Program-made: the position numbers and the translations under genes
From: Halobacteriales archaeon YIM A00010
GTDB lineage: Archaea > Halobacteriota > Halobacteria > Halobacteriales > Haloarculaceae
Assembly: GCA_025041175.1 (NCBI GenBank)
Contig: JAKCFJ010000001.1
Location: forward strand, 2,559,526 to 2,623,525
Direction: 5' to 3'
DNA: 64,000 bases
The notes under the pieces: generated by a model
Told to the model about the DNA's origin: nothing
Databases searched by the model: none
What the model saw: only the letters and a program-made list of their open reading frames with translations
In this document: positions 1 through 64,000 of the stretch, piece by piece
Position numbering within the stretch: the stretch's first letter is position 1
How the letters are laid out: every line of letters starts with the position of its first letter

Positions 1-2
1 GT

Positions 3-731
3 TCGACCGACGTGGCGCTGCGGAGCCTCGACCATGCGTTCGACCCGCGCTTTGAAGAGCTGGCAGTCGTCACGCGCGACCACGATCTGTGGCTGCGCGA
101 GGACCCCCGGAGCGACGACCTCGCTGATTTTGCCCAGTGGGTCGCTCCGGAGATCTACGTTGGGGCCGTCCGCCTCCACGGCGTCGACTTCCCCGACGCT
201 GTGGAAGCGTACATCAGACACCGTCGCGCCGAAAAGGAACGACTCATCGAGAAGGCCGTCGAACGCGCCGAGCTGCGCGAGGTGACGCTTCCCGCTGGCG
301 AACCAGCCCAGAACCCAGCCGACTCGGAAGACGATGCCGATGAAGCCACTGAGAAAACGGACGATGCGGCCGGTGACGGAGCCCAAACGTCTCTCACGGT
401 CGGCCTTGCGTACGGTCGGTGCTCCCAAAACGAGGTCGCAGAGGCCCTTCGCGAGCAGGGTGCGGACGCGGCGGTCGTCGTCAAGCCCAGCGGTCCCGTG
501 AGCATTCGCGGGACGGAGGCGTTCGCCCGGTGCCACGAGGTGGCGGGAGCGATCGGCGGCGGCGGCCACCCGAAAGCCGCGGGCTGCAAACCGGACATCT
601 ACGACGACATGCTCGATTACGCCCACCACTGGACCACCCGGGGTGCGGTCGCAAAACGGCTGGTTCTCGATGCGTTCCGATCGCTCTCCTCCGAACCGAA
701 CTCGGAGGGTGGCAATGCGACCGACGCGTGA
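3..731 (+). CDS. DHH-family phosphoesterase, C-terminal part (5' end outside window)
   Basis: The reading frame is open to the left edge, so this is the C-terminal part of a longer gene; the first internal start codon is GTG at 12. Near the C-terminus the protein carries the glycine-rich GGGGHPKAAG motif of the DHHA1 domain found in RecJ-like and oligoribonuclease-like DHH phosphoesterases. Just before it is an acidic low-complexity stretch (about residues 95-125) typical of halophilic linkers. The N-terminal DHH catalytic motifs would lie upstream and cannot be seen. The family cleaves phosphodiester bonds in short nucleic acids or cyclic dinucleotides; the substrate cannot be decided from this fragment. 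Confidence 0.75.
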   Translation, partial: STDVALRSLDHAFDPRFEELAVVTRDHDLWLREDPRSDDLADFAQWVAPEIYVGAVRLHGVDFPDAVEAYIRHRRAEKERLIEKAVERAELREVTLPAGEPAQNPADSEDDADEATEKTDDAAGDGAQTSLTVGLAYGRCSQNEVAEALREQGADAAVVVKPSGPVSIRGTEAFARCHEVAGAIGGGGHPKAAGCKPDIYDDMLDYAHHWTTRGAVAKRLVLDAFRSLSSEPNSEGGNATDA

Positions 732-876
732 CGGCGACTAGTCGATCCCGGCTGCTGTGGGCGTCTTTCGGTGTCTTCATGAGCACGCGCTCGATACCCC
801 CGACTGTAGCTCATCCAACCATGCACGTTTCAGCTCGGGAGCAGACGCATCCAGTGTGTCCCTGGCAGCAGATCCA

Positions 877-1437
877 ATGAGCGACGATCGTGATCCTGGG
901 GGTCGCCCTCCCTCGGTCTCTGAGGCTGGCCTCTCGACGCGCGATCGCGTGGCCCGCCGCGTGAGAACGGACCCCGGAATCCATTTCAACGAGCTCGTCC
1001 GAGCGCTCGATCTCGCGCCGGGGCAGGTGCAGTATCACACCCGGAAGCTCGTCCGCCAAGAGACCCTCGTGAGGTCATCGCTGTACGGCAAGACACACTA
1101 CTACCCGCCGGAGTTCGACACGACCGAGCGACGCGCGCTCGCGCTGCTTCGCCGGGAGACCGCGGGCGATATCGTCGCGTGTCTCATGTCCGATGGCCCA
1201 ACGCGTCCGGTCGACGTTGCCGACCGGGTCGGGATCGCTCGCAGCACGCTCTCATGGCACGTCAGCCGGCTCGTCACGGCCGGCATCGTCGAAAAACGCG
1301 AGGATGATGGGTTGTTGCTCGCGCTCTCCGATCCCGAGCGCACCGCGCGGTTGCTCAAAGCGGCCGATCCGTCGCTGGCCGACCGGCTCGTCGATCGCTT
1401 CACCAGGCTGGTCGACGCCCTGCTGTCTGAACCGTAG
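877..1437 (+). CDS. Two-domain winged helix-turn-helix transcriptional regulator
   Basis: A 186-residue protein with two successive winged-helix segments. The first (about residues 22-75, containing HFNELVRALDLAPGQVQYH) resembles the haloarchaeal regulator type that reads a DNA-binding helix followed by a beta wing. The second (about residues 105-160, with DVADRVGIARSTLSWHVSRL) is a clear ArsR/MarR-like recognition helix. The frame is open further upstream to 757, but the ATG at 877 begins a typical acidic haloarchaeal N-terminus (MSDDRD), so I chose it. It is a probable cytoplasmic repressor or activator of unknown target. A MITE begins 4 bp after its TAG stop. Confidence 0.7.
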   Translation: MSDDRDPGGRPPSVSEAGLSTRDRVARRVRTDPGIHFNELVRALDLAPGQVQYHTRKLVRQETLVRSSLYGKTHYYPPEFDTTERRALALLRRETAGDIVACLMSDGPTRPVDVADRVGIARSTLSWHVSRLVTAGIVEKREDDGLLLALSDPERTARLLKAADPSLADRLVDRFTRLVDALLSEP

Positions 1438-1441
1438 CTCA

Positions 1442-1539
1442 TACTGTCGGACAGGGATGATTGACTGTCAGATGCTGGCGACCCGCCGGACAGCAGCTTG
1501 ATAGTCCGTCGCGATCCGTCGTGGTTCTGTCCGACAGTA
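1442..1539. mobile_element. MITE, family D (98 bp), TSD TCA
   Basis: Terminal inverted repeats TACTGTCGGACAG and CTGTCCGACAGTA bound a 98-bp non-coding unit. It is flanked by a direct TCA on both sides (1439-1441 and 1540-1542). Its reverse complement shares interior blocks (for example GCGACGGACTATC) with the element at 33010, so the two form one family. No transposase is encoded. Confidence 0.85.
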
Positions 1540-1584
1540 TCAGAGACCCCAAAATCACGCGAACCCAGGCCCAGCGAGCACTTA

Positions 1585-1688
1585 TACTGTCGGTCATGAA
1601 CCGTCGAACACTCAGTTGCCCGTTCACCACGCGTCCCATATCCGCGACACAGATCATCGTCGACTTTATGTGATTATGACTGACAGTA
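1585..1688. mobile_element. MITE, family C (104 bp)
   Basis: Termini are TACTGTCGGTCAT and ATGACTGACAGTA. The left flanking triplet is TTA and the right is TGA, so the target duplication is imperfect or has mutated, but both fit a TNA target. The interior matches the reverse complement of the element at 47822, including the shared block CCGTTCACCACGCG. It lies 45 bp beyond the family D element. Confidence 0.8.
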
Positions 1689-1823
1689 TGATGGTGGAAA
1701 CCGATGGATTTTACCAGCTCTGTATCGTTTCATTAGTGTGCGAGACACTGCTATTCGGCCACGTGACTGGCCGTATTCGTGTATTGCATCGGAACCATAT
1801 TCGACTGCTTCTCAATAATTCAT

Positions 1824-3098
1824 ATGGCAGAAACCAGTCAAGAATCCGCCAGAGAGCGGCTGCGCGACACGACGAGCGGATTCTTTCAGGATTACGGTCT
1901 CGCGTTCGTGATGGTTGCGAGCGTCGTTGGGTCGGGGTCAATTTTCATTGCGAGTTCGGTTGGTATCCAGTATGGGTACACGATGATTTGGGGCTTCGTG
2001 GCCGCGGCACTCATCGGGATCATGGCCCAAGACATGAGCGCGCGTCTCGGCATCTTTGGAGTGCCGCTTGGCACATTCATGCGCCGGAAATTGGGCCAGC
2101 CTATCGCCACTGTCCTCGGGTTCGTGCTCTCAATCGGTGTGTTCCTGTGGGTTATCGAACTCACCGCCGCCGCCGCTAAAGGACTCTCCGTGCTTCTCGG
2201 TGGAGCGATCGGCTGGCAACCGCTTTCGATTCTTGTGACGCTCGTCGCGATCGTCACAGGTCTTTTGAACTACGACCGTCTCGAACAGGTGCTGACGGCG
2301 CTGTTGTTCGTGCTCCTCGCGGCGTATCTGGTGGTCGCTGGCGTGAGCACTCCGTCGCTCGGGGCGATTGCTGACGGGATGGCCCCCTCACTTCCGGGCG
2401 GGTCACTGACGCTATTGGCGTCGGTCCTAGGCTCGACCGCTATCTGGGCGAATTTCTTCCTCGAATCAAACCTCATCGAAGAGAAAAACTGGACGGGAAG
2501 TGAGGACGTATCGACGATGAGAAAAGATCTCGTGCTCGGATACGGGGTCGCGGTGATACTGATTATCGCCGTGTTGGTCGTCTCTGCAGCCGTTCTCCGG
2601 CCAGCGGGCTATGAAAACCTCCGAAGTTTCATCACGCCCGGCCGTGCGCTCATTACTGTCATTGGAGAGTGGGCCGGAGTGGTGTTTCTCGTGGGGGCGT
2701 CCGCCGCCGCGTTCAACAGCATCATGCCGATCATGTGGGCGGTCGCGTACCTCTTCGAGAACGTGCACGGACGCGATGTCGATAGTGCGGACCGCTCGTT
2801 CAAAGCTATCTACGTCGCCGGAACAGCCTTCGGCGTGCTCGGTCCCATCATCAACATCGTGACCGGCATGACTGTCGTAGAGATGGTCGTGCTGTTCGCG
2901 GCGTACAGCGGCATTGTGAGCTTGCCGATTACCACTGTGTTGCTCTTCTGGGCGGTCAACGACGACGAAATCATGGGACAGCACACGAACGGTTTCGTGC
3001 TGAACGTGTTCAACGTGCTTCTCGTCGTGTTGGCATTCGTTCTCGCTGCTCTATCGCTTCCAGACCTTCTGACCACACTGACTACGGGCGGTCTCTGA
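1824..3098 (+). CDS. Nramp-like divalent-metal transporter, atypical metal site
   Basis: A 424-residue integral membrane protein with about eleven hydrophobic segments and the overall Nramp/NRMT sequence pattern. At the position of the TM1 DPGN metal-binding motif the sequence reads GSGS (VVGSGSIFIASS). At the TM6 MPHN position it reads IWAN (GSTAIWANFFLESNLI), although the following FLESNLI helix aligns well with the family. Canonical Nramp proteins import Mn2+ or Fe2+ with protons, and both signature metal ligands are replaced here, so the substrate may differ. I chose the ATG at 1824 because the upstream extension to 1779 is not membrane-protein-like. No neighbour suggests an operon. Confidence 0.7.
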   Translation: MAETSQESARERLRDTTSGFFQDYGLAFVMVASVVGSGSIFIASSVGIQYGYTMIWGFVAAALIGIMAQDMSARLGIFGVPLGTFMRRKLGQPIATVLGFVLSIGVFLWVIELTAAAAKGLSVLLGGAIGWQPLSILVTLVAIVTGLLNYDRLEQVLTALLFVLLAAYLVVAGVSTPSLGAIADGMAPSLPGGSLTLLASVLGSTAIWANFFLESNLIEEKNWTGSEDVSTMRKDLVLGYGVAVILIIAVLVVSAAVLRPAGYENLRSFITPGRALITVIGEWAGVVFLVGASAAAFNSIMPIMWAVAYLFENVHGRDVDSADRSFKAIYVAGTAFGVLGPIINIVTGMTVVEMVVLFAAYSGIVSLPITTVLLFWAVNDDEIMGQHTNGFVLNVFNVLLVVLAFVLAALSLPDLLTTLTTGGL

Positions 3099-3178
3099 AC
3101 GATCCTCATATTCACTCATATCCTCGCAACCATAATGACTAGTAACGTAATTCACCGATAGAGTACATCGCGCCAGTA

Positions 3179-4236
3179 ATGGGTCGGCTTGACGGTATCA
3201 CGCTCAAAGACCTCCACGAGATCCGTGAGCAAACGGAAGGAGGGAAGCCGCGAGAAGGTGTACTCGCGGCGATCGGACGCAAGCAGGGTGATCATCTCGA
3301 TACGCTCGCTGAACGCCACGGTGTTGTCGAGAAAACTATCCGCAACTGGCTCGATCGGTTCGCTGAAGAACCGATCGAGCACGCCTCCGACGACGCTCCT
3401 CGGCCAGGTAGCCCCTCGAAGCGTGAATCTGATGAACGTGACCAGTTGTTCGAACAATTGCAAGAGCCGCCGACTGAACCCGGCTACGACCACCAAGCAT
3501 GGCCGCCGTCGCTTCTGCTCCACTACGTCAAAGAGATGTATGGCGTCGAATACAGCAACGGCCACGCGTACACACTCTTGAACGAGGCCGATCCCAAGAA
3601 GGAAGCGGAGTTTCAACAGATGGTCCAAAAAAACGCCCCGGACTAGCCGAGAAGACGGTCGTTGTTGTGGATCAGTTCGCCAAGCACATCGGAACGGTGC
3701 AACGGCGTGGCTGGTACCCGATCGGATCGAATCCAATGATAGAGACCTCGAACTCGTGGGACAAGGTGACAGCTTCTACTGCTGGACAGAAGAGAATCTC
3801 ACGAGGAAGCACGGAATTCGGCTATTAGAAGCTCTCACGGATGAATTCGTCGAGGAGATAGTGGTGTTTCTGGACCGAGCGGGCTACTTCTATGCGAGGG
3901 ATCTCTGGATGTTCGATCACGTGCGTACGCGGGGACAATCTCAAAGTGAGGGACTTCCCCTCGAAGCTCCTGGAGTTGAACGCGGTCGAAGGATACTGGA
4001 ATCAGCTGCAAGAATGGTTCATACTGTCGGTCAGAACTATTTCAATAACCGCCATCGCAAACCCAGAGACTGCGACCAGATAGATCGAATCAATGAGTAA
4101 CGGCGTCCTGACCGACAGTATCAAGCACCGGTTCATCCCAGATATACCGACACTGAAAGAACACATTGTGAGAGGAGTCAACACGATCAATGACTCAGAC
4201 ATTTGGAGGTATTTGACCGGTAAAGATTTGTCTTAA
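3179..4236 (+). pseudogene. IS630-family transposase remnant (frameshifted, MITE-interrupted)
   Basis: The N-terminal HTH part (3179-3646) reads as a typical haloarchaeal IS630 transposase (TLAERHGVVEKTIRNWLDRF). The DDE catalytic part is spread over three frames: the first Asp in VVVVDQFAKH (about 3660-3690), the second in VVFLDRAGYFYARDLW (about 3862-3910), and the Glu region in LELNAVEGYWNQLQEWF (about 3970-4020). A 99-bp MITE then interrupts the frame, and the last residues resume at 4124 (KHRFIPDIPTLKEHI) and end at TAA 4234-4236. Removing the MITE and one TCA restores EWFKHRF. The copy is inactive. It cannot have supplied transposase for the MITEs as it stands, and IS630 elements target TA, not TNA. 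Confidence 0.85.
4022..4120. mobile_element. MITE, family B (99 bp), inserted in IS630 transposase, TSD TCA
   Basis: Bounded by TACTGTCGGTCAG and CTGACCGACAGTA with TCA at 4019-4021 and 4121-4123. The insertion splits the transposase reading frame, and excising element plus one TCA gives an uninterrupted peptide. This locus therefore shows both the element ends and the 3-bp duplication. The interior matches the copies at 18534 and 29219. Confidence 0.9.
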
Positions 4237-4240
4237 TCAC

Positions 4241-4338
4241 CATGAATCATTGAACACTCGATGGTCGGTTCAGTCAGGCAATTGGTCCATACTCCCGAAA
4301 ACGCCACTGTAGGTTCACGTACGTATTGACCGACAGTA
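4241..4338. mobile_element. MITE, family A, left end degraded
   Basis: The interior (CACTCGATGG ... CTCCCGAAAACGCCACTGT) matches the family A copies at 11937, 15454 and 21816. The right terminus CCGACAGTA is intact at 4338. The expected left ten bases are replaced by the end of the IS630 transposase remnant, so the element is truncated or diverged on that side. Confidence 0.75.
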
Positions 4339-4343
4339 TATAT
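4337..4343 (+). promoter_or_regulatory. TATA box formed at MITE end, minD-like operon
   Basis: TATATAT begins with the last two bases of the family A MITE and continues into unique sequence. It is centred about 28 bp before the ATG at 4368, the usual archaeal TATA spacing for a leaderless or nearly leaderless transcript. No transcript data are available. Confidence 0.5.
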
Positions 4344-4367
4344 GCGATGAGGCGGTGAGGTGTGCCA

Positions 4368-5135
4368 ATGGTCGAAGCGTTCGCTGTCGCAAGCGGGAAG
4401 GGCGGGGTCGGCAAGACGACGAGCACGCTGGCGCTCGGAATGGCGCTGGCCGAGGAGTACGACGTCACCGTGGTCGACGCCGACACGGGGATGGCGAATC
4501 TCCTGTTTCACACGGGGCTGACCGACGCGGATACGACGTTACACGACGTGCTCCGGGACGACGCTCCCGTCTTCGAGGCGACCTACGACCGGTTCGGGCT
4601 GTGCGTCGTGCCGTGTGGGACGAGTTTGGCGGGGTTTCGGGACGCCGATCCGACGCGGTTGCGCAACGTGGTCGCCACGCTTGCGAGCGAGACCGATGTG
4701 CTCTTGCTCGATTCTCCTGCCGCCCTCGGGAGCAAAAGCGCCGTGTTGCCCGTGGTGCTGGCGGATCGCGTGGTCGTGGTGTTACAGCCGACGATCCCGT
4801 CGCTGTCGGACGCGTTGAAGGTTCAGGAGTACGCCACCTCCTACGGAACGGGCGTGGCGGGCGTCCTGTTCAACCGCGTGCGAGACGACGACGACATCGA
4901 TGGCATCGAAACGAAGACGGCCCGCTACTTCGACGGACCGATTCTCGGCTCGGTCCCCGAAAGCGCGGCTCCTCGGTCGGCCCGGCGCGCCAGCGAGCCG
5001 TTGCTGGCTCACGCGCCGGATTCGGTTGCGGCCCACGCCTACCGCGAAGTCGCGCTGGCGCTCGACGTACGGGCCGGCGATTCGGAGGCCGTCGCCGATC
5101 GGTTTCGGAGCGCGGTCATTCCCGATACACCATGA
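4368..5135 (+). CDS. MinD/ParA-like P-loop ATPase
   Basis: A 255-residue cytoplasmic ATPase. It has the deviant Walker A motif of the MinD/ParA/Mrp superfamily near the N-terminus (GKGGVGKTT, signature Lys11 and Lys16), the switch I-like DADTGMANL and the Walker B-like DVLLLDSPAA. Such proteins dimerise with ATP and position or load partner complexes; haloarchaea carry several MinD paralogues. There is no clear C-terminal amphipathic membrane-targeting helix. The ATG at 4368 follows a purine-rich GGCGGTGAGG, while the in-frame GTG at 4362 is less likely. The stop overlaps the next start (ATGA), so the two are probably translationally coupled. Confidence 0.8.
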   Translation: MVEAFAVASGKGGVGKTTSTLALGMALAEEYDVTVVDADTGMANLLFHTGLTDADTTLHDVLRDDAPVFEATYDRFGLCVVPCGTSLAGFRDADPTRLRNVVATLASETDVLLLDSPAALGSKSAVLPVVLADRVVVVLQPTIPSLSDALKVQEYATSYGTGVAGVLFNRVRDDDDIDGIETKTARYFDGPILGSVPESAAPRSARRASEPLLAHAPDSVAAHAYREVALALDVRAGDSEAVADRFRSAVIPDTP

Positions 5136-5689
5136 CGGACCTTCCCCAGGGGAAACTCCTCCAGTCGCGCGTCGTTCCCGACGTTCGAACCGTCCTCGTC
5201 GAAGCGCTCGATCGGTCCCTGACCGGGTACGCCATCGTCACCCCCCGGCGGGCCGACGCGAAAAGCGTGTTCACGTTCAAAACAGGGGTTCCTGTGCTCG
5301 CGTACCACACCGGAGCCGACGCCGGCGGTGAACGCGCGCTCACCGCGCTCGAGGGCGTCGGACGGTGTCGTATCGATCTGTATGGGTTGTCCAGGGAGCA
5401 ACTCCGGACGGTTCACGAGGCAGAGGAACTGTCCGTCCCGCCGGCACTGCCCGCGACCCATCTCACGGGAGATCGAGCACTCGCCGCCCGGACGCGCAAG
5501 CGAGCGGCCCAGAGCGCGGACACTGATCCGGATGCCGAGCAGCCCACAGACCGAACTGGCGACGCAGTGGCGGCGTTCCTCGAGGATACGGAACGAATCG
5601 AAACGCTCCGAGAGCAGGCACGAGCCGAGGCGCGACGCCGCGCTGAAGAATGGGGTCTCGACGAGCAACTCGACGAGGAACCACTCTAG
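5132..5689 (+). CDS. Conserved protein coupled to MinD-like ATPase, unknown function
   Basis: A 185-residue soluble protein. The first two thirds look like a compact alpha/beta domain (VRTVLVEALDRSLTGYAIVTP ... ), and the C-terminus (about 140-185) is a charged, probably helical Arg/Glu-rich segment (ERIETLREQARAEARRRAEE). I do not recognise the family. The 4-bp ATGA overlap with the MinD-like gene suggests that it is a partner or cargo adaptor of that ATPase; this is inference from gene order only. Confidence 0.65.
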   Translation: MTDLPQGKLLQSRVVPDVRTVLVEALDRSLTGYAIVTPRRADAKSVFTFKTGVPVLAYHTGADAGGERALTALEGVGRCRIDLYGLSREQLRTVHEAEELSVPPALPATHLTGDRALAARTRKRAAQSADTDPDAEQPTDRTGDAVAAFLEDTERIETLREQARAEARRRAEEWGLDEQLDEEPL

Positions 5690-5698
5690 CCACCCCAA

Positions 5699-6373
5699 CT
5701 AGTTCGATCGGATGCTGAGGTGGGACGGTCCGTCGATGAGCAACGTCTCCTCGATGAGCACCTCGTGCCCGCGCCGCAGTCGTTCTGACAGCGCCTGGTG
5801 GGAGATCCCCAACTCCGTGGCGAGATCGTCGAGATCGACCGCTCGGGGCACGTCGAAATAGCCCGCTTCGCACGCGATCGTCAACGCATCGAACTGTTCG
5901 TCGGTGAGACCGTACTGTCCGACCACTTCCTCGGATAGCTCACGGATGCGCTCGACGCTGAACGAAAGCCGGTGTTGCTCACAGAATTCGTTCGTTTCCG
6001 ACAGCTCGCTGCGCTGTGGATACATAATCCGGAGCGTCCACTGTTCGCTGTCACTGACGGCGTCTAGCACCGTTGCCCTCGTACTCGTGAGTATCTGGAG
6101 AACGAGCCGGACCCGCCTGATCCACGTCATCCGATACAGCCCCTCGTCCTCGAACGACGCGAGCCGCTCGAATCCATCGACGCTGTGGTCCCGTTCGAAC
6201 CCCCGTTCGACCGTCTCCCGATCGACGCCGCGCGCCCAGAGCAGCGGCATCACGGTCTCCGAACCCGTCTCGATGATGCGCTCACACTCGAACGTCGCGT
6301 CTGGGGCAACAGAGAACGTTTCGCTGAGAGCGAAATCGGACGCCGGAAGGGTTGCCCACACGACTGTCACCAT
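5699..6373 (-). CDS. BAT-type (bacterio-opsin activator) HTH regulator
   Basis: A protein of about 224 residues with the two-part structure of haloarchaeal BAT-like regulators. The N-terminal domain resembles the GAF/PAS-adjacent sensor module (ATLPASDFALSETF). The C-terminal HTH_10 domain reads GLTDEQFDALTIACEAGYFDVPR followed by DLATELGISHQALSERLRRG. I chose the second in-frame ATG (6373); an upstream ATG at 6382 is possible. It is divergent from the GAPN/pyruvate kinase pair and so is a candidate regulator of it, but that is inferred from position. It ends 9 bp from the convergent gene's stop at 5689. Confidence 0.75.
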   Translation of the reverse strand: MVTVVWATLPASDFALSETFSVAPDATFECERIIETGSETVMPLLWARGVDRETVERGFERDHSVDGFERLASFEDEGLYRMTWIRRVRLVLQILTSTRATVLDAVSDSEQWTLRIMYPQRSELSETNEFCEQHRLSFSVERIRELSEEVVGQYGLTDEQFDALTIACEAGYFDVPRAVDLDDLATELGISHQALSERLRRGHEVLIEETLLIDGPSHLSIRSN

Positions 6374-6608
6374 TGGTGACACGTATTCGGAGGAATGTAC
6401 TAAATCTTCCTCATTCTACATTAAGAGTTTACACAGGTTTATGGCGAATACTCCCGGCTTCAGGCGGGGCGGATGTCAATCCTCGCGCCGGTGTCGGTGC
6501 CCGCCGGATCTGTGGATCTCCCAAGAACTTCCTTGCTTATCGTACTGAATTCCCTCGTGTACTGTTCGATTGGCAATGTCATGATTGGTAATAGTTATCG
6601 CGTGTATT

Positions 6609-6624
6609 TAGTACAATGTGAGTA
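6609..6624 (+). promoter_or_regulatory. Candidate TrmB-like operator upstream of gapN
   Basis: TAGT-N7-GAGTA lies 34 bp before the gapN-like ATG. It differs by one base from TACT-N7/8-GAGTA, the motif reported for the haloarchaeal sugar regulator TrmB, which controls central carbon genes. One mismatch leaves this only suggestive. Confidence 0.4.
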
Positions 6625-6657
6625 AATCTTTTGTGGATTGGACGATGAGTGTCAAAC

Positions 6658-8088
6658 ATGGCCACCCACTCAGTACGGTACGACCAGCACCTCTACGTCG
6701 ATGGGGACTGGGAGACCACCCCCGAACGAATCGAGGTTCCGGATCGCGCGGAAGGCGGGCAGTTCGCGCAGGTCGCGGCTGCGGACGAGGACGACGCCAA
6801 GGCGGCGTTGCGCGCCGCAGACCGCGCCAAAGAGCCGATGCGAGAGACCACGATTCCCGAGCGCGCTGCGTGGTGTGAGGCGATCGCTGCGGGGTTGCGA
6901 GAGCGCAACGAGGAACTCGCCAAAATCATCGTCCGCGAAGCCGGCAAGCCCATCGCGCAATCCCGTGGTGAGGTTGCGAGCGCTGCCGAGCGCTTCGATC
7001 GGGCGGCCGAGGAGATACGCCACTTGAACGGCGAGTTCCGCGAGGGGACGACCGAGGGCCACGAGGGGTGGCGGGCGATCGTGAGACACGAGCCGGTCGG
7101 GACGGTGTTGTGCATCACGCCGTACAACTACCCGCTCGGAACGACCGCTTTACAGGTCGCGCCGGCGCTGGCGGCGGGCAACAGCGTCGTTCTCACGCCC
7201 TCTAGCAAGACGCCGATCAGTTCGGCCATGCTCGCGGAAGTCATCAGCGACGTGGATCTTCCGCCGGGCGCGTTCAACTTCGTTCCCGGTCGTGGCAGCG
7301 ATATCGGCGACACGCTGGCCGGCGATGATCGGGTTAACACCATCGCAATGACCGGCTCCTCCGGCGCTGGCGAGCACGTTGCCAGCGTGAGCGGGATGGT
7401 GACGCTGCACATGGAGCTGGGCGGGAACGCGCCCGCTGTCGTCTGTGAGGACGCTGATCTCGACAAAGTAGCCCCGGCCTGTGCGAAGGGGTCGCTGAAG
7501 TACGCTGGGCAGCGCTGTTCGGCGGTCAGCCGGGTGCTCGCCGACGAGTCCGTGCACGACGAGGTCGTCGAGCGGCTCGACGGGGAGATGGAGACGTGGA
7601 CCGACGGCGATCTCTTCGATGAGGGGACGGATCTCGGCCCGCTCATCTCCGAAGACCAGGCCGACTGGGTGGACGAGTTGGTTACCGACGCGCTTGATCG
7701 CGGGGCGCGGCTAGTCCGTGGTGGCGAGCGCGACGGCCGGTACTACGCGCCGACGCTGCTGGCCGATGTGCCCCACGAGGCTCGCCTCGTCCACGAGGAG
7801 CAGTTCGGGCCAGTCGTGTCGGTCACGCCGGTTTCGGACGCCGAGGAGGCGCTCACGCTCGCAAACGCGAGCGATCTCGGACTGGACGCGTGCGTGTTCA
7901 CCGAGGATTACGATCGTGCGCTGTCGGTCGCAGACCGACTCCAAGCGGGTTCGGTTCGCATCAACGGCGCGCCGAGCCACGGGCTCGGCGACATCCCGTT
8001 CGGTGGCATCAAAAAGTCGGGGATCGGTCGGGAAGGGATCGACGCCTCGATCCACGCGATGCTCAGAGAAAAGAGCGTTATTCTCTAA
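6658..8088 (+). CDS. gapN: Aldehyde dehydrogenase superfamily, GAPN-type (non-phosphorylating G3P dehydrogenase)
   Basis: A 476-residue aldehyde dehydrogenase with the cofactor region VLCITPYNYPL, the catalytic Glu in HMELGGNAP and the catalytic Cys287 in YAGQRCSAVSRV. The AGQRCSA context resembles archaeal GAPN and lactaldehyde dehydrogenases. GAPN oxidises glyceraldehyde-3-phosphate directly to 3-phosphoglycerate with NAD(P)+ and without making ATP. Pyruvate kinase starts 17 bp downstream, which supports a role in lower glycolysis, the catabolic half of the haloarchaeal semi-phosphorylative Entner-Doudoroff route. Another aldehyde substrate remains possible. The ATG at 6658 is preferred over GTG 6649. 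Confidence 0.7.
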   Translation: MATHSVRYDQHLYVDGDWETTPERIEVPDRAEGGQFAQVAAADEDDAKAALRAADRAKEPMRETTIPERAAWCEAIAAGLRERNEELAKIIVREAGKPIAQSRGEVASAAERFDRAAEEIRHLNGEFREGTTEGHEGWRAIVRHEPVGTVLCITPYNYPLGTTALQVAPALAAGNSVVLTPSSKTPISSAMLAEVISDVDLPPGAFNFVPGRGSDIGDTLAGDDRVNTIAMTGSSGAGEHVASVSGMVTLHMELGGNAPAVVCEDADLDKVAPACAKGSLKYAGQRCSAVSRVLADESVHDEVVERLDGEMETWTDGDLFDEGTDLGPLISEDQADWVDELVTDALDRGARLVRGGERDGRYYAPTLLADVPHEARLVHEEQFGPVVSVTPVSDAEEALTLANASDLGLDACVFTEDYDRALSVADRLQAGSVRINGAPSHGLGDIPFGGIKKSGIGREGIDASIHAMLREKSVIL

Positions 8089-8105
8089 GCCCGAGGCAGA
8101 CACTG

Positions 8106-9866
8106 ATGCGCGCAACGTCTCTCGTCTGTACGCTCGGTCCCGCCTCGCATGATGAATCGACGATCCGCGATCTCGCCGCGGCCGGGATGGAGATCGCACG
8201 GATCAACACCAGCCACGGCAGTCCCGAGGAGTACGCGAGGCTCATCCAGCGGGTTCGATCCGTGGAAGCGACGCTCGACCGGCCGCTCGCAGTAGTGCTC
8301 GACCTCCAGGGACCGGAGATTCGAACCGCGCCGCTCGATTCGCCGATCGAGCTCACGGAGGGTTCGACGGTCCGGCTTCGGGCTGGCGACACCGCAACGT
8401 CGGAGATGATCGGCCTATCGAGCGCGATCGTCGACGCCGACGCTGGTGCCGAGCTCTTTCTCGACGACGGCCGCATCGAGGCGGTCATCGAACGCGTCGA
8501 TGAGGAGACGGTCACGGCACGGATCACGAGCGGCGGCGATCTCGGCGGACGAAAGAGCGTGGTCGCGCCCGATGTCGCGTTCGACGTCGACGTGGTGACC
8601 GACGCCGACCGCCGAGCGATCGAGGTTGGGATCGAGCACGGCGTCGATTTCGTCGCCGCGAGCTTCGTGCGCAACGCGGCTGACGTGATGGCCGTCGCCG
8701 AGGCGATCGAATCCCGTGGTGCTGATATTCCGATCATTTCGAAAATAGAACGCGGTGAGGCCGTCGACTCGATCGATGACATCATCGACGTTTCCTACGG
8801 CGTGATGGTCGCGCGGGGCGATCTCGGCGTCGAGTGTCCGATCGAGGACGTGCCGGTGATCCAAAAGCGCCTCGTCCGCCGGTGTCAGTCCGCCGGTGTC
8901 CCGGTGATCATCGCTACGGAGATGCTGGATTCGATGATCTCGGCGTCCAGACCCACGCGTGCGGAGGCCTCGGACGTGGCAAACGCCGTTCTCGACGGCG
9001 CGGATGCCGTCATGCTCTCGGGTGAGACGGCGATCGGCGAGCATCCCGTGGCAGTCGTCGAGACGATGGATCAGATCGTCCAGACGGCCGAGGCGAGCGA
9101 GGAGGTCGGCGACCGCCGCGAGCAGCGAGTTCCGTCGGCCAATGGCGCGAGCACGGACGCGCTGGCGCGCTCGGCGCGGTATCTCGCCCGCGATGCCGGA
9201 GCGAGCGCGATCGTCGTTGCGAGCGAGTCCGGGTACACGGCGAGGAAAACGGCGAAATACCGCCCCGAAGTGCCCATCGTGGCATCCGCGCCGGACGAAC
9301 GTGTCCGCCGCCAGCTCCTGTTGTCCCACGGCATTCTCCCCCGCGCGACCGAGTACACGACGGGCGGTGCCCAAGCGATCGTCGAGGGGGCGGTCGAGAC
9401 CGCGCTCGAAACGCCGGTCGTCGAGAGCGGGGACACCGTGGTCGTGCTGTCGGGCATGATGACCGATCTCCCCGGCACGGACGCGACGAACCTGCTCAAG
9501 CTCCACGTTGCGAGCGAAGTGCTCACGACCGGCCAGTGTGTCGTTACCGGTCGTGTCGTCGGTCCCGTCGTTCACACGACCGACGGCGATCTGACCGAGG
9601 TTCCGGAGGGCGCGATCGTCGCAACACCCAGCGAGTTCGACACGGAGTTCACCGGTAATCTCTCGCGGATCGGCGGCATTGTCGCCGAACAACGCGGTAT
9701 GACCGGTTACCCCGCGATCGTCGCCCGCGAGCTGGGGGTGCCGATGGTGAGCGGTGTGGCCGTCGACGCCCTCACCGACGGGTCGACGGTCACCCTCGAC
9801 GGCGAGCGCGGCGTCGTGTACAAGGGCGTCATTCGGGAGTACGGCGAGGAGTCTCGGGACGGGTAG
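8106..9866 (+). CDS. pyk: Pyruvate kinase with C-terminal PEP-utiliser domain
   Basis: A 586-residue protein that converts phosphoenolpyruvate and ADP to pyruvate and ATP. It starts with the canonical VCTLGPAS and has the catalytic/metal region ISKIERGEA, the signature MVARGDLGVE and the TRAEASDVANAVLDGADAVMLSGETA block. After about residue 470 there is an extra domain with VATPSEFDTEF and QRGMTGYPAIVARELGVPMVSG, the mobile PEP-utilising histidine-domain fold also found on Bacillus-type pyruvate kinases. The frame is open upstream into gapN, but the ATG at 8106 matches the family N-terminus. It is probably co-transcribed with gapN. Confidence 0.92.
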   Translation: MRATSLVCTLGPASHDESTIRDLAAAGMEIARINTSHGSPEEYARLIQRVRSVEATLDRPLAVVLDLQGPEIRTAPLDSPIELTEGSTVRLRAGDTATSEMIGLSSAIVDADAGAELFLDDGRIEAVIERVDEETVTARITSGGDLGGRKSVVAPDVAFDVDVVTDADRRAIEVGIEHGVDFVAASFVRNAADVMAVAEAIESRGADIPIISKIERGEAVDSIDDIIDVSYGVMVARGDLGVECPIEDVPVIQKRLVRRCQSAGVPVIIATEMLDSMISASRPTRAEASDVANAVLDGADAVMLSGETAIGEHPVAVVETMDQIVQTAEASEEVGDRREQRVPSANGASTDALARSARYLARDAGASAIVVASESGYTARKTAKYRPEVPIVASAPDERVRRQLLLSHGILPRATEYTTGGAQAIVEGAVETALETPVVESGDTVVVLSGMMTDLPGTDATNLLKLHVASEVLTTGQCVVTGRVVGPVVHTTDGDLTEVPEGAIVATPSEFDTEFTGNLSRIGGIVAEQRGMTGYPAIVARELGVPMVSGVAVDALTDGSTVTLDGERGVVYKGVIREYGEESRDG

Positions 9867-9927
9867 TCCCGGGGACGCGCCCCGAGGCCGTCACCGGTTT
9901 TTTACCGTCGCTGGGGGTATGGGAGGT

Positions 9928-10425
9928 ATGGAATCCCTTCATCCCCGTGTTCGTATCGTCTGGATCCTCACCGGTCTCCTCGGTGCGGTCGTGGTGGGCT
10001 TCGTTGTGGCTGTCGTCGATCAGCTTCTGTCGTCCGGGTGGCTCGGCGTCGCCGGGCAAAGCCCGACTGCTAGCGGGACTGTATCCCTCTCTGTCGTCGC
10101 GTTCGTGGTCGTTCTCGTGTGTGCGGTCCCGTACAGCCTGGTCCACTACCGCGTGTGGCGGTTCGAGATCCAGGACGACGCGCTCTATCTCGAACGGGGA
10201 GTGATCACCCGCGTGAAGACCGCAGTGCCGTTCGTCCGCGTCCAGCACGTCGATACCCAACGCGGGCCGGTGGAGCGGCTGCTCGGGCTGGCGAGCGTCG
10301 TCGTCTACACGGCCGGCTCGCGCGGTGCGGACGTTACCATCCCCGGACTTCGGCCCGAGCGCGCCAGCGCGCTCCACGACCGACTCCGGGAATTGGCGAT
10401 CGAGAGCGAGGAGGACGCGGTATGA
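9928..10425 (+). CDS. bPH2 (DUF304) PH-domain membrane protein, small partner
   Basis: A 165-residue protein with two N-terminal membrane segments (about residues 8-30 and 48-70), then a bacterial-type PH domain (FEIQDDALYLERGVITRVKTAVPFVRVQHVDTQRGPVERLLGL). It corresponds to the small YdbS-like member of paired bPH2 proteins. In Bacillus the ydbST pair has been linked to tolerance of antimicrobial compounds; no archaeal function is known to me. An alternative ATG is at 9919. The stop overlaps the next gene's start (ATGA). Confidence 0.75.
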   Translation: MESLHPRVRIVWILTGLLGAVVVGFVVAVVDQLLSSGWLGVAGQSPTASGTVSLSVVAFVVVLVCAVPYSLVHYRVWRFEIQDDALYLERGVITRVKTAVPFVRVQHVDTQRGPVERLLGLASVVVYTAGSRGADVTIPGLRPERASALHDRLRELAIESEEDAV

Positions 10426-11936
10426 AACTCCACCCGCTGAGTGGGGTGTGGAACGCGTTCGGCCGTGGATTCGCCATCGGATCGCTCGGATTTTTTGCGG
10501 GAATGATGGGACGGTCGGTGGTAGACGGGTCCGTTTCGCTCGTGTTCGGGCTGGCCACAGCGGGATTCGTCCTCGGTGTCGGCTACGGGCTGGCGTACTA
10601 CGTCCTGTTCGAGTACGAACTCACAGCAGACACGTTCGACGTGACTTCGGGGGTGCTCAACCGGCAGCACCGCGAGATCCCGTTTCACCGCATCCAGAAC
10701 ATCGACGTCACGCAGTCGTTCGGCAAGCGACTGCTCGGAGTTGCCGTTCTCGGGGTGGAAACGGCGGGCGGCGGATCGACGGAGATGACTCTCGACTTCG
10801 TCACCGAAGACGAGGCGGCGCGGCTCCAGTCGGCCGTTCGGGACCGGAAACGAGCGGGCATGGCGGACGTGGACACGGCAGCGACGGAGCAAGCCGACGT
10901 CGCTGGGGACGCCCAGTCCCCGACGCCGTTGTTCGACCTGCAGCCCACGGAGCTCGCCATCCTGGCGATCGCGTTTCTCAGACCGGGTGCGCTGTTCGTC
11001 GTGCTCTTTGGACTCCCGTTCGCGGCGGATTTCGTGGTTTCTCTCCTCGTGTCGATCGCACAGCCGCTGGGCGGACCGGAATCCATAGCCGCGCTGTCCC
11101 CCGACTCGGCGCTCGTTCTCGCGCTGGTGAGTGGTCCACTCGTGCTGGTCGGTGCGTGGATAGTGAGCGCGCTGGTCATCGTCGTCGAGTATTTCGGCTT
11201 CCGGCTCGGACGGATCGGTGACGATCTCGTCTACCAGCGAGGACTGATCCAACGCTACAGCGGCACCATCCCGTTGGGAAAGATCCAGTCGCTCACCATC
11301 ACCGAGCCGGTTCTCGCCCGGCCGCTGGGGTACGCGGGGCTGGCGGTCGAGACGGCCGGCTACGCCCCTGGTCAGTCCGATGGACAGGGTTCGGAGTCGG
11401 CAATCCCCCTATCCAGCCGGAGCCGGGTGCTCGAACTCGCCCGAGAGATCGAGCCGTTCGAGGAGTTGGCGTTCGTTCGGCTCCCAAAGCGGGCGCGTCG
11501 TCGGTATTTCGCCCGGTATCTCCTGGCCATCGGTGGAGTGGTTGCCGTGGGGTATCTCGCGTCTCGCGTCGTTCAAGGATTCACGCTCTGGTATTTTCCC
11601 ACACTGGCCCTCCCGCTCGCTCCGATCGCGGCCCACTACAAGTGGAAACACCGGGGCTACCACGCCGGTGAAGATCACATTGTGCTCCGGACCGGCTACT
11701 GGCGACGAACGACGCGGATCGTTCCGTACTACCGGCTCCAAACCGTCTTCACCAGCCGAACCGTCTTCCAACGCCGGCTGGATCTCGCCACACTGACGGC
11801 TGACACCGCCAGCTCGACCACGCTCGGCGGCGGTGATCCGACGGCGTACGACATCGACGCCGACGACGCCGACCGGCTGCACACGCTGTTGGGCGAGCGG
11901 CTCCAGCGCGCGCTTCGGTCGCGGTCGACGGAATGA
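10422..11936 (+). CDS. bPH2 (DUF304) PH-domain membrane protein, large partner
   Basis: A 504-residue YdbT-like protein. The repeated membrane-segment plus bPH2 unit can be seen three times (FEYELTADTFDVTSGVLNRQ, GRIGDDLVYQRGLIQR, HKWKHRGYHAGEDHIVLRTG), each followed by an RIQNI / KIQSL / RLQTV helix. It sits in the cytoplasmic membrane. It is translationally coupled to the smaller paralogue, which supports a hetero-complex. The TGA stop (11934-11936) is also the left target duplication of a MITE, so the gene ends exactly where the element begins. Confidence 0.8.
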   Translation: MKLHPLSGVWNAFGRGFAIGSLGFFAGMMGRSVVDGSVSLVFGLATAGFVLGVGYGLAYYVLFEYELTADTFDVTSGVLNRQHREIPFHRIQNIDVTQSFGKRLLGVAVLGVETAGGGSTEMTLDFVTEDEAARLQSAVRDRKRAGMADVDTAATEQADVAGDAQSPTPLFDLQPTELAILAIAFLRPGALFVVLFGLPFAADFVVSLLVSIAQPLGGPESIAALSPDSALVLALVSGPLVLVGAWIVSALVIVVEYFGFRLGRIGDDLVYQRGLIQRYSGTIPLGKIQSLTITEPVLARPLGYAGLAVETAGYAPGQSDGQGSESAIPLSSRSRVLELAREIEPFEELAFVRLPKRARRRYFARYLLAIGGVVAVGYLASRVVQGFTLWYFPTLALPLAPIAAHYKWKHRGYHAGEDHIVLRTGYWRRTTRIVPYYRLQTVFTSRTVFQRRLDLATLTADTASSTTLGGGDPTAYDIDADDADRLHTLLGERLQRALRSRSTE

Positions 11937-12043
11937 TACTGTCGGTCGTGGATCGTTGCACACTCGATGGCCTGTTCGGCCAGGTACGTGCTCCCTGCTC
12001 CCGAAAACGCCACCGTCGAGTCCCATACGTATGACCGACAGTA
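11937..12043. mobile_element. MITE, family A (107 bp) at a stop codon, TSD TGA
   Basis: Termini are TACTGTCGGTCGT and ATGACCGACAGTA. The left duplication (11934-11936) is the TGA stop codon of the PH-domain gene; the right copy is 12044-12046. The interior matches the copies at 15454 and 21816. Confidence 0.9.
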
Positions 12044-12104
12044 TGAACGCCACACACAGACCGAAGCCACTGCTGTTATTTCCCGGGAGACCGTTGAGCC
12101 TGAC

Positions 12105-12353
12105 ATGACTCCCGAAGAGGTCGAACGCCTCATCGAAGCGGGGATCGAAGACGCCCAGGCGTCGGTCACCCACCCGCGTGGCGACCACGACGAGGACCAC
12201 CTCGCTGCCGTCGTTGTGTCGCCAGCGTTCGACGGCGAAACCCTGGTCAATCAACACCAACGCGTCTACGACGCCCTCGGCGATCACATGACCCAGGACA
12301 TCCACGCGCTCGAACTGAAAACGTACACGCCCGACGAATACGAGGAGCTGTAG
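12105..12353 (+). CDS. BolA family protein
   Basis: An 82-residue protein that matches the BolA/YrbA fold: an N-terminal helix (MTPEEVERLIEAGIEDAQ), a central region VVSPAFDGETLVNQHQRVYDALGDHM, and the end IHALELKTYTPDEYEEL. BolA proteins act with monothiol glutaredoxins in iron-sulfur trafficking or as transcriptional modulators. The family's conserved His is present in NQHQRVY, but the FVGK segment is not. The ATG at 12105 gives the usual family length; the in-frame extension upstream lies in MITE sequence. It lies upstream of cysE with a 76-bp gap. Confidence 0.75.
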   Translation: MTPEEVERLIEAGIEDAQASVTHPRGDHDEDHLAAVVVSPAFDGETLVNQHQRVYDALGDHMTQDIHALELKTYTPDEYEEL

Positions 12354-12429
12354 CGATAACTGACCGCCTGCGGCCGGATTCCCCCGAACCACTAGCCTAT
12401 ATGCCCGAGCGTCTCATACCGTGAGTAGC

Positions 12430-12987
12430 ATGCTCGATCGGGTTCGGGAGGACGTACAGACGGCGTTTGCACGCGATCCGGCGGCGAAAAGCGTCCCCGA
12501 GGTCCTCCTCTGTTATCCCGGGCTGCACGCGATCTGGGTGTACCGCGTGGCCCACGCGCTCTGGGAGCGCGGGTTCTTTCTCACCGGCCGGTTCCTGTCC
12601 CATCTGGCGCGCTTTCTGACGGGCGTCGAGATCCATCCGGGAGCCGACATCGGACAGCGGTTTTTCATCGACCACGGCGCGGGCGTCGTGATCGGCGAGA
12701 CCGCGGAGATCGGCGACGACGTGATGATGTACCACGGCGTCACGCTTGGTGGCGACTCCTTGGAGCCGGAAAAGCGCCACCCGACGCTCGAAGACGACGT
12801 GACCATCGGTGCGAACGCGACGCTGCTCGGCCCGATCACGGTCGGCCACGACTCGAGCGTCGGCTCCGGCTCGGTCGTGCTCGAATCGGTCCCGCCGAAC
12901 TGCACCGTCGTCGGCGTGCCCGCCGAACTTGTCGGTGACTGTGGCACGGACTACCTCGCGGAGGCCCAAGAGGAGTTCGGGGAGTGA
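12430..12987 (+). CDS. cysE: Serine O-acetyltransferase
   Basis: A 185-residue left-handed beta-helix acetyltransferase with the CysE signature region [40 protein letters not shown] and repeated hexapeptides after it. It makes O-acetylserine from serine and acetyl-CoA, the first step of cysteine synthesis. The N-terminal helical domain is short, as in compact CysE proteins. The GTG at 12421 is an alternative start; the ATG at 12430 matches the usual haloarchaeal N-terminus (MLDRVREDV). No O-acetylserine sulfhydrylase gene is adjacent. Confidence 0.85.
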
Positions 12988-13205
12988 TGTGACGCGGTGG
13001 GTTCAAACCGGCGAGTGAGGCGTTTTGAAGCGGTACGTGAAGACTTCTCATCAGTAGTAGCTGATAATATATTTCTACACTCGAGGGGATGATAAGAAGG
13101 AAATTATTCCATCGAAGAGTAGCGAAACTACTTTGTATTACAAACGATTACAATTAATTACAACCAATACCTGTTCACATTGACACCCACAACCCAGACA
13201 TCGAC

Positions 13206-13568
13206 GTGACACCAGGAACTACGAAATCCGATATCGTGGCGTTTCTCTACAACAACCCTGAATATGGGTACAAACCTGCTGAAGTCATGGAACACCTCGA
13301 CATCCCTCACGGTACCGCTACGACCACCCTCAAGCGCCTTCACGAGAACGGCTATATCGGCAAGACTGCAGATAGCTACTACCACGCCCTCGACCACCGC
13401 GAAGACCTGCGGCGCTATGTCGCTGGTCTCGACCAGCTAAACCGCATGTTTAACCAGTCGGACGAGAGTCATCCATCCACTCCTGACGCGGAGAACGCTC
13501 CGGAAACCATAGACGACACTGCGATTGAGGCGGAAGTTGCAGCGTTAGAAGACGAACTTGAGCAATGA
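13206..13568 (+). CDS. Winged-helix DNA-binding protein, antitoxin-position gene
   Basis: A 120-residue protein with a MarR-like winged helix (FLYNNPEYGYKPAEVMEHLDIPHGTATTTLKRLHENGYIGK) and an acidic C-terminal tail (about 85-120) that may hold the toxin-binding segment. It starts with GTG. Its TGA overlaps the ATG of the next gene, the usual arrangement of a toxin-antitoxin pair in which the first product binds DNA and neutralises the second. The next gene is PemK/MazF-like but contains a stop. The flanking DNA from 13050 to 13200 is AT-rich compared with the neighbours, suggesting acquisition. Confidence 0.65.
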   Translation: MTPGTTKSDIVAFLYNNPEYGYKPAEVMEHLDIPHGTATTTLKRLHENGYIGKTADSYYHALDHREDLRRYVAGLDQLNRMFNQSDESHPSTPDAENAPETIDDTAIEAEVAALEDELEQ

Positions 13569-13909
13569 CCAAATTCCCTGCGGGGTCCATCGTGTGGGCG
13601 ACCGATCCGACCGGCGCACACGCCGACCGTCCCATCATCGTCCTCTCTCACGAAAAGCGGCCATTCAATTCTGTCGAGTGAACCGTGATGTGTCTCGGAA
13701 CTGGGGCGAACAACTACGACCACTACGCTCCTGCACTCACAGACGAACATCTCTCGGGTGTCTCGTTCAGCAACCAAACGTATCTGATGCCGTGGGCACT
13801 TCATACGATTCCGCCGGGAGCACTGCAGACTGGCAAAGCACGCGGTGAACTCACTGAAGAGGGCGAACGCCTCGTCAAAAAGGCACTGATCAGCCTGTTC
13901 AATATTTGA
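13565..13909 (+). pseudogene. PemK/MazF-type toxin gene with in-frame TGA
   Basis: The frame from ATG 13565 reads MTKFPAGSIVWATDPTG ... HADRPIIVLSHEKRPFNSVE, meets TGA at 13679-13681, and continues in the same frame as TVMCLGTGANNYDHYAPALT ... LMPWALHTIPP to a stop at 13907-13909. Both halves are typical of small haloarchaeal PemK/MazF-type endoribonuclease toxins (about 114 residues in all). A single point change (for example from TGT, TGC, TGG or CGA) would give the intact protein. It is most simply a disabled toxin; the downstream half has its own GTG and ATG codons (13685, 13688) but would lack the N-terminal strand. Confidence 0.65.
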
Positions 13910-13954
13910 TAACTGTGGTCATACCGGTGGATTCGGCCACCAGGCTATTCAGGA

Positions 13955-15367
13955 TCACTCCTCCTCCGCTCGAACGCGCTCGCCATCGGCGGTTTCCGGG
14001 AATATCTTACCGGGGTTGAGCGTGTCGTGAGGGTCGAGCGCGCGCTTGATCCGTCGCATCGCTTCGACGCCCTCCTCGCCGTGTTCGGCCGTCAGATACT
14101 CGCGTTTTCCCATCCCGACGCCGTGCTCGCCGGTCGCGGTGCCCCCGAAGTCGATCGCCTTCTCGACAATACGGCGGTACACGTCCTCGCCGCGGGCGAC
14201 CATCTCCGGGTCGTCGCGATCAACGAACACCGAGTAATGGACGTTGCCGTCGCCTGCGTGGCCGAAACAGGGAACGAGCAGGTCGTGCTCCTCGGCCAGC
14301 GACTTCGCGTACCGAATGATCGCCGGATACTCGCTGATCGGCACGGTCACGTCGCCAGGGTGGAGCGGTTTGCGGTCGGAATCGTACACCTGTAGCGCGA
14401 TAGCGAGCTCCCGGCGGGCCGTCCACAACTCCTCCATCCGTTCGTCGTCCGCGGCAATCTCGAACCGGTCGACATCGTGGCGCTCGAACACGGACCGACA
14501 GCGTGAAATCGCCGTTTCCACGCCGGGACCGTGAAACTCCAGAAACACCATCGGGGCGTCCGGTAGTCCTGTATCGAGGTGTGCGTTGGCCATCCGGGCG
14601 CTCAGGCCGTCGATGAGTTCGATGGTGGCAACGTCGACGCCCGACCGAACCGCGTCGAAGACGGCCTCCGTGGCAGAGTCGAGCGTCGGGAAGATCGCCC
14701 GTCCGCCCCGGGTCTGTTCGGGTAGCGGTTCGAGCTCCAGCGTCGCGCGCGTGACCACGCCGAGCGTCCCCTCGCTTCCCACGAAGAGATCCCGGAGGTT
14801 GTAGCCGCTCGAGGTTTTGATTGCCGTGCTCCCGGCCGTGATCACCGAGCCATCCGCGAGCACGACCTCCAGTTCGAGCACCCAATCACCGACCTCGCCG
14901 TATTTGACGGTCGTCATCCCGCTGGCGTCGTTGACGATCATCCCCCCAATGGTGGCGATGTCGTTGGCCGCCGGCATCGGCGGGAAGAACAGCCTGTGTT
15001 CCTCGACCGTCTCGTTGACCGTCGACCCGATCACGCCCGGCTCCACGTCGATTTGGAAATCGTCGGGCCGAACGTCGAGCACGGCGTTCATCTCCATCAT
15101 GTCCATGCTGATTCCCTGATGCGCCGGAACAGGGTTGCCTTCGAGGCTCGTTCCCCCGGCGTAAGGAGTGACCGGCACGCCGCGCTCGGTCGCCGCCGAC
15201 AGCACAGCCGCCACCTCCGCGGTCGATTCGGGTCGAACGACCGCGTCGGGCGTGACGGCGAGATCGAACGCCTGGGCACCGAAATCGGCGGCGTGGCTCT
15301 CCCTGTCGGATTCGGTGTACGACGCTGCCACCTCCAGGTCCTCGAGAAACGCACAGTCGTGTGTCAC
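13955..15367 (-). CDS. FAD-linked oxidase, GlcD / D-lactate dehydrogenase type
   Basis: A protein of about 470 residues of the FAD-binding type 4 family. It has the FAD motif VTPYAGGTSLEGNPVP, the region IGGMIVNDASGMTTVKYGEVGDWVLELEVVLADG and the C-terminal FGHAGDGNVHYSVF with the metal or substrate-binding ending GEHGVGMGKREYL. Members oxidise D-2-hydroxyacids such as glycolate or D-lactate and pass electrons to a quinone or an Fe-S partner. No separate Fe-S subunit (GlcF) is adjacent. I chose the GTG at 15367 (protein start MTHDCAFLED); the upstream extension to 15478 runs into MITE sequence and is not genic. Confidence 0.85.
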   Translation of the reverse strand: MTHDCAFLEDLEVAASYTESDRESHAADFGAQAFDLAVTPDAVVRPESTAEVAAVLSAATERGVPVTPYAGGTSLEGNPVPAHQGISMDMMEMNAVLDVRPDDFQIDVEPGVIGSTVNETVEEHRLFFPPMPAANDIATIGGMIVNDASGMTTVKYGEVGDWVLELEVVLADGSVITAGSTAIKTSSGYNLRDLFVGSEGTLGVVTRATLELEPLPEQTRGGRAIFPTLDSATEAVFDAVRSGVDVATIELIDGLSARMANAHLDTGLPDAPMVFLEFHGPGVETAISRCRSVFERHDVDRFEIAADDERMEELWTARRELAIALQVYDSDRKPLHPGDVTVPISEYPAIIRYAKSLAEEHDLLVPCFGHAGDGNVHYSVFVDRDDPEMVARGEDVYRRIVEKAIDFGGTATGEHGVGMGKREYLTAEHGEEGVEAMRRIKRALDPHDTLNPGKIFPETADGERVRAEEE

Positions 15368-15453
15368 GGTACGTGTCAACAACCCCACGAGTATACGTCT
15401 GTCGGGAACAGAGGCGTCCGATAGGGGCCGGTTCGCGCACGGACACGAAGGTA

Positions 15454-15560
15454 TACTGTCGGTCATGGATCGTTGCACACTCGATGGCCTGTTCGGTCAG
15501 GCCCTTGTTCCGTGCTCCCGAAAACGCCACCGTACATTCACGTACGTATGATCGACAGAA
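15454..15560. mobile_element. MITE, family A (107 bp), right end mutated
   Basis: The left terminus TACTGTCGGTCAT is intact; the right terminus reads CGACAGAA instead of CGACAGTA. The flanking triplets (GTA and TAT) do not match, so this copy has no visible target duplication and is probably old. It sits between two divergent genes. Confidence 0.8.
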
Positions 15561-15604
15561 TATTCGGTGTTCCAGACCAACGGGATGGTAGACGGTGATT
15601 TCCG

Positions 15605-16669
15605 GTGAGTGAGGAGTATTTCCAGCGTCTCGTCGACTCGGACCGGTTCGCAACGTATCTCGAATCCGAACTCGGACCGGCCGAGGACTACCAGCTCGAA
15701 CACCACCAGGAGGGCCATTCGAACGAAACCATCTTCGTCACGTGGGGTGAGCGCGACCTCGTCGTGCGTCGTCCGCCGCCGGGTGACGTCGCGGAGACGG
15801 CCCACGACGTGCTCCGGGAGTATCGCGTGATCGACGCGCTTCAAGAAACGGCCGTTCCGGTTCCGACGACCGTACTCGCGTGTGAGGATCACGACGTGCT
15901 GGGCAGTGATTTCTACGTGATGGAGCGGATCGCGGGCGACGTCATCCGATCGGCCGAACCCGACCGGTACCAGCGACCCGCGGCGCGGCGGGCGATCGGG
16001 ACCGAACTCGTGGAGACGCTCGCGGCCATCCACACCGTGGAGTACGACGCGGTCGGGCTGGGCGACCTCGGCCACCCGCCCGGATTCACCGAGCGACAGG
16101 TGCGCCGGTGGTCCGAACAGCTGATGTGGGCGTTCGAAGTGACGGCCGAGGAACGGGAGATAGAGCGGCTGTACGACGTGATGGAGTGGCTGCAGTCGAA
16201 CGTCCCCGACTCCACTCCGGCGACGCTCGTCCACGGGGATTACAAGCTCGACAACGTGATGTACGCGGGCGATGACCCGGAAATCGTCGGCGTGTTCGAC
16301 TGGGAGATGAGCACGCTCGGCGATCCGTTCACGGATCTGGGCTGGCTGCTGTCGTACTGGTGGGACGCGGGCGATCCCGATCCGCCCGACGCGACTCGGA
16401 CGCTCTCTGCGACCTTCATGCAGGGCGAGGACTACCACACGCGCCGGGAGCTGATCGACCAGTACGAGGCCGCCACGGGCTTTACGTTCGAGAACGACCG
16501 GTTTTATCGCGCGCTCGCCGTGTACAAACTCGCCGCCCTCGGTGAGATGTTCTTCAGACGCTTTCTCGAAGGCAACTCCGACGATCCCATGTACCCGCGC
16601 ATGCGCGAGGGAGTCCCACAACTCGCCGAACGTGCACAACGGATCATTAACGGTGCAGAACCGATTTGA
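15605..16669 (+). CDS. APH-family phosphotransferase (ACAD10/11 kinase-like)
   Basis: A 354-residue aminoglycoside-phosphotransferase-fold protein with the catalytic loop LVHGDYKLDNVMY and the metal motif GVFDWEMSTLGDPFTDLGWLL. This subgroup resembles the kinase domain of ACAD10/11, which phosphorylates 4-hydroxy fatty acyl-CoAs before beta-oxidation, and is common beside acyl-CoA dehydrogenases; none is adjacent here. Antibiotic resistance is not implied. The start is GTG. It is divergent from the FAD-linked oxidase with a MITE between. Confidence 0.78.
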   Translation: MSEEYFQRLVDSDRFATYLESELGPAEDYQLEHHQEGHSNETIFVTWGERDLVVRRPPPGDVAETAHDVLREYRVIDALQETAVPVPTTVLACEDHDVLGSDFYVMERIAGDVIRSAEPDRYQRPAARRAIGTELVETLAAIHTVEYDAVGLGDLGHPPGFTERQVRRWSEQLMWAFEVTAEEREIERLYDVMEWLQSNVPDSTPATLVHGDYKLDNVMYAGDDPEIVGVFDWEMSTLGDPFTDLGWLLSYWWDAGDPDPPDATRTLSATFMQGEDYHTRRELIDQYEAATGFTFENDRFYRALAVYKLAALGEMFFRRFLEGNSDDPMYPRMREGVPQLAERAQRIINGAEPI

Positions 16670-16818
16670 CGCTCCGACCGGGATCCATCCCATCGTCCGA
16701 CAGACGTCTCGTCATAGGCTCGAATCGGGGCGCGAACGGGGGTTCGACCCCGTTCGTGTCAGTGGTGCGTTAAACTGTCACCACTGCCTATAACACATCT
16801 CACGCTCACAACAGTGGT

Positions 16819-18480
16819 ATGCAGCCGTTGCCAGGGCCTGCACATTGGTTCGTCCCGTTGTGGGTTCCGGTGTCCGTGTTATTTCTCGGCAGCGCTACCG
16901 TGTTCTCCTGTGGCGTGGCGTGGCAGCTGGGAGGTCGTGAACGCCACGAAACCGTCCGGACACGCCTGCTGCTGGGACTTCCGTGGGGATCGATTTCGGT
17001 CGCGGGCGTCGTGCTGTGCGTGTACTGGTTCGTGCAGGGCGGATGGACCAATCCACACGCTCCGACGGTGATCCCGTTCCGGTCGTGGTCGTACTTCGTC
17101 CCCTCGGGGGTCGTGCTCTCTTCGTTCGCTCACTCGGGCTACAACCACCTCCTCGGCAATCTCATCGGGACGCTCACGGTCGGGGTGTTGGCGGAGTACG
17201 CGTGGAGCCACTACCCGCGCGGGCGAGGAGTGAGCGTGTTCTCCTCGGAGTCGGTGTGGACCAATCCGTACGCGCGCGTGCTCGGCTTCGTGGCCGGTTC
17301 GCTCGCCGTCGGGTTGGTGTCGGGGCTGTTCTCGCTCGGTCCCACGATCGGGTTCTCGGGCGTGGTGTTCGTCTACGTCGGCGTTGCACTCACCAGATAT
17401 CCGTTTGGAACGCTGCTTGCGCTGCTGTGGAGCCGCGTGCTGTTGCTCGTCTACCGATCGCTCACGAATCCGACGATCGTCCAGGGCGGTCACACCCAGT
17501 TCGACTCACCGTGGTGGGCGGGGATTTCCCTACAGGGCCACGTGTTCGGGTTGCTCATCGGAATGGTGTTGGGTCTGATCCTTCTCAGGCGGCGGTCGGT
17601 CTCTGTTGACACGCTCCGGCTGTGGTCGGCTGTTCTCCTCCTCGCCGTCCTCGAAGGCGTGTGGGCGGTGTATCTCCCGTTGGACGGCGGTCGATTCGTG
17701 CTCTTTCGGGCTGTGGGGGTGGGCGTCGTCTTCCTGTTCGCAGCGCTGTTCACGAACGCGATCCGAACGGGCGAAACCCGTCTCCTCTGGCGCTTTGACC
17801 TTCGGTATGGAGTGATCGCACGCCGGATCACGATCGCGTTCGTGATCGTGCTCGCTGTGGTAGCCGTCCCGTACAACCTCTTTACCGTGTCCGATCCGAC
17901 TGCCGGGATCACGTCCGAAAACAGCGTCGAGGTCGGCGAGTACACCGTCGCCTACGCCGAGGAGATTCCCCACCAGTACATCTCGACCGTTCAGATCGAT
18001 GGGTTCGGTGAACCGACGAACGTGACCACGAGCGGGGTCATCGTGATCAACGACCAGCGGGAGATCTGGTGGCCGGAGATCTCGAAACAACGCCTCGCGT
18101 TCGCAGGAGAGGCTGGCGTCCGCGTCGGTGGCATCGGCTGGCGCGAGACGGTCAACGCCCGCCGTCTGGCGTGGGAGCCGGTCGGCAACCACTCGGTGTA
18201 CACTGTGTATCTCAACCACGACGGCAGCGGCTCGCTCGTCTACTCCTCACAGCCCGCCCGCGCGGAACCGGTGATCGACGGCCGTCGCGTCACCGTCGTC
18301 TCCGGAGAGCCGTTTCGCGTCCGCGTCACCCACAACGGCTCCGTTCTCGGACGCGCCCCGGTTCCTGCGCCCGACGAGTCCGTCTCCGTCGGGGGACTCA
18401 CCCTCAACCGAACGGACGGGACGCTGTACGCAGAACGCAACGACACGTGGGTCCGGGTTGCGAAATACGACCCACCGTGA
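16819..18480 (+). CDS. Rhomboid family intramembrane serine protease, haloarchaeal large type
   Basis: A 553-residue membrane protein. The rhomboid core carries HSGYNHLLGNLIGT, the nucleophile Ser180 in TIGFSGVVF and the catalytic His241 in LQGHVFGLLIGMVLG. Several further membrane segments follow to about residue 360. The C-terminal 190 residues form a large extracytoplasmic domain rich in beta structure and NxT/NxS sequons. It cleaves membrane-spanning substrates within the bilayer. In Haloferax a rhomboid has been tied to surface glycoprotein glycosylation; whether this one corresponds is not shown. Confidence 0.85.
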   Translation: MQPLPGPAHWFVPLWVPVSVLFLGSATVFSCGVAWQLGGRERHETVRTRLLLGLPWGSISVAGVVLCVYWFVQGGWTNPHAPTVIPFRSWSYFVPSGVVLSSFAHSGYNHLLGNLIGTLTVGVLAEYAWSHYPRGRGVSVFSSESVWTNPYARVLGFVAGSLAVGLVSGLFSLGPTIGFSGVVFVYVGVALTRYPFGTLLALLWSRVLLLVYRSLTNPTIVQGGHTQFDSPWWAGISLQGHVFGLLIGMVLGLILLRRRSVSVDTLRLWSAVLLLAVLEGVWAVYLPLDGGRFVLFRAVGVGVVFLFAALFTNAIRTGETRLLWRFDLRYGVIARRITIAFVIVLAVVAVPYNLFTVSDPTAGITSENSVEVGEYTVAYAEEIPHQYISTVQIDGFGEPTNVTTSGVIVINDQREIWWPEISKQRLAFAGEAGVRVGGIGWRETVNARRLAWEPVGNHSVYTVYLNHDGSGSLVYSSQPARAEPVIDGRRVTVVSGEPFRVRVTHNGSVLGRAPVPAPDESVSVGGLTLNRTDGTLYAERNDTWVRVAKYDPP

Positions 18481-18533
18481 AAACGGCGTTCCGTCCGTTG
18501 CGCCGTAGGACTGGCGCAACACTCCGTGTTTCA

Positions 18534-18632
18534 TACTATTGGTCAGAACTATTTCAATAACCGCGATTGCAAACACAGAGACTGCGACCGGATAGATCGA
18601 AGTAATGAGTAACAGATTTCTGACCGACAGTA
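18534..18632. mobile_element. MITE, family B (99 bp) at a stop codon, TSD TCA
   Basis: The left end TACTATTGGTCAG is slightly diverged and the right end CTGACCGACAGTA is intact. TCA flanks both sides (18531-18533 and 18633-18635). The right TCA read on the minus strand is the TGA stop of the TRAM-like gene. Confidence 0.9.
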
Positions 18633-18902
18633 TCAGTCGTCGGCTTCGACCTCGACCGGTTCGAGCATCGTCGCGTGTCCGGTGTGGGTGTCGTCGTCGA
18701 AGCGTTCGACGCGGACCCGAACCCGCGTGCCGACGAGCGCGGCCGATCCGTCCGAAATGCGGATGAAGCTGTCCCCGACGCGGGCAATGGGGGTTCCGTC
18801 CTCGGCGTCGGTGACGTACAGCTGCATCTCGTCGCCGGGTTCGAACGACGGCTTATTCGTTCGGAACTTCCAGCCTTTCAGATACTTTTCGAGCAGGCTC
18901 AT
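18633..18902 (-). CDS. Small TRAM/OB-fold-like protein (DUF7513-like)
   Basis: An 89-residue protein. After MSLLEKYLKGWKFRTNKP comes a small beta-barrel-like region (MQLYVTDAEDGTPIARVGDSFIRISDGSAALVGTRVRVRVERFDDDTHTGHATML) resembling TRAM-type RNA-binding OB folds. The family assignment is from memory of small conserved haloarchaeal proteins. The ATG overlaps the stop of the upstream antiporter gene (ATGA), so it is probably translated with it. Its TGA stop coincides with a MITE target duplication. Confidence 0.6.
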   Translation of the reverse strand: MSLLEKYLKGWKFRTNKPSFEPGDEMQLYVTDAEDGTPIARVGDSFIRISDGSAALVGTRVRVRVERFDDDTHTGHATMLEPVEVEADD

Positions 18903-20296
18903 ACGCGGGTCACCTCCGTCGACTCCCGGTCGGAAACGTACTCGAGTCCGAAGCCGGTCAGCGCGGCGACGAGGAACACGGCAAACAGCAGCCAGCCGTG
19001 GAAAACGAAGGGCCAAACGTCGATCGGGTTGACGACCATCTCCTGTGTGAACCAGTCGAACTCCTGTGGCAAACTCTGGATCTGGGCGTACCCGACGAGC
19101 ACACCACCGGCCCACGGGAAGATGTAGCCCAGCGCCGTGGTGTTCGCGTCCAGAATGTTGGCCCGGCGGTAGCCGTTGATGTTGAACTTCTCACCGATCC
19201 GGGCGATGTACGGCGCGATGGCGATCTCCGCGGCGGTGTTGATCGTGATCATGGCGTTCGCGATGGCGGTGCCGACCACCATCACCGTTTCAGCCCGGCG
19301 GACCGAGGTGGCCACGTTGTCGAGCAGCCAGTTCTGGAGCGCTTCGAACCCGCCGCCGCGGATCATGATCCGCGAGCCGGCAACGATCAGCAACACCAGT
19401 ATTGCCAGCGGGAAAAAGCCCGCCGCGCCCGTATAGATGCTGCCAGCGACGCCCGTCTCTGCGGGCGCGACCAGCTCAATGACCGGAATCCACGAGAGCG
19501 ACTGTGCCAACCCGAACTGTTCGGAGACCTGGAACACGAGCATGTCGCTCAGCGAGGCAAGCCCCAACCCCAGGTTGAGCACGACCGCGACGATCAACCC
19601 CCACGAGATCGCTTCGATGATGTGTCGTCCCCGAACGGCGGTGCCGATGACGACGAACATCGAGACGAGGTGCACCAACCCGAACGGATTACTGTTCGAG
19701 ACGAACAGATCCTGTGCGCTCTGGGAGACCGAAATGCCGGACATGACCGAACCGGCCGCCAGATAGCCGACGAATGCGAGCACCGCGGCGACGATCGCGT
19801 ACTTGAACCGCGAGGCGACCACTCCTCCGATGTCCGACTCCTGGGTGACCGCGCTGACGATCGTCGTGTCACTGACCGGCGCGAGATTGTCACCGAAGGC
19901 GGCCCCCGAGAGGATCGCCCCGAACAACAGTATCGGGTTGGCACCCAGAACCACGCCGGCCGGAAAGACCAGCGTCGTGAACGCGACGGTCGTTCCATAC
20001 CCCGTGCCGATGCCGGTCGCGAGCAGCCCCGCAAGGATGAACGTCACCGCCGGGAACAGCGACGCCGAACCACGTCCGCGAACGACAACGCGGCAATCGA
20101 GCATCCCTGCAACCAGTCCCGTCGTGTCGCTGACGCGGAGCACGCCGCTCTGGACGATCGCCCAAATGACGAACAGGGCGATCGGCAGTCCGCTCACCCA
20201 CTTGCCACCGTGAAACTCGATGTCCGACTGGTCCCGCGCCGCTGCTGATTGGGCTAACTCCTCCTGTACTTCCGTGTCAGTCGGTTCTTCACTCAT
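18899..20296 (-). CDS. NhaC-family Na+/H+ antiporter, apparent internal deletion
   Basis: A 465-residue membrane antiporter. Diagnostic segments include GIGTGYGTTVAFTTLVFPAGVVLGANPILLFGAILSGAAFGDNLAPVSDTTIVSA and the later FNINGYRRANILDANTTALGYIFPWAGG. Members exchange Na+ for H+ or handle related organic cations, important for haloarchaeal ion balance. After the first membrane segment (about residues 32-62) the sequence passes from LVAGML through a hydrophilic Arg-rich stretch (DCRVVVRGRGS) directly to SLFPAVTFIL. Family members I remember have about 50-60 more residues there, so a membrane-spanning section seems lost. It is coupled by ATGA to the downstream TRAM-like gene. Confidence 0.75.
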   Translation of the reverse strand: MSEEPTDTEVQEELAQSAAARDQSDIEFHGGKWVSGLPIALFVIWAIVQSGVLRVSDTTGLVAGMLDCRVVVRGRGSASLFPAVTFILAGLLATGIGTGYGTTVAFTTLVFPAGVVLGANPILLFGAILSGAAFGDNLAPVSDTTIVSAVTQESDIGGVVASRFKYAIVAAVLAFVGYLAAGSVMSGISVSQSAQDLFVSNSNPFGLVHLVSMFVVIGTAVRGRHIIEAISWGLIVAVVLNLGLGLASLSDMLVFQVSEQFGLAQSLSWIPVIELVAPAETGVAGSIYTGAAGFFPLAILVLLIVAGSRIMIRGGGFEALQNWLLDNVATSVRRAETVMVVGTAIANAMITINTAAEIAIAPYIARIGEKFNINGYRRANILDANTTALGYIFPWAGGVLVGYAQIQSLPQEFDWFTQEMVVNPIDVWPFVFHGWLLFAVFLVAALTGFGLEYVSDRESTEVTRV

Positions 20297-20457
20297 TCGT
20301 AAACAACGATTGTGTGGGAATGGAAGCGACAACTTGAATCTTGTGAAATTCGAACTGCCTACATATCTCATTCGTTGTACGGGGTGCTTCTCGGTGAGTA
20401 CGTACTGGCGAGCAACGACTGGGTCGGAATCGGGTGTCGGACAGCCGCTTCGAAGGG

Positions 20458-20463
20458 TTTATT
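20458..20463 (+). promoter_or_regulatory. TATA-like box for rpl10e
   Basis: TTTATT lies 28-33 bp before the rpl10e ATG, matching the archaeal TATA position for a leaderless transcript starting at or just before the ATG. Confidence 0.5.
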
Positions 20464-20490
20464 CCCGATCTGGGCTTGATCTTACGTACT

Positions 20491-21021
20491 ATGTCCGATA
20501 AGCCCGCCAGCATGTACCGGGATATCGATAAGCCGTCGTACACGCGACGGGAGTATATCACTGGCATTCCCGGATCGAAGATCGCACAGCACAAGATGGG
20601 TGACATCGACGCCGATCCCGACTCCTATCCCATCCAGATCAGCCTGGAAGTCGAAGAGTCGGTCCAGCTCCGCCACGGTTCGTTGGAAGCGTCGCGGCTG
20701 TCTGCCAACCGCCACCTCATCAAGGAGCTTGGGGAAAGAAACTACAAGATGATCCTCCGGAAGTTCCCCCACCAGGTGCTCCGGGAGAACAAACAGGCGA
20801 CCGGTGCCGGTGCGGACCGCGTTTCCGACGGCATGCGCCAATCGTTCGGCCAGATCGTCGGCACCGCTGCGCGCATCAACGAGGGCGAGCGCCTGTTCAC
20901 CCTCTGGTGTGAACCCGACCAAGCGGAGGTCGCCAAGGACGCGCTCCGTCGCGCGTACAACAAGCTGTCGCCGCCGTGTCGCGTCGTGGTCGAGCGTGGC
21001 GAGAAACAGCTGGTTGCGTGA
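20491..21021 (+). CDS. rpl10e: 50S ribosomal protein L10e (uL16)
   Basis: A 176-residue ribosomal protein of the L16/L10e family. It shows the archaeal N-terminus [31 protein letters not shown], the central EEGVQ-like/ARYK-like region ([20 protein letters not shown]) and the C-terminal GRALYNK-like region ([22 protein letters not shown]). It binds 23S rRNA near the central protuberance and A-site tRNA. The frame is open upstream to 20434, but the family start and the TATA spacing support 20491. It is monocistronic as far as can be seen; a hairpin cluster follows the gene. Confidence 0.95.
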
Positions 21022-21110
21022 TATTATATTTTTGCGCCCAAGATATCAATACAAAGTACTCGAAAGCGTCTTTTGGCACTGAGCGGAGGAAATCTCTGCT
21101 CACTTTGCTC

Positions 21111-21242
21111 CTCGCTGCCCGAGACGCTACGCGTCTCGCCGTCGTCGGGCTTCGCCCGACTGTCACCGGCCGTAGGCCGGTTGCCCGAGGGACGTAGTCC
21201 CTCTCTGGCTCCCACTCGTGGTTCGAACATCGGAGATGTTCG
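21111..21242. repeat. Hairpin array 2 (five perfect hairpins, loop CTNCG/CGNAG)
   Basis: Five perfect inverted repeats follow each other: 21121-21137 (GAGACG-CTACG-CGTCTC), 21144-21160 (GTCGGG-CTTCG-CCCGAC), 21165-21181 (ACCGGC-CGTAG-GCCGGT), 21187-21203 (GAGGGA-CGTAG-TCCCTC) and 21225-21241 (GAACAT-CGGAG-ATGTTC). The stems differ, but every five-base loop is CTNCG or its complement CGNAG. Linkers and the left flank (CTTTGCTCCTCGCTGCCC) match the reverse complement of the array inside the GH3 gene at 24276. It could also act as a terminator for rpl10e. Confidence 0.85.
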
Positions 21243-21271
21243 TCACTGAGTTCAAGACACGGATGTGTGCG

Positions 21272-21700
21272 CTACCGACTTGGAATGAACCCCGTCAGCA
21301 GAACGATAGCATAGGCGAGCAGGAGCAGCGCGCCAAAGTACTTCGCCGCGGTCGAGACCATGTTCGGAAACATCGTCCCGAAGAAGGCCAGAGAGAGGAC
21401 GTCCAACAACATCCCAGGAAGCACCACCAGCACCGCAGCGGTCCGTCGTTCGACGCCCGAGACGCCCTGTCCAGCATACAGCACAGCGAGTAACAGCACC
21501 ATCAGTGGAACAGTCGCGACGAACACACCGAGGATGACGAACTCGTTCGCTGGATTCAGGAGATGCTGACCGATGAGTCGGAAGGCGAGCGTCGCAACCG
21601 CCCACGCGATGAAACCCACAAGGACGAAGAGTGTCGCCGTTCGTCGTTCGATGAAAGGAGCGGGGTGTGTCTCTGCCTGCGGTGGTGGTTCGGTTGCCAT
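21272..21700 (-). CDS. DUF5367-like small membrane protein
   Basis: A protein of about 142 residues with four membrane segments (roughly residues 22-43, 52-75, 85-108 and 117-138). The first follows an RRTATLFVLVGFIAWAVATLAFRL region, and FVATVPLMVLLLAVLY and MLLDVLSLAFFGTMFPN follow. It resembles the DUF5367 family of small integral membrane proteins with no established function. I chose the ATG at 21700; a GTG at 21706 is possible. The sequence shows no partner gene. Confidence 0.6.
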   Translation of the reverse strand: MATEPPPQAETHPAPFIERRTATLFVLVGFIAWAVATLAFRLIGQHLLNPANEFVILGVFVATVPLMVLLLAVLYAGQGVSGVERRTAAVLVVLPGMLLDVLSLAFFGTMFPNMVSTAAKYFGALLLLAYAIVLLTGFIPSR

Positions 21701-21815
21701 AGCCACTCTGTGCTACCTCTCATGGGAATGTCAAGATTTCCACCGGGAAATTCCAGGCTCCTCGGAATCACCGGACGAGATCGGAGCTATCGCATCGGAG
21801 GTTCTGATTCACTGA

Positions 21816-21922
21816 TATGGTCGGTCATGGATCGTCGAACACTCGATGGCCTGTTCGGCCAGGTACGTGCTCCATGCTCCCGAAAACGCCACTGTCGATT
21901 CATGTGAGTATGACTGACAGTA
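21816..21922. mobile_element. MITE, family A (107 bp), TSD TGA
   Basis: The left end is TATGGTCGGTCAT (two changes) and the right end ATGACTGACAGTA. TGA flanks both sides (21813-21815 and 21923-21925). The copy lies between genes and is not at a stop codon. Confidence 0.88.
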
Positions 21923-22054
21923 TGACCGGTAGCGGCTACTGTCGGGTGTCACGCCCGTACGAATCGACCGAACCGGACGATGAAGCAGTTCATGGCCCTA
22001 TTCCAGCAACGTACAACCAGCAATATATGTCCTCACGCGCCATAGATCGAACGA

Positions 22055-22849
22055 ATGACTGACGCGGACGAGCTGATCGAACTCCTCACGCGCCGTCACG
22101 GGATTCTCTCGCTTCTCGTCGACGAATCGATGGAGCGACACGAACTTGTCGATGAACTCGATGCGTCGAAATCGACGGTGTACAAGGGTGTCAGCCAACT
22201 CGAAGCGTCCGGGCTGCTCGAATCGACAGCGGATGGACTCCGACCGACACCGTTCGGTACCGAGGTTCACCGACGATACGAGGAACTCGCCCGAATCATG
22301 GCGTTCCGAGATCTGCTCGCAGTACTCCCTACCGACGTGGAACTCACCTCGGCAGCGCTCAGGGGAGCAGAGCTTATCGCACCGGAGAGTCGAGCCATCG
22401 ACCGTCCTTTCGTCTACGTCGAGGAGCTACTCCGCGAGGCGGACTCATTACGGGGATTCTCCCCAGTAATCTCGCCGAACTACGTCTCGCTTTTTCATGA
22501 ACGACTTCTCGACGACGGCATCGAGGCGGAACTACTCTTCGAGGCGGACGTCATTGAGGGAATCGGAGCGGTCGGTTCTGACCGGTTCGGGCTCAACGAT
22601 GACGAACTCGCCGACATCGCCACGAACGATGCTGTGAGGCTATGGCGGACGGACACCACACTCCCGTTCGGACTCCTCATCGCACGGGTCTCCGGTGAGG
22701 AACGGATGGTGATCGAGATTCGAGAGGCCGAAGTGTTACGGGGATTGCTCGTGAACCGAACCACGGAGAGCGTTCGGTGGGCAAAGCAGACCTTTCGCGA
22801 CAACCAGCAGCACGCTACCCGCGTCGAGACACTTCCTGATTTCCGTTAG
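22055..22849 (+). CDS. HTH regulator with FilR1-like (DUF1724) sensor domain
   Basis: A 264-residue regulator. The N-terminal winged helix (MERHELVDELDASKSTVYKGVSQLEASGLLES) is followed by the middle and C-terminal region typical of the archaeal family related to the methanogen regulator FilR1 (FSPVISPNYVSLFHERLLDDGIEAELLFEADVIEGI ... FGLLIARVSGEERMVIEIREAEVLRGLLVN). Many paralogues occur per haloarchaeal genome, with mostly unknown targets. The ATG at 22055 follows a short leader. Downstream is a separate AbrB-type gene. Confidence 0.75.
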   Translation: MTDADELIELLTRRHGILSLLVDESMERHELVDELDASKSTVYKGVSQLEASGLLESTADGLRPTPFGTEVHRRYEELARIMAFRDLLAVLPTDVELTSAALRGAELIAPESRAIDRPFVYVEELLREADSLRGFSPVISPNYVSLFHERLLDDGIEAELLFEADVIEGIGAVGSDRFGLNDDELADIATNDAVRLWRTDTTLPFGLLIARVSGEERMVIEIREAEVLRGLLVNRTTESVRWAKQTFRDNQQHATRVETLPDFR

Positions 22850-22971
22850 CGGGCGTCGAGAGAGTCTCTATCGAGAGTGTAGCCATAAATTTCACAGTGA
22901 CCTACGTATGACGAATTGGCATGGACGGCTGCTGTTATTGGGTACTGAGAGTGTACACAGAGTGAGAGCCA

Positions 22972-23211
22972 ATGTCCATCGAAGAATCCGCGACAGTGAC
23001 GAGCAACGGACGAGTTACGATCCCAAAGGAGATCCGTGACGTCCTCGGTATCGACGAAGGGACGACGGTCACGTTCGAGATTCACGACGATGGCACCGTG
23101 ACGGTTTCGCCACAAAAAGACCCATGGGAGCTGCTCGAAGAGATTCAGGAGGTGCCACGACGAACCGACAAGGGCGTCGCGGAGCTGCTGCCCGAGTCGA
23201 AGGCTGAGTGA
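22972..23211 (+). CDS. AbrB/MazE/SpoVT-type swapped-hairpin DNA-binding protein
   Basis: A 79-residue protein with the typical swapped-hairpin core (ATVTSNGRVTIPKEIRDVLGIDEGTTVTFEIHDDGTVTVSP). The C-terminal tail (PWELLEEIQEVPRRTDKGVAELLPESKAE) is like the toxin-binding tail of VapB-type antitoxins. No PIN-domain toxin follows; the next gene is a GH3 glycosidase 86 bp downstream. It is therefore either an orphan antitoxin or a stand-alone regulator, possibly of the glycosidase gene. Confidence 0.75.
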   Translation: MSIEESATVTSNGRVTIPKEIRDVLGIDEGTTVTFEIHDDGTVTVSPQKDPWELLEEIQEVPRRTDKGVAELLPESKAE

Positions 23212-23297
23212 AGGAGACTGTCGGTAATACCGGCTGTGTCTACCGGCCGCGCTCGTACTGCACGCAAATTTATGGCGTGTAGCTCCATCCAAACCCT

Positions 23298-31237: not shown

Positions 31238-31921
31238 ATGACGCAATCAGAACAACCACCAGCGTCATCGGCGGTCGCTCTCGCCCCGGACACCCGTCGT
31301 TTGCCTCCGCGAGCGGCGCGAGCGTGGACGGAGAAAATGAGCGTTCGAGCGCTCGGAAGCGGGAGATACGCCGTTATCGGACAGAGCGATTCGGCGTACG
31401 AGGTCGATCTCCAGTCGGGGTGGTGTACCTGCCCCGACCACCAGTATCGCGGTGAGCGGTGCAAGCACATCCGGCGAGTTGCACTCGAAATAACGGGGGG
31501 ACTCGTTCCCGATCCCGATCACCGGGCGGTCACCTGTCTGGCCTGTGGCGAACGGGCGTTCGTCCGCGAAGCGGAGCCAGCGGTCTGTGAGTCCTGTCGG
31601 TTCACGCCGGGGACCACAGTCCGTGACCGCGAAACGGGCGATCTGCTCGTCGTGGTCGAACAGACCGGGGAACGCGCGGACTGCGTACTGATCGGTGACG
31701 GAACGGTCGCGGACTATCCGACCAACGCGGGCTACCCCCACGGTGATCCCGTCGTCAGGTGCGTCTACCCCTTCTCCGGCTCCTCGGACGAACCGTTCGA
31801 GGAGCGGCGTCGGTACGCGTTTCCCCACTCACGACTCCAACGGGAGTGGCGACCACAGGATACACAACAGCTTACGAGACAGACACAGCTTCCCAGTAGC
31901 GTCTCCCCTAGTAGTCGGTGA
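31238..31921 (+). CDS. SWIM zinc-finger protein
   Basis: A 227-residue protein with a SWIM motif ([22 protein letters not shown]; CxC ... CxH) at about residues 67-90. It is followed by a four-Cys zinc ribbon ([11 protein letters not shown] ... AVCESCRF). The rest includes a small beta domain ([30 protein letters not shown]) and a Gln-rich tail. SWIM domains bind DNA or proteins and occur in recombination and MuDR-like proteins. The 3' end overlaps the convergent hjc gene by 14 bp. Confidence 0.75.
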
Positions 31922-32327
31922 GCGTCGTCTTCTCCGATTCGCCCGCGAGTTCGGCGATGTCCGTCCCCGAAGAAAGCGCCGTCTCGCGCTTTATGCGGTA
32001 GTTCCCGCCATCGGTGACGTGCAGGTCGGCTGGGTGAAAGAAATACCAGTCCTCGCGGTCGAACCGCACGCCTATGCGGGGTTTCGCGCCGAAATTCCGT
32101 GCGAAGAAGACGAGGCTTTCCACCTCTTCCCCGGTCAGATAGATCCGATCGCCACCGCTCGATTTCGCCTCGATGGCGTAGAACACCGACCCGTTGCCCG
32201 CGAGCACGTCCGGCAGCTCCCGCTCGGTCGCGCTCCCGCTTGCCGGCGCACGCATCACCGCAAACCCGTGCTCATCGAGCCGGTTGACAAGCTCTCTCTC
32301 CCGCCGTTCTCCCTTGCGGTTCGCCAT
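31908..32327 (-). CDS. hjc: Holliday junction resolvase Hjc
   Basis: A 139-residue archaeal Holliday-junction endonuclease. It has the N-terminal basic helix and catalytic Glu ([18 protein letters not shown]), then the nuclease core [27 protein letters not shown] with Asp and the E-x-K signature. It cleaves four-way junctions during recombination and repair. The ATG at 32327 gives the typical [10 protein letters not shown] start. It is convergent and overlapping with the SWIM gene. Confidence 0.92.
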
Positions 32328-32749
32328 CGTATCCGTCTTCGAGGGGATCCCTAAAGGAATAGCGGTCCGGGCGACGATTCAACTAACGCGACCAACTCCA
32401 CTCCTGTTTCCTGACTCCCCTTTAGGTCCCTAAGCGGATTTAGTATTATTAATAATTACGTTTACGGTGGATGGCGTCGTTGCACCAGTACGCGCCATTG
32501 TGGTGCGGATCAATCATGACACAGTACACCGACACCGAGAACACAGGAACACCGACTGTCCCGCTTCTCTACAGCGACGATAGCGCAGAAACGATGCAGG
32601 AGTTGGTCTGGAGCCACCGGTTGGAGACCAGACGGTGATCTCCGCATCCGACCACGTTTCGGTTCGTTTTCTTCTCAGCTGACAACGCAAGCGGCTTGTT
32701 CGTTCCGCCGTCAGTTCGGGTATGACGACGCCAGGCTCGGGTGGGGAGC
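32328..32749. other. Intergenic region, mostly empty
   Basis: This 422-bp stretch contains the hjc promoter side (AT-rich TTTAGTATTATTAATAATTACG at about 32438-32460, here a likely TATA-rich region) and one weak 40-codon frame described separately. I see no RNA gene or repeat. Confidence 0.4.
32516..32638 (+). CDS. Possible 40-residue small protein
   Basis: ATG 32516 to TGA 32636-32638 encodes a 40-residue peptide (MTQYTDTENTGTPTVPLLYS ... SHRLETRR) with a haloarchaeal-looking acidic composition. An in-frame ATG at 32471 would add 15 residues, and an AT-rich block (32438-32460) lies upstream of that. There are no recognisable motifs. It may be a remnant or not translated. Confidence 0.25.
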   Translation: MTQYTDTENTGTPTVPLLYSDDSAETMQELVWSHRLETRR

Positions 32750-32989
32750 ATGCCTGATCCGTTCGCACAGTCCCCGGAGTTTCGAAAGTTCGCGTTGTAT
32801 CGCCACGAGGACGCCTCGGGGGTGTCGGGAACGGGGATCGTCGCCTACGGCGTGCAGTTCCCGCCACCTAACGGGAAGTGTGTGGTTGCGTGGATCACCG
32901 ATGTCGGCAGCGTCAGCGTCTACGACGACATCAACGACGTGCAAGCCGTCCACGGCCACGAGGGCGGTACTGACGTCATTTGGGAGTAA
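32750..32989 (+). CDS. Small conserved haloarchaeal protein, unknown function
   Basis: A 79-residue protein beginning MPDPFAQSPEFRKFALYRHEDASGVSGTGIVAYGVQFPPPNGKCVVAWITDVGSVSVYDDINDVQAVHGHEGGTDVIWE. It has a compact beta-rich look, and the GHEGGTDVIWE ending is distinctive. I recall near-identical small proteins in other haloarchaea but no function. It starts at the ATG at 32750, preceded by a GTGGGGAG purine run that could serve as a ribosome-binding site. A family D MITE begins 20 bp after the stop. Confidence 0.6.
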   Translation: MPDPFAQSPEFRKFALYRHEDASGVSGTGIVAYGVQFPPPNGKCVVAWITDVGSVSVYDDINDVQAVHGHEGGTDVIWE

Positions 32990-33009
32990 TCGGACGGCGT
33001 GCGTTCTCA

Positions 33010-33104
33010 TACTGTCGGACCTGCGGACGGAGTGCGACGGACTATCTCTCTGCTATCTGGCGATTCACCAGCAGCCGATACGCGATCACTCCCGTCCGAC
33101 AGTA
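33010..33104. mobile_element. MITE, family D (95 bp) at a stop codon, TSD TCA
   Basis: Termini are TACTGTCGGAC and GTCCGACAGTA, flanked by TCA at 33007-33009 and 33105-33107. The right TCA is the TGA stop (minus strand) of the BCCT transporter. The interior matches the reverse complement of the element at 1442. Confidence 0.9.
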
Positions 33105-34766
33105 TCAGTCGTCGGTCGGTAGCCCCGACTCAGACTCCGACCGCTCTGTGTGTGACATGGTGGTGGCGGGAGCGGCGTCTGCCTCGTCACCGACGTGTTG
33201 CTGGGCGACGCGGTAGCTGCTGTAGAGGATGACGAGCAAGAACACCGAGAACGGGAGCGCCATCGTCACTGACAGCGATTCGATGGCGCTGAATCCGTCG
33301 AGCTGGAGCGACACCATTCCGAACACGGCCAGCAGCGCGCCCCACCACGCGCGGTTTCGCGGATTGGGGTTTTCAGTGCCGAGCGTGATCGCAGACAGCA
33401 TGAACACGGCCGAATCGAGCGAGGTGATGATGTACCCCGCGATGACGAGCGCGAACAACACCGCGAGCACCGTTCCGTAGGGAGTGATGTTGAGCGCCGT
33501 GGCGATCGCCGCCGGTTCGCCGGCTTCCATCGCTTGGGCGATCTGTTGTTGGTTGCCGGGGGCGAGCACCCACCCGCCGATGAGCGAGTGTTGAATCCAC
33601 GTGAAAATCGTGGGGACCACGACGAGCACGGTGAACATCTCTCGCAACGTTCGGCCCTTCGAGATGCGAGCAACGAAGCTCCCGACGAAGATGCTCCATG
33701 CGGCCCACCACGCCCACCAGAAGCCGGTCAGGCCGGCTGCCCCATTGGCGCCGCCGTTCGGGGCGGTGTACAGCGTCAGCCGGAACATCTCGCTGAGCCA
33801 GACCCCCGTCGCGTCCATTCCCAGCTCGAACATGTAGAGGGTCGGTCCCACCACGACGAGTATCCCCATCGAAAGGGCGATGAACACGACCGTCGCGCGG
33901 GCAGCGTTGCGAATCCCCGAACGAAGCCCGAGCCAAACGTCCAGCAGGAAGACGATCCCGATGAGTCCGAAGACCGCGTAGGTCAGGATCGTCGCATCGA
34001 AACCGAACACGCGCCCGAGGATGGCGGACATCGTCTGTGCGCTGAATCCGAGCGTCGTCGCGATCCCGCCGATGATGGCGATGAGTGCCGCCGCATCGAC
34101 CAGCCAGTTAAAAGCAGCCCTCGAACTCACCCTGTCAGTGAGCCGATCGGGAAGCCAGTCCAGAACGCGGTTACCGGTGAGCCAATCGGGAAGCCGGTCC
34201 TGAACACGGATGCCGGTGAGCATCGAGCTGATCTTGTACTCGTTCACACCGTAGGTGTACACGGTGATCCCGAACGCCACTGCGACGGGAAGATACCACA
34301 TCGCCAGTCCGGGGAACACTTCGTGAATAAACATGAACGCCAGCGCCATCGACTCGGTGGACGCACCCTGGACCGGCGCGGGCGAGGGCGGCGATTGAAC
34401 GATCTGGATCGGCTCGGCGACCCCCCAGATGAGGATGGACGCGCCAAAGCCGACCGTGAACACCATCGATACCCACGAAAACAGCCCGAACTCCGGCTCG
34501 GCATCCGGACCGCCGATGCGGATCCGGCCGTATTTCGAGATCATCAACAACACCACGCCGATCAACAACACGAATCCGAGCAGGATGAACCACCACTCGA
34601 AGTAGGTGAGTATCCAGTCCTGCGCGTCGGTGAGCGTGTCGCTCAGAAACTTCGGAGCCAGAAGCCCGACGCCACCCAACGCGAGCATCACGGCCATTGT
34701 TACACCGAACAGTATCCGCTCGGACCACGAGGTCTCCTCTAGACCCAAAACGTACCACGGTCGCAT
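33105..34766 (-). CDS. BCCT-family (betaine/carnitine/choline) transporter
   Basis: A 553-residue, 12-TM secondary transporter for quaternary amines, probably osmoprotectant uptake. Signature regions are SMVFTVGFGASILIWGVAEPI, GLTGFWWAWWAAWSIFVGSFVARISKGRTLREM (the conserved TM8 and RxSKGRT loop) and ITSLDSAVFMLSAITLGTENP. The loop after TM5 holds a tandem 13-residue repeat (RVQDRLPDWLTGN / RVLDWLPDRLTDR). The C-terminal tail is hydrophilic. I chose the ATG at 34766; a TTG at 34772 is possible. The TGA stop is a MITE target duplication. Confidence 0.88.
   Translation of the reverse strand: MRPWYVLGLEETSWSERILFGVTMAVMLALGGVGLLAPKFLSDTLTDAQDWILTYFEWWFILLGFVLLIGVVLLMISKYGRIRIGGPDAEPEFGLFSWVSMVFTVGFGASILIWGVAEPIQIVQSPPSPAPVQGASTESMALAFMFIHEVFPGLAMWYLPVAVAFGITVYTYGVNEYKISSMLTGIRVQDRLPDWLTGNRVLDWLPDRLTDRVSSRAAFNWLVDAAALIAIIGGIATTLGFSAQTMSAILGRVFGFDATILTYAVFGLIGIVFLLDVWLGLRSGIRNAARATVVFIALSMGILVVVGPTLYMFELGMDATGVWLSEMFRLTLYTAPNGGANGAAGLTGFWWAWWAAWSIFVGSFVARISKGRTLREMFTVLVVVPTIFTWIQHSLIGGWVLAPGNQQQIAQAMEAGEPAAIATALNITPYGTVLAVLFALVIAGYIITSLDSAVFMLSAITLGTENPNPRNRAWWGALLAVFGMVSLQLDGFSAIESLSVTMALPFSVFLLVILYSSYRVAQQHVGDEADAAPATTMSHTERSESESGLPTDD
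34137..34214. repeat. 39-bp imperfect tandem duplication in the BCCT gene
   Basis: Two adjacent 39-bp units (34137-34175 and 34176-34214), sharing blocks such as ATCGGGAAGCC, encode two 13-residue copies in a cytoplasmic loop of the transporter. A third partial copy (GGTGAGC) follows. The unit length keeps frame. Confidence 0.8.
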
Positions 34767-35343
34767 TATCAATTACTTGGTATAAAAGCCGCTCGACTGC
34801 TGTTTCTCGAACGATCACGGACGCTGCTGTCGCTACTGCTATCGGTGTTTCGGTTCATACACCAAGGTACATCCAACCCAATCGATTGTCACTGAAAAGC
34901 TCGTTGCTACGGACATCCGAGGCGAGAGACGTTCTTCCGGCGGATGTCAACGTGTCACCCGAATGGATGCGGCAAATGATTCCGGATCGTGGGGGCTAAC
35001 GACCGGCGGCGGGCTGGTCAACACGGGATAGCTGTCCGTGCTATCGCTTCTCTCGGTCAGATCGTCGTTTGTTGCTCCGGTATGTTTTATACTACCCTCC
35101 GTGATATACATCGATGCTGGGGTAAAGCACAACACACCATCCACAATCCAATATTAGATATGGAATATGTAGGTCAGACTGTCGAAGCATCAGAACATAA
35201 TACTTCGCTGATATGGGCCGAGAGCCGGCGTATATCGCGTAGTAGTTGTGAAATTGAAAATTGATGTGTGTAGGTACGATGAACGTGAAGGTGGATGACG
35301 AATACGTCACTCGGATAGAGTGTACCTCAGTCATAAAACAATC
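34767..35343. other. Long intergenic region, no gene seen
   Basis: 577 bp between the BCCT start and a small secreted protein. The part from about 35080 to 35340 is noticeably AT-rich, with ATATTAGATATGGAATATG and CATAATACTTCG stretches that could hold promoters for the small secreted protein. No long inverted repeat, RNA gene or convincing reading frame was found. Confidence 0.5.
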
Positions 35344-35577
35344 ATGACATCGAAATTCGGAATGACGTTGACTGCTGTCCTGTTGTTGAGCCTCGTCGCG
35401 GGGGGAATGGGAACCGCTGCGGCTGCAGATACCGATATCAACAGCGGTGATACCACGGTCGTAAACGACAACGATCTGGTTGACGTCGACGACACCCTGA
35501 ACAACATCAGCACCAACGTCTTGGGCGTGCAGGTTGACGATAACGACGTGGCTCTCCTCTCCAGCATCTCTGGATAG
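35344..35577 (+). CDS. Small secreted protein with Sec signal peptide
   Basis: A 77-residue protein. The start MTSKFGMTLTAVLLLSLVAGGMGTAAAADTD is a classical Sec signal (basic n-region, hydrophobic core, AAA-A cleavage near residue 28). The mature part of about 50 residues is Asp/Asn-rich (TTVVNDNDLVDVDDTLNNISTNVLGVQVDDNDVALLSSISG) and contains an NIS sequon. No Cys lipobox is seen. The function is unknown; a stop lies right after LLSSISG, and a gene for an interacting protein is not visible. Confidence 0.6.
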   Translation: MTSKFGMTLTAVLLLSLVAGGMGTAAAADTDINSGDTTVVNDNDLVDVDDTLNNISTNVLGVQVDDNDVALLSSISG

Positions 35578-35596
35578 AGTCACGAACGACCATCTT

Positions 35597-36829
35597 TTAT
35601 AGCGTGAGCTGATCGTTCAGCTCCGGCGCCCGCGCGTCGTAGTCTCGTGTCCGTAGCTCGCTGGCGAACGACGCGCAGTTGTCGCCGTGGTTGAGGAGTA
35701 TCGTCGCGTCACGATACGCCGAAAGGTACTCGAGCAGCCCGTTTCGATCGGTGTGTGCCGAGAAGTCGAACGATTCCACGCGGGCGCTCACGGGCATCCT
35801 CCGCCCGTCGATCTCCGCCCGTCCGGTCTCTACCAGTTCCCGGCCCGGCGTTCCCTCCGCTTGGTAGCCGGTGAGCGCGATCGCGTTCGTCGGGCTCGAT
35901 CGGATCGCCGGGACGTACGTCATCGCCGGACCGCCGGTCAACATGCCGGCGGTCGTGAGCACCGTTGCGTTCGCGTCTGCGATGCGTCGTCGTTGCTCGT
36001 CCCCGCCGGAGACGGTGCGGGCGGCGGATTTCGCGCGTCGAAACGCCGTCGGATCGCGGAGGAAGTCGGGGTGCTGGCCGAAGAGGTCGGTCACGCGCGT
36101 GCCCATCCCATCCACGTAGCAGTCGACGTCGTGGGCCGCACAGATCATGCACAGCTCTTGGGTCCGTCCGATCGCAAACACCGGGACCACGACCGTGCCG
36201 CCGTTCCAGACAGTCGTTCGGACGGTTTCGACGAACCGGCGTTCCAGCTCCGCGCGGTCGGTGTGTTCCACGTCGGCGTACGTGCTCTCACAGACGACCA
36301 CGTCCGCCTCGGGTCGGGCGGTCGTTCCGGCGACCAGCCGCTGGTCGTCGGTGTGGAAATCGCCGGTGTACAGCAGGCGCGTGTCGCCGTCGTCCACGAG
36401 GACGTGCGCGCTGCCGGGGATGTGGCCCGCGTTGTACAGCGTGATCTCGTGGCCGGCCGCCTCGAACGGTTTTCCATAGTTGTGTGCGGTCGAGACCTGT
36501 CGCATCCGCCGGACCTCCTCCCCGGTGAACGGGCAGTCGTACGTCCCGCCGTGGAGCTTCAGCGTGTCCCGGGCGAGTACGTGTGCCAGCTCGCGGGTGG
36601 GCGGTGTCCAGTGGATCGCGGGGTGATCGGTGCCCGACAACAGTGTGGGAAGCGCGCCGACGTGGTCGAGGTGGCCGTGGGAAAGGACCACCGCTTCCGG
36701 TGTGACCGAGCCGACCGGAAACCGTGGCGGCGTGGCGTTCATCATCCCGTAATCGAGCAGCAGGCTGTCGTTGACGAGCACGGCGCTCCGCCCCACCTCG
36801 CGGGCACCGCCGAGAAACCGGAGTTCCAT
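35597..36829 (-). CDS. Beta-CASP metallo-beta-lactamase nuclease
   Basis: A 410-residue MBL-fold protein of the beta-CASP (RNA exonuclease/CPSF-like) group. It has the metal motif VLSHGHLDHVGALP, then HIPGSAHVLVDDGDTRLLYTGDFHTDDQ, the beta-CASP region VVCESTYADVEHT ... AIGRTQELCMICA, and FDFSAHTDRNGLLEYLSAYRDATILLNHGDN. It lacks the N-terminal KH domains of aCPSF1, so it is the shorter type used in RNA processing or decay. The ATG at 36829 starts MELRFLGGAREVGRS, the family N-terminus. It is divergent from a universal stress protein gene. Confidence 0.85.
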   Translation of the reverse strand: MELRFLGGAREVGRSAVLVNDSLLLDYGMMNATPPRFPVGSVTPEAVVLSHGHLDHVGALPTLLSGTDHPAIHWTPPTRELAHVLARDTLKLHGGTYDCPFTGEEVRRMRQVSTAHNYGKPFEAAGHEITLYNAGHIPGSAHVLVDDGDTRLLYTGDFHTDDQRLVAGTTARPEADVVVCESTYADVEHTDRAELERRFVETVRTTVWNGGTVVVPVFAIGRTQELCMICAAHDVDCYVDGMGTRVTDLFGQHPDFLRDPTAFRRAKSAARTVSGGDEQRRRIADANATVLTTAGMLTGGPAMTYVPAIRSSPTNAIALTGYQAEGTPGRELVETGRAEIDGRRMPVSARVESFDFSAHTDRNGLLEYLSAYRDATILLNHGDNCASFASELRTRDYDARAPELNDQLTL

Positions 36830-36930
36830 TGCTGGGGTGTAGCCCGTCCCAGGTGCTTGCCTCCACCGGCTCGTGGCTCCGGTGAGCTTTTCGACGCACT
36901 CTTTTAGGGCACTGCGTGCCATGTTCACAC

Positions 36931-37404
36931 ATGCTCGAGGATATTCTCGTTCCCACGGATGGACGCGAGGGAATGGGGCGCGTCACGGACCACGCGCTGG
37001 CGCTGGCGGAGCTGTGTGATGCGACACTGCACGTGCTGTACGTGGTGGACGAGACGGCCTACGGGTCGGTTCCGGACGACGCACGGGAACGGGTTCGGGA
37101 CACGCTCGCGGACGATGGCCGGAGCGCGACGAAAGCGGTCGCAGAGCGGGCCTACGAGATGGGGGTTTCAGTGACCCAAGAACTCCGGTGGGGCGATCCG
37201 GCGGTTGCGATCGTCGCGTACGTGGTCGAAAACGACATCGATCAGGTGGTGATGGGGACGCGGGGGAAAACAGGGTTCGAGCGGTATCTGCTCGGCAGCG
37301 TGGCCGAGAAGGTGGTGCGGGTGTCGCCCGTTCCGGTCGTGACCATTCATACTGGCGATCAGGAGGAGCTCGAGGAGGAGTTGGCGGAGCTCGTCGGGAC
37401 GTGA
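36931..37404 (+). CDS. Universal stress protein, UspA family
   Basis: A 157-residue UspA-domain protein: MLEDILVPTDGREGMGRVTDHALALAELCDATLHVLYVVDE at the start and the ATP-binding G-2x-G-9x-G(S/T) motif in VMGTRGKTGFERYLLGSVAEKVVRVSPVPVVTI. There is an acidic C-terminal tail (EELEEELAELVGT). It binds nucleotide and acts in stress responses, partner unknown. A TTTTA box at 36902-36906 lies about 27 bp before the ATG. Confidence 0.9.
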   Translation: MLEDILVPTDGREGMGRVTDHALALAELCDATLHVLYVVDETAYGSVPDDARERVRDTLADDGRSATKAVAERAYEMGVSVTQELRWGDPAVAIVAYVVENDIDQVVMGTRGKTGFERYLLGSVAEKVVRVSPVPVVTIHTGDQEELEEELAELVGT

Positions 37405-37462
37405 CTATCGGGGAAACGATGATGTCGGTTGGGGTAGCTCGTTTGGGTTCGACCGATGTGCC

Positions 37463-37846
37463 TTACAGTTTCGAGATTTCACCGGCTTCCTCGGCGGCGT
37501 TCCGGACCGATTGGAGGGACGCATGCGGGCTCGTGGCGGCGACAGTGGCGTTGACTGCACCTTCCAGGACCGGGCCGTCGGCGATCGTCGCGTCGACGTC
37601 GGCCTGTTCGATTGCGAGTTCGGCGTTCATTACTGCGCTACCGAGGTCAACGAGGACGACCACGCCCTCCTCGTCACCCATTGCTTCGATCGTCTCTCGG
37701 ATCGCCGTCGCGTCGGTGCCGATCCCGCCCTCTGGATCGCCACCGACCGCCGCTATCGGTGCGTCTTCCGATCCCATCTCCGCGGCGATCTCGCGGATGC
37801 CCTCGGCGGCGCGCCGGCTGTGTGAGATCACAACGAGTCCAACCAT
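37463..37846 (-). CDS. dhaM: PTS-dependent dihydroxyacetone kinase, phosphotransferase subunit DhaM
   Basis: A 127-residue EIIA(Man)-fold protein (MVGLVVISHSRRAAEGIREIAAEMG ... VVVLVDLGSAVMNAELAIEQ) with the phospho-acceptor His9 in the SHS motif and the DLGSA loop. DhaM passes phosphate from HPr to ADP bound on DhaL. It has only the EIIA domain, with no fused HPr or EI domains. It is the last gene of a dhaK-dhaL-dhaM operon, starting 1 bp after the dhaL stop. No ptsI/ptsH genes lie in the window. Confidence 0.9.
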   Translation of the reverse strand: MVGLVVISHSRRAAEGIREIAAEMGSEDAPIAAVGGDPEGGIGTDATAIRETIEAMGDEEGVVVLVDLGSAVMNAELAIEQADVDATIADGPVLEGAVNATVAATSPHASLQSVRNAAEEAGEISKL

Positions 37847-37847
37847 C

Positions 37848-38564
37848 TCATCCCTCCTGGTTCTTGACGCCGTCGGGCGTCGTCGGCGACCTAGCGTCCT
37901 CCTCGACGTCACCCTCTGCTTCCATCGTCTCGCGCGCGGTCGCAAGGATTTCCTCCACGATGAACAGCGTGCTCGTCGCGCCGGGGTCCTGGTGCCCAAC
38001 GGACCGCCAGCCGAGGTAGGACGCGCGGCCCTTCTCGGCCTTGATCGGTAGCGTGAAGTCGACGCCCCGCTCGCAGGCGGCCACGGTCTTCGCCAGCGCA
38101 GCCAGTGGAGAGAGATCGTCCTGCTCGATGGACTTCCGGTAGGTGTGGACGGCGGGTACCAGTGTGTCGACCATCGTTTTCTGTCCGACTGCAGCGTCGC
38201 CGCGTTCCTGGACGCTCTTCAGATAGGCTTCGGCGAACGCGATCGTCGTTTCTGCGGTGACGCCGTCAGCGAGTTCGCCGCTCGCCTGCATCAGCCCGCC
38301 GCCGTACAGCGGACCAGCGGCCCCGCCGACCTCCGAGAGCAGTGCGGTCCCGACCGTCTGCACGATTTCCTCGGGCGTCGGATCCTCGAGGGCCTCGACC
38401 TGCTCGACGGCCGCCTGGAACCCCCGGTCTAAGTTCGCGCCGTGGTCGGCGTCCCCGATCGCCGAGTCGAGTTCGGTCAGATATTCGCGTTCCTCCTCGA
38501 TCCTGTCGGCCACGTTCCGGACCGCGGCGACGGTCTCTTTTACTCCCGTGGTACCATCCGGCAT
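37848..38564 (-). CDS. dhaL: Dihydroxyacetone kinase, ADP-binding subunit DhaL
   Basis: A 238-residue helical-barrel DhaL domain. The nucleotide/Mg-binding segment is LDSAIGDADHGANLDRGFQAA, followed by SEVGGAAGPLYGGGLMQASGEL and VGHQDPGATSTLFIVEEIL near the end. It carries the ADP/ATP that phosphorylates DHA bound on DhaK. The C-terminal tail (about 25 residues, EEDARSPTTPDGVKNQEG) is longer than usual and acidic. I chose the ATG at 38564; the upstream frame to 38642 lies in the dhaK-dhaL gap. Confidence 0.92.
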   Translation of the reverse strand: MPDGTTGVKETVAAVRNVADRIEEEREYLTELDSAIGDADHGANLDRGFQAAVEQVEALEDPTPEEIVQTVGTALLSEVGGAAGPLYGGGLMQASGELADGVTAETTIAFAEAYLKSVQERGDAAVGQKTMVDTLVPAVHTYRKSIEQDDLSPLAALAKTVAACERGVDFTLPIKAEKGRASYLGWRSVGHQDPGATSTLFIVEEILATARETMEAEGDVEEDARSPTTPDGVKNQEG

Positions 38565-38619
38565 ACTCTTTTCGTACTGTTCGAATGGATTTAAGTAGTG
38601 CGCGTTGCTGGCCCGACCG

Positions 38620-39618
38620 TCAGACCGAGAGCGCCGGCGCATCGGCCGGGTGTGCGAGCAGCTCTTTCAACTCGCTGTCGAGATCGAGGACGGTGATCGA
38701 GCAGCCACGCATGTCGAGCGATGTCATGTACTCTCCGACCCACGCGTCCCAGACTTCGAGGCCGCGGTCGTCCAGGAGCTCCTGGAGCCGGCGTTCGACG
38801 ATGTACAGCTCCGACAGCGGCGTCCCGCCCATCCCGTTGACAATGGTGGCGATCTCGCCCTCGGGATCTAGGTCCTCGAGAACGTTCTCGGCGAGTCGGT
38901 CCGCGATCTCGTCTGCGGGCGCGATCTCTGTGCGTTCGACCCCCCGTTCCCCATGGATTCCGATGCCGATCTCCATCTCATCGTCGTCGATGTCGAAGGT
39001 GGGTTCTCCTTTCTCCGGGGGGACACAGGAGGTCAGCGCCATCCCCATCGTTGCGACGTTGTCGATGACCTTCTCGGCGACGCGCTGGACGTCGTCCAGA
39101 TCCCCACCCTGGTGGGCCTTCGCACCGGCGCATTTGTGGACGAAAATCGTCCCACAGACGCCACGCCGTCCGGACGTGTGTTCGGAGTCCTCGACAGCAA
39201 CATCGTCGTTGACGACGACCTGAGCGACCTCGGTGTCGGCCTTCATCGCGGCCATGTCGGCGGCAGCGTCGAAGTTCATCACATCGCCCTCGTAGTTCTT
39301 GACGACGCAGAGCACCCCCGCTCCCCCGTCGCAGGCCCGAATCATCTCGTCGAGTTCGTCACCCGTCGGCGAGGTGAACACCTCCCCGGCCGCGGCGCCG
39401 TCGAGCATCCCCTCTCCGAGGTAGCCGGCGTGTGTGGGTTCGTGACCGCTTCCACCGCCGCTGACAATCCCGACCTTCTCCCCGACTGGTGCACCATTCC
39501 GGACCAACACGTTGGTGTTTGATAACCGACTGATCGTTTCGAGGTTCGCCGCGACGATCCCGTCGAGCATCTCGTCGACGTAGTCCTCGGGCTCGTTACT
39601 CAACTTCTCCATTGCCAT
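38620..39618 (-). CDS. dhaK: Dihydroxyacetone kinase, substrate-binding subunit DhaK
   Basis: A 332-residue DhaK. It starts AMEKLSNEPEDYVDEMLDGIVAAN and contains the VGIVSGGGSGHEPTHAGYLGEGMLDGAAAGEVF block and the DHA-binding His in IGIGIHGERGVER, the covalent hemiaminal site of the family. It converts dihydroxyacetone to dihydroxyacetone phosphate for glycolysis together with DhaL and DhaM. DHA use is known in haloarchaea such as Haloquadratum. The first gene of the operon; the ATG at 39618 (or 39612) is the start. Confidence 0.93.
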   Translation of the reverse strand: MAMEKLSNEPEDYVDEMLDGIVAANLETISRLSNTNVLVRNGAPVGEKVGIVSGGGSGHEPTHAGYLGEGMLDGAAAGEVFTSPTGDELDEMIRACDGGAGVLCVVKNYEGDVMNFDAAADMAAMKADTEVAQVVVNDDVAVEDSEHTSGRRGVCGTIFVHKCAGAKAHQGGDLDDVQRVAEKVIDNVATMGMALTSCVPPEKGEPTFDIDDDEMEIGIGIHGERGVERTEIAPADEIADRLAENVLEDLDPEGEIATIVNGMGGTPLSELYIVERRLQELLDDRGLEVWDAWVGEYMTSLDMRGCSITVLDLDSELKELLAHPADAPALSV

Positions 39619-40039
39619 AATTACGCTATCGACAAATACTGCGAAAAATCTTTCGTGCAAATCGATGGCTCGTCATTCTCGTGACCGTCGTCGAGGCCGG
39701 TTTCGCGAGATAGATCGCAGGCCACGTTCGGGGTGATCCGAACCGATGACTGATGGAGAGGACGAGTGAGCGCGGTCCGTGGGCGCGTCGTCCGGTGGCG
39801 CTATCACCCGCGATGGCTGAACGACCCCCTATCGGGAGTGACAGGCCGTGGTCTCCGGGTTCGGAATCCGCCTTTTGTCGTTTCTTCGATGTTCTCTTCG
39901 CTCACTGCTTCGGCATATTACCGTCCCGGACGCGAAAAGATGTGAAAAGTGATGGACTCGTTGGGTGTTGCTTTCATGTTTTCACCGAGGGAATAGATGG
40001 GACACACGTGTGTAGATGAGATCACGAGTTGATTTTCGG
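39619..40039. other. Intergenic region upstream of dhaK
   Basis: 421 bp. It should hold the dhaKLM promoter (AT-rich ATCGACAAATACTGCGAAAAATC at about 39627-39650). I see no credible reading frame or repeat in the rest. The opposite side ends at the stop of the membrane protein gene at 40040. Confidence 0.45.
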
Positions 40040-41107
40040 CTACTCATTGCGTTTCTCTGCCGATATCTGGTCCTCTTCAAAATCCACGCGCGGCACAAAC
40101 GGCCCGAAGTCAGCGGTCCGAGAGGCAATTGAGGCAATCCTGAACGTATAGACCAGCAAGATGATGAATGGAAGGAAAACAAAGGTAACGACGACGCTGA
40201 CGCTGACCACGAGCAGCGTTGTTCCCCCGACGATTTCGATGATCGTCGAATACACCATCATAAAGATTCCACCGCCGAGCAGCGTCGGAAAGCCAACGAC
40301 CAGCAGCAATTTCGAGAGATGCGCGAGTTCGTGCTGCATATACAGCGTTTTGAACGTTTGGCGAGCGATTGCGAGGTGCCCGAGCAACTCGATGAGCAGA
40401 TCGAGCGTCTCGAGAGCATCGTCCGAAAACCCGTCAGCGTAGTGTGTTCGAATCTGTCTAGATGCATACAGGTGCGCACCATTGAAATGGCCGAGCACCG
40501 CTGACAGCGCGTCAAACGTGCCGAAATCTGCGTCTTCGAGCGACTCGGAGACGAGTTCGCCCTCGGTCGTAACCGCTTCAACGAAATCCCTGACGACGGC
40601 ACCACCGTCCGGATCAGTCGTTTGGTCTGCAGCAACTCGTAACTGTTCGGTCTGAGCGATGACGGTATCGACAATGAGTTGCAGAAAATCGGCGGGTGCC
40701 GCCGGACTGACCGGGGTTTCAGTCAGGGTTTCGACTTCGTGACGGAAAATCGTCATCTCATCGAACCGATCAGCGAGGTTACCCGGCCAGCCGAGTTCCT
40801 GCGAGAGAACCAGTTGGTTGATCGCAAGCACGATTGTGATAAACGGCAGGGTCCCGCCGACGATAGCCGCGACGAACGTCGTTGCAGTATCGGGGTCGGT
40901 GACCGGGATATAGCCAGCGAAGCCGATGCTGACACACGTGACAAAAACGACGGCCGAGAACAGGCCCGTGATCGTGTACCGGTTTCCGTCGAGCAATATC
41001 CACCGTTTGATCGGCGATTCCCGCAGCCGCTCGTGGACGAGATCGCTCCGACTCACTGCCTCGTCGATCTGCTTGTCCCCACCGATATCGGACTCGTCTG
41101 CACCCAT
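40040..41107 (-). CDS. Conserved haloarchaeal four-TM membrane protein
   Basis: A 355-residue protein. Membrane segments are seen at about residues 47-70 (FSAVVFVTCVSIGFAGYI), 77-105 (TTFVAAIVGGTLPFITIVLAI), 270-300 (LLLVVGFPTLLGGGIFMMVY) and 305-335 (LLVVSVSVVVTFVFLPFIILLVY). A long cytoplasmic helical domain separates the pairs (HEVETLTETPVSPAAPADFLQLIVDTV ... ). I do not recognise a named family; similar proteins occur in haloarchaea. I chose the ATG at 41107 (MGADESDIGG); the upstream extension looks non-coding. Confidence 0.65.
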   Translation of the reverse strand: MGADESDIGGDKQIDEAVSRSDLVHERLRESPIKRWILLDGNRYTITGLFSAVVFVTCVSIGFAGYIPVTDPDTATTFVAAIVGGTLPFITIVLAINQLVLSQELGWPGNLADRFDEMTIFRHEVETLTETPVSPAAPADFLQLIVDTVIAQTEQLRVAADQTTDPDGGAVVRDFVEAVTTEGELVSESLEDADFGTFDALSAVLGHFNGAHLYASRQIRTHYADGFSDDALETLDLLIELLGHLAIARQTFKTLYMQHELAHLSKLLLVVGFPTLLGGGIFMMVYSTIIEIVGGTTLLVVSVSVVVTFVFLPFIILLVYTFRIASIASRTADFGPFVPRVDFEEDQISAEKRNE

Positions 41108-41262
41108 ATCGCTGATTTCTACATCGCAGCGGAAAAGTCTGAGGCGGTACGAATTGTGATGACGGTTTTGGGTCGTCTGCTCGCGGCGCTGGGTGGCGTA
41201 CAATACGCCATCCCGGACGTGCGCGGGGATAAAAGATGATGGCTTCGTCCGTCGCTCGTCGG

Positions 41263-41508
41263 CTACGGTAGCTCGCTCGGATCGAGCTCCCCGACGATCG
41301 CCTGTACGACGGCGTCGCAGGTGTCACAATCCGTTACTTCGACGTAGCGGTCGTTCGTGGTGGTTTCGGGGACGAACACCAGTTCGGACGAACAGCCACA
41401 CTCCGGGCACTCCTTCGTTTGTGCCCAGCAGTGGAGCAGGATCGTCCGGTCGATGTCGTTGCGCAACTCGTCGAATGACTTTTGAGTGCTTGAATCAAAG
41501 TCGAACAT
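41263..41508 (-). CDS. Small zinc-ribbon protein
   Basis: An 81-residue protein. An acidic helical N-terminus (MFDFDSSTQKSFDELRNDIDRTILLHCWAQ) is followed by a two-knuckle zinc ribbon (ECPECGC ... VTDCDTCDAVV). It ends with an acidic tail (GELDPSELP). The function is unknown; its CPxCG first knuckle places it among the numerous haloarchaeal small zinc proteins. I chose the ATG at 41508. Confidence 0.7.
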   Translation of the reverse strand: MFDFDSSTQKSFDELRNDIDRTILLHCWAQTKECPECGCSSELVFVPETTTNDRYVEVTDCDTCDAVVQAIVGELDPSELP

Positions 41509-41698
41509 GGTTTCCTCCAATGCAGTGTTGGAAACCGACCGGTGGGGTGTTCCTACCACCCTACCGCTTCCACATACACGATCTCTGATACACTGGCTTC
41601 GTGTCCGGTCGGCCTCCGAATATCACATGAGTTGGGTATCACTTAGTTCTTTGGGAATTATACAAACAACTAACAACCTATAGGTTCTTGGCTCAGGT

Positions 41699-41902
41699 AT
41701 GCCCGGTGGACGCCCGAGACAGTACAGCGATGAGGAATTTATCGAAGCGGTCGAAGAGCTAGGTCCTGTTGGTAGTGTGCCAGTTTCGGAGCACGTCGGC
41801 TGTACGCCGGAGAACGCTCGGTTACGGCTGTTGAACCTTCACGAGGACGGAGCTATCGGTCGAACGGAGGTCAAGGGCGGACACGTGTGGTATATCGAGT
41901 GA
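41699..41902 (+). CDS. Small winged-helix DNA-binding protein
   Basis: A 67-residue protein (MPGGRPRQYSDEEFIEAVEELGPVGSVPVSEHVGCTPENARLRLLNLHEDGAIGRTEVKGGHVWYIE) that is almost entirely a winged-helix domain: a helix, a recognition helix around TPENARLRLLNLHEDG, and a beta wing. Such mini-regulators often sit in accessory regions and integrated elements. It lies near the tRNA-Phe att scar, along with a truncated metallopeptidase gene. Confidence 0.65.
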   Translation: MPGGRPRQYSDEEFIEAVEELGPVGSVPVSEHVGCTPENARLRLLNLHEDGAIGRTEVKGGHVWYIE

Positions 41903-42005
41903 GTTGTGTAAGTTCCCGACCGAGCACATCCGGAGAACGGTACGATGCGAGAGGCGTTCCGTCCTGCTCACTCGATCACTCCGACGCAGTACCGCAGCAT
42001 ATATC

Positions 42006-42353
42006 ATGATCGCTTGGAACAGTTCGGGGATGACTCTCTCCCTTGACGAGCTTGAATCCCATCTGTTCAAGTGTGCCGACATCAACTACGAGACGCTCGA
42101 ACTCTACAACCAGCGAACCCGGTGGGGAAGCTGTTCGACGGGTGGGACGATCAGTCTGAAATGGCGGCTCATTATGGCTCCACCGAAGATCGTCGATTCC
42201 CTCGTTGTTCACGAACTCGCACACTTAACCGAGCAGAACCACGGAAGAGCGGTCTGGCAGCTCGTCGGCGAACACGTTCCGGACTACAAGGCGAAGGCTG
42301 AATGGCTCAAGGAAAACAGTGTGAAGTTGATTTTCAGCGACGAGGATCTGTGA
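42006..42353 (+). CDS. YgjP-like (M48/DUF45) metallopeptidase, probably 5'-truncated
   Basis: A 115-residue protein with the DUF45/YgjP zinc-peptidase core: RTRWGSCSTGGTISLKWRLIMAPPKIVDSLVVHELAHLTEQNHGRAVW, with HExxH-like HELAH and a downstream His, and AEWLKENSVKLIF at the end. Family members have about 100 more N-terminal residues with strands and helices; here the in-frame sequence upstream (41904-42005) is Arg-rich and unlike the family. The gene may be a truncated remnant. YgjP proteins often accompany type I restriction systems, which are not seen here. Confidence 0.6.
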   Translation: MIAWNSSGMTLSLDELESHLFKCADINYETLELYNQRTRWGSCSTGGTISLKWRLIMAPPKIVDSLVVHELAHLTEQNHGRAVWQLVGEHVPDYKAKAEWLKENSVKLIFSDEDL

Positions 42354-42428
42354 GGCGTGGAGTGTCAGAATCGATCTTCACTGCCAGAATCCGTCGCTGT
42401 ACAGGTACTACAGAGCAACTACAGAACA

Positions 42429-42453
42429 ATGCCGCCTCCCGGATTTGAACCGG
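42429..42453. repeat. 25-bp copy of the tRNA-Phe 3' end (candidate att scar)
   Basis: This block is identical to 42567-42591, the 3' 24 bases of tRNA-Phe plus one base. The tRNA is on the minus strand, so the copy lies directly downstream of its 3' end, 113 bp away. Such tRNA-3'-end repeats are the usual mark of tyrosine-integrase elements. No integrase gene is present, so only a scar remains. Confidence 0.8.
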
Positions 42454-42567
42454 AGGAAGACGGTCTGACTCGCTCTCTTCGCTCGCTCGTCAGCTGCGAC
42501 TTCCAGGGTTCAAATCGCGCTCGGCGTCGTTTCTTCGGCTCCTCACTTCGTTCGTCGCCTCAGAATA

Positions 42568-42641
42568 TGCCGCCTCCCGGATTTGAACCGGGGACAGCTC
42601 GATCTTCAGTCGAGTGCTCTCCCAGTCTGAGCTAAGGCGGC
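42568..42641 (-). tRNA. tRNA-Phe (GAA)
   Basis: The minus-strand sequence folds as a standard tRNA: 7-bp acceptor starting GCCGCC and ending GGCGGC plus discriminator A, D arm AGCTCAGACTGGGAGAGC, anticodon arm TCGACTGAAGATCGA with anticodon GAA, and T arm CCCCGGTTCAAATCCGGG. No intron. The 3' end sequence is repeated just downstream (42429-42453), a candidate integration site. Confidence 0.95.
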
Positions 42642-42740
42642 TCATGCTGAGCAACGGCGAGGAGTTGAAAAAGCGTTTCGAAACGCCCGGCCGAATCACC
42701 CGAGTGGACCCGATGGCACTCGGGAGATGTAACGACACAA

Positions 42741-42814
42741 TGGGTCCGGGCGGAGTCGAACCACCGATCTCGTCCTTGTAAGGGACGCGTCATAAACCAC
42801 TAGACCACGGACCC
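42741..42814 (-). tRNA. tRNA-Val (TAC)
   Basis: The minus strand folds as a tRNA with acceptor GGGTCCG/CGGACCC, anticodon arm CGTCCCTTACAAGGACG (anticodon TAC), T arm GGTGGTTCGACTCCGCC and discriminator A. It reads GUA/GUG valine codons. No intron. It lies about 100 bp upstream of tRNA-Phe, on the same strand. Confidence 0.95.
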
Positions 42815-42930
42815 GCATCCGAACACACACACCCAATCCGAATAACGTTTTCCGTTCGCCAGTCATCTCCTACACTACAGCCCAACCGCTGCCGGGAGTG
42901 TTTAGTTCTCGCCGTTCTAACGCCGGACGA

Positions 42931-43446
42931 ATGGTGTCTCGACGTGCTCGGAACTATCTGGGTGTGTTCGTCGCGTGGTTGGTCGTCGTGCTCGTCCTCG
43001 TGGGCACCGGCGTGATCTCACTCCCGATACCAGCGCCATCCCAAGACAGCTACGAGCACGCCACGGTGACGATCCACGACGAGAACGGCACCCAACTCGG
43101 CCGCGTCGACGCCCGCGTTGCCGACACCCACCGCAAACAATACACCGGTCTGAGCAACACCTCACACCTCCCCGAAAACGAGGGCATGCTGTTCACCTAC
43201 GACTCTGCTCAGAACCACACCTACGTCATGCGAGACATGGATTTCCCCATTGATATCGTCTACGTCGGAGCAGACAACCGAATTACGTCGATCCACCACG
43301 CTCCCGAACCGCCAGAGGGAGCCGACGGCAACGACCACCAGTACCCCGGCCACGGCCAGTACGTGCTGGAAGTGAACCACCACTGGACGACCGAGCGAGG
43401 CATCGAGGTCGGTGACCGGGTGCAGATCAACGAAACGGACGGATAG
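42931..43446 (+). CDS. DUF192 protein with N-terminal membrane anchor
   Basis: A 171-residue protein. A basic start (VSRRARNYLG) and a membrane segment (VFVAWLVVVLVLVGTGVISL) are followed by a DUF192 domain: ATVTIHDENGTQLGRVDARVADTHRKQYTGLSNTSHLPENEGMLFTYDSAQNHTYVMRDMDFPIDIVYVGADNRI and YVLEVNHHWTTERGIEVGDRV. The domain is probably outside the membrane and is of unknown role. I chose the ATG at 42931; the GTG at 42898 is possible. Confidence 0.8.
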   Translation: MVSRRARNYLGVFVAWLVVVLVLVGTGVISLPIPAPSQDSYEHATVTIHDENGTQLGRVDARVADTHRKQYTGLSNTSHLPENEGMLFTYDSAQNHTYVMRDMDFPIDIVYVGADNRITSIHHAPEPPEGADGNDHQYPGHGQYVLEVNHHWTTERGIEVGDRVQINETDG

Positions 43447-43586
43447 AACGGCATCGGTCCCCCAATTTTCACGGCGGGACAGCGATCGCTCCACCACTGC
43501 AATCCACGACGAACCGACCCAGATAGTGTGTGAATAGTGCACAGCACCCACTAAGCCTTTTGCAGAATCCGATCGTACCCCAATTA

Positions 43587-45515
43587 ATGGGACACAGCGC
43601 CGAGGAGGACGACCCGTTCGAGGCCCAACGGGAGAACGCGACGAGTCCAATGCGGCGGCTGTTCGCGGAGTACGGCCGTCGGAACCCGATCGCGTTCGTG
43701 AGCGGCGTCGCTGCCAGTATCGTGGCGCGGGTCCTCGATCTGCTCCCGCCGCTGTTGCTCGGTATCGCGGTCGACTCGATCTTCAACGACGAGAAGGCGT
43801 TTTCCCTTTTGTTCGTCCCCCAATCGTGGTTGCCGACAACCGAATCCGACCAACTCCTCCTGCTGACCGCCTTTATTGCCGTCTCCTTTTTCGGCGGGGC
43901 AGCATTCCACTGGACGCGCAACTGGGGGTGGAACGCATTCGCCCAGAACATCCAACACGACGTCCGGACGGACACCTACGACAAGATGCAGCGGCTGAAC
44001 ATGGACTTTTTCGCGGACAAACAGACCGGCGAGCTGATGTCCGTGCTGTCGAACGACGTGAACCGGCTCGAAAAGTTCCTCAACGACGGCATGAACTCCG
44101 TGTTCCGGCTGTCGGTGATGGTCGTCGGGATCGGCGTGATTCTCATGGCCAGCAACTGGCAGCTCGCACTGATCGCACTGCTTCCGGTGCCGATTATCGC
44201 GGTCTTCACCTACAAGTTCGTGCAGACAATCCAGCCCAAATACGCCGAGGTCCGTTCCTCGGTCGGGCAGGTCAACTCCCGGCTCGAGAACAACCTCGGG
44301 GGCATTCAGGTCATCAAAACCGCCAACACGGAGGGCTACGAGTCCGATCGGGTCGACGATGTCTCCCAAGACTACTTCGACGCGAACTGGGACGCCATCG
44401 AGACACGAATAAAATTCTTCCCGGGATTGCGGGTGATCGCCGGGATCGGCTTCGTGCTCACGTTCGCTGTCGGGGGCTACTGGGTGTTCACCTATCAGGC
44501 GACGGGAGCAGCCCCCGGCCCGTTCACCGGCGAACTCCTGGCGGGCGAGTTCGTCGTGTTCATCCTGTACACCCAGCGGTTCATCTGGCCGATGGCCCAG
44601 TTCGGGCAGATCATCAACATGTACCAGCGCGCGTACGCCTCTTCGGCCCGGATCTTCGGGTTGATGGACGAGCCGAGCCGGATCGCCGAGGACCCCGAGG
44701 CCGATGCGCTGGTCGTCTCCGACGGCGCTGTCGAGTACGACGACGTGACGTTCGGCTACGACGAGGAGACGATCGTGGAAGACGTTTCGTTCGCGGTCGA
44801 TGGGGGCGAGACGGTCGCGCTGGTCGGACCGACGGGGGCCGGAAAATCAACCGTATTGAAGCTCCTGCTCCGGATGTACGACGTAAATAGGGGGTCGATC
44901 AAGATCGACGGCCGGGACATTCGGGACGTGACAATCCCGAGCCTCCGCCGGCACGTTGGCTACGTGAGCCAGGACACGTTCCTGTTCTACGGAACAGTGC
45001 GCGAGAACATCGCGTACGGGGCGTTCGACGCGAGCGACGAGGAGATCACCGAGGCCGCCAAGGCCGCAGAAGCCCACGAGTTCGTCACGAACCTTCCGGA
45101 GGGGTACGACACGATGGTCGGGGAACGCGGCGTGAAACTGTCGGGCGGCCAGCGCCAGCGCATCTCCATCGCGCGAGCGATCCTCAAAGATCCGGAGATT
45201 CTCGTGCTCGATGAGGCGACCAGCGATGTCGACACCGAGACTGAGATGCTCATCCAGCGCAGTCTCGACCGGCTCACTGCCGATCGGACCACGTTCGCCA
45301 TCGCACACCGGCTCTCGACGATCAAAGACGCCGAGACCATCCTCGTCCTCGAAGACGGACGGGTCGTCGAACGAGGGCCACACGAACAACTGATCGACAC
45401 CGATGGACTGTACGCACACCTCTGGGGCGTGCAGGCGGGCGAGATCGACGACCTTCCTCAGGAGTTCATCGACCGGGCCATGGAGCGACAGGCCCAAACC
45501 GGGGCCGACGACTGA
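43587..45515 (+). CDS. ABC exporter, fused permease-ATPase
   Basis: A 642-residue half-transporter. The N-terminal part has six membrane segments (about residues 28-345), with DKMQRLNMDFFADKQTGELMSVLSNDVNRLEKFLNDG as the coupling region. The nucleotide-binding domain has Walker A VGPTGAGKST, Q-loop YVSQDTF, signature LSGGQRQRISIARA, Walker B ILVLDEATSDVD and H-loop AIAHRLST. It forms a homodimer or pairs with another half-transporter to export lipid-like or peptide substrates. The start is the ATG at 43587. A convergent GNAT gene lies 7 bp downstream. Confidence 0.92.
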   Translation: MGHSAEEDDPFEAQRENATSPMRRLFAEYGRRNPIAFVSGVAASIVARVLDLLPPLLLGIAVDSIFNDEKAFSLLFVPQSWLPTTESDQLLLLTAFIAVSFFGGAAFHWTRNWGWNAFAQNIQHDVRTDTYDKMQRLNMDFFADKQTGELMSVLSNDVNRLEKFLNDGMNSVFRLSVMVVGIGVILMASNWQLALIALLPVPIIAVFTYKFVQTIQPKYAEVRSSVGQVNSRLENNLGGIQVIKTANTEGYESDRVDDVSQDYFDANWDAIETRIKFFPGLRVIAGIGFVLTFAVGGYWVFTYQATGAAPGPFTGELLAGEFVVFILYTQRFIWPMAQFGQIINMYQRAYASSARIFGLMDEPSRIAEDPEADALVVSDGAVEYDDVTFGYDEETIVEDVSFAVDGGETVALVGPTGAGKSTVLKLLLRMYDVNRGSIKIDGRDIRDVTIPSLRRHVGYVSQDTFLFYGTVRENIAYGAFDASDEEITEAAKAAEAHEFVTNLPEGYDTMVGERGVKLSGGQRQRISIARAILKDPEILVLDEATSDVDTETEMLIQRSLDRLTADRTTFAIAHRLSTIKDAETILVLEDGRVVERGPHEQLIDTDGLYAHLWGVQAGEIDDLPQEFIDRAMERQAQTGADD

Positions 45516-45522
45516 ACCCGAC

Positions 45523-45957
45523 TCACCCCAACGGCTGTTTGTACACGTAGCTCACCCGCTCCATGCCGGCTCGATCTTCGTAAAACCGGTGGGCGTCCGT
45601 TCTCTGGACCCCTGACGAAAGCGCCACAAGCTCACAGCCGTGCTCCTCTGCCCACTCTTCGACGAACGTCAACAGCGCCAGCCCGTGGCCGTCCGACCGG
45701 TGCTCGGCATCCGTGACCAGCTCACACACCCATACGTGACGTCCATAGTACATGTTCACCTGAATCTGGATTCCGGCGAGCGCGACGATATCGCCGTCCA
45801 CTACGCGTGCGAACAGTCGGTAGCCGTCCGCCGTCATCTGTCCCAGGTAATCGAGATAGGTTTCTTCGTCGAGATTGGTTCGCAGTTGGCCCATCACCGG
45901 GAACGCCGATCGCCACTCGTCTTCGGTCACTAGTTCCTGAATTCTCGTTTCGGCCAT
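45523..45957 (-). CDS. GNAT-family N-acetyltransferase
   Basis: A 144-residue GNAT protein. The acetyl-CoA-binding region is seen in LVTDAEHRSDGHGLALLTFVEEWAEEHGCELVALSSG (a diverged Q/RxxGxG/A with RSDGHGLA), and the C-terminus QRTDAHRFYEDRAGMERVSYVYKQ matches the family's ending. The substrate is unknown. The ATG at 45957 gives a typical start. It is convergent with the ABC exporter. Confidence 0.85.
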   Translation of the reverse strand: MAETRIQELVTEDEWRSAFPVMGQLRTNLDEETYLDYLGQMTADGYRLFARVVDGDIVALAGIQIQVNMYYGRHVWVCELVTDAEHRSDGHGLALLTFVEEWAEEHGCELVALSSGVQRTDAHRFYEDRAGMERVSYVYKQPLG

Positions 45958-46078
45958 CCGTCGGATCGAGCCATGGCTGCTACTAATCGGCGTCGGTCGT
46001 CACAATCGCTGGTGGGAGCCACTCCTCGGAGCGACTGCTGGCCCGGTCTTTAAATCCATCGTCCCCCCTTAGGGTGAT

Positions 46079-46807
46079 ATGCAGCTTTCGGAGAGCACAT
46101 GGTCGGACGCCGAGAACGCCGACACCGATATCGCACTACTTCCCGTCGGCTCGACGGAACAGCACGGTCCCCACGCCCCGCTCGGGACGGACACGGTCAT
46201 CGCGGCTGCCGTCGCCGAGACCGCTGGCGAGCGCTACGACGGCGACGTCGTCGTCGGACCGACGCTTCCCGTCGGTGTGGCAGAAGAACACCGACACTTC
46301 ACTGGCACGCTGTGGGTCACCGAGGAGACGTTCCGTCGGTACGTCCGGGAGACGATCGAGAGCCTCACACACCACGGTTTCAACCGCGTCGTGGTCGTCA
46401 ACGGTCACGGCGGCAACACCGACGCCCTTCGAGAGTGTTGTGCGACGATCTCCCGGCACGACGCTGCCTACGCGGTGGCGTTCACGTGGTTCGAAGCCGT
46501 TTCGGGACCGATGGGACACGGCGGGCCGCTCGAAACCGCCCTCGTCAAACACCTGCGGTCGGAACTCGTTCGAGACGATCGTATGGAGGAGGCAACGGAG
46601 GGAGCAGCCGATCACTGGGGAGAGTGGCAGTCCGGAACGAACCTCGCATACGATTCCGCTGAGTTCACCGAAAACGGCGTCGTCGGCGATCCTTCACGGG
46701 GAGACGCCACGCTCGGTGCGGAGCTGTTGGACGAGGCGACAGCCGCGCTCGTCGAACTGATGGAAACGGTTTCGGCGCGCGGACTCACCCAGCCCGACCA
46801 CTGGTGA
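46079..46807 (+). CDS. Creatininase-family amidohydrolase (ArfB-like candidate)
   Basis: A 242-residue protein with the creatininase metal motifs: VGSTEQHGPHAPLGTDTVIA (E, H, D), LPVGVAEEHRHFTGTLWV, and VVVNGHGGNTDAL. In archaea this family includes ArfB, the formylamidase of riboflavin and F420 biosynthesis, as well as other amidases. The gene neighbourhood (DUF5790, MptD-like) does not settle the substrate. The ATG at 46079 matches the homologues' start (MQLSESTWSD). Confidence 0.8.
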   Translation: MQLSESTWSDAENADTDIALLPVGSTEQHGPHAPLGTDTVIAAAVAETAGERYDGDVVVGPTLPVGVAEEHRHFTGTLWVTEETFRRYVRETIESLTHHGFNRVVVVNGHGGNTDALRECCATISRHDAAYAVAFTWFEAVSGPMGHGGPLETALVKHLRSELVRDDRMEEATEGAADHWGEWQSGTNLAYDSAEFTENGVVGDPSRGDATLGAELLDEATAALVELMETVSARGLTQPDHW

Positions 46808-46897
46808 TGGTCGTCCTGTGATCGGCCCGCTTCCCTCCGCGTTCCGGTCGATCGCGCCCGGGCCGGACCGAACGGCACTGTCGGCCGACGTCTCCGA

Positions 46898-47320
46898 CTA
46901 GTCCGAATCCTCGGGTTGCTCGTCCTCGTCGGCATCGATTTCATCGAGCGCGTTCCGTAGCTCCGGAATCGTGCGCGTGAGATCACCTACCTGTTCGTGT
47001 GCGGTTTCGAGGTCCTCGACCACGGCTTCCAGTTGTTCGATCTCCTCGTCAAGATCCTCGGCGTCGTCGAACGCGTCCGCCCGTTTGCCGATCATATACC
47101 ACTTTTTCGCGTCTCGGAGGTGCGTCGCGGCGTCGCCCGTCTCGAGCGCCGAGTGCAGCGAGTTGAGAACGCCGAGGGTGTTGTCGGCTTCGGCGCTCCA
47201 GACGGCGTCGGTGTCGGGCAGCGCCTCGCGGGCCGTTTCCAAACTCGATTCCACGTCGGTCCGGATCTCGCTCGCTGCCTCCCCGAACAGCTCGTCGTCG
47301 TCGAGGGTCGTTTGGCTCAT
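46898..47320 (-). CDS. DUF5790 conserved haloarchaeal protein
   Basis: A 140-residue protein, highly acidic and largely helical (MSQTTLDDDELFGEAASEIRTDVESSLETAREALPDTDAVWSAEADNTLGVLNSLHSALETGDAATHLRDAKKWYMIGKRADAFDDAEDLDEEIEQLEAVVEDLETAHEQVGDLTRTIPELRNALDEIDADEDEQPEDSD). The central part is probably coiled-coil. It matches DUF5790, restricted to haloarchaea and of unknown role. I chose the ATG at 47320. Confidence 0.75.
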   Translation of the reverse strand: MSQTTLDDDELFGEAASEIRTDVESSLETAREALPDTDAVWSAEADNTLGVLNSLHSALETGDAATHLRDAKKWYMIGKRADAFDDAEDLDEEIEQLEAVVEDLETAHEQVGDLTRTIPELRNALDEIDADEDEQPEDSD

Positions 47321-47436
47321 GGTATGCGATTTATCCCCACCGAGTATAAATACCCGCCCGAGAGTGAAAGTGAAATAAAACCATTCAGAACGCGTTCGAG
47401 CCGGGTGTCTTGGCTGTCGCGTGGTGGACACAGCAG

Positions 47437-47778
47437 TTAGCCACTCTCTCCAACGATGTCGACCACACGCATGAGCGGGTAGCCGTCTTCCATCTCCATC
47501 TCGGCGTGGACGATACAGTCGGCGTACTCGATGCGGAGGGTAACGTCCATATACTCCCCAGTGAGTTCCGTGTAGCCACGGGTCGTTTCGAGATCGTCGG
47601 CGTGGATGTCGACCGAAACAGCGCTACAGCCCGGCTGGTTCTCGATACTTTCCTCGATCGCACTCGCAAGGCTGTCCGCGCTTTCGGGACTGACCGGCGT
47701 GCCGGCGAACTGGTGGTACAGCGCCCCGAACTTCACTCCCGCCTCGAAACAGGCCGTTTCGCGGTCCGTCGGGTCCAT
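47437..47778 (-). CDS. Archaeal-type dihydroneopterin aldolase (MptD-like)
   Basis: A 113-residue protein. It has RETACFEAGVKFGALYHQFAGTPVSPESADSLASAIEESIENQPGCSAV and GYTELTGEYMDVTLRIEYADC ... DGYPLMRVVDIVG. This matches the archaeal MptD dihydroneopterin aldolase family (also listed as DUF5813 in haloarchaea), with the catalytic Glu and His in FEAGVKFGALYHQF and the conserved YTELTG. It cleaves the side chain of dihydroneopterin in pterin synthesis. The assignment is by remembered motif. Confidence 0.65.
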   Translation of the reverse strand: MDPTDRETACFEAGVKFGALYHQFAGTPVSPESADSLASAIEESIENQPGCSAVSVDIHADDLETTRGYTELTGEYMDVTLRIEYADCIVHAEMEMEDGYPLMRVVDIVGESG

Positions 47779-47821
47779 ACGGGGCCTCGTGCTCGCGTAA
47801 CTAAATGCCGCCCGATTCTGA

Positions 47822-47925
47822 TACTGTCGGTCATACGGACGTGCTGTCGACGGTGGTCTGTGTCGCGGAGATGGGTCGCGTGGTGAACGGATAACTGCGT
47901 GGTCGACGGACCACGACCAACAGTA
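47822..47925. mobile_element. MITE, family C (104 bp), TSD TGA
   Basis: Ends are TACTGTCGGTCAT and ACGACCAACAGTA (one change). TGA flanks both sides (47819-47821 and 47926-47928). The interior matches the reverse complement of the element at 1585. Confidence 0.88.
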
Positions 47926-48016
47926 TGATCACCGCACGCGCGCCAGATTCGAACCACATCACCATGTGGCGGTGTATCTCGCAACGGGTTTACGGCTCAA
48001 GGTCCTTCTATCACGT

Positions 48017-48634
48017 ATGGATTACGAATCGAGCCTCGATAGAGCCATGGATGCGGTTCCAGACATCCAATCGGATGGCGAACGGCTTTCTGTGCCCGAC
48101 GCCAGCGCACAGAAAGACGGTGCGTTCACGCGGTTGACGAACCTCGAAGACATTGCTGAGACGGTTTCTCGGCCGCCGGACCACCTCCATCGATTCATCC
48201 AGCGCGATCTCGGGACGAACGGCAAGCTCGCCGACGGGGTTGGCCGGTACAACGGCTCGTTCTCCGGAGCCGATTTCGATGCGGCTATCGACGCGTACGT
48301 CGACGTGTACGTTCTTTGTGCGGAGTGTGGGTTGCCAGACACCCGGCTCGTGACCGAGGACGGAACGCCGATGCTCAGGTGTGATGCCTGTGGGGCGTTC
48401 CGTCCGGTTTCGAAACGCCGCCGGAGCACCGCACAAACCCAACAGCGCGACGCGGTCGAGGAAGGAAACACCTACACGCTCGAAATCGTCAGCACCGGAC
48501 GAAAGGGCGACGGCGTCGCCGAACGCGGGGAATACACGATTTTCGTTCCCGGTGCCAGCGAGGGCGACGTCGTCGACGCGTACATCGACAACGTCTCCGG
48601 ATCGCTCGCGTTCGCACGGCTGGTGTCGAACTGA
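48017..48634 (+). CDS. Translation initiation factor 2 subunit beta with C-terminal TRAM domain
   Basis: A 205-residue protein. The N-terminal part is aIF2-beta-like (LTNLEDIAETVSRPPDHLHRFIQRDLGTNGKLADGVGRYNGSFSGADFDAAIDAYVDVYVLC), with the zinc ribbon CAECGLPDTRL ... MLRCDACGA. The C-terminus is a TRAM domain (EEGNTYTLEIVSTGRKGDGVAERGEYTIFVPGASEGDVVDAYIDNVSGSLAFARLV). This fusion is the usual haloarchaeal form; aIF2 brings initiator tRNA to the ribosome. The ATG at 48017 follows a MITE by about 90 bp. Confidence 0.85.
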   Translation: MDYESSLDRAMDAVPDIQSDGERLSVPDASAQKDGAFTRLTNLEDIAETVSRPPDHLHRFIQRDLGTNGKLADGVGRYNGSFSGADFDAAIDAYVDVYVLCAECGLPDTRLVTEDGTPMLRCDACGAFRPVSKRRRSTAQTQQRDAVEEGNTYTLEIVSTGRKGDGVAERGEYTIFVPGASEGDVVDAYIDNVSGSLAFARLVSN

Positions 48635-48800
48635 CACAGCTCGATTCGTCCGTACCGAACACCGGTCGTGCCGTCTGTATGTGGGTCGCTCCCGCCGTTC
48701 TCCGTTTTTGGACGCCCAGATCGCCGGCTCCGTCACCGGTTCGTTCGTGAGCCGCCCAAACCGCACGATTCTTACTGTCTACACTCGTTTTGTCGTATGA

Positions 48801-49592
48801 ATGGCTACGTCGGTGTTGCTCACGGGGGCTGCAGGCCGGGTTGGGGGCGCCATCCTCGGCGGCCTCGGCCAGAAGTACGATTGGCGATTGCTCGATCGGG
48901 AGCCACCCCCCACCGAGACGGGAACCAGTCCCGATCTGGAGTACGATATCGCGGACCACGAGTACCTCGTGGTCGATCTCGCCGATGCAGAACGCATCCG
49001 CGAGTCGATGGCCGGGATCGACGTGGTCGTCCATCTCGCTGGCGATCCTCGCCCGGAAGCCGCGTGGGACAGCGTCCTCACGAACAACATCGACGGAACG
49101 CACACCGTCTTCCAGGCCGCGATCGATGCCGGCGTCGAGAAAGTTGTTTTCGCCTCCTCGAACCACGTCGTCGGTCACTACGAAACCGAGCGCAAGCCCG
49201 GGATCTACCGGGCCGGCGACGACTACAAACTCGACGGCACGGAACTGCCACGGCCATCGAACCGGTACGGCGTGAGCAAAGCCACCGGAGAGATCATTGG
49301 CCGGTTTTTCCACGACGAGCACGATCTGAGCGTCGTGTGTGTCCGGATCGGCAACCTCACCAAAGACCACCCTCCCATTGACTACGAGCGCGGGCAGGCG
49401 ATGTGGCTCTCCTACCGGGACTGTGCCCACCTGTTCGACTGCTGCATCACCGCCGACATCGGGTTCGAGATCGTCTACGGCATCTCCGATAACGACCGCA
49501 AATACTATTCGCTCGACCGCGCACGCGAACGACTCGGCTACAACCCACAGGACAACTCCGCCGACTACGCCGAACTCGAACCGCGAAGCTGA
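48801..49592 (+). CDS. azf: NAD+-dependent glucose-6-phosphate dehydrogenase, Azf-like (extended SDR)
   Basis: A 263-residue extended SDR: nucleotide motif LLTGAAGRVGGAILGGL, catalytic Ser/Tyr-Lys in ASSNHVVG ... NRYGVSKATGE, and the distinctive DHPPIDYERGQAMWLSYRDCAHLFDCCITADIGFEIVYGISDNDRKYYSLDRARERLGYNPQDNSADY. The size and this C-terminal block match Azf (archaeal zwischenferment), which supplies ribose or reducing power by oxidising glucose-6-phosphate in haloarchaea. A generic NAD-dependent epimerase role is the alternative. Confidence 0.75.
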   Translation: MATSVLLTGAAGRVGGAILGGLGQKYDWRLLDREPPPTETGTSPDLEYDIADHEYLVVDLADAERIRESMAGIDVVVHLAGDPRPEAAWDSVLTNNIDGTHTVFQAAIDAGVEKVVFASSNHVVGHYETERKPGIYRAGDDYKLDGTELPRPSNRYGVSKATGEIIGRFFHDEHDLSVVCVRIGNLTKDHPPIDYERGQAMWLSYRDCAHLFDCCITADIGFEIVYGISDNDRKYYSLDRARERLGYNPQDNSADYAELEPRS

Positions 49593-49603
49593 CACCTCTC
49601 TCG

Positions 49604-50299
49604 CTACTCGAACAGCCCCTCGACGTCTGATTCTTCGGTCGCCCGCCGTCGAACGTGATCCGACAGCCGCTGTCGCGCCGTCTCGCGTTCGATCCCATCA
49701 CTCTGAAGGACGTCGATGAGCAGCGTGACGAAGGGGCTCGTCGCCCGACCCGCCTCGAGATCGGCGCGGCCGTACTCGATCGCGCGGTCAATGAGCGCCT
49801 CGTCGTATCCGTGCTCTTCTGTGAGTACGCGGGCCACGACGGCGATCGCCCCGAACGGGAGTTCCCCGATGGGCACCGGCTCCTCATCCACGACGATCCG
49901 AACCGGCGACCGGCGCTCGATGCGTTCGGGATCCCGCTCCAACGCCGCGAGATACTCTCGAATCGGTTCGAGAGACACCCCTCGCGGGGTCGAACCCAGC
50001 CCGGAGAGATACTCGCGCCCACCCCGCGCTAGCCCTCTCGTGCCCTCCCAGTTGCGCTGGTCGGCGTGGTACACCGCCGCTGTGAACTGGATCAGCCCGT
50101 TGAGAAGATCGCGGTCGGGACCATCCTCCAACCGGAGCCACACCTCCTCCCACGCGTCGTGGGCAGCGTGGAACTCACCCGCGTTGTAAATCGCTGCTCC
50201 TGCCCGGAGATGCGCGCCGAAATCCTCCGCAAGCTCCGAATTCGAGTCCGTCTCCGGGTTCGTCTCTCCGTCCGTGTCCGGATCCGTGTCGGGGGCCAT
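49604..50299 (-). CDS. DUF309 family protein
   Basis: A 231-residue protein. An acidic low-complexity N-terminus (MAPDTDPDTDGETNPETDSNSELAED) precedes the DUF309 helical core (AGAAIYNAGEFHAAHDAWEEVWLRLEDGPDRDLLNGLIQFTAAVYHADQRNWEGTRGLARGG), with the conserved Hx-(A/E)HDAWEEVW and LIQ motifs. The function of the family is unknown. The C-terminal half is helical and acidic. I chose the ATG at 50299. It is convergent with the Azf-like gene (11-bp gap). Confidence 0.82.
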   Translation of the reverse strand: MAPDTDPDTDGETNPETDSNSELAEDFGAHLRAGAAIYNAGEFHAAHDAWEEVWLRLEDGPDRDLLNGLIQFTAAVYHADQRNWEGTRGLARGGREYLSGLGSTPRGVSLEPIREYLAALERDPERIERRSPVRIVVDEEPVPIGELPFGAIAVVARVLTEEHGYDEALIDRAIEYGRADLEAGRATSPFVTLLIDVLQSDGIERETARQRLSDHVRRRATEESDVEGLFE

Positions 50300-50384
50300 A
50301 CGTTCGCGTTGCCCCTGTGGACGCAAAACGGTCCCGCCGCTGTCGACACGGCAGCGTTTTCCCCCTCGGACACGCACAGCCGGT

Positions 50385-50825
50385 ATGCCGTCCGGGTATT
50401 ACGAGGATATCGAGATCGGTGCGACGCGTGAGTTCGGAAGCTACACCGTCGAGAAAGAGGAGATCATCTCCTTTGCCGAGCAGTACGATCCCCAGCCCTT
50501 CCACGTGGATGAGTCTGCGGCTGAGGATTCGATTTTCGGTGAACTCGTCGCTAGTGGGTGGCACACCGCCGCGATGACGATGCGGATGCTCGTCGATCAC
50601 CGCCTCGAAGACGATCGCTCGATGGGGGCCGTCGGTATCGATGAGCTGCGGTGGAAACAGCCCGTTCGACCGGGGGAGACGCTCTCTGTGCGGACCGAAG
50701 TCGTGGACAAAGAGCCGTGGGACGACGATCTCGGACTCGTCTGCTCGCGCACGACCGTCTTCGCCGACGAACGCGAGGTCATGTCCATGACCGGCAACGT
50801 GCTCTATCAGAGACGGGCGGAGTGA
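50385..50825 (+). CDS. MaoC-like hydratase (hotdog fold)
   Basis: A 146-residue single-hotdog protein with the hydratase signature: YTVEKEEIISFAEQYDPQPFHVDESAAEDSIFGELVASGWHTAAMTMRMLVD, with the catalytic Asp/His in DPQPFHVD. Other conserved parts are DELRWKQPVRPGETLSVRTEV. It hydrates enoyl-CoA type substrates or is involved in related lipid metabolism. The ATG at 50385 is the usual start. It is followed by the CAU tRNA gene. Confidence 0.87.
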   Translation: MPSGYYEDIEIGATREFGSYTVEKEEIISFAEQYDPQPFHVDESAAEDSIFGELVASGWHTAAMTMRMLVDHRLEDDRSMGAVGIDELRWKQPVRPGETLSVRTEVVDKEPWDDDLGLVCSRTTVFADEREVMSMTGNVLYQRRAE

Positions 50826-50874
50826 CACCCGGCACCGCAGAGTTAAAGAGAGCCGCCCGAAAAGAACCACCCGG

Positions 50875-51010
50875 GGGCCCTTAGCTTAGTCTGGTCAAAG
50901 CGATCCGCTCATAACGGATTGATCGCTGGTTCGAAAGGGCCCCATTAGCGTCTGGTCAAAGCGATCCGCTCATAACGGATTGATCGCTGGTTCGAATCCG
51001 GCAGGGCCCA
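50875..51010 (+). tRNA. CAU-anticodon tRNA with 61-bp internal tandem duplication
   Basis: The outer parts give a complete 75-nt tRNA (acceptor GGGCCCT / AGGGCCC with discriminator A, anticodon CAT in CTCATAA, T arm GCTGGTTCGAATCCGGC) if a 61-nt middle portion is left out. That middle portion repeats the D/anticodon/T region: 50889-50935 and 50950-50996 are identical 47-bp copies. The first copy lacks the 3' half of its T stem; the second lacks a proper D stem and 5' acceptor pairing. The acceptor stem fits tRNA-Ile2 (CAU) better than elongator Met, but I am not certain. It may be an intron-like arrangement or a defective duplication. Confidence 0.65.
50889..50996. repeat. 47-bp direct repeat pair inside the CAU tRNA gene
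   Basis: Identical 47-bp units at 50889-50935 and 50950-50996, separated by 14 bp. They contain the D-loop, the anticodon arm and half of the T arm. The spacer (AGGGCCCCATTAGC) resembles a shared acceptor/5' tRNA piece. Confidence 0.9.
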
Positions 51011-51195
51011 TCGAGAATCACCATCAGTAGATCCGAACACGGCCGAACATGTACGACACGAATCACATCGTATCATAGAGCATTCTCGCTCATGTCCGTC
51101 AACGCCGGTACGGTGCTGATTGATACGCCTAGTATGTATCGATATATATTTACTAATTGTTTTTGACTGGGCTGGCAACGATGCGCTGATACGGA

Positions 51196-51945
51196 ATGAG
51201 TCCAAAAGGAAACCGAATGAGCCGACGACGAGGTCCACGGGGGAGACAGAGGGACACCACGAGCAACCAGAGCCAACGGATATTACAGGCTGTGCTCATT
51301 GGTGCAGGAATTCTGTTTCTGTTGATCGGGGCTGTCATCGCAGCAGGAATCAACCTTCCCGGCACTGGCGCGTTATCGGACGCGGACGACAGCGGTGGCG
51401 CCGCTACACCTTCTGGTGGAGAGCAGACATCAGCGCCGCCGCCGACCGAGACGACGACTGAAACCACGACACAACAGTCGACCGAGGCGACGCAACCAAC
51501 GACCACCCAGTCGACACCGACCCAGACACAGACACAGACACCGACATCCACGCCGTCGCCATCCCCCACACAAACGACAACCGAGGCGACCCGAACGGCA
51601 ACGTCCGGCGGGCTGAGCATCATAAACACGGTCGATGGGAACGGGAACGGCTTCGTTTCCGACTTCGATCTCGAAATCAGGGCTGACACCCGGCTGGAGG
51701 GCACGGATACGTTAGGAGACGGGAACCCGTACTTCATCGTCGAAATCAACGACAAAGAGGTCGGACAGACCGAAGAGCTAGACCAAACCGCGAACGGCGT
51801 GTTCACGATCGATATCACGCCATCGATGCTCCAACAGTACGAGCGGGGACAGCTACAGGTGACTGTCCAGCTGATGGACGAGGATCCCGGCCAGGACGAA
51901 CAGATCGATTCGTGGACCCAAACCGTGAATTACGAGCCAGAGTAG
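51196..51945 (+). CDS. Membrane-anchored surface protein with Thr/Pro/Gln-rich stalk
   Basis: A 249-residue protein. It has a basic N-terminus (SRRRGPRGRQRD), one membrane segment (about residues 30-53: LQAVLIGAGILFLLIGAVIAAGI), a long Thr/Gln/Pro/Ser low-complexity stalk (about 70-135), then a beta-sandwich-like domain (ISNTVDGNGNGFVSDFDLEIRADT ... EVGQTEELDQTANGVFTIDITPSMLQQYERGQLQVTVQLMDED) facing outside. The stalk could be O-glycosylated. No family recognised. The start is the ATG at 51196. Confidence 0.7.
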   Translation: MSPKGNRMSRRRGPRGRQRDTTSNQSQRILQAVLIGAGILFLLIGAVIAAGINLPGTGALSDADDSGGAATPSGGEQTSAPPPTETTTETTTQQSTEATQPTTTQSTPTQTQTQTPTSTPSPSPTQTTTEATRTATSGGLSIINTVDGNGNGFVSDFDLEIRADTRLEGTDTLGDGNPYFIVEINDKEVGQTEELDQTANGVFTIDITPSMLQQYERGQLQVTVQLMDEDPGQDEQIDSWTQTVNYEPE

Positions 51946-52335
51946 GGACCCAAGGAGACGAACCACAACTCGCGTCGGCCTTCCCCCGTAGCTGTACGGT
52001 CGAGGGTGTCATAGAATAGTTCTCACACCGTGATCATGGTTCTCGGATTGTCTCCACGTTCGTCGTTGGTGATGGCGACGACGAGTTGCAGGCACAGCGC
52101 GAGGAACATCTGCGTTCGTGCGTGAGCTCGTCTGAACTGCGGACGATGATGGTTGCTGAAAGCAGCGGGCGGGAGCTGAGGAGGAAGATAGTGCGCTATG
52201 AGGCTCGCAGCGAAGTGTCGAAGGGATGGTCATTCCAGAAAGCGGTACACCTTGCTGAGAGAGCGATCTTTGAGCCGTCACAGTGGCCCACCGAACGCAG
52301 GTCTACACGCTCTGGGGGGGTGCCGATCCGATCTT
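51946..52335. other. Intergenic region, possible decayed gene
   Basis: 390 bp without a convincing gene. On the minus strand a stretch of about 52020-52200 reads as a short protein-like piece (RTQMFLALCLQLVVAITNDERGD, read from the far end) that could be a degraded ORF or transposase tail, but several stops and no start make it unusable. No repeat or RNA gene seen. Confidence 0.35.
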
Positions 52336-53304
52336 TTACACTAGAATGTATGCCTCGACCGGTTCGTAAGGTTCTTCGAGGTAGTCGACATCGCTCTCAG
52401 AGAGGTCGAGTTCGACCGCTTCAACGGCGTCTTCGAGATGTTCGACGCTTGTCGTGCCGTAGATCGGCGCAGTCACATCCTCTTTCGAGAGTTGCCACGC
52501 GAGGCCGATCTGGGCCATCGATACGCCCCTGTCGTTTGCGAGTTCCTGGACGCGTTCGTTGATCTCGCGGGCTTGTGGCGAGTCGTACTGGTCTACGGTC
52601 ATGTCGCGCATCTCGTCAGTTTCCTCGTGGGGTCGCGCGAGGTAACCACCCGCGAGTGGACTCCACGGGATGAGACCGACGTTCTCCTTTCGCGCCAGCG
52701 GGTTCATTTCGCCTTCCTCCTCGCGGTAGACGAGGTTGTAGTGATTCTGCATCGTAACGAAGCGTTCGAGGCCCAGTCGATCACTGGTATAAAGCGCCTC
52801 AGCGAACTGGTGAGCCCACATCGAACTCGCACCAACGTATCGGATTTTGCCGCGTCGTACGGCGTCGTCGAGCGCTTTAAGAGTTTGCTCGATAGACGTG
52901 TCGTGATCCCAGCGCGCGATCTGGTACAGATCGACGCTTTCCATACCGAGTCTGTCGAGACTGTGATCGAGTTCCTGCTCGATGGTCTTGCGCGAGAGAC
53001 CACCCGAATTAGGGTCGTCGTTCATCGGGATGAAGGTTTTTGTGGCAACAACCTGTTCATCACGTTCGTACTCGGAGAGTGCGTTGCCGAGGATCTTTTC
53101 GGATCCGCCGGCCGAGTAGAAGTTCGCAGTGTCGAAGAAGTTGATGCCGAGTTCGATCGCACGGTCGATCACCTCGGTGGCCTGCTCCTCGTCGACGGTC
53201 CACGGGGCGAACAGTTTACCGCTGCCCGACCCGCCGAAGCCCATACAGCCGAGACCAATTCGACTGACTGTTGTTCCCGTATCGCCGAGTGTCGTATACT
53301 CCAT
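52336..53304 (-). CDS. Aldo/keto reductase, catalytic His replaced
   Basis: A 322-residue (alpha/beta)8 NADPH-dependent oxidoreductase. Conserved AKR positions: Asp58 and Tyr63 (FFDTANFYSAG), Lys89 (VVATKTF), and the region DLYQIARWDHDTSIEQTLKALDD, where the usual catalytic His (YQIH) is Ala130. The C-terminus has the NADPH-binding SEDVTAPIYGTTSVEHLEDAVEAVELDL. Without the His the enzyme may have altered activity. It is divergent from an HxlR-type regulator, which is the probable controller. Confidence 0.8.
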   Translation of the reverse strand: MEYTTLGDTGTTVSRIGLGCMGFGGSGSGKLFAPWTVDEEQATEVIDRAIELGINFFDTANFYSAGGSEKILGNALSEYERDEQVVATKTFIPMNDDPNSGGLSRKTIEQELDHSLDRLGMESVDLYQIARWDHDTSIEQTLKALDDAVRRGKIRYVGASSMWAHQFAEALYTSDRLGLERFVTMQNHYNLVYREEEGEMNPLARKENVGLIPWSPLAGGYLARPHEETDEMRDMTVDQYDSPQAREINERVQELANDRGVSMAQIGLAWQLSKEDVTAPIYGTTSVEHLEDAVEAVELDLSESDVDYLEEPYEPVEAYILV

Positions 53305-53472
53305 GTTGCACTCTTAGATGAGGACGCAATCGACATATATTGTCGAGTATTGAACATGATACTAAATCCACTGTTCGATACTAACTCCAGTATTCCGTAC
53401 CTTTGGGAGAGTCGTACTGAAAGCTGATGTGCGGGGTAAGGACTATGAGTGCAGAAATCGGACCGAGGAGTT

Positions 53473-53808
53473 ATGGATGAGACACAGCACCAATCCAGTA
53501 AAAAGGAATCAATCATCAAGGAGGGGCAAGAGATGTTCGACTTCTTCGGCAAATCGCATATGATGCTGCTTGCAGCGATGTTTGCCAAGTCACAGTCCCC
53601 TTGGAGATTCAATGAAATCAGGGACGAGACCGAAATCTCTCAGACCACGCTCTCAACTCGGCTTACCGATCTCGTCGAAGAGGACCTCATCGTTCGTCGT
53701 TCGTACGATGAGATTCCCCCACGCGTCGAGTACGAGGCAACGCAGAAACTTCGAGATCTCGGACCGATTCTTAAGGACATCTTCGCGTGGTGGCGAGACG
53801 TCGATTGA
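53473..53808 (+). CDS. HxlR-type winged-helix regulator
   Basis: A 111-residue DNA-binding protein with the HxlR core (SHMMLLAAMFAKSQSPWRFNEIRDETEISQTTLSTRLTDLVEEDLIVRRSYDEIPPRVEYEATQKLRDLGPILKDIFAWWRDVD). The family senses oxidative or electrophilic stress, often with cysteines; none is evident here. It is divergent from the aldo/keto reductase, the classic regulator-target arrangement, and so probably represses it. The ATG at 53473 is the start. Confidence 0.8.
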   Translation: MDETQHQSSKKESIIKEGQEMFDFFGKSHMMLLAAMFAKSQSPWRFNEIRDETEISQTTLSTRLTDLVEEDLIVRRSYDEIPPRVEYEATQKLRDLGPILKDIFAWWRDVD

Positions 53809-53879
53809 CACGAGCGACAGAGCCTCCACCGATGACACCCTCGTACGGTCGACCACCCATATCTGTGAATACAGCTTTC

Positions 53880-54878
53880 TTATCGACCGAGTTCGGCCAG
53901 CAGTCGCCCGAGATGGAGCCGGTCGTTCGTTCCTTCGGTGAGTTCCACGTCCACCTCTCCAGCGAGTCGGTGTATCGCGGCGAGTTTCTGACCTGAGTAC
54001 CGCGAGCGTGCGACCGAAAGGATGTCCGAAAGCACTTCGGTGCCGCTGTAGCCGTCTTCGATGAGGAGATTGTCGAGCGTATTCCGTGCATCGGTGAACT
54101 CGCCGTCTTCGGCAGCAGTGAGCATCTCCTCGACGGAGTCAGTGAGCAACACCTCTCCGAGCGCTTCGTAGGCGGCCGTCATCGTCACCTCCCCGTGTTC
54201 CTCGAACGCGGTTTGGGCGCCGAGGATCGCCCGGCGGAGATCACCGCCGGCGTAGCCAGCGATGTACTCGACGCCGTCGTCCTCGTATTCGACGCCTTCC
54301 GTCCGGAGGATCCCCGAGAGCACCGTCACGATCTCGTCGTGGGTTGGCGCGCGCACCGGGACAGTGAAACACCGCGATCGCAGCGGCTCGATCAGCGTTG
54401 CGGGCTGGCGGGTGGTGATGACGAACTGGGTGGTCTGGTGATATTGCTCCATGATCCGGCGCAGCGCCTGTTGGAAATCCTCGCGGATCGATTCGGCGTT
54501 GTCCAGCAGGATCGTTTTGTACGTCCCCGTGACGGGCGCGTACCCCGCCGACTCTTTGAGCACGTGGTTGATCATCTCCCGCTTCGAGAGCCGGCTCCGC
54601 CCGGTGAGAAACGGCGCGAACCGCGGATCGTTTTTGATCTCCGTTTTCGTCCGAGAGAACACGTCGTCGACGTTGATCTCGATGAGATCGTTGTCGGGAT
54701 CCTCGTGGGTCTCGGCGGCGAGCGCACGAACGGCAGCGGTCTTTCCGGTTCCCTGTGGTCCGGCGAGGATGAGGTTCATCGGCTCGTCGACCGCCCGGGA
54801 CAACCCATCGCGCACCTCCTGCTGTGGAAGCTCGTCGACGGTGGGTTGGTGGGACTCGATCCACAGCGGCGCGTCCAT
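53880..54878 (-). CDS. rfcB: Replication factor C small subunit
   Basis: A 332-residue clamp-loader subunit. The AAA+ core has Walker A GPQGTGKTAAV, a Walker B-like TILLDNAES (instead of DEADAL), sensor/SRC region LIEPLRSRCFTVPVRAP and the C-terminal collar helices (GTEVLSDILSVARSRYSGQKLAAIHRLAGEVDVEL). The modified Walker B and the DNAE motif match the second small subunit, RfcB, of haloarchaea. It loads PCNA on DNA with the RFC large subunit. The ATG at 54878 matches homologues (MDAPLWIES). Confidence 0.82.
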   Translation of the reverse strand: MDAPLWIESHQPTVDELPQQEVRDGLSRAVDEPMNLILAGPQGTGKTAAVRALAAETHEDPDNDLIEINVDDVFSRTKTEIKNDPRFAPFLTGRSRLSKREMINHVLKESAGYAPVTGTYKTILLDNAESIREDFQQALRRIMEQYHQTTQFVITTRQPATLIEPLRSRCFTVPVRAPTHDEIVTVLSGILRTEGVEYEDDGVEYIAGYAGGDLRRAILGAQTAFEEHGEVTMTAAYEALGEVLLTDSVEEMLTAAEDGEFTDARNTLDNLLIEDGYSGTEVLSDILSVARSRYSGQKLAAIHRLAGEVDVELTEGTNDRLHLGRLLAELGR

Positions 54879-54927
54879 ACCCATCACTTGGCCCAAACGG
54901 GTAAGAATCGGTCGGTTCTTCGATCGA

Positions 54928-56358
54928 TCACTCCTCTTCTACCACGTCCTCGGCTTCCAAGAGCGAAGACAGTTTCCGGTCGAACTGCGTCTCCGTGAGC
55001 GCACCGCTGTCATGGCGCTCTCGGAGGGAATAGAAGGCGTCCAGCGTAGCGAGCTCACCGTCATCGAACTGGAAGGGGCTGAATCCATCGAGAGTAGAAA
55101 GAACCCGTGTGATCGATTCGTTCTCATAGTCATAGATACTGTGGAAACTAGTCCCGTCGGTGAGGAGGAGGGTGTTGGGTTCATCGAACGCCGTGCTGTC
55201 CATCTCCTCGAGAAGCGTGACGTTCTCAGCATCGGACGAAGGGGTGCCAACTGAACGCCGAAGCCGACGAAGCTCCTCGTAGAGCTGGGTGAGAATGCGC
55301 TCATCGAATCGGGACAGAGACGCCGTATCGAGCACGGAGCGGAGCTCTCTATTGTACTCTGCAAGGCTGTCCCAATCGAACGAAGCGGGATCAACGGGTC
55401 TCGTGTACGCCACTGAGAGATCGGCTCCACGAATAGCCGAGATCGTCGCTTCATCGAGTGTCGTGATGGTCTCTTTCTCGAGGGTGGTCAGGACCGCCTC
55501 GTACATCTCGAACAGATCGTCCTCGTCGATCGAATAGATGTTATCACTGTAGTTGGTGAACGAGGAACGCACTCCGAGAGACGCGAGCGCGTCCTCGTTG
55601 ATCAGGTAGTTCTCCCCGTTCGTATCAGCCTCGAGAAGCCCGATTTCGTGCAACGCTACGATGATCTGTCCGCGGAACGCGTGGGGACGATTTCCTGAAA
55701 GGAATGACATATACTCTTCATACTCGGCGGAACCGATGCAGTCCTTGAGCGTGTACTCTACGTTGTCAAACGGATCAGACGTTTCCTCATAGAGTGCAGA
55801 CCGAGCCGCCGCGTAGATCGCGGCCTTCTCATCAAATTTGAGGAACTCAGCGTCATCTAGATCGATGTCGGTATCGATTCCCAGCGAGTCGAGGGCATTT
55901 TCATCGAGCTTCGTTTGATATTCGTCCGTCTGATCGTACAGATCGAGTGCCTCGAACGTCAACTCGATGTGGTCTTCGAGTGCAGGGAACGGTCCCTCGT
56001 GGATCAAATCGAGAGTGTGGGCGTCGATGATTCGAAACGTCTCTTTAGTCGAGTCAGTCCTCTCGTGATGATCGAAGAACGTATCGAGTGCAGCGAGCGT
56101 TTTGAGCTGGAAAAGCGTGTAGTGGGGATCCTTCCGGAAGATGGAGAGGGAATCCCGACGGAGATGAGAGCGACAGCGTTCCCGGTAGGCAGCGAACGCG
56201 TCCGCGTCGAAAGAGATGTGTGCCGAGTAGTAGTCTTCCGTCACGACAGCCGTCGCGTCCGGACCACCGATGGAGGCGTTTGACTCGTCGTTTGCATCGT
56301 CATTCGATCGATCGGTGGACGGAGCGATCTGATCCAACAGCCAGCCGAAAATTCCCAT
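54928..56358 (-). CDS. Large unknown protein with SHOCT-like C-terminus
   Basis: A 476-residue acidic, mostly helical protein. It starts MGIFGWLLDQIAPS and ends FYSLRERHDSGALTETQFDRKLSSLLEAED, which looks like a SHOCT domain (short helical oligomerisation or C-terminal motif LRxLxxxGxxTxxEFxxKKxxLL). The rest shows no family I recognise: it has no signal peptide, and repeated LDEATI/LDENALDSLG-like segments. Codon use is less GC-rich than that of the neighbouring rfcB and rnz, so it may be accessory. The function is not known. Confidence 0.55.
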   Translation of the reverse strand: MGIFGWLLDQIAPSTDRSNDDANDESNASIGGPDATAVVTEDYYSAHISFDADAFAAYRERCRSHLRRDSLSIFRKDPHYTLFQLKTLAALDTFFDHHERTDSTKETFRIIDAHTLDLIHEGPFPALEDHIELTFEALDLYDQTDEYQTKLDENALDSLGIDTDIDLDDAEFLKFDEKAAIYAAARSALYEETSDPFDNVEYTLKDCIGSAEYEEYMSFLSGNRPHAFRGQIIVALHEIGLLEADTNGENYLINEDALASLGVRSSFTNYSDNIYSIDEDDLFEMYEAVLTTLEKETITTLDEATISAIRGADLSVAYTRPVDPASFDWDSLAEYNRELRSVLDTASLSRFDERILTQLYEELRRLRRSVGTPSSDAENVTLLEEMDSTAFDEPNTLLLTDGTSFHSIYDYENESITRVLSTLDGFSPFQFDDGELATLDAFYSLRERHDSGALTETQFDRKLSSLLEAEDVVEEE

Positions 56359-56438
56359 ACAGATGTGCTATCATGACTGAGTAAAAACATTCATACTCCT
56401 TTCGAAGCGGCTATCCGGTGGGCACGGTCAATTGGTGT

Positions 56439-57359
56439 ATGCACGTGACGTTTCTCGGGACGAGCGGGGCGATCCCGTCGGCCGAGCGCAACACCAGTGC
56501 GATACTGGTCCGGCGCTCGGGCGAGCGGTTTCTCTTCGACTGTGGCGAGGGGACCCAGCGCCAGATGATGCGGTATCGAACCGGGTTCGACGTGTCTCAC
56601 GTGTTTCTCACGCATCTCCACGGCGATCATATACTTGGCCTTCCCGGGCTGTGTCAGACGTGGGATTTCAACGACAGGGAAGCGTCGCTCGCCGTCCACA
56701 CCCCGCCCGGAACGAAACCCGCGGTCGAGTCTCTGCTTGGGGTGGCCGGCACGGATCCCGCGTATCCGGTGTCCGTCCACGAAGCTCGTCCGGGGTCGGT
56801 GGCCGTGCAGGGAGAGGAGTACAAGATCCGCGCGTTCAGAACTGAGCACCGCACCCAATCGGTCGGCTACGCGCTGGTCGAAGACGAGCGAAAGGGGCGG
56901 TTCGACCGCGAAACGGCACAAGCGCTCGGCGTGCCCGTCGGTCCGAAGTTCAGTGCGCTCCACCGCGGGGAATCGGTCGAGCTGGAGGACGGAACAGTCG
57001 TTCACCCCGAGCAGGTCGTCGGTCCCCCTCGCCCCGGTCGGCGGCTCGTCTACACTGGGGACACCCGACCGACTGACGTGACCGTCTCGGAAGCGAGAGA
57101 CGCCGATCTGTTGATCCACGACGCGACCTTCGCCGAGGACAACACCGAGCGCGCGCGACAGACCGGCCACGCCACTGCCCGAGAGGCAGCAGGGATAGCG
57201 AGCCGAGCCGACGCGAAGCGGCTCGCGCTCGTACACGTCTCAACCCGCTACGGCGGTGCTGTCGATCGGCTCGCACGCGAGGCCCGCGAGGCGTTCGACG
57301 GCGAGGCGTTCGTCCCCGACGACGGACAGGAACTCGACGTTCCGTTTCCCGAGGAGTGA
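56439..57359 (+). CDS. rnz: Ribonuclease Z
   Basis: A 306-residue MBL-fold tRNA 3'-end endonuclease. The metal motif is VFLTHLHGDHILGLPGL, followed by YALVEDERKGRFD and TGDTRPT, and GHATAREAAGIASRADAKRLALVHVSTRYGG near the end. It removes the 3' trailer of tRNA precursors; it must cut the CCA-lacking haloarchaeal tRNAs here. The start is the ATG at 56439 (MHVTFLGTSGAIPS), typical of the family. Confidence 0.95.
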   Translation: MHVTFLGTSGAIPSAERNTSAILVRRSGERFLFDCGEGTQRQMMRYRTGFDVSHVFLTHLHGDHILGLPGLCQTWDFNDREASLAVHTPPGTKPAVESLLGVAGTDPAYPVSVHEARPGSVAVQGEEYKIRAFRTEHRTQSVGYALVEDERKGRFDRETAQALGVPVGPKFSALHRGESVELEDGTVVHPEQVVGPPRPGRRLVYTGDTRPTDVTVSEARDADLLIHDATFAEDNTERARQTGHATAREAAGIASRADAKRLALVHVSTRYGGAVDRLAREAREAFDGEAFVPDDGQELDVPFPEE

Positions 57360-57438
57360 GCGGTGCCCGATCGGCGGATCACGACACTGAATATCAGGGC
57401 TGACTAACACTTTTCGTGGTTCGGTGAGCAGTCTTCGT

Positions 57439-58281
57439 ATGCGCTTTCACATCGTGGACGTGTTCACCGAGCGCCGGTACGCCGGCAACCAACTCGCCGT
57501 GGTCGAAAGCCGCGGTGAGCTACCTGATGCGGAGATGCAACGGATCGCGGCGGAGATGGACTATTCTGAAACGACGTTCATCGAGTCGTTCGACGCCAGC
57601 GGTGGGTACGACGTGCGAATTTTCACCCCTGCCGAAGAGATCCCGTTTGCCGGGCATCCGACGCTCGGAACGGCGGCCGTGCTCCGGGAGCGAACGGGTG
57701 ATTCGGAGATCGATCTCGATCTCCCCGTCGGAACGATCCCGGTCAGAACCGAGCGCGACGGCGAGCGTGAGACGCTCTGGATGACCCAACAACAGCCCGA
57801 GTTCGGTGAGCGGATCGCGCGGGAACCGGTTGCGGCTGCGCTCTCGTTGTCGCCGGACGATCTTTCTGCGGAGCATCCTGTCCAGATCGTCTCGACGGGG
57901 CTGCCGACGATCATCGTGCCTCTCGACGGCCGCAGTGCGCTCGAACGAGCGAGCATCGACCGGTCGGCCTACGACGCTCTCGTCGAATCCAGGAATGCAA
58001 AGAACGTTTTCGTGTTCTGTGACGAACCGCGCAACGAGGAAAACGACCTCGCGGCGCGGATGTTCGCGCCGTACCACGGCGTGCCGGAGGATCCCGCGAC
58101 GGGCAGTGCAAACGGCTGTCTCGCGGGCTATCTGGTCGAGCAAGAAGCCGACAGTGTTGCGCTCCGGGTCGAACAGGGCTATGAGATGGGCCGGCCGTCG
58201 CTGCTCCACCTGCGCGCGGACGAAGACAGCATCGAAGTCGGCGGTTCGGTGGTTCGGGTCGCCACCGGCGAACTGCTCTAA
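57439..58281 (+). CDS. PhzF-family isomerase/epimerase-like protein
   Basis: A 280-residue PhzF-fold protein: MRFHIVDVFTERRYAGNQLAVVE at the start, the catalytic Glu in MDYSETTFIE, GYDVRIFTPAEEIPFAGHPTLGTAAVL, and FAPYHGVPEDPATGSANGCLAGYL. Members include PhzF (phenazine biosynthesis) and proline-racemase-like isomerases; no phenazine genes are present. The substrate is unknown. It lies downstream of rnz. The start is the ATG at 57439. Confidence 0.9.
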   Translation: MRFHIVDVFTERRYAGNQLAVVESRGELPDAEMQRIAAEMDYSETTFIESFDASGGYDVRIFTPAEEIPFAGHPTLGTAAVLRERTGDSEIDLDLPVGTIPVRTERDGERETLWMTQQQPEFGERIAREPVAAALSLSPDDLSAEHPVQIVSTGLPTIIVPLDGRSALERASIDRSAYDALVESRNAKNVFVFCDEPRNEENDLAARMFAPYHGVPEDPATGSANGCLAGYLVEQEADSVALRVEQGYEMGRPSLLHLRADEDSIEVGGSVVRVATGELL

Positions 58282-58308
58282 AAAAACGGCGCTCGCTACG
58301 GTGTTCCG

Positions 58309-58866
58309 TCAGTCGTCGGTGGTGGATGCAACGGCGGTCTCACCGATGATGCGCGCCAACTCGGGGTGGTGCTGGCGCAAGCCAGAGAGATCGCCGCGCT
58401 GGCGATACTGGCAGTAGGTTACCAGCGTGTCGACAAGACATGCCGGGGCACTCTCTGCATCCGGCTTCTCAGTCGTGGCTGCGGGTTCGCGTGCATCCTC
58501 GGGCGTGAATACGGACTGAACCACGTCACCATCGCGCTGCTCGTGGAATCGGACGCATGCGCCGTTGTCGAACCAGCATTCGACGATCGTCTCACCGGTG
58601 GCGCAGTAGCGGGTGAACCGTGCAATGCCGGGCAACTCGTCGTAGCCACCTGCTCGGGGCGTGCCAAGTCCAGCGGTCGCCAGTATCTGTTCGATCTGGG
58701 TGGCGTGGGCACAGCCGGTCGACTGGCAGGGTCTACACCAGAGTCCCTCGCCCACGTCAAGGATGTGGTACAGCTCGGCCTTCGACACCACGTCTCGGTC
58801 CTCGACGGCCGAGAGGTTCAGCACCTCGCCCCCTTGATTCCGGAACTGGAACAACGGCAAACTCAT
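58309..58866 (-). CDS. Cys-rich haloarchaeal protein, unknown function
   Basis: A 185-residue protein (MSLPLFQFRNQGGEVLNLSAVEDRDVVSKAELYHILDVGEGLWCRPCQSTGCAHATQIEQIL ...). Cys/His residues at CRPCQSTGCAH could bind metal. The C-terminal part has AACLVDTLVTYCQYRQRGDLSGLRQHHPELARIIG. I do not recognise the family. Its ATG overlaps the stop of a 48-residue CPxCG microprotein, so the two are likely translated together. Confidence 0.55.
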   Translation of the reverse strand: MSLPLFQFRNQGGEVLNLSAVEDRDVVSKAELYHILDVGEGLWCRPCQSTGCAHATQIEQILATAGLGTPRAGGYDELPGIARFTRYCATGETIVECWFDNGACVRFHEQRDGDVVQSVFTPEDAREPAATTEKPDAESAPACLVDTLVTYCQYRQRGDLSGLRQHHPELARIIGETAVASTTDD

Positions 58867-59009
58867 CGCCACCACCGCCCCAACGGACAGCCGATGCGGT
58901 GGTCGAGCCGCGTGCGAACCGGACGGCCACACACCGGGCAGCGCGTTCTCTGGTTGTCATTCTGATACGATGCGACACCGTTACATGCCTCTGATTCGTT
59001 CCCTGTCAT
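58863..59009 (-). CDS. CPxCG zinc-finger microprotein, coupled to the downstream gene
   Basis: A 48-residue protein (MTGNESEACNGVASYQNDNQRTRCPVCGRPVRTRLDHRIGCPLGRWWR) on the minus strand, below the usual gene-length cut-off. It has a CPVCG motif with a further Cys (GCP), the signature of haloarchaeal CPxCG micro-zinc proteins. Its TGA (58863-58865) overlaps the ATG of the next gene (58864-58866), giving the ATGA coupling seen for other pairs here. A Shine-Dalgarno-like site is not evident. Confidence 0.65.
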   Translation of the reverse strand: MTGNESEACNGVASYQNDNQRTRCPVCGRPVRTRLDHRIGCPLGRWWR

Positions 59010-59348
59010 GGGTTTCTCTGTCGTGAGAACCCAGCGTCGGGTGCTATGGACACCCGGCGCGTTTCAAATGCGACGCGCGGCCGAGACACGCTGGCGTTCT
59101 CATCTATCGTTCCTTGCCCCATCACACATAAAGGTACTGATGGAATGAGGAATGTTGTATCGTACTAACAGCTCGGTACTCCAGCGGTTGCTCGGAGAGT
59201 GGCAACGAGCCGCCGGCATCGGACGTTATTATTGCCTGAAGTGAATTTCCGTCGAGTATCACTCCGAGACGGTGGAAGAGCGAATGTCTCACCAGGCGAG
59301 CGGTAGCGGTGCGGTGCAGTGCGGTTGCAGGGCGGTAACGTGAGTACA

Positions 59349-59473
59349 CTCACCGCGAACGCAGTGAGCGGCTTTTTTTGGTCCTCTCAGATGGACTCCG
59401 TCCATCTGGGAGCCTGCAAGAGCTTCGCTCTTGCAATGCAGATTTTTTGCGTGAGGGTGAGCTTCGCTCACCC
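59349..59473. repeat. Hairpin array 3 (three perfect hairpins, loop CTNCG)
   Basis: Hairpins at 59388-59408 (8-bp stem, loop CTCCG), 59415-59435 (8-bp stem TGCAAGAG, loop CTTCG) and 59455-59473 (7-bp stem GGGTGAG, loop CTTCG) follow a weaker inverted repeat CTCAC...GTGAG at 59349-59368. The loop rule is the same as in the other two arrays, but stems and linkers are not shared. It lies 65 bp upstream of the copper-associated pair. Confidence 0.8.
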
Positions 59474-59537
59474 GAACGGAAAAAAGGTGGGTGTGGATCA
59501 CAACGCGTAATGGTGGCTCGCTGCTACACACGAGGCA

Positions 59538-60410
59538 ATGGCTGCGTTCCCGCTCCCCGTCGTCAGTGGGCGTCCGGCGTTGAGTATCGGGTTCGCCGGG
59601 GAGTACGATCTCCTCGTGTTCCTTTCGATCGGGCTGTTCGGCGGCGCGCACTGTCTGGGCATGTGTGGCCCGCTCGTGACGACGTACGCCGAGCGGATGG
59701 AGACGGACGACCGGTGGGAGGGCGCGCTCACGTCGTACGAAGTCCGCCAACACGCCCTGTTCAATCTCGGGCGGACGGTCGGGTATTCGGCGCTGGGATT
59801 CGTGTTCGGGCTGCTCGGCGCGCTGTTGTACGAGACCGTCAGCCTCGCGGGAGTGATCGCCCCGGTGCAGGGTGGCGTCGGCGTCCTCGTTGGCGGCGCG
59901 ATCATCGTTATGGGCGCAACGCGGCTCGGGGGCTACCGACAGGGATCGGCCGAGGCGGTCGTTTCGAAGGCAGGACTCGGCTCCCTGTTTGCCCGGAGCT
60001 ACGCGCTCATCTCCACCCGGATCGACCGGTGGGTCAACGGCGTCGGGATCGTCGGTCTCGGCGCGCTCCACGGGCTGTTGCCGTGTATGCTGCTGTACCC
60101 CGCGTTCCTATACGTCTTCGCGCAGGGATCCCCGGTGTACGGAGCGCTCGCGCTCGGTGCGCTGGGTCTCGGCACCATACCGACCGTGTTCCTCTATGGC
60201 ACCATCATCCAGTCGGTGAGCGCCCGACAGCGGCAGATCGTCCACCGGGGTCTCGGTGTGTTGTTCGTGGCGCTGGGCTACGTGCTGCTCGCAATGGGAT
60301 CCATGCGCTTTGGGGTTACACTCCCGATGCCGGACATCCCGTTCTACCAACCGCTCGAGCCGATGCTGCTGCACACTGTTACCAACCATGCCAACCTGCT
60401 CACTCTGTGA
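59538..60410 (+). CDS. Sulfite exporter TauE/SafE family (SafE-like membrane protein)
   Basis: A 290-residue membrane protein with about six segments. The N-terminal signature GLFGGAHCLGMCGPL (HCxxMC) resembles the sub-group of TauE/SafE proteins found next to copper/heavy-metal ATPases, including cytochrome oxidase assembly factors such as CcoH/SenC-linked proteins. Later segments include HGLLPCMLLYPAFLYVF, with another Cys. It overlaps the following ATPase gene by 23 bp, so the two are coupled. The role is probably copper handling or metal delivery. Confidence 0.8.
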   Translation: MAAFPLPVVSGRPALSIGFAGEYDLLVFLSIGLFGGAHCLGMCGPLVTTYAERMETDDRWEGALTSYEVRQHALFNLGRTVGYSALGFVFGLLGALLYETVSLAGVIAPVQGGVGVLVGGAIIVMGATRLGGYRQGSAEAVVSKAGLGSLFARSYALISTRIDRWVNGVGIVGLGALHGLLPCMLLYPAFLYVFAQGSPVYGALALGALGLGTIPTVFLYGTIIQSVSARQRQIVHRGLGVLFVALGYVLLAMGSMRFGVTLPMPDIPFYQPLEPMLLHTVTNHANLLTL

Positions 60411-62844
60411 TCTACAAATAAACGGCCAGCCGATCACCGACGAGACCACAGACGGTGACGAGCTGTTTTGCTGTCGTGGCTGTCGGGAGATCGCTCGGCT
60501 GCTCGATGACGACGAAACGACCGACGACTCGATTCCGGTGTCGATCGGTGCCGTCAGGGAACGCGTCGATACCGAGGAGTCGGACGGCTCTACCGCTCCT
60601 CCCGGCGCACAAACGGCGTACCGTTCGGTTGATGGCATGCACTGTAAGACCTGCGAGGGGTTCATCGAACTGCTCGCAGCGGAGACCGAGGGCATCTACG
60701 ACGCGCAAGCGAGCTACGCGACCGAGATGGTGCGGCTGGTGTACGATCCCGAAACGATCGAGGAGGCGGAGCTGTCGGCGGTGGTGAGCCAACTCGGCTA
60801 CCACGCCAGCGCGCCCGACGAGGAGGACACCTCGCTCAGAAACCGGCTGGAGTTCGGCCGCTACCGCGCGATCATCGCGGCGATCCTCGCTATGCCGGTG
60901 ATGTTTCCGTACCTGTTGTTCATCTACCCAGTGAATCTCGGAATTTATCAGGAAAGTTTCCTTTACGGCGGAACCATGGCGTCGATGGTGTTCGCGCCGC
61001 TGGCGGTGTGGAGCACGCTCATCGTGCTCGGGCTGGGCTATCCGATCTTCCGTGGGGCGTACGTGAGCCTCCGGGTCGGTCAGCCCAACATGGATGTTCT
61101 CGTCTCGATCGCGGTGATCGCGGCCTATCTTTATTCGATGGCGACGTACGTGATGGGGGGTCGTCACCCGTACTTCGACGTCGCGGTCGTAGTGCTCGTG
61201 GTCGTAACGATCGGGAATCACGTCGAATCGCGAATCAAACGAACGGCGCTCGGAAATCGGTCGTCGCTCACCGAATCGCGGGTGACTGACGCCCGCCGGC
61301 TCGCAGAGGATGGGAACACCGAGACGGTCGCTGTGGAGGCGTGTGCGGCCGGTGATCGGCTGCTTGTCAAACCAGGAGAGCGCGTGCCGATCGATGGGAC
61401 CGTCGTCGATGGGACGGCCGCCGTGGACGAATCGCTCATCACGGGCGAATCGATCCCTCAGACCAAAACGGCCGGCGACCGCGTGCTCGGCGGTTCGGTG
61501 CTGACCGACAGCGGGGTGGTCATTGAGGTCGGTCCGGACGGGACGAGCACGATCGACCGCCTCATCGAGCTGCTTTGGAACACGAAAAGCAGCGATTCGG
61601 GGACACAGCGGCTCGTCAACAGGTTTGCGGTCGTGTTCGTTCCGCTCGTGCTCCTGCTGGCGGCCGCTACCACTGTGCTCTGGCTGGGATGGGGTGCGCC
61701 AGCTAGCACGGCCGTCATGATCGGGGTGTCGGTGCTCGTCATCTCCTGTCCGTGCTCGCTCGGCATCGCGACGCCGCTCGCACTGTCGGCAGGGAGCCGC
61801 GACGCCTCCACGGAGGGTGTTCTCGTCCTCAACGACTCCATTCTCGAACGGATCGACGATTCGGAGATCGTCGTCTTCGACAAGACGGGCACGCTCACCA
61901 CGGGCGAGATGGGCGTCCATGACGTGGTCGGAGACCAGCCCTCGGAGGTGCTCGCACGCGGGGCCGCCGTCGAACGCCGGTCGAGCCACCCGATCGCCGC
62001 GGCGATCGACCGGGAAGCACCATCCACGCCGGACCGGTCGGTCAGCGGGTTCGAGCGCGGTGAGCGCACCGTCTCGGCAGTCGTGGATGACGCTCGGGTG
62101 GTCGTCGGTCACCCCGATTCGTTCGACGCCGACGAGTGGACGGTTCCTGATTCCATTCACGACGCCGTTGAAACGGCATACCAGTCGGGTGTTCATCCGA
62201 CGGCGGTCGGCTGGAACGACACTGTTCGGGGCGTTATTACGGTACGCGATACCCCCCGCGAGGAGTGGGAATCGGTAGTGACCGAGCTATCGGAGGACGA
62301 CCGGGAGATTGTCGTTCTGACGGGCGACGACGAGCGGCTCGCACGGCGTTTTGGGGATCATTCCGCCGTCGATCACGTCTTTGCGGGTGTGCGTCCGGAA
62401 TCGAAAAAGGCGATCGTGAGCGGGCTGTGCGAGCGGGGCACGACGACGATGGTTGGTGACGGTACCAACGACGCACCCGCGCTGGCGAGTGCGGATCTGG
62501 GGATCGCGGTGGCGAGCGGCACGGAGCTGGCGATCGACGCTGCCGACGCGGTCATCGTGAACGATTCGCTGACAGCGGTCCCCCGGATCTTCCGACTGGC
62601 CCGGGCAACCCGTGGGCGGATCAAACACAATCTCGTCTGGGCCGGGCTGTACAACGCGGTCGCCATCCCGATCGCCATTGCCGGACTCATCACGCCGCTG
62701 ATCGCTGCCGTCGCTATGGCAGTGAGCAGCCTTCTAGTCGTTTACAACTCCAAACGACGGCTCATCCCCAAACGGAACGAGGATCGCTCGGGGTCGGCCG
62801 ACGGCGAGGTGTCGGGGTACGACGTTGACTCACAGCCGGTGTGA
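60388..62844 (+). CDS. Copper-type P1B ATPase with N-terminal metal-binding domains
   Basis: An 818-residue heavy-metal ATPase. The N-terminus has two Cys pairs (CSLC at 4-7, CCRGC at 28-32) and an HMA domain (GMHCKTC, Cys86/Cys89). The membrane core has CPC (454-456), the phosphorylated Asp498 in DKTGTLTTG, HP in RSSHPIAAAI and the nucleotide loop GDGTNDAPAL. CPC is typical of Cu+ export or copper loading of oxidases. It is translationally coupled to the TauE/SafE-like gene. The ATG at 60388 is preferred over starts inside the upstream gene. Confidence 0.9.
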   Translation: MPTCSLCDLQINGQPITDETTDGDELFCCRGCREIARLLDDDETTDDSIPVSIGAVRERVDTEESDGSTAPPGAQTAYRSVDGMHCKTCEGFIELLAAETEGIYDAQASYATEMVRLVYDPETIEEAELSAVVSQLGYHASAPDEEDTSLRNRLEFGRYRAIIAAILAMPVMFPYLLFIYPVNLGIYQESFLYGGTMASMVFAPLAVWSTLIVLGLGYPIFRGAYVSLRVGQPNMDVLVSIAVIAAYLYSMATYVMGGRHPYFDVAVVVLVVVTIGNHVESRIKRTALGNRSSLTESRVTDARRLAEDGNTETVAVEACAAGDRLLVKPGERVPIDGTVVDGTAAVDESLITGESIPQTKTAGDRVLGGSVLTDSGVVIEVGPDGTSTIDRLIELLWNTKSSDSGTQRLVNRFAVVFVPLVLLLAAATTVLWLGWGAPASTAVMIGVSVLVISCPCSLGIATPLALSAGSRDASTEGVLVLNDSILERIDDSEIVVFDKTGTLTTGEMGVHDVVGDQPSEVLARGAAVERRSSHPIAAAIDREAPSTPDRSVSGFERGERTVSAVVDDARVVVGHPDSFDADEWTVPDSIHDAVETAYQSGVHPTAVGWNDTVRGVITVRDTPREEWESVVTELSEDDREIVVLTGDDERLARRFGDHSAVDHVFAGVRPESKKAIVSGLCERGTTTMVGDGTNDAPALASADLGIAVASGTELAIDAADAVIVNDSLTAVPRIFRLARATRGRIKHNLVWAGLYNAVAIPIAIAGLITPLIAAVAMAVSSLLVVYNSKRRLIPKRNEDRSGSADGEVSGYDVDSQPV

Positions 62845-62943
62845 AGAGGTTTTGTCGGCCCGTTGGATGGAACTTTTTCGTATATGGCTCCCGGTAATCA
62901 CGAAGCAGTCTCTCGATCGCGGTGTAATCGTGGAGGTTCGGAT

Positions 62944-63369
62944 TCAGATCGAGCACGGCCTGTCGGAAGTCGTGTGGAGCTTCGATCCATCCGCGTTTGG
63001 TGACTGGCAACGTGTGTCGATGTCGAGTCGTTCGTCCGGATTTCGGGCACCAGCTATCGTCACACATTTCGCTACGTTGACCGAGCGTTCGTCTCGTGGC
63101 CCAACGTCGATCCACGATGGACCGTACTCTAGCTCGATGATGTATCTCTCTCCGGATATTGGTACACCGATCGATTCGAGCAGTTGGAGCACGATACTGC
63201 ATGCCACCCCGGTCACTTCGTACTCCACGTTCCAGAGATCCGTTCCGCCAACCGTGACACCGATAACCATCCAGCTATCCGGGTACTCCTCCTCGATGAT
63301 CTGCTGACGATGCTTCTCATCGTAATACAGCTCGATCGTTGCGGTTTCGGAAGGGATGTTGTCCGCCAT
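62944..63369 (-). CDS. Unknown protein, possible C-terminal frameshift
   Basis: A 141-residue protein (MADNIPSETATIELYYDEKHRQQIIEEEYPDSWMVIGVTVGGTDLWNVEYEVTGVACSIVLQLLESIGVPISGERYIIELEYGPSWIDV ...), no family recognised. The last residues look less regular, while the overlapping frame encoded at 62845-63010 reads well (GWIEAPHDFRQAVLDLNPNLHDYTAIERLLRDY), suggesting that the original gene may have continued there before a frameshift. It lies beside another unknown gene. Confidence 0.5.
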   Translation of the reverse strand: MADNIPSETATIELYYDEKHRQQIIEEEYPDSWMVIGVTVGGTDLWNVEYEVTGVACSIVLQLLESIGVPISGERYIIELEYGPSWIDVGPRDERSVNVAKCVTIAGARNPDERLDIDTRCQSPNADGSKLHTTSDRPCSI

Positions 63370-63436
63370 GTCGTTTTACTGTGGCTCTCGTTCATTCGTC
63401 CTCGGAGGTGGCGGTGAGTAAGTCATATATTTATGT

Positions 63437-63901
63437 TCACGTTTGGACACACTCGTTGAGATCTAGTCGGGACGAGTGGAGGTACAAACTACGCTTCAGG
63501 GTACCGATCTCGTTCGCCATCTCCTTCATCTCCTCAGTCATCGGAGTATACACGGTCCCACAGCTGATATCGAGCGGTACCGGTCCGGCAGTCAGCTCCT
63601 CTGCGATGATTTCACCGATGATATCGTGACTCCACTCGCTCAGTTGTTCTGTCGGTGGATAAACGCCAACGGGTTTAACAGTCCAACTCGCTCCGTCGTT
63701 TGCTGGTAATAGACTGACCTCTGCCTGAAGGTTTTTCCCGATCATATCATCAGTGGTCGATATCGGTGTCAAATCGAACAACGATACTGGTGTCCCGTCT
63801 TGTAGGCGGGCGATCACCGTCTGGTCATACACCGTGCCTTTGTAAACTGCGCACGGCTCGATCGCTACGATTTCGATCGGAAGTTTGTTTTTGGCTGTCA
63901 T
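63437..63901 (-). CDS. Unknown conserved protein
   Basis: A 154-residue protein beginning MTAKNKLPIEIVAIEPCAVYKGTVYDQTVIARLQDGTPVSLFDLTPISTTDDMIGKNLQAEVSLL. It has a beta-rich, possibly OB-like N-terminus and a helical end (MTEEMKEMANEIGTLKRSLYLHSSRLDLNE). No family recognised. The ATG at 63901 is the start. It is 67 bp upstream of another unknown gene on the same strand; the right 99 bases of the window hold no gene. Confidence 0.5.
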   Translation of the reverse strand: MTAKNKLPIEIVAIEPCAVYKGTVYDQTVIARLQDGTPVSLFDLTPISTTDDMIGKNLQAEVSLLPANDGASWTVKPVGVYPPTEQLSEWSHDIIGEIIAEELTAGPVPLDISCGTVYTPMTEEMKEMANEIGTLKRSLYLHSSRLDLNECVQT

Positions 63902-64000
63902 CGACTACAGTATCTGCCCGTATCGTTGTGTAACAATCATATACGGCACGTGTTGGTCTGATCGTCGTCCACGAACCATCCGTTCCCGAGTATCTTGATA

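Follow-up and report, generated by a model that had tools for sequence, protein, structure and literature searches.

How does a cell make a tRNA whose only gene is interrupted by a copy of itself? The tRNA-Ile2 (CAU) locus of Halobacteriales archaeon YIM A00010, a salt-loving archaeon of the genus Halocatena, which lies in the 64,000-nt stretch of DNA analyzed here (the window), raises this question in an acute form: a lesion in the sole gene of an essential tRNA should halt translation of every AUA codon. The lesion is genuine and uncommon, in an essential tRNA gene present as a single copy, and we argue below that a young tandem duplication most likely produced it.

The locus is built around two identical 47-bp units whose starts are 61 bp apart. 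An earlier note on this DNA had the coordinates, the repeat length, the spacing and the expected 75-nt product right, as judged by repeat search, ARAGORN and the sister genes. The features are as follows.

50842–50868, plus strand: putative promoter elements GTTAAAG and CCGAAAA upstream of tRNA-Ile2 (flanks compared with sister loci)
50875–51010, plus strand: tRNA-Ile2 (CAU) locus, 136 bp, with a 61-bp internal tandem duplication (ARAGORN with introns allowed; sister-gene comparison)
50875–50943, plus strand: copy 1 read as a tRNA (Rfam, 37.7 bits)
50889–50935, plus strand: repeat copy 1, 47 bp, from the D-loop to the T-loop (100% identical to copy 2)
50936–50949, plus strand: linker, 14 nt, AGGGCCCCATTAGC (comparison with the 75-nt gene)
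50938–51010, plus strand: copy 2 read as a tRNA (ARAGORN; Rfam, 33.7 bits at 50939–51010)
50950–50996, plus strand: repeat copy 2, 47 bp (100% identical to copy 1)

In the linker AGGGCCCCATTAGC, the 3′ acceptor strand of copy 1 is fused to the 5′ acceptor and D-stem strand of copy 2; compared with a complete tandem copy, TCCGGC and TTA are missing and one or two bases are added. With introns allowed, ARAGORN treats 50875–51010 as a single tRNA(CAU) that is interrupted after position 39 by a 61-nt insert; with introns disallowed, it reports copy 2 only (50938–51010). Because the 47-bp units are identical, there are 48 equivalent 61-nt deletions, each of which yields the same 75-nt gene. The units are the sole direct-repeat family in the 901 bases around the locus. 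The strongest tandem array of the window as a whole lies at 34138–34221 (39-bp unit, 2.2 copies, 86% match).

As the gene stands, neither copy forms an intact cloverleaf. Copy 1 keeps a 7-bp acceptor, the D-arm and the anticodon arm, and the 3′ strand of its T-stem is absent; its Rfam alignment skips the T-arm. Copy 2 keeps the anticodon arm and the T-arm, with a scrambled D-arm whose stem is defective and a 6-bp acceptor. The intact sister gene scores 68.8 bits in Rfam, against 37.7 and 33.7 bits for copies 1 and 2, in agreement with the claim in the earlier note that each copy alone is defective.

Removal of the 61 nt leaves a 75-nt tRNA-Ile2 that is letter-identical in four of six sister genomes; the 75-nt Ile2 of the other two differs by two bases. 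This match of the outer 75 nt to the sister Ile2 genes, the CAU anticodon and the presence of TiaS identify the gene as tRNA-Ile2. TiaS makes agmatidine on tRNA-Ile2, and its reading frame is open in this genome (PF08489, 130.8 bits). No second Ile2 gene was found in the 5.97-Mb genome, either in the tRNA listing or in searches with both gene halves at up to three mismatches, which gave one match each. According to the earlier note, another intact CAU gene sharing the acceptor stem would show this copy to be dispensable; none was found in the genome. The remaining two listed CAU genes (L022 and L026) resemble initiator tRNA-Met by sequence; elongator tRNA-Met and tRNA-Trp are missed by the Rfam scan, probably owing to long introns. 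A large secondary contig of the same genome (C2, 1.02 Mb) has divergent tRNA genes of its own (Asn-GUU-like, Lys-UUU and initiator-like Met-CAU; L019, L026 and L046).

AUA makes up 3 of the 108 Ile codons in nine ORF stretches of the window, one of which (50387–50824) was read out of frame and contributed no AUA. One AUA falls in 53880–54896, which by eye resembles a replication factor C small subunit and suggests that the codon occurs in a core gene. Since only one Ile2 gene was found, TiaS is present and AUA codons are in use, the cell should require a working Ile2. To obtain it, the host must lose a repeat at the DNA or RNA level, or else make do with a damaged tRNA.

All six sister Halocatena genomes carry an intact 75-bp Ile2 gene; the relatives in the conserved-core scan were Halocatena marina, Halocatena pleomorpha, Actinarchaeum halophilum and Halobacteriales archaeon YIM A00013. 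In the two nearest sisters (L048 and L050), the intact gene stands between the same upstream and downstream genes, and the promoter elements GTTAAAG and CCGAAAA are kept. A scan of 391 Halobacteria genomes revealed no Ile2-type duplication elsewhere, and the linker was not found anywhere else in the seven Halocatena genomes, this one included, with up to three mismatches allowed. By these sequence comparisons, the duplicated state is derived and is unique to this genome among the 391 haloarchaeal genomes scanned. All differences from the sister genes are confined to the duplication junction, while the copies and the outer parts are unchanged. Complete identity of the copies, together with outer parts that match those of the sisters, marks the duplication as young.

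The adjacent identical copies here and the single copies in relatives are what a tandem duplication leaves behind. The layout resembles that of ordinary tandem tRNA duplications, such as that of initiator tRNA-Met in two other genomes of the order, where the genes appear to lie in close tandem (three listed loci, whose matched stretch includes a run of N). Unlike in those duplications, the copies here have a GGGCCC in common, through which they overlap, and both inner copies are incomplete. Our literature searches, which left most subscription papers outside their reach, returned no relevant work on partial tandem duplication of archaeal tRNA genes, and only general intron papers for nested tRNA genes.

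The shared GGGCCC suggests a route to the duplication. This acceptor sequence is its own reverse complement, so an identical, directly oriented hexamer lies at either end of the gene. Replication that became misaligned or switched template across these gene-end repeats would duplicate about 68 bp, which scrambling of the junction, with TCCGGC and TTA lost and CA gained, would cut to 61 bp. An alternative junction just 3′ of the gene, in which GGGCCCAT would be joined to TAGC with one extra C, fits equally well. With all differences confined to it, the junction may be the product of a single event. The outcome would be a single transcript whose outer ends pair as one tRNA, with the inner 61 nt surplus.

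The earlier note had offered two readings of the locus: damage by a recent tandem duplication or integration scar, or an intron after the anticodon. A recent tandem duplication is borne out by the sisters, which have the intact 75-bp gene (in two of them beside the same genes), and by the copies, which are still identical. We rejected an integration scar: the flanks are as in the sisters, and the locus has no match in haloarchaeal viral contigs. A plasmid and phage search with the locus likewise gave only weak, unrelated bacterial tRNA-type matches and no haloarchaeal virus or plasmid.

The intron reading finds no backing in the known sequence rules. In a canonical bulge-helix-bulge (BHB) motif, two 3-nt bulges separated by a 4-bp helix lie at the exon-intron borders, and the intron is removed by the splicing endonuclease EndA. 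For a BHB to form between two identical copies, the four bases of its central helix have to be self-complementary, with arms that pair on either side. In the 37/38 register, the central word is CTCA, which makes none of the four central pairs, and the copies face each other as a symmetric 7×7 internal loop. A canonical intron at 37/38 was rejected on this ground, as it lacks a central helix and fails the BHB scan. The same scan detects the motif at 37/38 in the intron-containing tRNAs of this genome, Gln-UUG and Glu-CUC, and, among seven Ile2 introns from other genera, in six. The sole formal BHB falls in the register after nucleotide 52, in the T-stem, with centre GATC, four central pairs and 6-pair arms. 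Three of the five inner pairs in each arm are G-U, neither arm being free of them, and enforcing the motif costs 18 kcal/mol above the best fold. Such a motif is attained by 1.4% of shuffled repeats, and 8 of the 46 tRNAs of the genome (about one in six) would match if duplicated. We therefore rejected it as a splice motif, given its dependence on G-U pairs, its energetic penalty and its occurrence at the genomic base rate. In sum, the locus yields a normal tRNA upon removal of the insert and lacks the bulges and 4-bp helix of a BHB intron. We consider it probable that it is a recent tandem duplication and not a true intron.

Ile2 introns of about 28–50 nt occur at 37/38 in several related genera (seven listed loci). 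Sister species have no Ile2 introns, and such introns have been gained and lost within the family. The insert here is like the canonical 37/38 archaeal introns, which are also found in Ile2 of other haloarchaeal genera and in Gln and Glu of this genome, in being surplus RNA within a tRNA gene that leaves a normal tRNA once it is taken out. It differs from them in that it copies the tRNA itself, has a cut site undefined over 48 registers, has no central helix and has no counterpart elsewhere in the genus. Permuted and split archaeal tRNA genes share with the locus an unusual order of halves, since the inner segment is a 3′ half followed by a 5′ half. In contrast to such genes, the halves here are on one transcript, the outer order is normal and the inner ends have no BHB to join them. 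A permuted tRNA gene was rejected as well, since the outer halves are in normal order; the scan found no terminal BHB. In eukaryotes, a segmental duplication can give rise to a functional intron (Hellsten et al. 2011, as cited in PMC11782384). There too, a duplicated exon segment becomes removable because its two ends match in sequence; that system is spliceosomal, whereas EndA depends on a structure that this duplication does not plainly provide.

How, then, might Ile2 be supplied? Our first choice, held tentatively when taken alone, is that working Ile2 would come from chromosome copies that have collapsed to the 75-bp gene. The 47-bp direct repeats would recombine in some chromosome copies and restore the gene, and from it Ile2. 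This is the simpler route, because direct repeats of 47 bp are an ideal substrate for deletion and haloarchaea carry their chromosome in many copies; work on haloarchaea has documented polyploidy, heterozygous cells and gene conversion (PMC4056108). The same process counts against it: gene conversion evens out chromosome copies in Haloferax (PMC4056108), so a mixed state should quickly resolve to the intact gene. As the assembly contains the damaged form only, collapse would require that the event be very young, that the mixture be balanced or that the duplicated form truly function. We place removal from the RNA and use of copy 2 next, with an artefact close behind.

Removal from the RNA would make the 61-nt unit a newborn intron, with EndA cutting both copies at the same place, in any of the 48 registers, to give the 75-nt Ile2. 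Folding is in its favor. The outer acceptor pairs have a probability of about 1 in the folded precursor, and a cloverleaf carrying the 61-nt insert at 37/38 is 3.7 kcal/mol less stable than the best fold (−48.2 versus −51.9). Because the outer acceptor outcompetes both inner ones, the transcript is predicted to behave as one tRNA with an insert, and together with this energy gap this prediction makes removal at the RNA level possible in the model, albeit without a known recognition motif. The junction changes knock out both inner copies and spare the outer tRNA. In addition, the genome has real introns (Gln, Glu) and an EndA with an open frame, Ile2 introns at 37/38 are known in relatives of other genera, and the α′2 EndA of A. 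fulgidus cuts a bulge-helix-loop at 37/38 in full-length pre-tRNA (PMC6379350). The EndA of this genome, with two fused domains, fits the α′2 type, but broad specificity is reported only for (αβ)2 and ε2 enzymes (PMC6379350). This last point, the 7×7 loop at 37/38 and the poor quality of the register-52 motif, with its G-U pairs, its cost and its base rate, make RNA removal unlikely in our estimation. Still more doubtful is the stronger form of the idea, in which the locus is a tRNA intron at birth: the outer fold would dominate, the RNA would lose the tandem copy, and functional Ile2 would arise without a canonical splice motif.

Direct use of copy 2 seems about as unlikely as RNA removal. 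RNase P and tRNase Z would release a 73–74-nt tRNA that decodes AUA poorly but sufficiently. Despite its defective D-arm, copy 2 keeps the anticodon, T-arm, acceptor, A73, and the tertiary GG and T-loop parts; both ARAGORN and Rfam accept it as a tRNA, and AUA is rare in the counted ORFs. However, its D-stem is nearly gone, its Rfam score is half that of the intact gene, and the linker, in competition with the outer 5′ end, pairs with the 3′ acceptor at a probability of about 0. We know of no cytosolic archaeal tRNA of this sort. A sequencing or assembly artefact, or a minority allele in the consensus, would leave a true gene of a plain 75 bp or two full tandem genes. An essential single gene that looks broken, in one genome only and with perfect copies, invites this suspicion, but the linker has bases missing from the intact gene, so real molecules with the junction must have been read. 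Furthermore, the locus is on a 2.86-Mb contig of a seven-contig assembly, which suggests long reads spanning the 136 bp, and the EndA and TiaS reading frames are open. We regard an artefact as improbable. Returning to repeat collapse, we would give an even chance to its combination with a recent lineage-specific duplication as one explanation of the locus.

The novelty lies in the case itself, with no demonstrated mechanism. Should neither RNA splicing nor DNA collapse hold, the locus would be a cautionary case for genome assembly. If the surplus unit is spliced from the RNA, it would offer a direct view of the birth of a tRNA intron and of the looseness of the haloarchaeal splicing enzyme. 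If instead the DNA collapses back, it would present a polyploid archaeon that carries a damaged essential gene.
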